From Terriglobia bacterium (GTDB taxonomy: Bacteria; Acidobacteriota; Terriglobia; Terriglobales; Acidobacteriaceae), in the NCBI GenBank assembly GCA_021325035.1, contig JAJPHW010000147.1, positions 1 to 39,020 of the forward strand: a stretch of 39,020 nucleotides of DNA. The letters run 5' to 3'. A program made the position numbers and the translations under genes. The notes beneath the pieces were generated by a model. It was given only the letters and a program-made list of their open reading frames with translations. It was not told the DNA's origin and made no database searches. Positions 1 to 39,020 of the stretch are shown one piece after another (the stretch's first letter is position 1; each line of letters starts with the position of its first letter).

Positions 1-1
1 G

Positions 2-244
2 AAGCCTTGGAACATATCTCCGAAATTCGAGTTCATGCTCGGCGTCGGCCCCGAGTGGATTCACGCAAACGAAAACGGCAGAACGACAAATTCCGCGGGT
101 ATTGAAGTCGCTCCCGACTTCATGTTCTGGCCCTCCCATCGGCATAAATTCGGGTGGTATCTCGAGGCTTACGATTACAAGTTTGGCCCCGGCCATGAGC
201 ATTCGCTTGGCGTGAGTGGCGGGCTGCTAATCTCCATCCCGTAG
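2..244 (+). CDS. C-terminal fragment of an unidentified, probably outer-membrane or secreted protein
   Basis: An open frame runs from the window edge to a TAG at 242-244, giving the last 80 residues of a protein whose start lies outside. The visible part has alternating aromatic and polar residues (GPEWIHAN, FMFWPS, FGWYLEAYDYKFG) and ends in a hydrophobic stretch, GLLISIP. This resembles the last strands of a beta-barrel or beta-sandwich envelope protein, but that is inference and I do not recognise the family. An internal ATG at 35 is unlikely to be the start because the frame is open upstream to the edge. It is followed by a repeat-rich spacer, so it probably ends its transcription unit. 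Confidence 0.55.
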   Translation, partial: KPWNISPKFEFMLGVGPEWIHANENGRTTNSAGIEVAPDFMFWPSHRHKFGWYLEAYDYKFGPGHEHSLGVSGGLLISIP

Positions 245-296
245 TTTTTAAGCCTGAGAACTCTTTGCCGCGGCGGCATTTCTTAAACCATCCTCT

Positions 297-480
297 TCAA
301 CTTGTCACCCTGAGAGCCCGCGCTTTTCGCCGCGGGCCGAAGGATCTCGCGCGCATCTTCGCCGCCCCACCATCCGTGTCGCTCCTGCTAAGGCGGACGG
401 GTGGCCCAGAGCCTGCCCTGAGCGAAGCCGAAGGGTTTGCGCCGTTCTTGCGCGCTAACCTGGGCGATCATTCCCATGAA
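297..480. repeat. Degenerate dispersed intergenic repeat with hairpins
   Basis: This spacer segment contains a perfect 7-bp inverted repeat, GCCCGCG at 316-322 with CGCGGGC at 331-337. Around 390-410 there is a weaker pairing of CCACC-ATCCGT with ACGGGTGG. Near 412-437 is a CCTGCCCTGAGCGAAGCCGAAGGG-like motif, the kind of non-coding sequence scattered through acidobacterial and other soil genomes. The short open frames crossing it (for example 265-498) look like translations of the repeat and not genes. I did not see a second full copy in this window, so its repetitive nature rests on recognising the motif. Confidence 0.5.
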
Positions 481-544
481 ACATTCCTAAGTCGTTGACG
501 ATTCGTGGAAGTTGTTGATTCTTCGTCGGAGGCGATTTTCGGAG

Positions 545-800
545 CTGCGTCAGCGTGTCTCGCAGCTCTCGTAAACACGCGTTTCCTGCGCTCAGGATGG
601 CCTCAGAACGACGATCGTCCTCGCGTACGAGGTTAGCTCCCCTGTTTCGCCCAAGAGCCCCACGAGGCTGAAAAGTGCCTTCCTGTACGTTTCCCAAAAT
701 GGGACGCAAATGTATGTACGAAGGATGGATTACAGGCTGCTTTCTTGGCTCGCAAAAAGCAGATTCCTCAGCCCCAAAGGGTATTCGAAATGACAAGATT
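545..800. repeat. Further degenerate repeat-like spacer sequence
   Basis: Positions 577-603 (CCTGCGCTCAGGATGG and following) and 764-795 (GATTCCTCAGCCCCAAAGG, then TTCGAAATGACAA) resemble fragments of the same class of dispersed intergenic element as at 297-480. No open frame here has a convincing ribosome binding site or protein-like composition. The segment separates the first gene from the tRNA. Confidence 0.35.
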
Positions 801-861
801 GCCGGCGCGAGGAACGGTAAGGGATTGAGACCCAGCCGGAAAGAGGGAAGAATCAGAAACC

Positions 862-950
862 TGGTGCCCGGGACCGGAATTGAACCGGTACGTCCTGTTA
901 AGGACCCGGGATTTTAAGTCCCGTGCGTCTGCCAGTTTCGCCACCCGGGC
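862..950 (-). tRNA. tRNA-Leu (anticodon UAA)
   Basis: On the minus strand the 5' end GCCCGGG (950-944) pairs perfectly with CCCGGGC near the 3' end, and CCA is encoded at 864-862. The anticodon stem CGGGA/TCCCG closes the loop CTTAAAA, giving anticodon TAA (UAA). A long class II variable arm (GTCCT-TAAC-AGGAC) and a T arm (ACCGG-TTCAATT-CCGGT) are visible. The length of 89 nt including CCA and the large variable arm fit tRNA-Leu. It is transcribed away from the polysaccharide cluster. Confidence 0.97.
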
Positions 951-1607
951 GCGTGGTTTATGATTACAGAATAATACGAAACCTTCCGTGTGGCGGTGAA
1001 CTGCCAAATCTCTTTGCTAAGCTTTGGCGTCTCCTGCTGTTTTTTTATCGTAATTTGCTTGGTAGTTTCGACGCGTGTGCATCAAATTTGGCCGTGTTTT
1101 CAATAGAATCGCTTTACTGACGTGTAACCCCGCTGATACCATAAAATATTCAATTCACAATGCGTTTTCGAATCGGCTGAGATGTTTCTTTTGTCCAAAA
1201 GTACAAGAGGCCGGATGGGGTTCCGAAAATGCATGGGACAGTTCCTGAACCTGCCCATGTGTAAATCCGAGACTTGCTCGGAAATCTGGGACGGGTAATT
1301 CGCAGTTGTGTTCCAAGTCATGCAGAATCAATGGTATCCCGTCATCATTAATTGATTTTAGTGCGAGACTTTCCTTGTCGGTAAGTGTTTAGTTGTTGTT
1401 AGTTGAATTTTGGGCCCGGGTTGTTATTTGTTGTATTTGCAAGGCTTAACTCACGAATGCCTGGAAGTGAGAGGGCGGAGCTGCATAAAAATGTACGTTA
1501 AAATAAATCTGCGATTTAAACGCGGAATCTCTGCAAAACGCGTTTTTTGGATCGTTGCGCATTCTAGGAAGATATTTCGCCAGTGGTCATTTGAAGGCTG
1601 AGGTGAT
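951..1607. other. AT-rich leader between the tRNA and the polysaccharide cluster
   Basis: About 650 bp without a convincing gene. It is visibly more AT-rich than the flanking coding DNA. It should contain the promoter of the polysaccharide cluster (plus) and of the tRNA (minus), but I could not pick out a confident -35/-10 or -24/-12 pair. The clearest structure is the tandem hairpin pair at 1232-1282. A 63-codon open frame ending at 1601 has no ribosome binding site and is not called. Confidence 0.5.
1232..1282. promoter_or_regulatory. Two tandem hairpins in the leader of the polysaccharide cluster
   Basis: The first is an interrupted dyad at 1232-1259: CATGGG pairs with CCCATG, CAG with CTG and TTC with GAA, with a single-base bulge on each side. 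Seven bases later a second hairpin, TCCGAG-acttg-CTCGGA, occupies 1266-1282. Neither is followed by a T-tract, so they are not simple terminators. They sit about 330 bp upstream of the SLBB gene and could be an operator or part of a structured 5' leader RNA. Function is unknown. Confidence 0.35.
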
Positions 1608-4600
1608 ATGAGTAAAGCTCCATTCCACTCCCGTCGGTTCCTTTCCCCGATATTGCTGGTTCTGTTTGTTTTAAGTCTGGGCATGCTTTGGAGCCAGAGT
1701 CTTCCTACCCAGCCAGCCGGTTATTATGATCGCAAGACTGCGGTTCAAACACCAGATTCTCGCGCGGAGAAGGAAGCCGAGAGTTTGGTGTCGCTTTCAC
1801 CAGAGACCATTATCTCGATTTTGCGTCGGGAAACGGGGCTTTTGCTCGAAGTCAAGAAAGCCGTCGTGCGTAAAGCTTTTGAGCAAGGCAGAATTCTTGA
1901 TGCCTCGGAGTTGACAGACGACAACCTTTACACCATGGTCCGCGAGGATGACAGCGTAAGGGTATTGGCCACTCGTGAGATGGAGCAGCGGGGTTATATA
2001 CGCGCCAAGCCTACGCAAGCAGAACTTGTGCGCACGCCTTTGTGCCCTCCTTCCATGCGTGCCAACGGAGACAAGCAAACCCAGGATCCAGATCCAAAAC
2101 ATTCCCAGGAAGAGGCTTACTGGGTGAAGCACGATGACGATTTGGACTGTTATTTTTATATGACGCCTCCGGAAGAGACGAATGGCGCGAATGCCAATGC
2201 CGCCCAGTCGGCTCCGCAATATCCCAACGCACAATACCCAGCTTCGCCTTACGCGCCTCAACAAAATCTGCCATCGCAATACGCACCAGTTCCGGCCACC
2301 CCACAGAATCCCTACTACGATCAGCGCCGCCAGTTGCAGGCTATACAGATGGAGCAGCGGCAAGAATTCGAAAGCATGCAAGGAACCACGGGTGGATCGA
2401 CGCTGTCCGCCGAAGACCTGCCGGGATTGCTGAGCACCAGCACAGGATCCGGTGGTTTGGCAACTCTCGGAAGACGGAGTTCCGATAGCGGCGACTCGAG
2501 TCTCGGCATGAGCGGTTTGGGGAGCATGGGCGCGGGAGGAACCTCAGATTTTTCATCGTTAGGTTTGCTTTTGGGGCAACAAGGTCAAAGTATCTACGGA
2601 TCCCAATTCCCGCAACAGGCAAGCTTAGAAAATCGGATGCAAATTGTGCCTCCACTGTATTACCCAAAGCCCTCTGAGCAACCCAAGTTACAGCACCGGC
2701 CTAATCCTTACGCCGACGTGCCAGCGTTGTATGACCTTTATGCGCAATATCAAAAACGATCTCCCAAGCTGCAGCGTTTTGGTGAAGATATTTTTGAGAA
2801 CGGGACGGGCAATCTCAACCAGCTCCCCATGGATTTACCAGTGGGGCCTGATTATGTCGTCGGGCCCGGCGATGGCCTGACCGTCCAATTGACGGGAGCG
2901 GTATCGCGGCAGATTAAAGTGATGGTGGATCGTGAAGGGCGCGTCGCGCTGCCGGAGGTAGGGGCGGTCGAAGTTGCAGGAAAGAACATGGGTGACGTCC
3001 AGCGCATTGTTCAGACAAATCTGCGCAGTCAGTATCGCGATGTGGATGCCGATGTCTCCTTGGGGCGGTTGCGCACTGTCCGCGTTTATGTGGTTGGGGA
3101 CGTCGAGCGTCCGGGAGCTTACGATGTGAGTTCTCTTTCCACACCCTTAAACGCGTTATATATCGCAGGCGGCCCCACTTCCCAGGGTTCACTGAGAATT
3201 TTGCGGCATTATCGCGGCAACAAGCTTCTACAGGAAGTGGATGTCTATGATTTGTTGTTACACGGTGTGAGCGGCGACATGATTCGGTTGGAAGCCGGCG
3301 ATACGGTTCAGGTTCCTCCGCTGGGTGGTGAAGTGACGATTGAAGGCATGGTGCGCCGGCCTGCCATTTATGAATTGCACGGCGAAAAGAGCCTGTCACA
3401 AGCGTTGGAATTGGCGGGTGGCGTATTGCCTTCAGGCACCCTCCGCCACGTGGATGTGGAGCGGCTGGAATCCCATGAGACACGGACCATGCTCCGGCTT
3501 GACATCCCGGAAACAAACAATGAGGCCTCGACGCGCTCGGCGTTGGATGGCTTTCAAGTGCAGGACGGAGACAAAATCAAGATTTCTCCGATTCTTCCAT
3601 TCCCCGACAAGACTGTTTACCTGGACGGTCATGTTTCGCGTCCTGGAAAATTTGCCTATCGTGATGGAATGCGAGTCACTGACTTGATCAAGTCATATAA
3701 AGACCTTTTGCCGGAGCCTTATCAAGCGCATGCCGAAGTCATACGATTGCGCGAACCAGACTTTGCACCGGAGATACTGGCTTTCAATCTCGAAAGTGCA
3801 ATGGCCGGCAAAGACGATGACATTGTTTTAAAACCATTCGATACCGTACGTGTTTTCGGGCGCTTTGATTTTGAAGATCAGCCTGTGGTCACGGTGACTG
3901 GCGAAGTTCGCGATCCAGGCGATCACGTCACAAACGGTACTACAACTTTGCGCGATGCGGTCTTTTTGGCTGGCGGCGTGACGCACAACGCGTTGATGGA
4001 TGAGGCCCAGGTTTTCCGTCGCACGGCCGACAATAAGATCGAGGTCGTCAGCGTTGATCTTGAAAAAGCGCTTGCCGGGGACGCAACCCAGAATATTCCC
4101 TTGGGCCCGAAGGATAGAGTTTTTGTCCACAAAAACTTGGCGCAAACCGATCCTCCGATTGTCACGATTTCAGGTGAGGTCGCCAGGCCTGGTAAGTATC
4201 CATTGGGCGAGAACATGACGGCGGCAACTCTTGTGAAGCTGGCTGGAGGGTTCAAGCGCGGAGCTTTCATTCAAGAAGCTGATCTTACGCGCTATGACGT
4301 GGAGCAAGGCACGAAGATGGTAAGCGAACGTGTAGATGTGCATATCTCCGACGCATTGGCAAATGTGGCTGACGCCGATGTACGCCTGCGGGATGGCGAC
4401 GTTCTGGCAATTCGCCAGTTGCCAGGCTGGAAAGACTTGGGCGCAACGATCGAAATCACTGGCGAGGTTGTACATCCCGGAACGTATGGCATTCAAGAAG
4501 GAGAGCGGCTGAGTTCAATCATCAGGCGTGCAGGCGGCTTCCGGTCGGACGCTTATGCCTATGGGTCGCTTTACCAGCGCAGCGAGGTGAAAGACCTCGA

Positions 4601-5195
4601 GACCCGGAATCAAGCGGCGTTGATCCGCAGCGTGCAAAGCCAGGAAGCTGATGTAAAGTTGCAGCCCGAACAAACTGGAGAAGATAAGCTGGTGCGGCAA
4701 GCCGTGCTAGAACAATATCAGGCGACGCTGGAAAATTTGCAGAATACGCCACCGCAGGGCCGCCTAGTGATTCATATCTCCAATAACTTAAAACATTGGG
4801 AAAATACGGCAGCCGACATCCAAGTGCGAGCTGGTGACAGCATTCACGTCCCGAAACGGCCGAGCATGGTGTTGGTGGATGGCGCTGTATATAACCCAAC
4901 TGGCATCGCCTATAAGCCCGGACGAGACGCGGGATGGTATTTAAAACAGTCGGGTGGGCCGACCACGGAAGCAGAGAAGAAAGCTATCTTTGTGATTCGT
5001 GCGGATGGTTCGGTCGTGGGTGGCCAAGGAGGCTTATTTCATAGCGGAGTATCGAGTGCATCCCTGCAACCGGGAGATATGGTCGTAGTTCCTCGAAAGG
5101 TGTATTCAGTGAGCCATGCCTTCCAAAATCTCGCGCTTTCAGCACAGATCGCGTCGGCTGTGACTATCGCTGCATACTATGCAAAGAGCTTCTAG
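1608..5195 (+). CDS. Multi-SLBB-domain polysaccharide export protein (Wza-like)
   Basis: A 1195-aa exporter that probably forms the outer-membrane or periplasmic channel for the polysaccharide. An N-terminal hydrophobic signal segment (about 12-30) precedes a unique region, a Pro/Gln/Asn-rich linker (about 185-240) and a Gly/Ser-rich linker (about 255-325). A polysaccharide-export (Poly_export) domain starting at DYVVGPGDGL spans about 415-490. Seven SLBB units follow, each opening with a G-x-V-x-x-P signature: GDVERPG, GMVRRPA, GHVSRPG, GEVRDPG, GEVARPG, GEVVHPG and GAVYNPT, at roughly 495, 580, 670, 765, 855, 950 and 1090. The C-terminal 30 residues could be the membrane-crossing helix. E. 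coli Wza has about 380 residues, so this protein is about three times longer. The ATG follows AGGTGAT, a good match to the 16S tail. It is first in the cluster and ends 2 bp before the next gene. Confidence 0.93.
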   Translation: MSKAPFHSRRFLSPILLVLFVLSLGMLWSQSLPTQPAGYYDRKTAVQTPDSRAEKEAESLVSLSPETIISILRRETGLLLEVKKAVVRKAFEQGRILDASELTDDNLYTMVREDDSVRVLATREMEQRGYIRAKPTQAELVRTPLCPPSMRANGDKQTQDPDPKHSQEEAYWVKHDDDLDCYFYMTPPEETNGANANAAQSAPQYPNAQYPASPYAPQQNLPSQYAPVPATPQNPYYDQRRQLQAIQMEQRQEFESMQGTTGGSTLSAEDLPGLLSTSTGSGGLATLGRRSSDSGDSSLGMSGLGSMGAGGTSDFSSLGLLLGQQGQSIYGSQFPQQASLENRMQIVPPLYYPKPSEQPKLQHRPNPYADVPALYDLYAQYQKRSPKLQRFGEDIFENGTGNLNQLPMDLPVGPDYVVGPGDGLTVQLTGAVSRQIKVMVDREGRVALPEVGAVEVAGKNMGDVQRIVQTNLRSQYRDVDADVSLGRLRTVRVYVVGDVERPGAYDVSSLSTPLNALYIAGGPTSQGSLRILRHYRGNKLLQEVDVYDLLLHGVSGDMIRLEAGDTVQVPPLGGEVTIEGMVRRPAIYELHGEKSLSQALELAGGVLPSGTLRHVDVERLESHETRTMLRLDIPETNNEASTRSALDGFQVQDGDKIKISPILPFPDKTVYLDGHVSRPGKFAYRDGMRVTDLIKSYKDLLPEPYQAHAEVIRLREPDFAPEILAFNLESAMAGKDDDIVLKPFDTVRVFGRFDFEDQPVVTVTGEVRDPGDHVTNGTTTLRDAVFLAGGVTHNALMDEAQVFRRTADNKIEVVSVDLEKALAGDATQNIPLGPKDRVFVHKNLAQTDPPIVTISGEVARPGKYPLGENMTAATLVKLAGGFKRGAFIQEADLTRYDVEQGTKMVSERVDVHISDALANVADADVRLRDGDVLAIRQLPGWKDLGATIEITGEVVHPGTYGIQEGERLSSIIRRAGGFRSDAYAYGSLYQRSEVKDLETRNQAALIRSVQSQEADVKLQPEQTGEDKLVRQAVLEQYQATLENLQNTPPQGRLVIHISNNLKHWENTAADIQVRAGDSIHVPKRPSMVLVDGAVYNPTGIAYKPGRDAGWYLKQSGGPTTEAEKKAIFVIRADGSVVGGQGGLFHSGVSSASLQPGDMVVVPRKVYSVSHAFQNLALSAQIASAVTIAAYYAKSF

Positions 5196-5197
5196 GG

Positions 5198-7747
5198 ATG
5201 CGATTGGGGAAACGGTTTTCTCGCGTATGCGATGGAATATTGCTTTGCATCTTGTGCGCGGGAATCACGAATGTGCTCTGGGCTCAGTCGCCGGTTAGTC
5301 AATCGGCGCGATCGGCTTCTGCACAGCCGGAGGCAAAGACCACCGGCCAATCTGCCGGCGCTGCCAATCAGGATGGCCAGGACACTGACGCCCAGCATAA
5401 ATTTGATTTGCCGCCAGGCGAAGATCCGCAAAACCGATTGTTGACTCCGTTTCTCAAACATATTGCGTCTGATCAAGCGCGGTTCTGGACCTCGCCGACA
5501 CGTTTCAATGTCAAAGATCTCAAATGGGTTGTGCCTTTTGTCGGAGTGACGGCCGGCTTCATCGCAAGCGACCAGTGGTGGTCGAAGCAGGTTCCGAATA
5601 AGCCCGATCAGTTGAACCGCAGTTTGAATATTTCCGACTATACCGTCTACGCAATAATTGGGGCCGGCGGAGGGGCGTTCCTGCTCGGTCAGATCACCAA
5701 CAGCGACCATATGAAGGAAGCTGGACTGCTGAGCGGGGAAGCGGCCATCAATAGCACTGGCGTCGCCTACCTATTCAAGGAGATCACGCAGCGACAGCGC
5801 CCCATGGAAGGCAACGGCAACGGAAATTTTTTTACAGGAGGGGCTTCATTTCCCTCTGAGCACTCGGCCATTGCCTGGTCGATTGCCAGCGTTATGGCGC
5901 ATGAGTATCCGAGTACGTTAAGCCAGATTGCGGCGTATGGAGCTGCCGCGGCGGTCTCGGTCACGCGGGTCACGGCACGGCAACATTTTCCTGCCGACGT
6001 AGTGGTGGGCAGCGCACTGGGCTGGTACTTCGGACGACAAGTCTATCGAGCTCACCATGATCCGGAAGTCGGTGGCAGCGCATGGGGTAATTTGTTTGAA
6101 GATAAAAGCGAAAGCGGCACGCGTAATCCCAACTACATGGCTTCGCCTTATGTTCCGCTCGATAGTTGGATCTATCCTGCTTTTGAACGCTTGACGGCGC
6201 TTGGCTACGTGCGATCGAACATGCTTGGCATCCGTCCCTGGACAAGGATGGCGTGCGCCCGTTTGCTTGATGATGCGCAGGATCAAATTGCCGGGGATGA
6301 CTCCGACGCGGGAGACGCGGAGAAAATATATACAACTTTGCGGGAAGAGTTTGCCGTGGAAAGTGAACGATTGAGCGGGGCCGCGAACGTGGCAGCGAGT
6401 GTGGACTCCATTTACACACGTTCTACCGGAATCTCCGGGACGCCGTTACGCGACAGTTATCATTTCGGTCAGACCATCACGAATGATTACGGGCGCCCTT
6501 ACTCTGCAGGGTATAACAATGTTACAGGGATCACCGCACAGGCAGAGGCGGGACCACTTGCCATTAATATCCAAGCAGAGTACCAACACGCTCCCGCCAC
6601 TCCTTCTTATTCAGCATCCACGCTCGCTGCGGTCGCATCGGCGGATTTACGTCCGCCGATGGCGAATGGAACGGGTTCAGTTGATCAGGTGAAGCTTATC
6701 AACAGCACGGTTTCTCTCAACCTCAACAATGTGCAATTTACGTTCGGGGAACAAAGTGCATGGCTCGGCCCCGGAGAGTCCGGCTCGTTCTTGATGAGTG
6801 ACAACGCAGCGCCTTTTCCCATGCTCAAAGTGGATGATGTCGTGGCCCACGAGATTCCCGGCTTACTCAAATTTCTGGGGCCCTTCCGCACGGAGTTCTT
6901 TATTGGGCAGTTATCCGGACATCATTGGGAGAGCTGTGTCGTTTCAACCTGCCAAGCTTATCCGGGGTATGCCAACGTGGTTGGCCCGGACATTATTCCG
7001 CAGCCTTTCATCCACGGAGAGAAAATCAGTTTCCAGCCCACGCCGAATCTGGAGTTTGGTTTAGGCCTAACCGCCATGTTTGGCGGGCCGGGATTGCCGG
7101 TGACATTTGGCAATTTCTTCCGTACTTTTTATGCACACTCTTCGACTGCGGCGAATAATCCGGGCAAGCGTATTTCACAGGCAGACTTTACCTATCGCAT
7201 GCCTGGCCTGAGGAACTGGGTGACCCTTTACATGGATTCCCTGGTTGTCGATGAGGTTTCTCCAATTGGTTCGACGCGTGCCAGCGTCAGCCCTGGCATA
7301 TACATGCCGCAAATTCCAAAAATACCGCGGTTGCAGCTGCGGGCGGAGGGATTCAATGAGTCCCGCCATCAAGCATTTGATCCTGGATTTGTATATGCCG
7401 ACATCCGACGGTTTCTTGACGGATATACGAATAACGGATTGTTGATGGGCTCCGCTTTCGGACGCGCGGGGCGGGGCGGGGAAGGCTGGCTGACATATTG
7501 GCTGAGCAGCCGGAACAAAGTAGAAGTGAGCTACCGGTTACAGACTGTATCCCCCAAGTTTATCGGTGGGGGACGCCTCGCAGACTATACTGCTCGGGGA
7601 GAAATTCTGCTAGGGCAGAGCGTATCCGTTGCCGGGTCATTACAATATGAGCAATGGTACTTCCCTGTATTGAATCAGGCGAAGCAGTCGGATGTAGTCG
7701 CATCCGTGCAACTACAGTTTGCTCCACGGTGGCGGATTACGCAGTGA
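5198..7747 (+). CDS. PAP2-family phosphatase fused to Wzi-like capsule assembly barrel
   Basis: An 849-aa two-domain protein. A signal peptide (about 1-29, ending NVLWAQ) leads to a PAP2 phosphatase domain at about 95-290. Its three signature motifs are KEITQRQRP (K-x6-RP, near 193), PSEH (near 218, where the family usually has PSGH) and TRVTARQHFPAD (R-x5-H-x3-D, near 255-268). From about 310 to the end it resembles capsule-assembly Wzi proteins, outer-membrane barrels that anchor surface polysaccharide, with many alternating beta-strand segments. PAP2 enzymes often remove phosphate from lipid carriers such as undecaprenyl pyrophosphate. In this fusion it may act on a lipid-linked or polymer phosphate close to the outer membrane, which is inference. 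It starts 2 bp after the SLBB gene, so the two are probably translationally coupled. Confidence 0.9.
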   Translation: MRLGKRFSRVCDGILLCILCAGITNVLWAQSPVSQSARSASAQPEAKTTGQSAGAANQDGQDTDAQHKFDLPPGEDPQNRLLTPFLKHIASDQARFWTSPTRFNVKDLKWVVPFVGVTAGFIASDQWWSKQVPNKPDQLNRSLNISDYTVYAIIGAGGGAFLLGQITNSDHMKEAGLLSGEAAINSTGVAYLFKEITQRQRPMEGNGNGNFFTGGASFPSEHSAIAWSIASVMAHEYPSTLSQIAAYGAAAAVSVTRVTARQHFPADVVVGSALGWYFGRQVYRAHHDPEVGGSAWGNLFEDKSESGTRNPNYMASPYVPLDSWIYPAFERLTALGYVRSNMLGIRPWTRMACARLLDDAQDQIAGDDSDAGDAEKIYTTLREEFAVESERLSGAANVAASVDSIYTRSTGISGTPLRDSYHFGQTITNDYGRPYSAGYNNVTGITAQAEAGPLAINIQAEYQHAPATPSYSASTLAAVASADLRPPMANGTGSVDQVKLINSTVSLNLNNVQFTFGEQSAWLGPGESGSFLMSDNAAPFPMLKVDDVVAHEIPGLLKFLGPFRTEFFIGQLSGHHWESCVVSTCQAYPGYANVVGPDIIPQPFIHGEKISFQPTPNLEFGLGLTAMFGGPGLPVTFGNFFRTFYAHSSTAANNPGKRISQADFTYRMPGLRNWVTLYMDSLVVDEVSPIGSTRASVSPGIYMPQIPKIPRLQLRAEGFNESRHQAFDPGFVYADIRRFLDGYTNNGLLMGSAFGRAGRGGEGWLTYWLSSRNKVEVSYRLQTVSPKFIGGGRLADYTARGEILLGQSVSVAGSLQYEQWYFPVLNQAKQSDVVASVQLQFAPRWRITQ

Positions 7748-7798
7748 AGCGGTGCGGAGCGTATAAGTAGATCTTCGGCCGTTATTGAACCAAGTGAT

Positions 7799-9178
7799 AT
7801 GAAGCTTTCGACACAGTCCGTCGTGGATAATCCTCATGAGATGGAGATCCATCCTAGAGTTGAAGACCCACCTATGGCCACTCGGCCTCAAGGGATTGGC
7901 TGGCTTTGGTTGTTTTGGGAACAGAGACGCTTCCTGGGCCGGGTCACGGTTCGAGGTTTGATCGCAGCAATTATCGTGGCCATTTTGCTTCCGCCTCGTT
8001 ACAGCTCTACGACGCGTTTAATGCCGCCCGATCAATCGGGCGGAGCTGGAATGCTGGCCGCGATGGCTGGCAGCGCTCTGGGCAGTAGTTCTACGAGTGG
8101 TGGGGGCGGAGCAGGCGCGCTGGGCGGCAGCCTAGGCGGACTGGCCGGGGACATGCTCGGGCTCAAAACATCGGGGGCCCTGTTTGTAGAAATGCTGCAC
8201 AGCCGCACCGTGCAGGACGCGATGATTAATCAGTTCGACTTGCGCAAAGTGTATTGGGACCGGTACTGGGAAACCGCGCGCAAGGATTTAACCAAGCGAA
8301 CCACAATTACCGAGGACAAGAAAAGCGGCGTCATTGAGATCGAGGTGAGTGACCGGAGCCAGCAACGTGCTCAACAAATGGCGCAAGCGTATGTTGATGA
8401 GCTCGATCGTCTGGTGGCCCAGGTCTCGACGTCTTCCGCCCGGCGCGAGAGAATTTTCCTGGAGCAACGATTGGTCGGCGTGAAGCAGGACTTGGAGAGG
8501 GATTCGACTGCCTTGAGCCAATATGAAAGCGCCAATACAGTTCTGGATCTGCCATCCCAAGCCAAGGCTATGGTCGAGTCGGCGGCGCTGTTGCAGGGTC
8601 AATTGATCGCCGCGCAGTCGGAATTACAAGGACTGCAGCAGATTTACACCCCAGAAAACGTGAGAGTGCGCTCACTGCAAGCTCGAGTTTCCGAACTACG
8701 CAGTCAGTTAGCAAAGATTGGCGGGGCAAAAACCACCCCGGGCCAGGAGCCGGATGGTGCGCATCAGGAGCAGGCAGCGGGAGATTTGTACCCGTCTTTG
8801 CGGCAATTGCCGCTCCTCGGAGTGCGCTGGCTGGACCTGTATCGTCAGGCAAAGATCGAGGAAACGGTTTACGAACTATTGACCAAGCAGTATGAAATGG
8901 CGAAGGTGCAGGAAGCGAAAGAAATTCCGACCGTCAAGGTACTGGATGCCGCCAATTGGCCGGAGCGCGCGTCGTTCCCTCCGCGCGCGATAATTATTCC
9001 TCTGGGGACATTTTTTGCGCTGTGTCTCGGCCTGGCCTGGGTGGCGGGATTGGCCCTGTGGAACAGTGGCGATCCGAATTCATCCGGCCGGCAGCTGGCC
9101 CTTGAAGTTGGTACGGAAATAAAGCATCAGTGGGATCGAGTTCGTCACCGCCTCCTCCGGCGGCGGGAAACAGCGTAG
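7799..9178 (+). CDS. Wzz-family polysaccharide chain-length determinant (no kinase domain)
   Basis: A 459-aa inner-membrane protein that would set polymer length and link synthesis to export. A transmembrane helix lies at about 47-64, followed by the Wzz-type stretch PPRYSSTTRLMPPDQ. A Gly/Ala/Ser-rich insert covers about 80-122. Long heptad-containing helices at about 195-310 fit the periplasmic coiled coil. The motif IPTVKVLDAANWPERASFPPR, typical just before the second helix, precedes TM2 at about 395-420. The protein stops about 40 residues after TM2 and has no Walker A or tyrosine-rich tail, so the BY-kinase half of two-part co-polymerases is absent here. The first ATG follows a GTGAT sequence; in-frame ATGs at codons 15 and 26 are alternatives. 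Confidence 0.9.
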   Translation: MKLSTQSVVDNPHEMEIHPRVEDPPMATRPQGIGWLWLFWEQRRFLGRVTVRGLIAAIIVAILLPPRYSSTTRLMPPDQSGGAGMLAAMAGSALGSSSTSGGGGAGALGGSLGGLAGDMLGLKTSGALFVEMLHSRTVQDAMINQFDLRKVYWDRYWETARKDLTKRTTITEDKKSGVIEIEVSDRSQQRAQQMAQAYVDELDRLVAQVSTSSARRERIFLEQRLVGVKQDLERDSTALSQYESANTVLDLPSQAKAMVESAALLQGQLIAAQSELQGLQQIYTPENVRVRSLQARVSELRSQLAKIGGAKTTPGQEPDGAHQEQAAGDLYPSLRQLPLLGVRWLDLYRQAKIEETVYELLTKQYEMAKVQEAKEIPTVKVLDAANWPERASFPPRAIIIPLGTFFALCLGLAWVAGLALWNSGDPNSSGRQLALEVGTEIKHQWDRVRHRLLRRRETA

Positions 9179-9242
9179 GTTCGGTCCTGATTCACCAACT
9201 TTTCTTGGATTGTTGCTGATCTACTAATCTGCATTTATACCG

Positions 9243-10700
9243 ATGGAGTTCTCTAACACAGCGTATCCCGGTTTGGCCAATCGCGTCCTGGCCGGGGGAT
9301 TGGCAGCCGCGGGCGCAGCATTAGCGGCTTCTCTTTTCTACACGCCGCTTCCATTGGCTCTGGCGATTGCAATTCCGGCATCAGTGTTTTTTCTGACGCG
9401 CCCCTATGAGCTGCTGTTGGTGATGGTGTTTCTTATCCCCTTTAACTTTGTCGTTCCCGTTGGTGGAGTGCCTGTGGCAGCGGAATTGTTGAAAGTCGCC
9501 TTATGGGTCCCTTTTCTTCTGGGGGTTGGCAGGTCAGGGGATCACATACGGACTAGCCGCTACAACAAATATTTCGCGGTGATCGGCATTCTAATCGTAG
9601 CATCCTTTTTTCGCACGCACGACCTTCCATTCACAGTGAAAGAGGCTGTACGTCTCGGCTCAAATATTGGATTGTGCTATCTCGTACTGAATCTGGTTAA
9701 CACGCGTGAGCAAATCATGCAGATCTTCAGCGTTTTGATGGTGTCGACGCTGCTTGTCGTCTGCTATGGCCTTTACCAATTTGCGATCCAGGACTATGGG
9801 GCGCTGTTTTGGATTGTGAACCCGCGAGTGGATACAGCTCTGGCGCATGGACGCGATGCGTTTTGGGAATGGCGAAATCGCATGATCTCAGTACTCACTT
9901 CCGAAATGGAGATGGGGCATTATTTTAATCTTTGCATTCCTATTGGCGTGTTGCTATGGCTTACCGAAGGTAAGCGCCGCCTCCGCTCCCAGTGGCTTTG
10001 GATTGCCATTATGACTCTGCTGGGTCTGGTATTGACTTTTACTTTTGGTGCGTGGCTCACACTGGCTGTTACCGTTGCTCTTTTCCTTCTCTTTCTTGAT
10101 AAGCAGGTGCGTTGGAAAATTTTGGGAATTGGTTGTGGGCTGGCGGCGTTGATCGCCAGTCTTCTTGCATTTGGGCCATTCCGTGAATTCATGCAGGATA
10201 AAATCACTGGCACTGGTATGAACAGTCTGGCTTGGGATGCTTACACGCGGCTGGATGTTTGGTGGTTCGCGGTGCAAACTTGGTTTTCGCATCCATTCAT
10301 TGGGGTGGGCATTGGTAATTTTGAGTATCTCTACACGGATCATCCACATGTCGTATCGGAGTGGACTCCCGCCGGTAGTTCTCCGCATCAGACCTACCTT
10401 TATATTCTTGTCATGTACGGGGCCATTGGCTTGGTAAGTATTCTTGCAGTACTCGTGGGGAGCATTCGCGCCAATTTGCGATTGAAGGAAAACCCAGAGT
10501 ACAGCCCAATCGGACTGGCATTGGCGTTTGCCCTGACTACCACTCTAATTTGCGGCTTCTCCGACGACTCCGGTTTTTTCGGGCCGCACGCCAGCTATTT
10601 GGTTTGGCTGCTTGTGGGGATAAGTGAAGTCGCCCGCCGACTGGCCGCAAGGCAGCCATCTGGTTCTTTGAACCAACCGATTTCCCTACCAAATGCTTGA
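9243..10700 (+). CDS. O-antigen ligase/polymerase family membrane protein (Wzy/WaaL-like)
   Basis: A 485-aa integral membrane protein with about ten to twelve hydrophobic helices. It carries the Wzy_C (O-antigen ligase) signature: a large periplasmic loop ending in HPFIGVGIGNFEYLY and then SPHQTYLYILVMYGAIGL, in which the His and the following Tyr/Leu-rich helix are characteristic. In this setting it is best read as the polymerase that joins lipid-linked repeat units on the periplasmic side. A ligase role cannot be excluded from sequence alone. No clear Shine-Dalgarno precedes the ATG. Its 3' end overlaps the next gene by 8 bp. Confidence 0.87.
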   Translation: MEFSNTAYPGLANRVLAGGLAAAGAALAASLFYTPLPLALAIAIPASVFFLTRPYELLLVMVFLIPFNFVVPVGGVPVAAELLKVALWVPFLLGVGRSGDHIRTSRYNKYFAVIGILIVASFFRTHDLPFTVKEAVRLGSNIGLCYLVLNLVNTREQIMQIFSVLMVSTLLVVCYGLYQFAIQDYGALFWIVNPRVDTALAHGRDAFWEWRNRMISVLTSEMEMGHYFNLCIPIGVLLWLTEGKRRLRSQWLWIAIMTLLGLVLTFTFGAWLTLAVTVALFLLFLDKQVRWKILGIGCGLAALIASLLAFGPFREFMQDKITGTGMNSLAWDAYTRLDVWWFAVQTWFSHPFIGVGIGNFEYLYTDHPHVVSEWTPAGSSPHQTYLYILVMYGAIGLVSILAVLVGSIRANLRLKENPEYSPIGLALAFALTTTLICGFSDDSGFFGPHASYLVWLLVGISEVARRLAARQPSGSLNQPISLPNA

Positions 10701-12252
10701 TCTGGAACAGAAGAAAACGCCCTTAAGCGGCAAGATGATCCGGAACGTTGCGTTCGGAGGATTGAGGGCCGTTCTTGTAGCGCCCGTTCCGTTCATATTG
10801 ACGCCCCTGATCCTGCGGACAATTGGTTCCCGCGGTTACGGGACTTGGGCGGTGTTTGTCGCGATGAACAGCCTTACCAGCCTGGCAGATCTCGGCTTGC
10901 TAGGGACCCTTAGCAAATACGTGGCTGAGTATAACGCACAAGGCGACTTTGCCCGGCTCAACCGTTTACTAAATACCGGAGTGGCAGTCTTCGGCCTGCT
11001 GGCCTCTTTGATGGCGGGCACTTTATGGGTGCTCTCTTCAAGAGTTGTGCAGTTGCTGTTTCGAGGCAGCGCGCAGTCGCCGGTTGAACTGTTGTGGCTG
11101 TTCCGTTGTTCGCTGATCTTACTGTGGATCAACATCGTGACCTTTTCGTCTGCTTCCGTTACTTCTGGCATGCAGCGCCTCGATCTGACTAACATGTTGG
11201 CAGCATTTAATGTCGTATGCGCAGCGATTTTGGGCGGCACGTTTTTGCTCATGGGGTGGGGAGTGCGGGGACTGTTGTACGGCAGCATTCTGTCGGCGGG
11301 AATAACCCTGGCCTGTTATTCCTGGTTGATTAAAAAGCTGGTTCCGGAATTTAAATTAAATCCGTTCTACGCGGACAGGATTGAGGCCCAGAAAATATTT
11401 TCGTTCAGTTGGCGCGTCTACCTGGTTCAGGCTGCCGGCGCAATTCAGAATCATCTTGAGAAGGTGTTGTTAGCATTATTCGTCGGTGTTATTCCCGTGG
11501 GCTGGTATGACATCGCGAGTGATACTGCCAGCAAGATAAGGGGTGTTCCAGCCCTCCTTCTAAGTCCGATCTTGCCTGCCGCATCGGAATTGGATGCACA
11601 AGATCGGCGCTCCAAGCTGGAAGAGCTTTATTTCCGCTCTCATAAATATTTGGCATTCTGCGCAGTCCCGCTTGTTTTCTACGGAGTGGTGATTTCGAAG
11701 CGATTCGTCGATCTCTGGGTAGGGCCAGGTTTGGATGCGGTCGCAATTCCTCTAAGCGCTTTGCTGATAGTCAACCTCATCAATCTGACCACCGGTCCAG
11801 GGTTGATGATTTTGATGGGACAGGGGCAGTTATGGCAGGGAGTTTATGCGGCCATGACTGGAATTGGAGTTGGTACGCCGTTGAGCATTCTACTGATTTA
11901 CCGCTATGGATTTCACGGGGCGGTTGTGGGAGCTGCGCTTTCATCATTCATTTCCAGCGTCCTTTTTTTTTACTTTTATCACCGTACGACTCACGAGTCG
12001 GCGATTCGTTTATTAAAAGAGGCGTATTCGGGACCCATTCTTTGTGCCGCGGGTTTGCTCATTCTCGAATTTCTCATTCGTCCAGCGAGCGATCTTTCGT
12101 GGTATGGAATGATCACCCAAGCTTTAATCTTTGCCGTCCTCTATTTGCTGATTCTACTGCCCTTGAAGTTCTTCGATTCTTATGATTGGGATAGAGTCCA
12201 AATGGTTCTACCGGTGATGCGGTACGCGCGCAAGATTACGAGAGATGTTTAA
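10693..12252 (+). CDS. Polysaccharide flippase (Wzx-like, MOP superfamily)
   Basis: A 519-aa protein with about 12-14 hydrophobic helices. The N-terminus (KMIRNVAFGGLRAVLVAPV, then TPLILRTIGSRGYGTWAVF) matches the start of polysaccharide biosynthesis/MATE-like flippases, which move undecaprenyl-linked repeat units across the inner membrane. Together with the Wzy-like gene before it, this makes the cluster a Wzx/Wzy-dependent system and not an ABC-transporter one. The ATG lies inside the upstream gene's last codons (8-bp overlap), suggesting coupling. The next in-frame ATG (codon 15, before IRNVAFGG) is a possible alternative start. Confidence 0.88.
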   Translation: MLDLEQKKTPLSGKMIRNVAFGGLRAVLVAPVPFILTPLILRTIGSRGYGTWAVFVAMNSLTSLADLGLLGTLSKYVAEYNAQGDFARLNRLLNTGVAVFGLLASLMAGTLWVLSSRVVQLLFRGSAQSPVELLWLFRCSLILLWINIVTFSSASVTSGMQRLDLTNMLAAFNVVCAAILGGTFLLMGWGVRGLLYGSILSAGITLACYSWLIKKLVPEFKLNPFYADRIEAQKIFSFSWRVYLVQAAGAIQNHLEKVLLALFVGVIPVGWYDIASDTASKIRGVPALLLSPILPAASELDAQDRRSKLEELYFRSHKYLAFCAVPLVFYGVVISKRFVDLWVGPGLDAVAIPLSALLIVNLINLTTGPGLMILMGQGQLWQGVYAAMTGIGVGTPLSILLIYRYGFHGAVVGAALSSFISSVLFFYFYHRTTHESAIRLLKEAYSGPILCAAGLLILEFLIRPASDLSWYGMITQALIFAVLYLLILLPLKFFDSYDWDRVQMVLPVMRYARKITRDV

Positions 12253-12280
12253 ATTCCTTCCGGAAGTTTAAGGCAACCCG

Positions 12281-13273
12281 ATGGCCCAAGATATTAAAAT
12301 ATGTCCCTTATGCGGAGGGACGCGGTTCTCTCGATTGTTTGTCGCCAAAGATCGGCAGTATGGAATTGCTGGGGAATTCCACATTGTTCGATGCGGTGCA
12401 TGCTCGCTCGTATTTCTTAATCCTACATATTCTGACAAGGAGTTGGCAGCCATGTACCCGGCTGACTATTACGCCTATCAGGACAAGTTTCAGGTAAGTA
12501 AATGGCGACAGTTCGCAAAGAAAGTGTTGGGCTATCACATAGGGACGAAAGACCCGGGCTTTCCCAGTCCTGGTAGGGTCTTGGATATTGGATGTGGGAG
12601 CGGTTGGTGGCTGGAAGGCATGCGTGCGCAGGGCTGGGAAACCTTCGGCGTGGAAATCAGTGAGCAAGCAGCTGCGCTTGGCCGAATTTCAAAAGGGCTA
12701 CAAATATTCGCTGGTACGCTCGAAGACGCAAGCTTTGATGAACAGTCATTCGATTTTGTCCGTGCGAATCATTCTTTGGAGCATATTAGCTGCCCCAACG
12801 AAACCTTGGATACAGTGCACCGGATATTGAAACCGGAAGGCAAATTCATGGTGGGCGTACCAAACGTGAATAGTTTCAATGCTCGATTGTTCGGCGAGTA
12901 TTGGTGGCATTTGTGTGCCCCAGTCCACACGTTTAGTTATTCCGTAAAGACCCTCTCGCATCTCTTAGACAAACACGGGTTTCGCGTGGAAAGAGTAAAA
13001 TTTAACTCGGATTATTTTGGCATTCTGGGTAGTTTTCAGATATGGCTGAACCGAAATACGAAGAAGAAATCCATGCAGGGATTTTTCGTGAATAGTTATC
13101 CCTTGCGTTTGCTTTGCCAGTGGATGGCTAATCTGACTGATCTGTTTGGCTGTGGTGACATGATTGAAATTACCGCAGTCAAGCTCAATAGGCCGTCAAC
13201 GCGAAGGGATGCACTTCCTTTGGCCTATGCCGACGGGAACGAATCTGTTTCGGACATACCTGCTTGCAAATGA
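12281..13273 (+). CDS. Class I SAM-dependent methyltransferase with N-terminal zinc-ribbon-like motif
   Basis: A 330-aa cytoplasmic enzyme. The N-terminus has paired cysteines C8-x2-C11 and C38-x2-C41 (CPLC...CGAC), the zinc-ribbon-like head common in sugar-modifying methyltransferases of surface polysaccharide loci. The SAM-binding motif I, VLDIGCGSGWW, is at about 100-110, followed by the acidic strand end in FGVEIS. A motif like ANHSLEHISCP at about 163-173 marks the active-site region. It probably methylates a sugar in the repeat unit or caps the chain; the substrate cannot be read from the sequence. It follows the flippase by 28 bp, and its TGA overlaps the start of the glycosyltransferase in an ATGA arrangement. 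Confidence 0.88.
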   Translation: MAQDIKICPLCGGTRFSRLFVAKDRQYGIAGEFHIVRCGACSLVFLNPTYSDKELAAMYPADYYAYQDKFQVSKWRQFAKKVLGYHIGTKDPGFPSPGRVLDIGCGSGWWLEGMRAQGWETFGVEISEQAAALGRISKGLQIFAGTLEDASFDEQSFDFVRANHSLEHISCPNETLDTVHRILKPEGKFMVGVPNVNSFNARLFGEYWWHLCAPVHTFSYSVKTLSHLLDKHGFRVERVKFNSDYFGILGSFQIWLNRNTKKKSMQGFFVNSYPLRLLCQWMANLTDLFGCGDMIEITAVKLNRPSTRRDALPLAYADGNESVSDIPACK

Positions 13274-14250
13274 GTTTCGAACATCCAATGTCTACCGACC
13301 TTCGTCCACCAAAAGTATCCATCGTTCTGCTGAATCTTAACGGCTATGCCGATACCAGCGACTGCATTAAATCGCTGGAGCAGATTGATTATCCAAATTA
13401 CGAAGTAATCGTTGTGGACAATGGTTCCAGCGATGGCTCCGGTGAACGCCTGGCTGGAGAATTTCCAGGTGTTCGAATGATCGTGAGTAAGAACAATCTT
13501 GGGTTCACGGGCGGCAACAATTTAGGAATGCAGGATGCTTTGCAGCGCGGGGCCGATTATGTCCTGCTGCTCAACAATGACACGGTTGTGGACCGTTCCT
13601 TTTTATCGCACTTGGTACGGGTGGCGGAAAGCGATCCCAGCATCGGATTAGTTGGCCCCAAGATTTACTATTTCTCTGAGCCGGAACGGATTTGGTACGC
13701 AGGAGGGGATGTGAATCTGGTGGCCGGTGCATGTGACCATGCTGGAAAGGACGAACTCGACACGAACGACCGGTTTTCAAGAGTGGCGGATACCGGCTTC
13801 ATTACAGGGTGCGCTTTTCTGGTGAAGGCGAGTGTATTACGCCACATCGGCCTGCTCGATGACAAGCTCTTCGTATACTGGGAAGATACGGATTTTTGTG
13901 AGCGGGCGCGCAAACAGGGCTATCGGCGAGTTTTTGTGCCGCAGTCGCATGTATGGCACAAGGTTTCGCGTACGTGTGGCAAGGAATCGTATTTCACGCT
14001 ATATCTGTCCACGCGAAATCAGTTGAATTGGGTCGCGACCCACGCTCCTTATCCGATAAAGCCATTTGCCTTGGTGTTTACGCTGGCTAAAAAAACAGCG
14101 CGAATGATCGTGCAGAGTGTGAGAAATAAGGAATCCGCGGTGGCCGTTGCGGTCGGCATATGGCACTTTGCACGGGGCATTTATGGCCCGCCTAGGAAGA
14201 AAATGCCTCAGAGTATGGTGGCGCAGCCGCCCCCGCCGCTCGCAACTTAA
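13270..14250 (+). CDS. Family 2 glycosyltransferase (rhamnosyltransferase-like)
   Basis: A 326-aa GT-A fold enzyme. The nucleotide-binding start VSIVLLNLNGYADTSDCI and VVDNGSSDGS are followed by LLLNNDTVVD, whose acidic residue should bind the metal/nucleotide sugar, and by a later FVYWEDTDFCERARKQGY motif (ED-x-D-x-x-x-R) for the acceptor/base region. The architecture matches GT2 enzymes of the RfbF/WbbL type often annotated as rhamnosyltransferases. The ATG at 13270 overlaps the upstream stop as ATGA; a TTG six bases earlier and an ATG at 13288 are alternatives. It would add one sugar to the lipid-linked repeat unit at the cytoplasmic face. Confidence 0.87.
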   Translation: MSFEHPMSTDLRPPKVSIVLLNLNGYADTSDCIKSLEQIDYPNYEVIVVDNGSSDGSGERLAGEFPGVRMIVSKNNLGFTGGNNLGMQDALQRGADYVLLLNNDTVVDRSFLSHLVRVAESDPSIGLVGPKIYYFSEPERIWYAGGDVNLVAGACDHAGKDELDTNDRFSRVADTGFITGCAFLVKASVLRHIGLLDDKLFVYWEDTDFCERARKQGYRRVFVPQSHVWHKVSRTCGKESYFTLYLSTRNQLNWVATHAPYPIKPFALVFTLAKKTARMIVQSVRNKESAVAVAVGIWHFARGIYGPPRKKMPQSMVAQPPPPLAT

Positions 14251-14328
14251 ACGATTCGTTCGGGTTTAAGGCAATGTCAGGGTTATTTCGCTCTTAAAAT
14301 ATCGAATTTAAGGGGATTGCTGTCCGAG

Positions 14329-15531
14329 ATGAATATTACATTTGTGGGCGGATTTGGTTTTCGACCCAAGGGAACGATTCAAGGAAGGGCCTTTCCAATT
14401 GCTGCGCAATTGGTGCGACTGGGTCATCAGGTCACGATCTTGGTGACCCCGTATGACAACCCGGCGGAGTCTGGGAAGGAGTGGGAAGAGGAAGGCGTAC
14501 GCATTCGAGGGCTGAAAGCCGGCGCCGGACGGCTTGGCTATCCCGCATTGTTAGCCCGATTGCTAGCTGCGCTGGACGCGAATGGCAGCGATTTGGTCCA
14601 TATCTACAAACCAAAAGGTTTTGCGGGTGCGGCCGGCGCCTATCTCCGCATGCGCGGGTGGAATAATGTTGTGTTGGACTGCGACGATTGGGAAGGTTGG
14701 GGCGGATTTAACGATATCAAGCCGTATCCGTGGATACTCAAGGAATATATTGATCGCCAAGAACGCAGCATGATGCGTTCTTCTCCGGCTGTAACGGTAG
14801 CCAGCCGATCTTTGCTAGATCGCGTTCAGGAAGTGCGTGGGACATCCTCAGGGGTTTACTACGTTCCCAATTGTGGCGCGTCGGCCGGAAATTCACTGGC
14901 GCATGATGCGGTGCGAGCGCAATCTCCGGAAGATACTAAGCGCGAACTGGGATTGGATCCGCGGCAGAAGGTGATTTTCTACAACGGGCATTTTGAGCCT
15001 GGAGACGACATTATGTTGTTCTGCAGGATCGCCGCACCCGTAGCGCAACGCAACGATACTGCGCTGTTGTTTGTCGGGGAAGGACCGGATCTGCCGAAAG
15101 TTCAGGAATATTTCGTCCAGCATCCCGAAGTGCGCGTTTATTTCTGGCCCCGGTTGCCCTACGATCAATTTGTGCGAGCTATTTGGGCATCGGACATCAC
15201 GGCGTTTCCGTATCCTGATAATCCTATCCACCGTTCAAAATGCTCTTTGCGGGTCATCGATTACATGGCGATGGGAAAGCCAGTGATTACGTCGGCCGTG
15301 GGACAAAATAAGGAATACATCGTAGATGGGGAAAGCGGCATTCTCGCTCCGGCGGAGGATGAAGCTGGTTTTGCCCAGAAGTTGGAATTGTTGTTGCGGG
15401 ATGCGGAATTAAGAATGCGATTGGGCAAAAACGCGGAGCAGCGTCGGAGAGAAAAATTTAGCTGGAGTGGAGAGCCCATGCGCGAGTGTCTGGCGGCATA
15501 TCATCAGATTACTGCCAGCGCCGGGCGATGA
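14329..15531 (+). CDS. Family 4 (GT-B) glycosyltransferase
   Basis: A 400-aa GT-B enzyme. The N-terminal Rossmann domain (MNITFVGGFGFRPKGTIQGRA, then AAQLVRLGHQVTILV) is the acceptor side. The C-terminal domain has VIFYNGHFEPGDDIMLF, LLFVGEGPDLPKVQEYF and, near the donor site, a MGKPVITSAVGQNKEYIVDGESG run typical of GT4. It is placed after a 78-bp gap, with AAGGGG at 14310-14315. I chose the ATG because the protein begins directly with the first beta strand; an in-frame TTG at 14317 is the alternative. Donor sugar unknown. Confidence 0.87.
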   Translation: MNITFVGGFGFRPKGTIQGRAFPIAAQLVRLGHQVTILVTPYDNPAESGKEWEEEGVRIRGLKAGAGRLGYPALLARLLAALDANGSDLVHIYKPKGFAGAAGAYLRMRGWNNVVLDCDDWEGWGGFNDIKPYPWILKEYIDRQERSMMRSSPAVTVASRSLLDRVQEVRGTSSGVYYVPNCGASAGNSLAHDAVRAQSPEDTKRELGLDPRQKVIFYNGHFEPGDDIMLFCRIAAPVAQRNDTALLFVGEGPDLPKVQEYFVQHPEVRVYFWPRLPYDQFVRAIWASDITAFPYPDNPIHRSKCSLRVIDYMAMGKPVITSAVGQNKEYIVDGESGILAPAEDEAGFAQKLELLLRDAELRMRLGKNAEQRRREKFSWSGEPMRECLAAYHQITASAGR

Positions 15532-15534
15532 ATT

Positions 15535-16680
15535 GTGAAAAAAAAGAAGATTTTATTTTTCGTGGCGCATCCCGAGCTGGACGCAGGCAGTCGCTATCGC
15601 GTGTATCAGTTTCGCCCTTATCTGGAAAGGGCCGGGTATGAATGCGTTATCGCCCCATTTTCCAGTCCCATTTTATTTCAATTGCTGCGCACGAAGGGGC
15701 AATTACCTCGAAAAATCTATGAGATGCTGATTTGTACGCTTCGCCGGACGGTGCAGATTTCGGCAGCTTCAAAGTACGAGGTTGTCGTAATCAATCGTGA
15801 GGTGTTTCCGTTTCTCATGCCGTTGTGGGAAAGGGCGGTCTTGCGCAGAAATCGCCGAGTTGTATTCGGTTTTGATGATGCCGTCTATTCCAATCATCCC
15901 GATGTTTCATCTTTTCGCCATCCACTCTTGTACCGCTTTAAGTATGGCCGGGGTGTGGACGAGGTTATGAAGCGCAGCGCTTGCATCATTGCCGGCAACC
16001 GCATACTAGGTGAGTATGCGCGGCGTTTCAATGAGAACGTGACCGTAATCCCCACAGTCGTGGATTGTGAGTATTACCGCTATCGCGATGTGGATCCAGA
16101 TGAAGAAGGAGTGCGGCCTGTTGTTGTGGGATGGATGGGGAGCCCGTCCACTGCACCATACCTGTCAATGGTGGAATCGGCTCTCACTCGTTTATCCGAG
16201 AAATATTCCGGACGGGTTCAATATCGTTTTTTTGGTTGTCCCGAATACCAGCCTCAGCTTCCAGAAAGCTTATCGCTCCCTTTTGTGCTCTCATCAGAAA
16301 TCAAAGATCTTCATAGCTTGGACATTGGCATAATGCCCATGCCCGACACTGAATGGACGCGAGGCAAATGTGCGTTCAAGGCCATTCAATATATGGCGAC
16401 CGGGGCTGTTGCGGTTGCCTCACCCGTGGGTGTGACTACAGACTTGATCCGCGATGGTGAAAATGGCCTGCTTGCGCAAACTCCAGATGAATGGTTTGCT
16501 GCCTTGTCACGGCTCGTGTCAGACACTCAATTGCGAAGATCCATATCGCGGCGGGCGCGCCAAACCATCATCGAAGGCTATTCTTTGCAAAAGTGGGGGC
16601 CAATTTATACGGAATTATTGACAGGGCTGGCTGCGGATACACAAGCTTGTGCTGGAACCGAAGTTCTACTAGGGGCGTAG
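15535..16680 (+). CDS. GT-B glycosyltransferase (family 4-like)
   Basis: A 381-aa cytoplasmic glycosyltransferase. The start KKKKILFFVAHPELDAGSRYRVYQF is a common beginning of GT4-like enzymes that handle polysaccharide loci. The donor half contains VVVGWMGSPSTAPYL, DIGIMPMPDTEWTRGKCAFKAIQYMATG and VGVTTDLIRDGENGLL, the GT4 nucleotide-sugar pocket, including the EW-x-x-x-K-C-x-x-K stretch. The start is a GTG three bases after the upstream stop, with no ATG nearby, implying translational coupling. This is the third and last recognisable glycosyltransferase of the cluster. Confidence 0.86.
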   Translation: MKKKKILFFVAHPELDAGSRYRVYQFRPYLERAGYECVIAPFSSPILFQLLRTKGQLPRKIYEMLICTLRRTVQISAASKYEVVVINREVFPFLMPLWERAVLRRNRRVVFGFDDAVYSNHPDVSSFRHPLLYRFKYGRGVDEVMKRSACIIAGNRILGEYARRFNENVTVIPTVVDCEYYRYRDVDPDEEGVRPVVVGWMGSPSTAPYLSMVESALTRLSEKYSGRVQYRFFGCPEYQPQLPESLSLPFVLSSEIKDLHSLDIGIMPMPDTEWTRGKCAFKAIQYMATGAVAVASPVGVTTDLIRDGENGLLAQTPDEWFAALSRLVSDTQLRRSISRRARQTIIEGYSLQKWGPIYTELLTGLAADTQACAGTEVLLGA

Positions 16681-16745
16681 TAGCAAAAGTCGATAACCAT
16701 AGGATATAACTAAGATTCTAAAGAATTTCGAATGAGGAACATGAA

Positions 16746-17387
16746 ATGAACCGAGCAAGTGAAACTCGTGGATATACTACCGGTAGCGTGCGCGGCTATT
16801 TCGCCGCATATCAGAGTGTGCTCGAAAAGATGCCATATGCCGAAATTGAGCGGGTTATTGCTTTACTTGTGCAAGTTCGGGAAGAAGCTCGATCAGTATA
16901 TCTTTTTGGCAATGGCGGAAGCGCCGCGTTAGCCTCACATTTTGCCTGCGATCTGGGGAAAGGAATTCCACGTGGTAATGAGACGAAATTATTCCGAGTT
17001 ATATCCCTCTGCGACAACATTCCTTTAATGACTGCGTGGGCCAACGACAAATCCTACGATAGTATTTTTTCCGAGCAAATTAAAAATCTTATGGTGCCTG
17101 GTGATATCGCAATCGCGATCAGTGGCAGCGGCAATTCGCCGAATGTTTTGAGAGCGCTTGAGACAGCACGGGGAATGGGTGGGACTACGCTTGGTTTAAC
17201 TGGTTTTAGGGGCGGGAAATTAAAAAACCTTTGCGATTATTGCATGATCGTTCCTTCCGATAACATGCAGGTCATTGAAGATTTTCACTTAAGTATTTGT
17301 CACGCGATTTTTCTAGGGATCTGCCAAAAGATTCAACAGCCTGTAGGCATGGCTGTCGCTGCAGGGGCCGTCCTGCAAAGTGATTAG
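16746..17387 (+). CDS. SIS-domain phosphoheptose isomerase (GmhA-like)
   Basis: A 213-aa sugar isomerase predicted to convert sedoheptulose 7-phosphate to D-glycero-D-manno-heptose 7-phosphate. The SIS phosphate-binding features are GNGGSA (55-60), ISGSGNSPNVLRALE (about 120-135) and an IEDFHLSICHAIF helix near the C-terminus carrying the conserved His. The motif ASHFACDLGKG aligns with FAEEL of E. coli GmhA, so catalytic Glu65 appears to be Asp69 here. That is a variant seen by eye and could mean a sub-family with a related substrate. A clear GAGGA (16734-16738) lies 7 bp before the ATG. An HddA-like kinase and an HddC-like nucleotidyltransferase downstream support the heptose role. Confidence 0.82.
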   Translation: MNRASETRGYTTGSVRGYFAAYQSVLEKMPYAEIERVIALLVQVREEARSVYLFGNGGSAALASHFACDLGKGIPRGNETKLFRVISLCDNIPLMTAWANDKSYDSIFSEQIKNLMVPGDIAIAISGSGNSPNVLRALETARGMGGTTLGLTGFRGGKLKNLCDYCMIVPSDNMQVIEDFHLSICHAIFLGICQKIQQPVGMAVAAGAVLQSD

Positions 17388-17409
17388 AAGCGATAGAGAG
17401 CCAAATATA

Positions 17410-18078
17410 ATGAACTTGACCAGTCAGGCGGTGCAGGTTGAGCCCGTGCGCGGTTCTCGCGATGTTGCCTGCATTGCCACTCGGGACAAGATCATGAAGA
17501 GAATTTTAGATGTGTTTGGATCTTTGATGCTTATTACACTTCTTGGTCCCTTGATGATGTTTATAGCGCTCGCATTGCTGTTGGATCAGGGTATGCCCTT
17601 GATTTACAGGCGCAGAGTAGTTGGATGCAATGGAGAGTTTGACGCCTACAAATTCCGATCGATGCGGAAGGATGCAGATCGAGTTTTACAGTTAGATTCG
17701 CAAATGCGCCTAGCTTTCGAAGAGAATTTCAAGTTGAAATCCGATCCTCGAATCACCAGGCTGGGATCATTTCTGCGCAAGTATAGCCTTGACGAGTTGC
17801 CTCAGTTGTTCAATGTGTTGTTCGGCGAGATGAGTCTGGTCGGTCCACGGATGATCACGGAGCCGGAGTTGGAGAAGTATGGCGATGGTAAGAATTTGCT
17901 GCTTAGTGTGAAGCCTGGCTTGACAGGTTATTGGCAGGTATATGGCCGCCAGGAAGTTAGTTATGCGCAGCGCGTCCAAATGGATATTGATTATATTGCT
18001 GGCTGGCGATTTGGTTGGGACCTGAAAATTCTGCTGTTGACGCCCTACCGGGTGATTCGCGGCCGAGGAGCTTATTGA
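17410..18078 (+). CDS. Short phosphoglycosyl transferase (bacterial sugar transferase, WbaP/PglC-like)
   Basis: A 222-aa monotopic initiating enzyme that should move a sugar-1-phosphate to undecaprenyl phosphate. After a short leader come KRILDVFGSLMLITLLGPLMMF (re-entrant membrane helix), the YKFRSM motif, and SLDELPQLFNVLFGEMSLVGPR with the catalytic Asp128-Glu129 dyad intact. KPGLTGYWQVYGR and the DIDYI helix complete PF02397. The ATG has GAGAG 9 bp upstream; an in-frame GTG at 17380 overlapping the isomerase gene would add ten residues. It lacks the multi-helix N-terminal half of WcaJ-type enzymes. The cluster encodes a second such enzyme at 19133, so which one starts the repeat unit is open. 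Confidence 0.9.
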   Translation: MNLTSQAVQVEPVRGSRDVACIATRDKIMKRILDVFGSLMLITLLGPLMMFIALALLLDQGMPLIYRRRVVGCNGEFDAYKFRSMRKDADRVLQLDSQMRLAFEENFKLKSDPRITRLGSFLRKYSLDELPQLFNVLFGEMSLVGPRMITEPELEKYGDGKNLLLSVKPGLTGYWQVYGRQEVSYAQRVQMDIDYIAGWRFGWDLKILLLTPYRVIRGRGAY

Positions 18079-18080
18079 TC

Positions 18081-19082
18081 TTGAAAATTTTAGTCTCTGG
18101 AGGGGCTGGTTTCGTGGGTTCGGTTTGTTGTGCCGAACTCGTAAGACAAGGGCATTCGGTGTTGGTAGTAGATGATCTGTCCAGTGGTCATGCCGCGGCG
18201 ATCCCAAGAGGTGCAACTTTTCATCGTTGTGATATTGGGAATCAAGAGGCTATGGCGGCGTTGCTACGGGATAATCCCATTGATATTGTTTTTCACTTTG
18301 CAGCCAAAGCTCTGATTGCAGAGTCGATGTCCAACCCTGGTTTTTTTTTCCGGCATAATGTGGCTGCGGGAATCATATTTTTAGAAACATTGCGGAATGC
18401 CGGTATAAGCAAATTTGTCTTTTCTTCTTCGGCCGCCGTATACGGGGCTCCCCGGGAAACCCCAATTCATGAGTCTCATCCCAAGCAACCAGTCAATTCG
18501 TATGGTGAAACCAAGCTCATGTTTGAGCGGATTTTAGATTGGTATGTCTCCGCTTATGGTTGGACAGCCGTTTCTTTTCGATACTTCAATGCCTGTGGCG
18601 CGACTGCAGAGATAGGAGAGGATCACCGTCCTGAAACTCACGTTATACCTTTATTATTGAGGGCCGCTTCTCGAGGCGGCGAGTTTCACATACACGGTGA
18701 TAATTACGCGACACCCGACGGAACCTGCATGCGCGACTATGTGCACGTCGAGGATATCGCTGCTGCTCATCTGTTGGCTCTGCAAGTTGCTGAGGGAGCG
18801 AAGGCTTACAATATCGGTACGGGGCACAGTTATTCAGTGCTCGAAGTGTGCCAAGCGGTTGAAGAGGTCACAGGACATTCGATCGATGTGCGCAAAGGGC
18901 CGCGACGCCCGGGCGATCCTCCCGTTCTATGTGCGAGCCCGGACAAACTCAAAGAGGAGTTGGGCTGGAACCCGAAACATTCTGACTTGCATAGCATTAT
19001 TCGCAGTGCGTGGCATTGGAAACGTTCGCATCCCGATGGTTATATAAGTGAGAATCAAGAACTGGTAACTTTTGCAAGATGA
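18081..19082 (+). CDS. galE: UDP-glucose 4-epimerase-like SDR (GalE family)
   Basis: A 333-aa extended SDR, close to the 338 residues of E. coli GalE. The N-terminus MKILVSGGAGFVGS carries the NAD-binding GGAGFVG (7-13). SSSAAVYG supplies the catalytic Ser, and Y141-G-E-T-K145 is the YxxxK pair. The NACGA and PDGTCMRDYVHVEDIA stretches are typical of GalE. It would supply UDP-galactose or UDP-GalNAc-type donors. A TTG start at 18081 sits 10 bp after GAGGAG (18065-18070) and begins exactly at the first beta strand. TTG at 18075, overlapping the upstream stop, is an alternative, and longer versions run into the previous gene. Confidence 0.88.
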   Translation: MKILVSGGAGFVGSVCCAELVRQGHSVLVVDDLSSGHAAAIPRGATFHRCDIGNQEAMAALLRDNPIDIVFHFAAKALIAESMSNPGFFFRHNVAAGIIFLETLRNAGISKFVFSSSAAVYGAPRETPIHESHPKQPVNSYGETKLMFERILDWYVSAYGWTAVSFRYFNACGATAEIGEDHRPETHVIPLLLRAASRGGEFHIHGDNYATPDGTCMRDYVHVEDIAAAHLLALQVAEGAKAYNIGTGHSYSVLEVCQAVEEVTGHSIDVRKGPRRPGDPPVLCASPDKLKEELGWNPKHSDLHSIIRSAWHWKRSHPDGYISENQELVTFAR

Positions 19083-19132
19083 AGCTTGCGACTGCTTGTT
19101 CGATGGTATGAGTTCCGATTGGATGGATATTC

Positions 19133-20563
19133 GTGAAAGCTAAGAGACTTAGATACTTGATACTTGCGGCCGATCTTATATGGATGCCGGTGGCATTGTA
19201 TTTGAGCTATACAGTGCGCCATGGGGTCGCTCATACCCATACTTTTTGGTTGACGTACCTCCAGTTCATTCTGGTCGCGAGTGCTCTGTGGGTTGGATTG
19301 TTCTCAGCTATGAAGCTGGACGGCTTCCGCATGGGATGGTATATGCCGGCCGTGGCATCGCAGTTGATACTCGGAATCGGCACGTTAATACTACTGCTTC
19401 TTGCCATTGATGATTTGGCCCGCTTTTATGTCTCACGGCTTCTCCTAGGTTATTTCGGTGCGCTTTTGTTTGCCGGTTGCGTTTGCATTCGCCGTGGAGT
19501 ACATGCGTTTTTGCGATCTCGCTATCTGGAGTGGGCAGTGCGCCGAGTTATAGTGGTTGGCAGCGGACCGGTGGCGCGTGAAATTGCCGCAAAATTTGGG
19601 CGACATCCGGAGTTGCTTTGTCAGGTCGTCGGATTCCTCTGCTCTGAGGATGCGGGGCTGGATTTACATCCACAAGGACCTTCTGAAGGTTACTTGAATA
19701 TATCAACTCTGGGAATTATCGATCTGCTGCGGAATCGCGGCGTGGACGAGGTGATAGTCGCGCTTCCTAGTATGGATTCTGGTGTCATGAATTTGGCGGC
19801 TCGTTGCCGGATACAAGGTATCAGGGTTAGTGTTGTTCCCCATCCTTACGAGTTGTATCTGTCAAAACCGGAACTTGTCGATGTCGGGGGACTTCCGGTT
19901 CTACAACTGCATCAAGCGAATGCAGCTTTTGCCGATTCTATTTGGAAACGCGGGCTGGATGTTGTTTTTGGTTTGATTCTTGCCGTTCTGACTCTGCCGC
20001 TGGTGCTTGCGGGAATCTTGGTATTACGGAAAAGGCCAGGCGGCGGCATGTCTTTCGAACGGCGCTGCGGGCGTCTGGGGGAAACATTCTCAATGTTGCG
20101 TTTGAACTCAGAACGAGATCGGGCAGGAATTTCCAGATGGGAAAGTATGCTGCAACGGTTAAGTATTACCGAGCTTCCGCAATTATGGAACGTATTACGC
20201 GGCGACATGAGCTTAGTTGGTCCGCGCCCGGAGTCTCCTGAACGCGTGAAACACTACTCGGACTGGCAACGCCAGCGTTTGAATGTAAAGCCGGGAATGA
20301 CTGGAATGGCGCAGGTACATGGATTACGTGAACAGAATTCTTCCGAGGAGAAGACACGATACGACTTACAGTACATGCTAAACAGCTCCCCCTTTCTGGA
20401 CTTATCACTGATGATGCAAACCGCGTGGACTTTGATCATGCGGTTCATCCGTTTGCCCGGTGCTCCGCGTCAGCAAACTGACAATCAGACAGACCCCGTT
20501 CTAAATCGTGTTTTCGAAGGAACCATACCCAATGCTCATCGGGCGCAGTCCAGTACGAATTAG
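19133..20563 (+). CDS. Long WcaJ-like phosphoglycosyl transferase with altered catalytic dyad
   Basis: A 476-aa protein with the layout of WcaJ/EpsL-type enzymes: four N-terminal transmembrane helices (about 5-125), a Rossmann-like CoA_binding_3 domain (VIVVGSGPVAREIAAKFG at about 138-160), another membrane helix (GLDVVFGLILAVLTLPLV), and a sugar-transferase domain. The MSLVGPRPESPERV and KPGMTGMAQVHGLR motifs are present. Two catalytic positions deviate. The usual K-x-R-S-M reads LRLNS, and the Asp-Glu dyad before LPQL reads Thr346-Glu347 (codon ACC at 20168-20170). In PglC-type enzymes that Asp is the nucleophile. It may be inactive, regulatory, or use different chemistry. It starts at a GTG 50 bp after galE; no in-frame ATG is closer. 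Confidence 0.85.
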   Translation: MKAKRLRYLILAADLIWMPVALYLSYTVRHGVAHTHTFWLTYLQFILVASALWVGLFSAMKLDGFRMGWYMPAVASQLILGIGTLILLLLAIDDLARFYVSRLLLGYFGALLFAGCVCIRRGVHAFLRSRYLEWAVRRVIVVGSGPVAREIAAKFGRHPELLCQVVGFLCSEDAGLDLHPQGPSEGYLNISTLGIIDLLRNRGVDEVIVALPSMDSGVMNLAARCRIQGIRVSVVPHPYELYLSKPELVDVGGLPVLQLHQANAAFADSIWKRGLDVVFGLILAVLTLPLVLAGILVLRKRPGGGMSFERRCGRLGETFSMLRLNSERDRAGISRWESMLQRLSITELPQLWNVLRGDMSLVGPRPESPERVKHYSDWQRQRLNVKPGMTGMAQVHGLREQNSSEEKTRYDLQYMLNSSPFLDLSLMMQTAWTLIMRFIRLPGAPRQQTDNQTDPVLNRVFEGTIPNAHRAQSSTN

Positions 20564-21611
20564 TTTTGGTGGTGGCGGAACAGATCTGCCCGCATACTAC
20601 GAGCAGTTTGGCGGAGAAGTATTAAGTGTATCGATCAATAAATACTTCTATACCATTCTAGGGGCCAGACATGATGGGCGTGTCCAAGTAATCTCTTCTG
20701 ATTTGCGAGTCTTTGAGAGTTGGAAAGATATCGCAAACTTACCTATTCAAGATAGCGAACTGGAGATTCCGCTAGCAGCGATAAAAGATCTAGGAGGCAA
20801 CCTTGCTGTGGATCTATTTCTTGCTTCGGAGATTCCTCCCGGAACCGGGTTGGGATCCTCCGCCAGCGTTTGTGTAAATATTATCAAAACGCTCACGCAT
20901 TACCTACATCGGCCTATTTCTAAATATGATCTGGCGGAGCGCGCTTTTCATATCGCGCGCAACACATTGCACAAACGTGTGGGCAAGCAAGATGAATACG
21001 CCGCCGCTTTTGGCGGGCTGAACTATATCACTTTCAGCTCGGATGGATCTGTACAGGTCGAACCTGTGCATTTGGACGAAATTGTTTTGCGCGAATTTCA
21101 ATCTAGCTTGATGCTGTTCTTTACCGGATCCGCGCACCACTCCTGGACAATTTTGGCCGAACAGGAGAAATCCACTCGCTCACATTCAGGGGGCACACTG
21201 GAAGCGCTGCATGAAGTAAAGGCACTGGCGACCAAAATGCGTCGTGCTTTGGAAATGGGCAAGATTGACGAGTTTGGTAGGTTGCTCGATGAAGGTTGGC
21301 GTGCGAAGCGGCGTGTGTCAGATAAAATTTCGACTCCCAGGATTGACCATCTTTATATGCGTGCCCGCGAAGCCGGGGCAATCGGCGGCAAGATAACAGG
21401 GGCTGGCGGTGGAGGATTCTTATTACTTTGTTGCGAACCACCCTTCCAACAACAAGTGCGAGAAGCCTTGGCTGAGGAGGGAGTTCAGGAAATGAACTTT
21501 GCCTTTGACTTTCAGGGGGCCCAGGTGATCGTGAATGACCCGTTCATCGATGGCGATGTTCAAGGAGGGAAGCAGTGGATATTTGTGCCTGCTTCGATAG
21601 GGGCACGATGA
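20532..21611 (+). CDS. hddA: GHMP kinase, D-glycero-D-manno-heptose 7-phosphate kinase-like (HddA-like)
   Basis: A 359-aa kinase predicted to phosphorylate D-glycero-alpha-D-manno-heptose 7-phosphate at C1. RSPVRISFGGGGTDLPAYY at the N-terminus is the signature of the HddA/fucokinase-like group. The GHMP ATP loop PPGTGLGSSAS is at about 102-112, and the C-terminal GKITGAGGGGF near 286-296 is motif 3. The ATG has GAAGGA 10 bp upstream and lies inside the end of the previous gene (32-bp overlap). A GTG at 20508 is possible but would begin in unrelated sequence. The GmhA-like isomerase upstream and the nucleotidyltransferase directly downstream support the heptose pathway. Confidence 0.85.
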   Translation: MLIGRSPVRISFGGGGTDLPAYYEQFGGEVLSVSINKYFYTILGARHDGRVQVISSDLRVFESWKDIANLPIQDSELEIPLAAIKDLGGNLAVDLFLASEIPPGTGLGSSASVCVNIIKTLTHYLHRPISKYDLAERAFHIARNTLHKRVGKQDEYAAAFGGLNYITFSSDGSVQVEPVHLDEIVLREFQSSLMLFFTGSAHHSWTILAEQEKSTRSHSGGTLEALHEVKALATKMRRALEMGKIDEFGRLLDEGWRAKRRVSDKISTPRIDHLYMRAREAGAIGGKITGAGGGGFLLLCCEPPFQQQVREALAEEGVQEMNFAFDFQGAQVIVNDPFIDGDVQGGKQWIFVPASIGAR

Positions 21612-21615
21612 GGGC

Positions 21616-21639
21616 AGAGAAGCGCACAGAGAAGCGCAC
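21616..21639 (+). repeat. Perfect 12-bp tandem duplication in an intergenic gap
   Basis: AGAGAAGCGCAC occurs twice back to back, five bases after the kinase stop codon. It accounts for over a third of the 66-bp gap to the next gene and looks like a recent slippage duplication. It adds spacing between the two heptose genes but has no evident signal function. Confidence 0.8.
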
Positions 21640-21677
21640 TTTGAGCCAAGAAGATATCTTTACAGGTCAATACTAGG

Positions 21678-22379
21678 GTGAAAGCATTCCTTCTGGCTGC
21701 GGGTCATGGTACACGCCTGCGGCCCTTAACTGACCATACACCGAAATGCCTCCTGCCCATTCGTGGCGTGCCTTTGCTTGGAATTTGGTTGCAAATCTGT
21801 GCTGCGCTAGGAATTGATGAGGTACTTATCAACATTCATTATCGCGCAGACCAAGTCAGAGAATTTCTCAACCAGCGAGATCCGCATCCGAAAGTGATTG
21901 TTGTGGAAGAGAAAGAACTGCTGGGAAGTGGCGGAACACTACGAGCGAACCAGAAATGGGTGGCTGGGGAAGATCTTTTCTGGGTGTTCTACGCGGATGT
22001 GCTCAACAGCAATGATCTCCATTCCATGATGGATGCTCATCGTCGAAGCAGTCCAGCCGTAACCCTCGGCGTTTATCGAGTTCCTGATCCATCACGCTGT
22101 GGCATTGTCGAACTGTCTGCAGACAATGTCGTGGAAAGATTTGTGGAGAAGCCTCGCCAGCCTGCGAGTGATCTGGCCTTTTCTGGGATTATGATTGGAA
22201 CACCCGCTTTTCTTGAGGCCATACCGCCCGGCAAGTCTGATATTGGGTACGACGTGCTTCCAAAATTGGGAGGGCAAATGATTGCTTATCCGATTACGGG
22301 GTATCTTCTCGATATTGGTACGATGGACAATTATGAACAGGCACAAATCACTTGGCCGGGTTTGCCTCTACCGGTTTAA
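21678..22379 (+). CDS. hddC: Nucleotidyltransferase, heptose 1-phosphate guanylyltransferase-like (HddC-like)
   Basis: A 233-aa sugar-phosphate nucleotidyltransferase. The N-terminal LLAAGHGTRLRPLTDHTPKCLLPI (from residue 5) holds the G-x-G-T-R nucleotide loop and the PK lysine (Lys23). FWVFYADVLNS supplies the metal-binding Asp, and VERFVEKP is the following conserved strand. The length matches HddC/RmlA-like single-domain enzymes with no C-terminal left-handed helix. In context it should make GDP-D-glycero-alpha-D-manno-heptose from the 1-phosphate. Base specificity (GTP versus CTP or UTP) cannot be read directly. The start is a GTG at 21678 with a weak AGG upstream. Confidence 0.85.
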   Translation: MKAFLLAAGHGTRLRPLTDHTPKCLLPIRGVPLLGIWLQICAALGIDEVLINIHYRADQVREFLNQRDPHPKVIVVEEKELLGSGGTLRANQKWVAGEDLFWVFYADVLNSNDLHSMMDAHRRSSPAVTLGVYRVPDPSRCGIVELSADNVVERFVEKPRQPASDLAFSGIMIGTPAFLEAIPPGKSDIGYDVLPKLGGQMIAYPITGYLLDIGTMDNYEQAQITWPGLPLPV

Positions 22380-22409
22380 ATATTCTAATTACGGAGTTAA
22401 GCCTTCATT

Positions 22410-23090
22410 ATGGTGAACGGTATAGTTTTCGATCTGGACGGAGTCATTGTAAACAGCCATCCAGCACACAAGCGTGCTTGGCGACATTTTCTTAATGGTC
22501 TGGGAAAAAAAACATCGGAAGCGGATTTGGATTTTATTCTTGAGGGGCGGAAACGAGAGGATATTCTACGTCACTTTCTCGGCGATCTTTCTGATGAAGA
22601 ATTGGCCCGATTCGGCAGGCAGAAAGACGAGTTCTTTCAGAAAGTGGCCGAAGAAGTCCCTGCAGTCCCAGGTGTGCTCCAGTTCTTAAAAGAATTAGCC
22701 GTGGCGGGATTACCCTGCGCAATTGCTACATCCGCCAGTCGCCGTCGGACGCAACTAACATTGGAAAGGCTTTCGCTGACCAAACATTTCCGCGCGGTAG
22801 TAACTGGCGACGATGTTACTCAAGGTAAGCCTGATCCGGCGATCTACCGGCTTGCCGCGCAGAAGTTAAATCTTTCACCTGAATACCTGCTGGCCATAGA
22901 GGATGCCCCTGCAGGTGTGAAAGCCGCGACTTCCGCAGGCATGTTGTGCATCGGAGTTGGTAGTCCTTTGAAGGCAGGTGATCTCCGCAAAGCTGGTGCC
23001 GGGCACGTTATTCCAGACTTCGCCAATGTTAGTTTGCAAAGTTTAGCCGAGAGTATACTTCCGAGAGCTGCACAAATCGTGCAAGTCTAA
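22410..23090 (+). CDS. HAD-IA phosphatase, beta-phosphoglucomutase-like
   Basis: A 226-aa HAD hydrolase. Motif I is FDLDGVIVNS (nucleophile Asp8, general acid Asp10), motif II Ser is in IATSAS, motif III Lys is in QGKPDPAIY, and motif IV is AIEDAPAGVKAA. An alpha-helical C1 cap at about 16-80 places it with beta-phosphoglucomutase/phosphonatase-like enzymes and not with the capless GmhB family. Its place right after the HddA- and HddC-like genes suggests it provides the missing 7-phosphate removal from heptose 1,7-bisphosphate. That is inference; a mutase or general sugar-phosphate phosphatase is also possible. GGAG lies 13 bp before the ATG. Confidence 0.85.
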   Translation: MVNGIVFDLDGVIVNSHPAHKRAWRHFLNGLGKKTSEADLDFILEGRKREDILRHFLGDLSDEELARFGRQKDEFFQKVAEEVPAVPGVLQFLKELAVAGLPCAIATSASRRRTQLTLERLSLTKHFRAVVTGDDVTQGKPDPAIYRLAAQKLNLSPEYLLAIEDAPAGVKAATSAGMLCIGVGSPLKAGDLRKAGAGHVIPDFANVSLQSLAESILPRAAQIVQV

Positions 23091-23115
23091 TGCAGTCCTA
23101 AAACAACGAAGCGAA

Positions 23116-23127
23116 GCTAGCGCTAGC
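23116..23127. repeat. 12-bp perfect palindrome
   Basis: GCTAGCGCTAGC lies in the 66-bp gap before the beta-helix gene. It is self-complementary and also internally repetitive (GCTAGC twice). With no loop or T-tract it is not a terminator. It could be a chance sequence or a small operator. Confidence 0.4.
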
Positions 23128-23156
23128 GCCAATTCTATCGCATCTTGGGGGCCGAT

Positions 23157-25001
23157 ATGAGCTATCAGAAAACACGATCATTTCAATTCATCAGTTTTGC
23201 GTGGCTGATATTCGGTTATGCAGGTGGAGGCTGGGCGCAATCGGCTGTAAATGTCTCCGTAAAACCTGATACGGATATTGGCGCTGCCGTTAACGCGGCC
23301 ATTATATCCCTGCCCAATAAAATGGGGACAATCCAGCTTCCCGCGGGTTCGTTTATCCAGACTTCGCCTATCAAAATCTCAGGCAGTAATGTGCATGTGG
23401 TGGGATCTTCTTCAGGAACTACGATTAAATACAATCCAGCTAAGTACAATCTCCTCGACTCCGCCGATTTAGTGGATGGGTGGCGCGCCGCGGGTGCCGG
23501 CTTGAGTTCGCTCAACGCTTTTGGGGAGGACCATCCAGATCCAATGGAAGGATCGGCTTACCTCTCGGTGAACGTTGGCGCGGGATATGCACGAGTAATG
23601 AAATCCATACCGGTAACGAACTTCACCGCATTCACGAAGATTGGAGTCTGGTATGCACTAAATCTTACCAATGCTCCCGGCCCGTTTGAGTTCTTTGTGT
23701 CGGATGGTGCGCGCACTGCGTTCTGGTCGCTGACTCCGGCGAGCATATATGCGACTTGGAAGTTCGGGGGGCTCGATCCGTCGAAACCCTCTGGAAGTGA
23801 TAGCGGCATCCCAGATATGACGCGTATCACGACGATTGGTTTCCGCAAACTCTCGCCCCAGACGAAGTATTATTTCGACGCGGTTTCACTATATACACCA
23901 ACGGGACCGGCTTTTGAGTTTTCTTCGTGTACGCAGTGTTCCTTGGAAAATTTGAATATTCAGTGGGAACCCGCCGCAGATTCGGATGCAGCAATCTTAG
24001 CTGATCAGAATACTCGGCAATTGATCGTGAGTAATGTTCATACGCACGGGGGTGCCGAAGGCATCAGTTTTGCGGGTCCGAGCTCTGGTAATACCTGTCA
24101 AGGGTGTGTGGTGGAATTTGCTTCACAAAACGGCATCAGCTTAAGAGGAAACACAAGCGGCAACGAGTTGCTGAATGCACAAGCCAATCGTAACGTTGTG
24201 GGGATATACGTAGCCGGCGCAGCATCGGGGAACACAATTTCGGGTGCGCGCTGTGTACGCAATGACGGCGCCGGAATTTTTGTTGACGGCAATAGTAATC
24301 AAATCACGAATCCCAACATTGAAACCTGGATGACTTTCGGGCTGGTGATTTTGGGGGCACATAACTCCGTTTCGGGAGTTACAGCCAGCTCGTCTGTTGG
24401 CGAGAGCGCAGTGCAGTTGATTGGTGGAGCGGCCGACAATACGCTCTCAGATATCAACATTTTACAGTCTGGAGGAAGCGGCCTTGATCTGGGAGGTGGT
24501 GTAAAACCTCAGATTCATAACACGGCCACAGACATCATAGTCCATAACTCCGGTAGCAGTTCATGGCATGGCGGGCCCAAAGCGAGTTCGGAAGGCCGCG
24601 GTCTTTGTTTATGCAATGCGAAAGACAACACGATTACCCGTTTGCGAATTTATGATACTGCTCAAAAGAGCACAGTTCCGGGAGCTGAGGGAATCATTGT
24701 GAACAATGGTTCGTCGGGGAATATTCTTGAGGATGTTGTCATATCGAACGCCCGGCATGAGGGTATCACGCTTTGGGATGCATCTGACAATACATTTCGC
24801 AATGTACGTCTCGTTGGCAATGGCATGCGGGAAGGTGGTGGTGCCGGAATCAGGATTGATTCAGGCACCAAGAACACAATTCTTGAAAATGTTTGCTACT
24901 GGATGAATGGGGGTGGGGGAGTAAAGAATTTGAGTCAATCATCCATCGTACGAAATGCCAAACAGGTACCGGGTTTAAACCCGGAAATGCCCTGCCAATA
25001 A
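23157..25001 (+). CDS. Secreted right-handed parallel beta-helix protein, possible polysaccharide lyase or epimerase
   Basis: A 614-aa secreted protein. The signal peptide ends near AGGGWAQ (about 28). The first helix coils (about 30-100) begin with a pectate-lyase-like opening, AAVNAAIISLPNKMGTIQLPAG. A segment at about 100-255, rich in aromatic beta strands (KIGVWYALNLTN, TKYYFDAVSLYT), interrupts the helix and resembles a jelly-roll sugar-binding insert. Coils resume with N-x-I/V turns such as GNTISGARCVRNDGAGIFVDGNSNQITN up to about 600. Cysteine pairs CTQC and CQGC lie at coil turns. As the last gene of the polysaccharide cluster it may cut, edit or bind the polymer. The ATG with GGGGG five bases upstream is preferred over a TTG at 23145. 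Confidence 0.85.
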   Translation: MSYQKTRSFQFISFAWLIFGYAGGGWAQSAVNVSVKPDTDIGAAVNAAIISLPNKMGTIQLPAGSFIQTSPIKISGSNVHVVGSSSGTTIKYNPAKYNLLDSADLVDGWRAAGAGLSSLNAFGEDHPDPMEGSAYLSVNVGAGYARVMKSIPVTNFTAFTKIGVWYALNLTNAPGPFEFFVSDGARTAFWSLTPASIYATWKFGGLDPSKPSGSDSGIPDMTRITTIGFRKLSPQTKYYFDAVSLYTPTGPAFEFSSCTQCSLENLNIQWEPAADSDAAILADQNTRQLIVSNVHTHGGAEGISFAGPSSGNTCQGCVVEFASQNGISLRGNTSGNELLNAQANRNVVGIYVAGAASGNTISGARCVRNDGAGIFVDGNSNQITNPNIETWMTFGLVILGAHNSVSGVTASSSVGESAVQLIGGAADNTLSDINILQSGGSGLDLGGGVKPQIHNTATDIIVHNSGSSSWHGGPKASSEGRGLCLCNAKDNTITRLRIYDTAQKSTVPGAEGIIVNNGSSGNILEDVVISNARHEGITLWDASDNTFRNVRLVGNGMREGGGAGIRIDSGTKNTILENVCYWMNGGGGVKNLSQSSIVRNAKQVPGLNPEMPCQ

Positions 25002-25029
25002 GTCATAACGCTAGTCTGCAGTGTCGACG

Positions 25030-26043
25030 CTAAACCGCCGTAGATCGGGTTACGCGTGCCCAACTCGGCGGCATGTTTCGTGCGACTTCGATACCTTCAA
25101 AAACGGAGCTCTCCCGAGCTCCGTTTTTCTTTACCCACTCTGCCATCAAACCAATCCCTCGCTGAAGGCTGGTCTTCTCTTTATTGCCAAAAACTGCCGT
25201 CGCCTTGGAGTGATCAGAAAAGGCAATCTTGACTTCATTTCGCGCTTCCAAATGCTGAATATTGCAGGGTTTGCCCATGGCAGCGGCGACGATCGCAGCG
25301 AGGTCATTTACGGAGTGGGGAATATCTGCCCCGAGGTTGAATACTTGATTCTTAGCTCCCGGGAAATTTACGCAATTTGCGATCACTGGAGCGACATCAT
25401 TGATGTGCGTAAATGCGCGTTGTTGTGAGCCGTCGCCAAAGATCGTCATGGATTGACCCTGGAGAAGTTGGTTCATGAAAATGCCAACGACATTGCGATA
25501 TCGGTCGCCGATATTTTGCTTTTCGCCGTATACATTGTGAGGGCGAAACACGACATAATCCAGGCCAAACATCTCGTGGCTGACTTTGAGTTCCTGCTCC
25601 ACGGCAAGTTTTGCTATGCCGTATGAGTCTTCTGGTACCGGCAGCATGTCTTCGGTCATTGGAACTTGACCTGCTCCATAAACAGCAATCGAAGATGTAA
25701 ATACAAATCGTTTGATTGGGTGATTCAGCGAGGCGTTGATTAGGTTAACCGAACCGATCAGATTATTCTGATAATTGAATCGCTTAATGAAATGGCTCAA
25801 GCCTTCGGCTGCGTAAGCGGCGAGATGATACACATAAGTAAAAGAATGTTCTTTAAATAATTGGTCAATCAATGCGTAGTCGAGAATCGAGCCTTTGACG
25901 AATATTGCCCGATCTGGAAGGTTCTCGACAAAACCTCCGCTAAGGTCATCCAAAATTACCACTTTATGTCCCAGAGCCAATAAATGTTCGGCCACGTGGG
26001 CTCCCATGAACCCAGCGCCTCCGGTCACAAGCGAAACCTCCAT
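25030..26043 (-). CDS. NAD-dependent epimerase/dehydratase (extended SDR)
   Basis: A 337-aa sugar-nucleotide SDR. TGGAGFMGAH (7-16) is the NAD loop, FTSSIAVYG holds Ser118, and Y141-G-I-A-K145 is the catalytic pair. HNVYGEKQNIGDRYRNVVGIF and the late RAFTHINDVAPVI fit UDP-hexose epimerases or dehydratases. The C-terminus GLMAEWVKKNGARESSVFEGIEV-like stretch, followed by NMPPSW, looks like a true family tail, so the terminator hairpin at 25099-25128 really is inside coding sequence. It converges on the polysaccharide cluster and follows the beta-propeller gene by 75 bp on the same strand. It probably supplies a sugar nucleotide, but its exact substrate is unclear. Confidence 0.87.
   Translation of the reverse strand: MEVSLVTGGAGFMGAHVAEHLLALGHKVVILDDLSGGFVENLPDRAIFVKGSILDYALIDQLFKEHSFTYVYHLAAYAAEGLSHFIKRFNYQNNLIGSVNLINASLNHPIKRFVFTSSIAVYGAGQVPMTEDMLPVPEDSYGIAKLAVEQELKVSHEMFGLDYVVFRPHNVYGEKQNIGDRYRNVVGIFMNQLLQGQSMTIFGDGSQQRAFTHINDVAPVIANCVNFPGAKNQVFNLGADIPHSVNDLAAIVAAAMGKPCNIQHLEARNEVKIAFSDHSKATAVFGNKEKTSLQRGIGLMAEWVKKNGARESSVFEGIEVARNMPPSWARVTRSTAV
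25099..25128 (+). terminator. Strong intrinsic terminator, embedded in the convergent epimerase gene
   Basis: A perfect 13-bp stem, AAAAACGGAGCTC (25099-25111) with GAGCTCCGTTTTT (25116-25128), closes a TCCC loop and is followed by CTTTA. The A-tract and T-tract make it able to act in both directions. It lies 97 bp after the beta-helix stop and would end the polysaccharide transcript. On the minus strand the same bases encode KNGARESSVF of the epimerase. Confidence 0.85.
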
Positions 26044-26118
26044 CAGAACCCGCCTCCTAGCATATAAAGTTTCTTTCGATTATACAGTCTAGCTCATCGA
26101 GGTGTTGATAGTTGGCAG

Positions 26119-27309
26119 TCATTCATTGCGTGTCGCCGGACACAGTGCCACATTGCCAACAGGGAGCGGAATGGAATTCGGGCTTGGCGTGATTTGACCG
26201 GTCCGGGAATTGAACCGATAAATATGCAGGCTGTTGTCGATGGCAAGAGAAGCATAAATCAGTTTGCCGTCAGGACTAAAGAAAAAGCCCGAAGTATATG
26301 TCGTTTGAGGAAGAGAGCTTCCGGTATTTCCAATTTTTCGCCCGGATAAGTCGATTCTGTAAATATCAGTTTGCAGGCTTGACGGATCTGTGAGGAAAAG
26401 GTATCCCCCCGATGGGTCAAGTTGCAAGCCTGATGCACTCTGGCAAAGCGCAAGCATGGCGCTTGTACAGTGAATCAGTGGTTTGGATTTGCCCGGGGGA
26501 TTCATAAATACATCAAGGTGGCCACTCGCGCCCTGTTGGTCGAGGTCGACGAGAAGTTTGCTGCCGATTACGACTTGGTTTACAGTCTGCCATCCGCCGG
26601 TTTGTCCAAATAAGTTCACATTCGGTCCAAGAACTCCACTGGATATATTTATGGAACGAACCAAAAACGCACTGCCTTGCGCGCCGTTATAGCTTAAAAA
26701 AACACTCTTCCCGTCCGAGCTTAAGCCGTAGAGTGAAACCGGCCAATAGTAATTTGGGCCGTACGTACCCTCTAGGATCTCGCTTTCCTCCAAAATGCCG
26801 GTTTTTGGGTTTGCATGAAACAACCGGACGTATGCCGTATACTCGGCGCTTGAGCTCGAACCGTATTGACCATTGGAGCTATCCACTTGCAATGCATAAG
26901 CAAACTTACCGCTAGGGTGGAAGTTTAACTGGAATAGGGATTTGGCCGCGAACGTCTGAATAGGAGGGTTTTGTGGGACGCCCGATGAATCGGTTGAGTA
27001 CACGGACAAATGGGCACTACTGTTCATATCTGACCAGAGAAGATAGATAAAGTGGCCGTTCGGTGACGTCACAAGTTGAATCAAGGACTGCAGTTGAGAG
27101 ATTACAACTGGCTGTCCCACAGGCGTGATCGATAAGGATATTGGATCCACCGAATAAGTCGTAATGGCACCGTTACTGATTAAGTAGAGAACCTCTGCGG
27201 AAGCGCCCGTAGATGTCGTAGAAGATGTTCCGGCTTTTCCACCTCCGCACGAGTTGAATAGGGCGGCTGAAAAAGCCAGGATAAGAACCAAAAATGCAGG
27301 TCGAACCAT
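26119..27309 (-). CDS. Lactonase-like beta-propeller protein, probable lipoprotein
   Basis: A 396-aa exported protein. The N-terminus MVRPAFLVLILAFSAALFNSCGGG is a signal peptide ending in a Cys followed by glycines, a weak lipobox (FNSC). The rest consists of repeated blade-like units, for example GHFIYLLWSDMNSSAHLSVYS, GKFAYALQVDSSNGQ and GKLIYASLAIDNSLHIYRFN, each with the (S)PDGK-x-x-Y pattern of YncE/6-phosphogluconolactonase-like propellers. Acidobacteria carry many such proteins, and enzymatic activity should not be assumed. The ATG has GAGGTG three bases upstream; a GTG at 27333 is an alternative. It is divergent from the sulfotransferase-like gene. Confidence 0.83.
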   Translation of the reverse strand: MVRPAFLVLILAFSAALFNSCGGGKAGTSSTTSTGASAEVLYLISNGAITTYSVDPISLSITPVGQPVVISQLQSLIQLVTSPNGHFIYLLWSDMNSSAHLSVYSTDSSGVPQNPPIQTFAAKSLFQLNFHPSGKFAYALQVDSSNGQYGSSSSAEYTAYVRLFHANPKTGILEESEILEGTYGPNYYWPVSLYGLSSDGKSVFLSYNGAQGSAFLVRSINISSGVLGPNVNLFGQTGGWQTVNQVVIGSKLLVDLDQQGASGHLDVFMNPPGKSKPLIHCTSAMLALCQSASGLQLDPSGGYLFLTDPSSLQTDIYRIDLSGRKIGNTGSSLPQTTYTSGFFFSPDGKLIYASLAIDNSLHIYRFNSRTGQITPSPNSIPLPVGNVALCPATRNE

Positions 27310-27638
27310 ACGCACCTCTGAGCAACTAAACACTGCAACTTAACAACATTACCGTTCCGGTGGCAAATGCCTTCATGTATCCGCACAGTATAACTGTCGT
27401 AAATGCTTTTACCCTATATGCCCCGCTGAATTTGGATGTGTGGGGCAACGCGTCGGGTTGTGTCTTGTCGTCAACACAAAGCCTGCACTTTAGTTGTGCT
27501 TTCCAGAGGAATTATTTTTTAGGTGATGGAGGCAGAAAATCTTTCCCAAGATGGTGCAGTTTGTAGTAAAGTTTCGCCTTGCATTATTCGGCTGCTCCGG
27601 CAGTCCCCAGATATCCCAACTTGTTTCGGAGAAAACTC
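27310..27638. promoter_or_regulatory. Divergent intergenic region between propeller and sulfotransferase-like genes
   Basis: A 329-bp AT-richer gap that must hold promoters for both divergent genes. A 6-bp inverted repeat, TTGTGT (27458-27463) with ACACAA (27474-27479), separated by 10 bp, has the spacing of a small dimeric-regulator site. I could not identify -35/-10 boxes with confidence. Confidence 0.3.
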
Positions 27639-29210
27639 ATGGTAGATTCACGGCCGCCTCAACCACTGCGTGTATTTTTGATGTTTTCGTTTTGTATTCT
27701 TTTGGTAGCGTGCGGAGGAGGAACGTCTTCCCCGGCACCGTCCGCAACATCCATTTCAGCCACTAACAATCCACTTGTCGCGCAATACTCCCTAACCAGC
27801 ACATGTGCTGGTCAAGCCATGGTTGAATTTGGGCCTGATACGAACTACGGGCGAACCACCGCGTGGTATCCGACACCGGGAAATATTGGTGGACAAACGG
27901 TCAGTATCCTTGTTGCAGGCATGAAAGCCTCGACCGTTTATCACATGCGTTCACAATTTCAGTGCTTTGGCCAGACTTATACCAGTGCTGATCAAACTTT
28001 CAAGACGGGACCCCTGCCTTCCTCTCCTTTTCCCAGTTTGCAAGTATCCCGACCCAATCCTAACCTGAGCTCCCAGGAGAATCCTGGAATTGAAGAAGTA
28101 AACATGCTGGATGGCTCCGGAAAGACCGGAATGCAGCAGGCTTTATTCACTGACCGGGATGGAAATGTAATCTGGTACTACGATGTGGGCGTCGCGCAAG
28201 GCAATTTTCCTTACACCTTTAAACTGCTGCCAAACGGCAACATGCTTTTCAGCATCAGCCAGACTGTAACGGGCGGGAATCTTTTGAGGGAAGTCGATCT
28301 GGCAGGGAATACAGTTCGGGAACTTACTACAGAATCACTAAACCAAGCCATGCAGCAGGCGGGCTTTGATTTTGCGCCTACTGGTTTTCATCATGATTTT
28401 TTGCCGTTGGCCAATGGGCATGTGATACTGCTCACCAACTTCTATAAGAATTTTACGGATCTACCTGGGTACCCTGGAACTACTGCAGTATTGGGGGATG
28501 GTTTGGTGGATCTCGACGAAAACTGGAACCCCGTTTGGGCATGGAACACCTTTGACCATCTGGATGTGAATCGGCATCTCAACGGTTTACCCGACTGGAC
28601 TCATTCCAATGCCATCATTTATTCCCCTCAGGATGGCAATCTCATCCTTTCCATGCGCCACCAGTCTTGGGTGATAAAAATTGATTACAACAATGGCGCA
28701 GGAGTAGGAGATATTATTTGGAAGCTCGGCTACCAGGGAGACTTCAATCTGCCTGGCGATGATCCTAGTCTGTGGTTTTCCTTTCAGCATTTCCCATCCA
28801 TTGTTTCGCAAGATGGTACACAGACGACCTTGGCTGTATGGGATAATGGGGACAATCGTGTAATTGATAACAATGGGGATATTTGTACGGCTGGAGGAGC
28901 AAACCCCTGCTTTTCCCGAGCAAGCGTTTACCAAGTCGACGAAAGCACGAGAAACGCAACCTTACTTTGGTATGACGAGCCCGGTTACTACAGTATCTGG
29001 GGTGGTAGCATTAATCAGTTGGCGAATGGCAATGTGGAATTTGACGCGAATGCGCCGGGATTTCAAACCTTCGCATCCCAAGTGCAAGAAGTAACGCAAA
29101 CATCGTCGCCCCAGATTGTTTGGGAGATGACGATGAATTCGCTGCCTGTCTATGCATATCGGGCCTACCGAGTGCCAAGTTTGTATCCCGGAGTGAACTG
29201 GTCGTATTAA
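27639..29210 (+). CDS. Arylsulfotransferase (ASST)-family lipoprotein
   Basis: A 523-aa exported protein. A signal peptide with lipobox LVAC (22-25) is followed by GGGTSS. A fibronectin-like segment (about 40-125) precedes a six-bladed-propeller domain that matches arylsulfotransferases. Typical features are DRDGNVIWYYD, FKLLPNGNMLFSIS, TGFHHDFLPLANGHVILL, DWTHSNAIIYSPQDGNLILSMRHQSWVIKID and WFSFQHFPSI. The histidines in FHHD, THSN, RHQS and FQHF are candidates for the catalytic set of the PAPS-independent enzymes. In this protein class many members are uncharacterised. GGAG seven bases before the ATG supports this start over a TTG 60 bp upstream. A terminator follows. Confidence 0.83.
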   Translation: MVDSRPPQPLRVFLMFSFCILLVACGGGTSSPAPSATSISATNNPLVAQYSLTSTCAGQAMVEFGPDTNYGRTTAWYPTPGNIGGQTVSILVAGMKASTVYHMRSQFQCFGQTYTSADQTFKTGPLPSSPFPSLQVSRPNPNLSSQENPGIEEVNMLDGSGKTGMQQALFTDRDGNVIWYYDVGVAQGNFPYTFKLLPNGNMLFSISQTVTGGNLLREVDLAGNTVRELTTESLNQAMQQAGFDFAPTGFHHDFLPLANGHVILLTNFYKNFTDLPGYPGTTAVLGDGLVDLDENWNPVWAWNTFDHLDVNRHLNGLPDWTHSNAIIYSPQDGNLILSMRHQSWVIKIDYNNGAGVGDIIWKLGYQGDFNLPGDDPSLWFSFQHFPSIVSQDGTQTTLAVWDNGDNRVIDNNGDICTAGGANPCFSRASVYQVDESTRNATLLWYDEPGYYSIWGGSINQLANGNVEFDANAPGFQTFASQVQEVTQTSSPQIVWEMTMNSLPVYAYRAYRVPSLYPGVNWSY

Positions 29211-29238
29211 GGCTAATCTTATTTTGGACGGGTGGGTT

Positions 29239-29273
29239 AGGCCTATTTGTGTTCGAAAAACGCAAGTAGGCCT
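29239..29273 (+). terminator. Intrinsic terminator after the sulfotransferase-like gene
   Basis: AGGCCTATTTGTG (29239-29251) pairs with CGCAAGTAGGCCT (29261-29273) through 13 positions including two G-T pairs, around a 9-base loop, and is followed by TTTAATT. It lies 28 bp after the stop and between convergent genes. Confidence 0.8.
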
Positions 29274-29316
29274 TTTAATTTGTGAGCGGAGACCAGACTA
29301 AGTTTACGAGTAAAAA

Positions 29317-30723
29317 TCAGTCGTCGTCGGCGTCAGTCGGAGCTATCTTGTTATGCAAGAAATAGGACGCAGACTTCGGTGCACGAATGGTTTTGAATTG
29401 AACGGGTTTACGCTCAAAGTCGAAACAATCCGACAAATCGTCGGCACGAAGATCGGCAAATCCCAGCGATGGAAGCTCGAAAGTTTGCTCGATGAATCTG
29501 AGGATGCTGCCGAAGTCGTGTGTCTCGTGAGATACATAGTGGGAACGGGCCCAGGGAGATACAACAATCAAGGGCACACGAAATCCGTACTCATATGAAT
29601 TGTAGATGGGAGGTGCCACGTGATCGTACCAACCACCCCAATCGTCCCAAGTTATGAAGATTGCCGTGTCCTTCCAGTATTTGCTGGTGCCAATGGCATT
29701 CACTATCGCTGCCACCCAGGATGGTCCAGTACCGTCGTTAACTAGAGCATGATCGGAAGCTTGACCGCTGGGCATGACCCACACCACTTCGGGCAATTGC
29801 TCTTTCGCGATGTCGGATAAAATCTCGGTGTTTTTCGAGATAACGTTCTTCCAATCGGGTCCAAAACGGATGTGCCGTATCGCATTGGGACCATTCCACA
29901 AAGCACTCCAACCATCGCCGACTCCGTAATACTTCCAGCTAATGTGACGGAAATCGAGTAGATCAAGAACTGTTCTGTGCTCAAAACAGGGGGTTATGCT
30001 CTGATTTTCGATTCCTTCCGGATTAATCATGAATACAGTGATGCCTTTCGGCGAAGTACAACCCGAGTCAGGAAAAGATGCATTCGTTGGAGGACCACTC
30101 TGTCGAAAAGGATTCTCTGATACGAAGAGTGGACTGTGCTCGGTGGGAGCGGATGTCCCGGAAATAATAAACTGATGAGCCGGGAAGCTCGGACCTTGAT
30201 TGGTCTGAAACATACGGTCCGCGAAGGTGTACGACTCGGCCATCTGAAAGTAAGGGGCGACGTCGGCAGGGTTGACGTATTTGAACTGTGCGTTTTCTCC
30301 ACACCCCATCGCGATGCCGCAACGGACAGCAATTCTATCTGCCCCGTCCATTCTCCCGTCGTCGTACATTGTTAGGAATGCCTTATGTTGATGGTCAAGA
30401 TCGTAGTAAGCGTTAAGAGGCACAGGCATCAATGGAATATATCTACCTTTGGAATTGAATCCAGCGTTAGCGATGTCAGCGTTTGGCAAACCGTGGAATA
30501 AGTTGTCGGGCGTCCGATTTTCCTGGACGATGATGACGATGTGTTTAATCGGGTTGTTGTAAGGAAGTATGGGCGAAGGCCGTTGCGGCGATGAAGTCCG
30601 TATCTCCTCAGCCAGGTTGACTTGTTGCGACAAAATGCTAAAAGTGACGATCCCGAGAAGACAAAACAGGCCAGCTTCCAAGCACGGGCCGCGCAGAATG
30701 GGTTTAGGTTTCACGGCCATCAT
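29317..30723 (-). CDS. Phosphoesterase family protein (PF04185-type, acid phosphatase/phospholipase C-like)
   Basis: A 468-aa exported hydrolase. An N-terminal hydrophobic segment (about 17-33) acts as signal or anchor. [20 protein letters not shown] (about 59-78) is the family start motif, in which the Glu-Asn and Asp-Asn contact metal or phosphate. [30 protein letters not shown] and [17 protein letters not shown] are the other family blocks, giving the Asp/His metal ligands. Relatives include non-specific phospholipase C and AcpA-type acid phosphatases; the substrate is not evident here. It starts ATGATG, with GAGAAAGA upstream on its strand. The second ATG is equally possible. It converges with the sulfotransferase-like gene. 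Confidence 0.86.
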
Positions 30724-30900
30724 TCTTTCTCATCAAAATTGGATTCCTCCCGACGGACTACAGTTGTTTGTCGCAAGCCGGCGGAAGCGTAAATGCCTCT
30801 CCTTTGCCGCAACTACTGTTCCATTGCGGGGTTATACCGCGTAATCTTTAGGTCGTATCAGGGATTCCCTGTCGCGCGGGATACTGCGGAGAAGACAAAT

Positions 30901-31262
30901 ATGCGGGAGTTGCCCCTTCGATTTATTGGCCCATTGCTGGCCATCGTCTGTACGCTCAGCTCACTGGTGTGCGGACAAAATCCCGTGCCATTCGTGAATC
31001 AGCCGCTGGTTCCGCTGACGGTTGCGCCCGGCAGTGGTGCATTCACGCTGACGGTAAACGGAACGGGGTTCGTAGCGAGTTCGGTCGTCAACTGGAATGG
31101 TAGCCTGCTCGCGACAACTTTTGTTAGTAACACGCAGCTCACGGCCCAAGCGGGAGCACGGGTACGCCGCAAGGGACATATCAAGTGACCGTGACGGGAA
31201 CTTACAAATCCGGCCCGACGCAGTTGATACATGCGCAAACGTTCATGCTCCTCGTGGAGTAG
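30901..31262 (+). pseudogene. Remnant of a secreted IPT/TIG-type protein, internally deleted and frameshifted
   Basis: From the ATG at 30901 a signal peptide ([20 protein letters not shown]) and the first half of an IPT/TIG-like domain ([20 protein letters not shown], then [12 protein letters not shown]) read well. At about 31150 the frame turns into basic residues ([11 protein letters not shown]) and stops at 31188. In the +1-shifted frame, from about 31157 the sequence reads [20 protein letters not shown] and ends LLVE at a TAG (31260-31262). That is a typical C-terminal domain, similar to GGGTPSGTYPLTVTATP at the end of the next gene. Start and end of a once larger protein therefore appear joined out of frame. 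A sequencing indel alone would not explain the missing middle. Confidence 0.7.
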
Positions 31263-31427
31263 CTTAATTCTGTGTGTCGCAAGTGATATAGAACCGTTGT
31301 ATAGAACACCAACAGGCGATAGGATCTATTTTTGGTTCAAAACGCAACTTTGGTGCGAGTTTGGGTTTGTATCGCTTGTCTGACGCTGTCCCCCCCGGAA
31401 ATTATTTACCTATTGTGAGGTGAGCGT

Positions 31428-34421
31428 ATGAGTCCACATTGCTGCGGCCGACAGCTTGTTTTGCTGTGTCTGATTTTGCTTCCGCTTGGCGCGTCTGCGC
31501 AAATACAGTTCTTCACTCCGCCAACGTATAGCGGCGGCACAGGCCCAGATTTCGTGGCCGATTTCAACGGCGACGGTAAACCGGATATCTTGTCGGGCGG
31601 TGTCTTGATTCTGGGGAAGGGCGATGGGACCTTCACCAAGGGAACTGCGGTGCCTGGTACGCCCTTGGCGGTGGCCGACTTTAACGGCGACGGGAAACCT
31701 GATTTATTGGGGCAGGGACAAGGTACGCTGGAAGTTTTTCTCGGTAACGGGGATGGCACCTTTCAAACGACGCCCATCATCACAAATATCCAGGCCAGCT
31801 TGCGGTGGGTCGTTGCCGGGGATTTGAGGGGAGACGGCAAGTTCGATGTGCTGGGATTCTCCAACAACACCGTCATTGTTTATCTTGGCAACGGCGACGG
31901 TACTTTTGCCGCAGGTGTTTCGTACCCGGTGGTCATTCCCTTCGGTCCCGTGGTTATCACCCTGGGTGATTTCAATGGCGATCAAAAAGCTGATGTAGTT
32001 GTCAGCGTCCCAGGGGGAAATGTCGCCGGGCAGGAGGTCGTATTTCTCGGCAATGGGGACGGCACGCTTCAGGCCGGCATAGGCTCTACCGGAGTCCCAT
32101 ACCCGGGTTCCGTTGTCACCGGCGACTTCAATGCGGACGGGAAACTCGACCTTGTAATCTCAAACCAGCCTTCCGGTTGCACTGGCCCCTGTCCGCCGAC
32201 TTCTATTTTACTGGGAAACGGCGATGGGACGTTTCAGGCTCCCTCGACGGTATTTCCGGGCTCTGGAAGTCTGGCTGTGGGCGATATCAACGGCGACGGC
32301 AAGCTTGATTTGGTTTTCCTGGATCAATCTGAAGACGTGGAAGTCTACCTGGGAAACGGCGACGGAACATTTTCCAATACTCATACCTACCAAACCCAAC
32401 TTGGCGGCGGTAATGACGGCCCTCTCTTGGCCGATTTTAATTTGGACGGAAAGCTCGACATCGCCGCAGCCGGCACAACCTTGCTCGGAAACGGCAACGG
32501 TACTTTCAAGGGCTGGTCGGCGGTGGCTGGTGCGGGGCCCATTTCGATTCCCAGTTTGTCACTGATCGCGATAGGGGATTTCGACAAGAACGGTACACAA
32601 GACCTCGCCGCGTCGACGTCGATCTCTAGCAACAACCCCGATAGCCTCTACATTTTCACAAATGACGGAACCGGCGCGCTTAGTTTGGCGCACACTTATG
32701 CCGTCCAACAGCAGGTCGAAGGAATTGCAGCTGCCGATTTCAACGGGGACGGCAATCTCGACCTCATCGCTGTGAGCGAAGATGTCAATTCTGGAACGTG
32801 GGGTTACAGCGTTCTCCTTGGAAACGGGGATGGCAGTTTCCAGTCGCCCGTCTTCTACCTCCAGACTGCAGTACTCGATGGGTTCATGACCACCATAGTT
32901 TTTGCGGATTTTAACAACGATCACAAGCTTGACTTTGCAGTCCCGGCTGGAAACGGGACTTTTGCTGTGTTGTTGGGGAACGGCGATGGCACTTTCGGCG
33001 CGCCAACGTACTTTTTCGACGGCAACAGCAACAACCAAGCGGCCGGCGCCTTGGTAGCTGCAGATTTCAACGGAGACGGGAAGATCGATATTGCTGCAAG
33101 CGATTATTCGAACCCGCTGGGGGGAATGGCAATTCTGCTCGGGAATGGTGACGGCACATTCCAGACCGTCACGTTCCCATTTACGGATACGGTAGGCAAT
33201 CTATTCGCGGTAGATTTGAACCGCGATGGGAAAGTCGATCTGGTCGATAGCAATGGCCATGTGTACCTGGGAAACGGCGACGGCACCTTCAAGGAGATAG
33301 CTGCTTCAGGCTATAGTGTCACTGCTTTGGCGGATATTAATGGTGACGGAGTTCCAGACGAGGTTGGCTCCGTAACTAAAAGCTTAGGTGGCTTGTTGTC
33401 CTACACAACTGGCGTCGCTTTGGGCAACGGCGACGGTACATTCGGGGTGTTTCAAGGTGCAATGCCACCATCATCGCTGGGACCATCCACGCCTTTAGCC
33501 GCGGACATGAACGGCGACGGCAAACAAGACTTGATCGTAGCCGGTGGCACAATTTTCGTGCTGATCAATACGACAGGCTCTTTTCCGGGAGTTAGTTTCT
33601 CTCCTGGGGCCGTCGTCTTTCCTTCGCAAGTGGTGGGAACGAGCAGCGGTACCATGCCAGTGACGCTAACGAACACGGGTGCGGTTGCGCTTACTGTAAG
33701 TGCTATTACGATCAGTGGAGCAGACACGAGCGAATTTAGTCAGACGAACAACTGCTCGAAGATTCAGCCTCTTGCGAATTGCACAATCAGTGTGACGTTC
33801 AGTCCCTCGGCTACCGGACCCGCAGCTGCAAGTGTAATGATTTCCGACAATGCCGCCGGAAGTCCGCAGTCTGTGGCTCTCACAGGCGTGGCCGTGGCAG
33901 CGCCAAGCATTGGTTTGGTCCTGCCGTCGGGTTCGTCGAGTTCGGAGACAGTGGCGGCGGGAGGAACCGCGAAATACACGCTTTCCATCGGCGGAGCAGG
34001 CATGGGAGGGCAAACCTCGATAACTTGTACAGGGGCTCCGACAGGAGCGGCGTGCACGGTGACGCCTTCGAGTTTAAATGTGAGTGCGACAAGTCCATCG
34101 TCCATTGCTGTTTCGGTGACGACGCTCGCGCCGATGAATGCAGCACTTATCCATCCTCGGGGAAATGTATGGATACTCGGCGCGGGAGCAGTGGGATTCG
34201 TCCTGCTGCCCGTCTGCCGCAAGAAACGATATGCAAAATATTTAGGCGTCTTGCCATTGACGATGCTGCTAATGCTTTCTGCATGCGGCGGCGGAGGCTC
34301 GGGATCTGTCCCGCCCTCCCAAGGAGGGGGCACACCGTCGGGAACATATCCGCTGACGGTGACGGCGACACCGACGACGGGGACACCCCAGAGCGTGAAG
34401 CTGACTTTGATCGTGCAGTAG
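31428..34421 (+). CDS. Secreted FG-GAP/VCBS-repeat protein with HYDIN-like domain and C-terminal anchor
   Basis: A 997-aa surface protein. The signal peptide ends LPLGASAQ (about 24). Fourteen D-F-N-G-D-G-K-x-D units alternate with GNGDGTF turns over about 40-720, the calcium-binding FG-GAP/VCBS signature; fourteen blades would fit two seven-bladed propellers. An ASPM-SPD2-HYDIN-like domain (GVSFSPGAVVFPSQVVGTSSG onward, about 720-825) and a second Ser/Thr-rich beta domain follow. Near the end are a hydrophobic helix (about 914-930), a CRKKR basic stop, a second helix ending LLMLSAC953 followed by glycines, and a short Ig-like tail. The role is probably adhesion or carbohydrate binding, inferred only. 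GAGGTG five bases before the ATG supports the start. Confidence 0.9.
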   Translation: MSPHCCGRQLVLLCLILLPLGASAQIQFFTPPTYSGGTGPDFVADFNGDGKPDILSGGVLILGKGDGTFTKGTAVPGTPLAVADFNGDGKPDLLGQGQGTLEVFLGNGDGTFQTTPIITNIQASLRWVVAGDLRGDGKFDVLGFSNNTVIVYLGNGDGTFAAGVSYPVVIPFGPVVITLGDFNGDQKADVVVSVPGGNVAGQEVVFLGNGDGTLQAGIGSTGVPYPGSVVTGDFNADGKLDLVISNQPSGCTGPCPPTSILLGNGDGTFQAPSTVFPGSGSLAVGDINGDGKLDLVFLDQSEDVEVYLGNGDGTFSNTHTYQTQLGGGNDGPLLADFNLDGKLDIAAAGTTLLGNGNGTFKGWSAVAGAGPISIPSLSLIAIGDFDKNGTQDLAASTSISSNNPDSLYIFTNDGTGALSLAHTYAVQQQVEGIAAADFNGDGNLDLIAVSEDVNSGTWGYSVLLGNGDGSFQSPVFYLQTAVLDGFMTTIVFADFNNDHKLDFAVPAGNGTFAVLLGNGDGTFGAPTYFFDGNSNNQAAGALVAADFNGDGKIDIAASDYSNPLGGMAILLGNGDGTFQTVTFPFTDTVGNLFAVDLNRDGKVDLVDSNGHVYLGNGDGTFKEIAASGYSVTALADINGDGVPDEVGSVTKSLGGLLSYTTGVALGNGDGTFGVFQGAMPPSSLGPSTPLAADMNGDGKQDLIVAGGTIFVLINTTGSFPGVSFSPGAVVFPSQVVGTSSGTMPVTLTNTGAVALTVSAITISGADTSEFSQTNNCSKIQPLANCTISVTFSPSATGPAAASVMISDNAAGSPQSVALTGVAVAAPSIGLVLPSGSSSSETVAAGGTAKYTLSIGGAGMGGQTSITCTGAPTGAACTVTPSSLNVSATSPSSIAVSVTTLAPMNAALIHPRGNVWILGAGAVGFVLLPVCRKKRYAKYLGVLPLTMLLMLSACGGGGSGSVPPSQGGGTPSGTYPLTVTATPTTGTPQSVKLTLIVQ

Positions 34422-34438
34422 GGAATCAAAGTTATGAG

Positions 34439-34462
34439 AAAAGCGCCCATTCGGGCGCTTTT
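34439..34462 (+). terminator. Intrinsic terminator after the FG-GAP gene
   Basis: AAAAGCGCCC (34439-34448) pairs perfectly with GGGCGCTTTT (34453-34462) around an ATTC loop, followed by TCTTTT. It starts 18 bp after the stop codon and would separate the FG-GAP gene from the polyphosphate kinase gene. Confidence 0.93.
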
Positions 34463-34522
34463 TCTTTTGGGAAATTGTGGTGCCGGCCGCTTTTCTGCGA
34501 AGATTGAACTCGAGGTGATTCC

Positions 34523-35428
34523 ATGTCATGGGCGAGCAAACTGATCGAGCCGTATCGGGTGGAGAGCGGGAAGAAGTTCCGGCTGAAGGACTTCGATCCG
34601 GCGGATACGGGCGACGGACACTCGAAGAAGCATGCGCAGGAGCTTTTGCAGCAGGGAATTGCCGACATGGCGACGCTGCAAGACAAGCTCTATGCACAGA
34701 ATTGTTGGGGATTGCTGCTCATATTTCAGGCGATGGATGCGGCGGGAAAAGATGGAGCGATCAAGCATGTGATGTCGGGAGTGAATCCGCAGGGATGCCA
34801 GGTTTATTCGTTCAAGCAGCCGTCGGCGGAGGAACTCGATCACGATTACATGTGGCGATGTGCGGTGCGCTTGCCGGAGCGAGGTCGGATTGGAATCTTC
34901 AACCGATCGTATTACGAAGAAGTGTTGATTACGCGCGTGCATCCTCAGGTATTGGCGGCGCAGAAGATACCTGAAGAGTTGAAGGGGAAACACATCTGGA
35001 AAGAACGCTACGCGGATATTTCTGCGTTCGAAAGTTATTTGGCTCGCAATGGATTTGTCGTACGCAAGTTCTATTTGAACCTTTCGAAGAAAGAGCAGAA
35101 AAAAAGATTTCTTGATCGGCTCGACCATCCGGATAAGAACTGGAAGTTTTCAGCGGCCGATGTGCATGAACGCGAATATTGGGATGCCTATATGAAGGCA
35201 TACGAGGAGATGATCGCGCACACATCGAGCAAGCAGGCACCGTGGTATGTAATTCCGGCGGACAACAAATGGTTTACGCGAGTGGCCGTCGCGGCGGCGA
35301 TTGTAGAGACCATGGAGAGTTTGAATCTGGAGTATCCAAAAGTTTCGGCTGAAGCGAAGAAGCAACTTGCGGAGGCGAGAAAAGAATTAGAAACAGGCGG
35401 GAAGTCGAAGCAAGTAACCTCGGACTAA
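34523..35428 (+). CDS. PPK2-family polyphosphate:nucleotide phosphotransferase
   Basis: A 301-aa cytoplasmic enzyme that moves phosphate between polyphosphate and nucleotides. The Walker A-like loop is MDAAGKDGAIKHV (71-83), and Walker B is RIGIFNRSYYEE (122-133). The WKFSAADVHEREYWDAY stretch belongs to the lid/helical region, and APWYVIPADNKWFTRVAVA is the conserved C-terminal block. The length and the opening KFRLKDFDPADTGD match the one-domain PPK2-related sub-family. Whether it prefers AMP, ADP or GDP cannot be decided here. GAGGTGATT lies just upstream of the ATG. It stands alone behind the terminator at 34439-34462. Confidence 0.93.
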   Translation: MSWASKLIEPYRVESGKKFRLKDFDPADTGDGHSKKHAQELLQQGIADMATLQDKLYAQNCWGLLLIFQAMDAAGKDGAIKHVMSGVNPQGCQVYSFKQPSAEELDHDYMWRCAVRLPERGRIGIFNRSYYEEVLITRVHPQVLAAQKIPEELKGKHIWKERYADISAFESYLARNGFVVRKFYLNLSKKEQKKRFLDRLDHPDKNWKFSAADVHEREYWDAYMKAYEEMIAHTSSKQAPWYVIPADNKWFTRVAVAAAIVETMESLNLEYPKVSAEAKKQLAEARKELETGGKSKQVTSD

Positions 35429-35764
35429 CTACCATTCCTGGTTGAATATTCCATCTTTTAAGTGTTTGTTCGACGACTCTGCCATTGTGCCCGTAAGAGT
35501 TTTCCGGTAGCGGCCGTTGCCGCCCATTTCAGGGCTTGCCTGTGACCTGATTCTGCGGAAGCTGCTCCATTCGGGGATCCCCGCATCATTATATGTAAGG
35601 AAGAATCAGCAATTCTTATTGGTAACGTGGTTACTTTTCAGGTTACTTTGTCCCCCTTTCGTGCCACGCCTCTGGCACGTCTGAGCCTTGTACGACTTTT
35701 GCTCTCTTGATACGTTGACCATAAGAAATCCCCCGGGTTGTGGAATTAACCTTTGAGGTGGGCT

Positions 35765-35887
35765 ATGAAGCTGGTTCATCTATGTTATGCGGCTCTGGGG
35801 ATTGCGGTGGCTCGTTGGATATTCAAACGTGAACCGGTAGCACTGGCCGACCCGGTCACACGGCTTCGAACGTCTGGTTTGCTGTAG
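35765..35887 (+). CDS. Possible small protein, 40 aa
   Basis: A short open frame with GAGGTG four bases before its ATG, the best ribosome binding site in this spacer. It encodes MKLVHLCYAALGIAVARWI, a single hydrophobic helix, followed by FKREPVALADPVTRLR and a short tail. A small membrane-associated peptide is possible. There is no family match that I recognise, and the reading frame could be chance. A large inverted repeat begins five bases after the stop. Confidence 0.35.
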   Translation: MKLVHLCYAALGIAVARWIFKREPVALADPVTRLRTSGLL

Positions 35888-35892
35888 ACGCC

Positions 35893-35945
35893 ATTGAATG
35901 GGCGGGCGCCCGTTGCGTGCTCTTCGTCCCGCACGCCCATTCAAT
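35893..35945. repeat. 12-bp perfect inverted repeat after the small ORF
   Basis: ATTGAATGGGCG (35893-35904) is the exact reverse complement of CGCCCATTCAAT (35934-35945), with a 29-base centre. The centre contains a second possible pairing, GCGTGC with GCACGC. No T-tract follows, so it is not a standard intrinsic terminator. It may form an mRNA-end structure for the small ORF or be an isolated repeat element. Confidence 0.6.
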
Positions 35946-36078
35946 CCACTCCTGAAATAGGTTCTACGACTCCTGATTACCTCCGTAATCGCTCGCCTAC
36001 TTACTTTTCTCTTACAATTTTTGTCAGGAAGTCTCAGTTCGCAGAGTCGTTGATCTGTGAAATGAGCAGGAATTTGCC

Positions 36079-36945
36079 ATGGCCGCGCGCCGTCTTATCC
36101 CGATTTTGATTTTCGTTGTCCTCGCTCCTTGCGCAATCGCGCAGTCGGATTCAGACGTTCCTCTTGGTGATGTGGCACGCACGTTGCGAAGCGCCGATGC
36201 GCCTTCTCAACACGACATTATTATTGACAACGACAATCTCCCACAGGCGCTGGAAAATTCCCATGCCGCGCTTGACGGAACGCCGGTATTCTCCGCCAAA
36301 GGAGGCAGCGACAAATTTCAAATGTCTTCGCCGGACGGTACATGCAGCCTTTCATTTAATGCGAATGCGACGGCACTGATTACCGATCCGGTTGTTAATC
36401 GCGAGCTGCCGGGCAGTGAATTGGCAAAACTGGATGGACCAGCGATCATCAATAACGACACCCTGGAAGTTTCCATTTACAACGGAACGGGCTGGAACCT
36501 GACGGAAGTGACAATCGGATTGACGGTGATTCGCCGGGACAATCTGGAACAGCCGGAAGCGTCTTTCAGTCATGCCGCTAAATTTTTCCCAGCCGCCATG
36601 CGCAACGTGGAAGACGAGCCAGCAGAAAATTCAGTAGTCAATTTGGGAAATGGTATGGCCGCGAATAACGAAGCGGCGAAGCGTTCGGACACAACCGTTC
36701 TGTACCATCTGAAGGGCATTGCGGGACCATTGAAAACAACAACGTTCCGGGAGATTATGGCGTCTGCATTGGAGCCCGGCACGGAATGGCATTGGGCCAT
36801 TGTGCAGGCCAAGGGCGTTCCGCCGAAGGCCGCGCCAGTTGCTCCGTCTCAAGTCGAACCGTTGAACATCCCGGTTTTACCGGCGTTGCCGCAACCAGAA
36901 GTGAAACCACCGGCTGTTCCATCTACGGCAACTGTTCCCCGCTAA
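36079..36945 (+). CDS. Secreted protein of unknown function, 288 aa
   Basis: A signal peptide (LIPILIFVVLAPCAIAQ, cleavage near 21) precedes a short acidic segment and a globular region. FQMSSPDGTCSLSFNANATAL and NDTLEVSIYNGTGWNLTEVTIGLTVIRRD look like beta-sandwich strands, the second recalling domains that describe conserved intermolecular interfaces. The C-terminal 50 residues are Pro/Val-rich (PVLPALPQPEVKPPAVP). I do not recognise a family. AGG eight bases before the ATG supports the start. It ends 2 bp from the stop of the convergent oxidoreductase gene. Confidence 0.75.
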   Translation: MAARRLIPILIFVVLAPCAIAQSDSDVPLGDVARTLRSADAPSQHDIIIDNDNLPQALENSHAALDGTPVFSAKGGSDKFQMSSPDGTCSLSFNANATALITDPVVNRELPGSELAKLDGPAIINNDTLEVSIYNGTGWNLTEVTIGLTVIRRDNLEQPEASFSHAAKFFPAAMRNVEDEPAENSVVNLGNGMAANNEAAKRSDTTVLYHLKGIAGPLKTTTFREIMASALEPGTEWHWAIVQAKGVPPKAAPVAPSQVEPLNIPVLPALPQPEVKPPAVPSTATVPR

Positions 36946-36947
36946 AA

Positions 36948-37952
36948 TCAGACTCTACGCGGCACTTCTTCCATTTTTTTAGATTGGATACTGCGATAAG
37001 CGGCGTCAAGAATTTCCTGATTTTGCCATCCTTGTTCGCCGGAGGCGGGGAAAGGAACTCCTTTTGTGATGGCATCCGCAAAAGCATCTACCTGACGTGT
37101 GTAGGCGGGCGCGTTTGAAACAGTTTCGGATTCGATAACATCCCACACATCGCGACGTTCCACCGTAACGGGCCGTTCCACGTTAAATCCATTTTCCGCC
37201 CGCAAGGCTCCGTGTTCACCAACTATTTCGAGAGGAGTACGATAGTCGGCACGAAACGACACTTGGACCGTAGCCAGCGTACCGCGTGAAAATTGAAGAA
37301 TGATTGCAGATGCAGCTTCCAACTTGCCTGAAACCTCATCACTCATGGCCTGGGCACTCACCGAAGTTACTTCATCCTGAAGAATGAATCGCAGTCCATC
37401 AATGCAATGGACGCCAACATCGGCAATCGAGCCACCGCCAGCGACCGCGGGATCATAGAGCCATTGCCGGGCATGACCAGTCTTGCCGGGAAAGGAAAAT
37501 TCCGCGCGGGCAAAAATTGGTTTTCCGATCTCACCTGCTTCCAATCGTTCCCGCAAGCGGCGCGTACTGTCTTCAAAGCGAAAGACTTGAGCAACTCCCA
37601 GAAGGACCCCTGCTTTGCGGGCGGCTTCGACCATTTGGCGGCATTCGTCTGCATTCACGCCCATCGGCTTTTCGCAGAGAACATGCTTGCCATTGCGCAA
37701 TGCGATCAGAACGTCTTGCAGGTGCATGGCGTTGGGGGTGGTGACTAGAACTGCATCCACTTCAGAAGATTGGCACAGGGCTTCCGCAGAGTCGAAAGCC
37801 AGAGCGATATTGAATTGCTTTGCTGAGGCCTGGGCCTTATCCAAGGTACGACGCGAAAGCGCGGTTACACGGCAGTTCTTCGATTGGGTAAAACCCGGCA
37901 TGAGACGCTTGACTGCATGCAATCCAAAACCAACGATGCCAAACCTGATCAT
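36948..37952 (-). CDS. Gfo/Idh/MocA-family NAD(P)-dependent oxidoreductase
   Basis: A 334-aa sugar or inositol dehydrogenase-like enzyme. The Rossmann start MIRFGIVGFGLHAVKR has the G-x-G-x-x-A-type loop, and VLCEKPMGVN (Lys95) is the family's catalytic-lysine motif. GGGSIADVGVHCIDGLRFIL contains the conserved G-x-x-x-D-x-x-x-H block. The length is normal for the family. The reaction is probably oxidation or reduction of a sugar or sugar nucleotide; the substrate is unknown. ATG at 37952 begins at the first beta strand; a GTG at 37991 would add 13 unrelated residues. It lies downstream of the beta-propeller gene on the same strand. Confidence 0.9.
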   Translation of the reverse strand: MIRFGIVGFGLHAVKRLMPGFTQSKNCRVTALSRRTLDKAQASAKQFNIALAFDSAEALCQSSEVDAVLVTTPNAMHLQDVLIALRNGKHVLCEKPMGVNADECRQMVEAARKAGVLLGVAQVFRFEDSTRRLRERLEAGEIGKPIFARAEFSFPGKTGHARQWLYDPAVAGGGSIADVGVHCIDGLRFILQDEVTSVSAQAMSDEVSGKLEAASAIILQFSRGTLATVQVSFRADYRTPLEIVGEHGALRAENGFNVERPVTVERRDVWDVIESETVSNAPAYTRQVDAFADAITKGVPFPASGEQGWQNQEILDAAYRSIQSKKMEEVPRRV

Positions 37953-37970
37953 GTTAGGAGTGTAAATCAG

Positions 37971-37993
37971 ACGTGGCCTATGTTGGGCCACGT
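37971..37993 (-). other. Hairpin between the propeller and oxidoreductase genes
   Basis: ACGTGGCC (37971-37978) pairs perfectly with GGCCACGT (37986-37993) around a 7-base loop. On the minus strand it follows the propeller gene and precedes the oxidoreductase start by about 20 bases, with only a weak T-run after it. It may attenuate or terminate, or protect the processed transcript. Confidence 0.45.
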
Positions 37994-38015
37994 CCAGACG
38001 CAGCGGATGGATTCT

Positions 38016-39020
38016 TTACGGCAGAACGACCATGGAAGAGGGCGAAGCTGGAGTGCTTACAGTATTCCCTGTGCTGGTTAGTTCACCGGTTCCAGTATCT
38101 ACGGAAAACTCACTGATCATTTTCGAGCTCTGGCCGACGACGTAAACGAACTTGCCACTGGGGTCGGTGGCAACAAAAACGGGCTGGGTGCCGGCACCAT
38201 ACGGTGATCCGGTCAACTGGGTGAGCACGCCATTGCTCGCGATGGAGAACGCATACAAATTACTTGATCCCTGGTTCGCCACATAAAGGTATTGGCTATC
38301 AGCCGATACGGCCACCGAAATAGGGTTTGTACCGGCAGTAAACGGCGATTCTGGAGCGGCAATCAAGGTTCCAGAGGAAGAATCGATGGAAAATACTGAA
38401 ACCGTGCCGGCTGTGCTATTGGCAGCAAACAAAAATTTGCCAGCCGGGTCAATCGCCATACCTAGAGTTCCAGCTACGACTGAATATGGGGAACCGGCCA
38501 CGCTTTTCAGAGATCCGGAACTGGAGACGGAATAAGCGTAAATCAGAGAAAGATTTGGATTGTTCACGTAGAGAAAGTTTCCCGATGGAGTCAACGCGGC
38601 GGACACCGGCCGAGGAATGATGCTAAATGGCGATCCAGAGACTTGTGTTAACGCACCGGTACTGGAGTTAATAGAAAAAACGGAAATGTCAGAGGATATT
38701 TGGTTCACTGAAAATAGAAATGTCCCCGCAGAATTCACAAGGATGGAAACTGGAGCCTGTCCCGTATTTGCCCGCGGCAGCACTTCGGTGAGAGCGCCTG
38801 AAGTGTTGTTCACCGTGAATAGAGAAATCGTATTGTCGCTGGTATTGGCTACATAAAGTAGATTGCGGCTCGGCAGAGCCTGTATAGATGAAGGCGAATT
38901 TCCGCCCGGGAAGGGAGATCCCAAGATAGAGGTGAACGCTCCGGTATTGTTCTCAATTCGATAAGCACTAATACCATTCTGAGGGATCGTTACGTAGGCA
39001 TTGTGAGTCGCACCGCCTCC
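38016..39020 (-). CDS. Lactonase-like beta-propeller protein, 5' end beyond the window
   Basis: The frame stays open from the window edge to a TAA at 38016, giving the last 334 residues. The repeat pattern is clear: NLLYVANTSDNTISLFTVN, NFLYVNNPNLSLIYAYSV, KFLFAANSTAGTVSVFSID, QYLYVANQGSSNLYAFSI and KFVYVVGQSSKMISEFSVD, each followed by SSG-x-L and a G-S-P-(F/Y) turn. This is the lactonase/YVTN-like seven-bladed propeller found in many copies in Acidobacteria. The visible start TTG at 38924 is internal; the coding frame continues upstream (THNAYVTIPQNGISAYRIE). Function beyond a secreted propeller is not evident. Confidence 0.85.
   Translation of the reverse strand, partial: GGGATHNAYVTIPQNGISAYRIENNTGAFTSILGSPFPGGNSPSSIQALPSRNLLYVANTSDNTISLFTVNNTSGALTEVLPRANTGQAPVSILVNSAGTFLFSVNQISSDISVFSINSSTGALTQVSGSPFSIIPRPVSAALTPSGNFLYVNNPNLSLIYAYSVSSSGSLKSVAGSPYSVVAGTLGMAIDPAGKFLFAANSTAGTVSVFSIDSSSGTLIAAPESPFTAGTNPISVAVSADSQYLYVANQGSSNLYAFSIASNGVLTQLTGSPYGAGTQPVFVATDPSGKFVYVVGQSSKMISEFSVDTGTGELTSTGNTVSTPASPSSMVVLP

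Follow-up and report, generated by a model that had tools for sequence, protein, structure and literature searches.

A conserved clade of large phosphoglycosyl transferase-like proteins without the catalytic aspartate, encoded next to HddA-like kinase genes

Results and discussion

The locus

The window (the whole 39,020-nucleotide stretch of DNA analysed here) carries two phosphoglycosyl transferase (PGT) genes, one short and one long, within a likely heptose-type operon. The product of the long gene, here called TE-PGT, is a large protein of the WcaJ/WbaP type whose dyad reads Thr-Glu instead of Asp-Glu. The features of the locus are as follows.

16746..17387, + strand: SIS isomerase, GmhA-like (domain search, TIGR00441, PDB matches)
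17380..18078, + strand: short PGT with an intact Asp-Glu (PF02397, 192.7 bits; alternative ATG start at 17410, the one taken in the original prediction)
18081..19082, + strand: UDP-glucose 4-epimerase GalE, start inferred (TIGR01179, 369.5 bits, above the cut-off of 262.3; run on 18057-19082)
19133..20563, + strand: TE-PGT, 476 aa (open reading frame, PF13727, PF02397, AlphaFold model)
19133..19528, + strand: four N-terminal helices of TE-PGT, residues 3-132 (model helices 3-30, 38-60, 71-96 and 102-132)
19535..19912, + strand: Rossmann-like cytoplasmic domain, CoA_binding_3 (PF13727, model strands)
20099..20113, + strand: R323-L-N-S-E327 in place of K59-F-R61-S-M63 (clade comparison)
20153..20155, + strand: Gln341 at the equivalent of PglC Arg88 (clade comparison)
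20168..20173, + strand: T346-E347, the altered catalytic dyad (codons ACC GAG, within SITELPQLWNVLRGDMSLVGPRP)
20532..21611, + strand: GHMP kinase, HddA-like (domain search; its ATG lies within the TE-PGT gene, giving a 32-base overlap)
21678..22379, + strand: sugar-1-phosphate nucleotidyltransferase with a putative HddC-like role (profile matches)
22410..23090, + strand: HAD phosphatase (best match a beta-phosphoglucomutase-like subfamily, under its cut-off)

Predicted fold of TE-PGT

A domain search placed PF13727 at residues 74-234 and PF02397 at residues 272-435 of TE-PGT. With a PF02397 (Bac_transf) score of 139.4 bits against a cut-off of 27, the protein has the defining domain of the superfamily. 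It stays below the cut-offs for WcaJ (TIGR03023, 220.7 vs 410.75) and EPS_sugtrans (TIGR03025, 254.1 vs 295.55). The AlphaFold model (mean pLDDT 85.9) predicts a complete large-PGT fold and matches both WbaP of S. enterica (8t53; Z 19.9, rmsd 8.7 over 383 residues) and the small PGT PglC of Campylobacter concisus (8e37; Z 18.7, rmsd 2.7 over 171 residues) (both VIA). Like WbaP and WcaJ-type large monotopic PGTs, TE-PGT thus has N-terminal helices, a Rossmann-like domain, a re-entrant helix and a catalytic domain, the last of these sharing its fold with PglC. By analogy with WbaP, the N-terminal helices (residues 3-132) are presumably transmembrane. The Rossmann-like domain, which in the model closes with two strands (246-251 and 254-259), has a 3nkl- and Rex-like fold in structure comparison (Z about 11 over 96-106 residues). 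The DX12P motif of the re-entrant helix is present as D276 and P289.

Loss of the catalytic aspartate

The dyad context in TE-PGT reads SITELPQL. In phmmer alignments against solved structures, T346 pairs with the Asp of SLDELPQL in PglC (8e37, 8g1n) and WbaP, which rules out a misplaced nucleophile column. The Asp in question is Asp93 of PglC, which we take to be the nucleophile that bears the covalent intermediate. The original prediction of Thr-Glu in the long protein (codons ACC GAG) and of an intact Asp-Glu in the short enzyme (dyad at 17791-17796) is therefore correct on both counts.

Asp is absent at this position from all 39 members of a clade that shares about 34-58% identity with the window protein; in its place are Thr (30), Ser (7), Ala (1) and Arg (1). 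The original prediction had suggested checking whether Thr is conserved in homologues; what they share is the loss of Asp, and not a strictly conserved Thr. The Ala occurs in L184, whose close sister has Ser, and the Arg in L036; both operons are intact as far as the contig reaches. The other 160 distinct PGT sequences all have Asp-Glu, out of 199 readable at the dyad across all loci fetched. This count left out rows that were gapped at the dyad or had fewer than 45 residues of context, and the 160 sequences were drawn from the clade searches and neighbourhoods, making them an uneven sample of the superfamily. Within the window's genome, there are five PF02397 matches, and the three beyond the window are all Asp-Glu. 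Every member of the superfamily is said to include an Asp-Glu dyad in one published account (PMC10519829). Among the matches listed in the open-licence literature, we recognised no report of a PGT clade without the dyad.

Other changes in the active site

The dyad is not the only site altered. As originally predicted, the K-x-R-S-M motif has also changed, reading R323-L-N325-S-E327 in the window. The Lys59 equivalent is Arg in 39/39 clade members, and the Arg61 equivalent is Asn in 34, Asp in 3, Ser in 1 and Ala in 1 of the 39. The Met63 equivalent is replaced throughout (39/39), by Asp or Glu in 32/39 (position 327). All three of K, R and M are present in 40/40 large Asp-Glu PGTs. At the Arg88 position, Arg is found in 0/39 clade members, which hold nine different residues there, vs 160/160 Asp-Glu PGT sequences. 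Lys59 and Arg88 are named beside the dyad in PMC12802240, and the window has R323 and Q341 at these two positions. PMC10519829 states that Arg88 of PglC is predicted to mediate Und-P binding and that R88Q has minimal activity, and PMC12550135 that Met63 is predicted to contact uracil. The loss of these four further active-site residues supports the view that TE-PGT is something other than a normal initiating enzyme.

The mobile loop has been partly lost as well; from the Lys59 column to the Glu94 column, clade members have 17-24 residues vs 36-47 in the 40 large Asp-Glu PGTs. In these respects (dyad Asp, the Lys59, Arg61, Met63 and Arg88 equivalents, and loop length), TE-PGT is unlike WbaP and WcaJ-type enzymes, and unlike PglC it has lost Lys59 and Arg88 and has Thr, Ser, Ala or Arg at Asp93 across the clade. 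Of the positions that Asp-Glu enzymes conserve and the clade has lost, most are near the active site and the mobile loop; positions 304, 417 and 426, away from the motif, are exceptions.

Much of the pocket is nevertheless kept. The equivalents of PglC Glu94, the GPRP Arg and Asp11 are present in 39/39 clade members, and those of Lys7 and, probably, Arg145 in 38/39. The pocket residues E347, R323, W378 and R365 occur in 39/39, and an acidic residue specific to the clade, E309, lies near the lost motif in 37/39. In the re-entrant helix, the Asp of DX12P is found in 39/39 and the Pro in 31/39, compared with a Pro in 34/40 Asp-Glu enzymes. The proline at position 289 is missing from one branch of the clade (L127, L133, L139, L196 and L137).

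Origin and retention of the clade

Among 200 genomes of the window's family (the window's own included), 25 encode a close relative at E 1e-80 or better, and the next match lies at 1e-39 with 32% identity. A search of the order matched 34/397 genomes at 1e-50, of which 32 belong to the window's family and two to one other family. A search of the phylum matched 22/396 genomes at 1e-40; two are clade members (the window's and G108), and the other 20 are Asp-Glu. The order search and one Acidobacteria MAG record (L036, apparently genome G584 of this order) brought the clade to 39, two of them from the second family of the same order. L036 is also the one clade member among the best 80 matches of a contig scan. 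These counts cover the genomes drawn and the matches above the cut-offs (1e-40 for the phylum, 1e-50 for the order).

A maximum-likelihood tree of 80 rows places all 39 members of the clade on one side of a branch with an SH-aLRT of 100. One Asp-Glu protein, L200 (genome G476, same phylum but another family), joins them ahead of 40 other large Asp-Glu PGTs, with a support of 99. The tree was built by a quick method with midpoint rooting and without bootstrap, from an alignment that held the altered active-site columns, and L200 is the sister of the clade if the root lies among the other 40 rows. The dyad, Lys, Arg61 and Arg88 of L200 are all intact, although its loop is already shortened, to 26 residues. 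Its operon has the same neighbours as TE-PGT, comprising a short PGT, epimerase-like genes, the long PGT, a kinase, a nucleotidyltransferase and an isomerase. This intact dyad in the same operon context indicates that the operon probably already had an active-looking PGT when the loss of the dyad occurred. Near five other Asp-Glu relatives of L200 (L209-L213), no kinase match was found.

All 39 clade sequences are open frames, three of which (L026, L189 and L199) are cut by contig ends. In seven close clade pairs, dN/dS lies between 0.07 and 0.20, with saturated dS (2.4) in one of them (L007-L180), a sign of purifying selection on the altered gene. The clade thus combines a conserved loss of catalytic residues with a fold and a gene retained under apparent selection, as is characteristic of a pseudoenzyme. 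A pair of TE-PGT modules is present in each of two genomes, G134 (L123/L140) and G053 (L125/L134).

Linkage to an HddA-like kinase

The HddA-like kinase gene lies directly downstream of the TE-PGT gene in 38/39 loci; the exception, L189 (G583), has no kinase match within 8.7 kb downstream. The same arrangement occurs in 0/14 control loci of large Asp-Glu PGTs from the same family, of which L151 and L146 show just 0.2 and 0.9 kb of downstream sequence; in L147, a weaker kinase match (34%) lies 1.4 kb beyond the PGT gene. Seen from the kinase, 24/200 family genomes encode it at at least 59% identity, and TE-PGT is present in 23 of these 24, the 24th being G022. Two genomes with TE-PGT, G075 and G052, have a cut or broken kinase frame and are outside the 24.

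With start codons chosen by pattern, the TE-PGT and kinase frames overlap by 8-32 bases in 33/38 clade loci. Five loci were missed by the pattern; the coordinates give 32 bases for four of them (L123, L124, L126 and L132), and the kinase frame of L125 is broken. In the window, the 32-base overlap runs from 20532 to 20563. The TE-PGT stop is TAG in 38/38 loci, and both this and the conservation of the C-terminal tail follow from the reading frame overlapping the kinase start. We considered this tail (AHRTQSSAD) as a docking peptide, but its conservation is explained by the overlap and the idea was ruled out.

The best solved relatives of the kinase are heptose and sugar kinases (3k85, 4usm, 4usk and 4n3o), and its best family is HddA (NF049969), even though its 211.7 bits fall short of the cut-off of 600. 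Similarly, the best PDB matches of the isomerase are phosphoheptose isomerases, and it scores 110.5 bits for GmhA (TIGR00441) against a cut-off of 209.45. As both proteins fall under their NCBIfam cut-offs, the assignment of the neighbouring genes to a heptose pathway is likely rather than proven. A GmhA-like isomerase, nucleotidyltransferase and HAD phosphatase usually fill out the clade operons. Some sets are incomplete; for example, L130 and L131 are without the isomerase, and L129 and L134 without the nucleotidyltransferase or phosphatase.

The short PGT

The short PGT is the probable initiating enzyme of the cluster. Setting aside six loci at contig edges (L128, L135, L136, L137, L189 and L199), a short Asp-Glu PGT lies on the same strand within about 7 kb upstream of TE-PGT in 29/33 informative loci. 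Their identity to the short PGT of the window falls into two ranges, 34-45% and 53-65%. On contigs of varying length, a second PGT-like open reading frame was seen neither in the 14 large Asp-Glu loci of the same family nor in 79 further PGT loci. The four loci with no short PGT upstream (L127, L133, L139 and L196) sit in a single five-row branch of the tree (support 96). In 4/5 of the genomes of this branch, searched whole, a short PGT is encoded elsewhere (53-66% identity), in the case of L196 (G663) 8.3 kb downstream; the fifth genome, G177, gave weaker short-PGT matches only.

G022 has no TE-PGT gene but retains the short PGT, epimerase, kinase, nucleotidyltransferase and phosphatase. Because two relatives of the same genus have the gene, its loss from G022 appears to be an internal deletion. 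Remnants of its two ends can be seen between the epimerase and kinase genes (L231, 10073-10260). Together, G022 and the loci without a short PGT upstream weaken the case for an obligate partnership between the two PGTs.

Possible functions

We propose, with a probability of roughly 0.6, that TE-PGT is a conserved pseudo-phosphoglycosyl transferase that serves a heptose-polysaccharide pathway as a membrane-bound, non-initiating component. Its ancestor would have been an active-looking Asp-Glu large monotopic PGT whose gene already lay ahead of that for the HddA-like kinase. In the lineage, presumably of Acidobacteriota, that led to the window's family and one other family of its order, the nucleophile would then have been lost along with donor- and acceptor-binding residues, and the protein retained under purifying selection. 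TE-PGT most likely no longer loads sugar phosphate onto undecaprenyl phosphate, a task that would fall to the short, intact PGT. Its helices and Rossmann-like domain may instead anchor it as a binding or docking subunit, with the remodelled pocket (which keeps Glu347, Arg323, the GPRP Arg and Arg399) binding a sugar phosphate, a nucleotide sugar or another anionic ligand. In this way, it may keep the kinase and the heptose pathway close to the membrane or regulate them there. G022 counts against this proposal, as it shows that the gene can go while the operon stays. So do L189, with no kinase match downstream, and the sub-cut-off scores behind the heptose assignment of the neighbours. A pure scaffold would also not need so strongly conserved a pocket, which could catalyse another reaction.

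Such a new activity is rather unlikely in our estimate. A neofunctionalised pocket might act on, for example, heptose phosphate or NDP-heptose and need no covalent aspartyl intermediate, in keeping with the invariance of Glu347, Arg323, the GPRP Arg and W378 (39/39), the clade-specific acidic residues around the lost motif (E309 in 37/39, Asp or Glu at 327 in 32/39) and the near-strict linkage to the HddA-like kinase. However, the recognisable pathway in the window already covers the isomerase, kinase, phosphatase and nucleotidyltransferase steps, and neither residue 346 (T/S/A/R) nor the Arg88 position (nine different residues) is held constant. The fuller version, in which catalysis on these heptose substrates, again with no aspartyl intermediate, is coupled to the heptose-type kinase through the overlapping genes, we consider unlikely. 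The "different chemistry" of the original prediction thus survives in this form, but hardly with Thr as the nucleophile of a normally active initiating PGT. Thr and Ser (30 and 7 of 39) do both carry a hydroxyl, but the Ala of L184 and the Arg of L036 at the same site, and the loss of the Arg88, Lys59, Arg61 and Met63 equivalents, make such an enzyme very improbable.

The "regulatory or scaffold partner" of the short PGT that was also originally suggested is a weaker idea than it first looks, the linkage to the kinase being tighter (38/39). Here TE-PGT would supply WbaP-like membrane and cytoplasmic domains in trans, as a regulatory or dimer partner controlling initiation. This would fit the short PGT upstream in 29/33 informative loci, vs no second PGT-like open reading frame in 14 + 79 control loci. 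It would also fit PMC12802240, in which a large PGT is reported to be controlled by a regulator that binds it, with an effect thought to be on its dimerisation. However, the short partners fall into two identity ranges (34-45% and 53-65%) and may not all descend from a single co-inherited gene. L127, L133, L139 and L196 have none upstream, even though one is found elsewhere in those genomes, and the short PGT remains alone in G022. We regard a partnership of this kind as distinctly unlikely. As for a decaying pseudogene or a sequencing artefact, the deletion in G022 speaks for decay, but the 39 open frames and the dN/dS of 0.07-0.20 in seven pairs refute this reading, leaving it scarcely credible.

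The clade is a variant of a known fold and a testable pseudoenzyme. As its nearest relative keeps the dyad intact among the same kinds of operon neighbours, it amounts to a natural experiment on the uses of the PGT fold. It is also a warning, since family annotation alone would label these proteins as initiating enzymes. For the bench, it raises the question of whether a large PGT-like protein can serve a heptose pathway without PGT catalysis; a new catalytic use, if true, would mean a reaction new to the monotopic PGT fold.

The HddA/GmhA/HddC heptose pathway of C. jejuni, as described in PMC10680097, has its isomerase, kinase and nucleotidyltransferase genes together, as here. Unlike the pathway described there, the clade operon includes a PGT-like protein, and its phosphatase, at most a putative GmhB, is closest to a beta-PGM-like subfamily. 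Further upstream, the window also encodes a 1195-aa polysaccharide export protein with Poly_export and SLBB stretches (1608-5195; five PF10531 and three PF22461), followed by an 849-aa protein in which a PAP2 phosphatase domain is fused to a Wzi capsule-assembly barrel (5198-7747).
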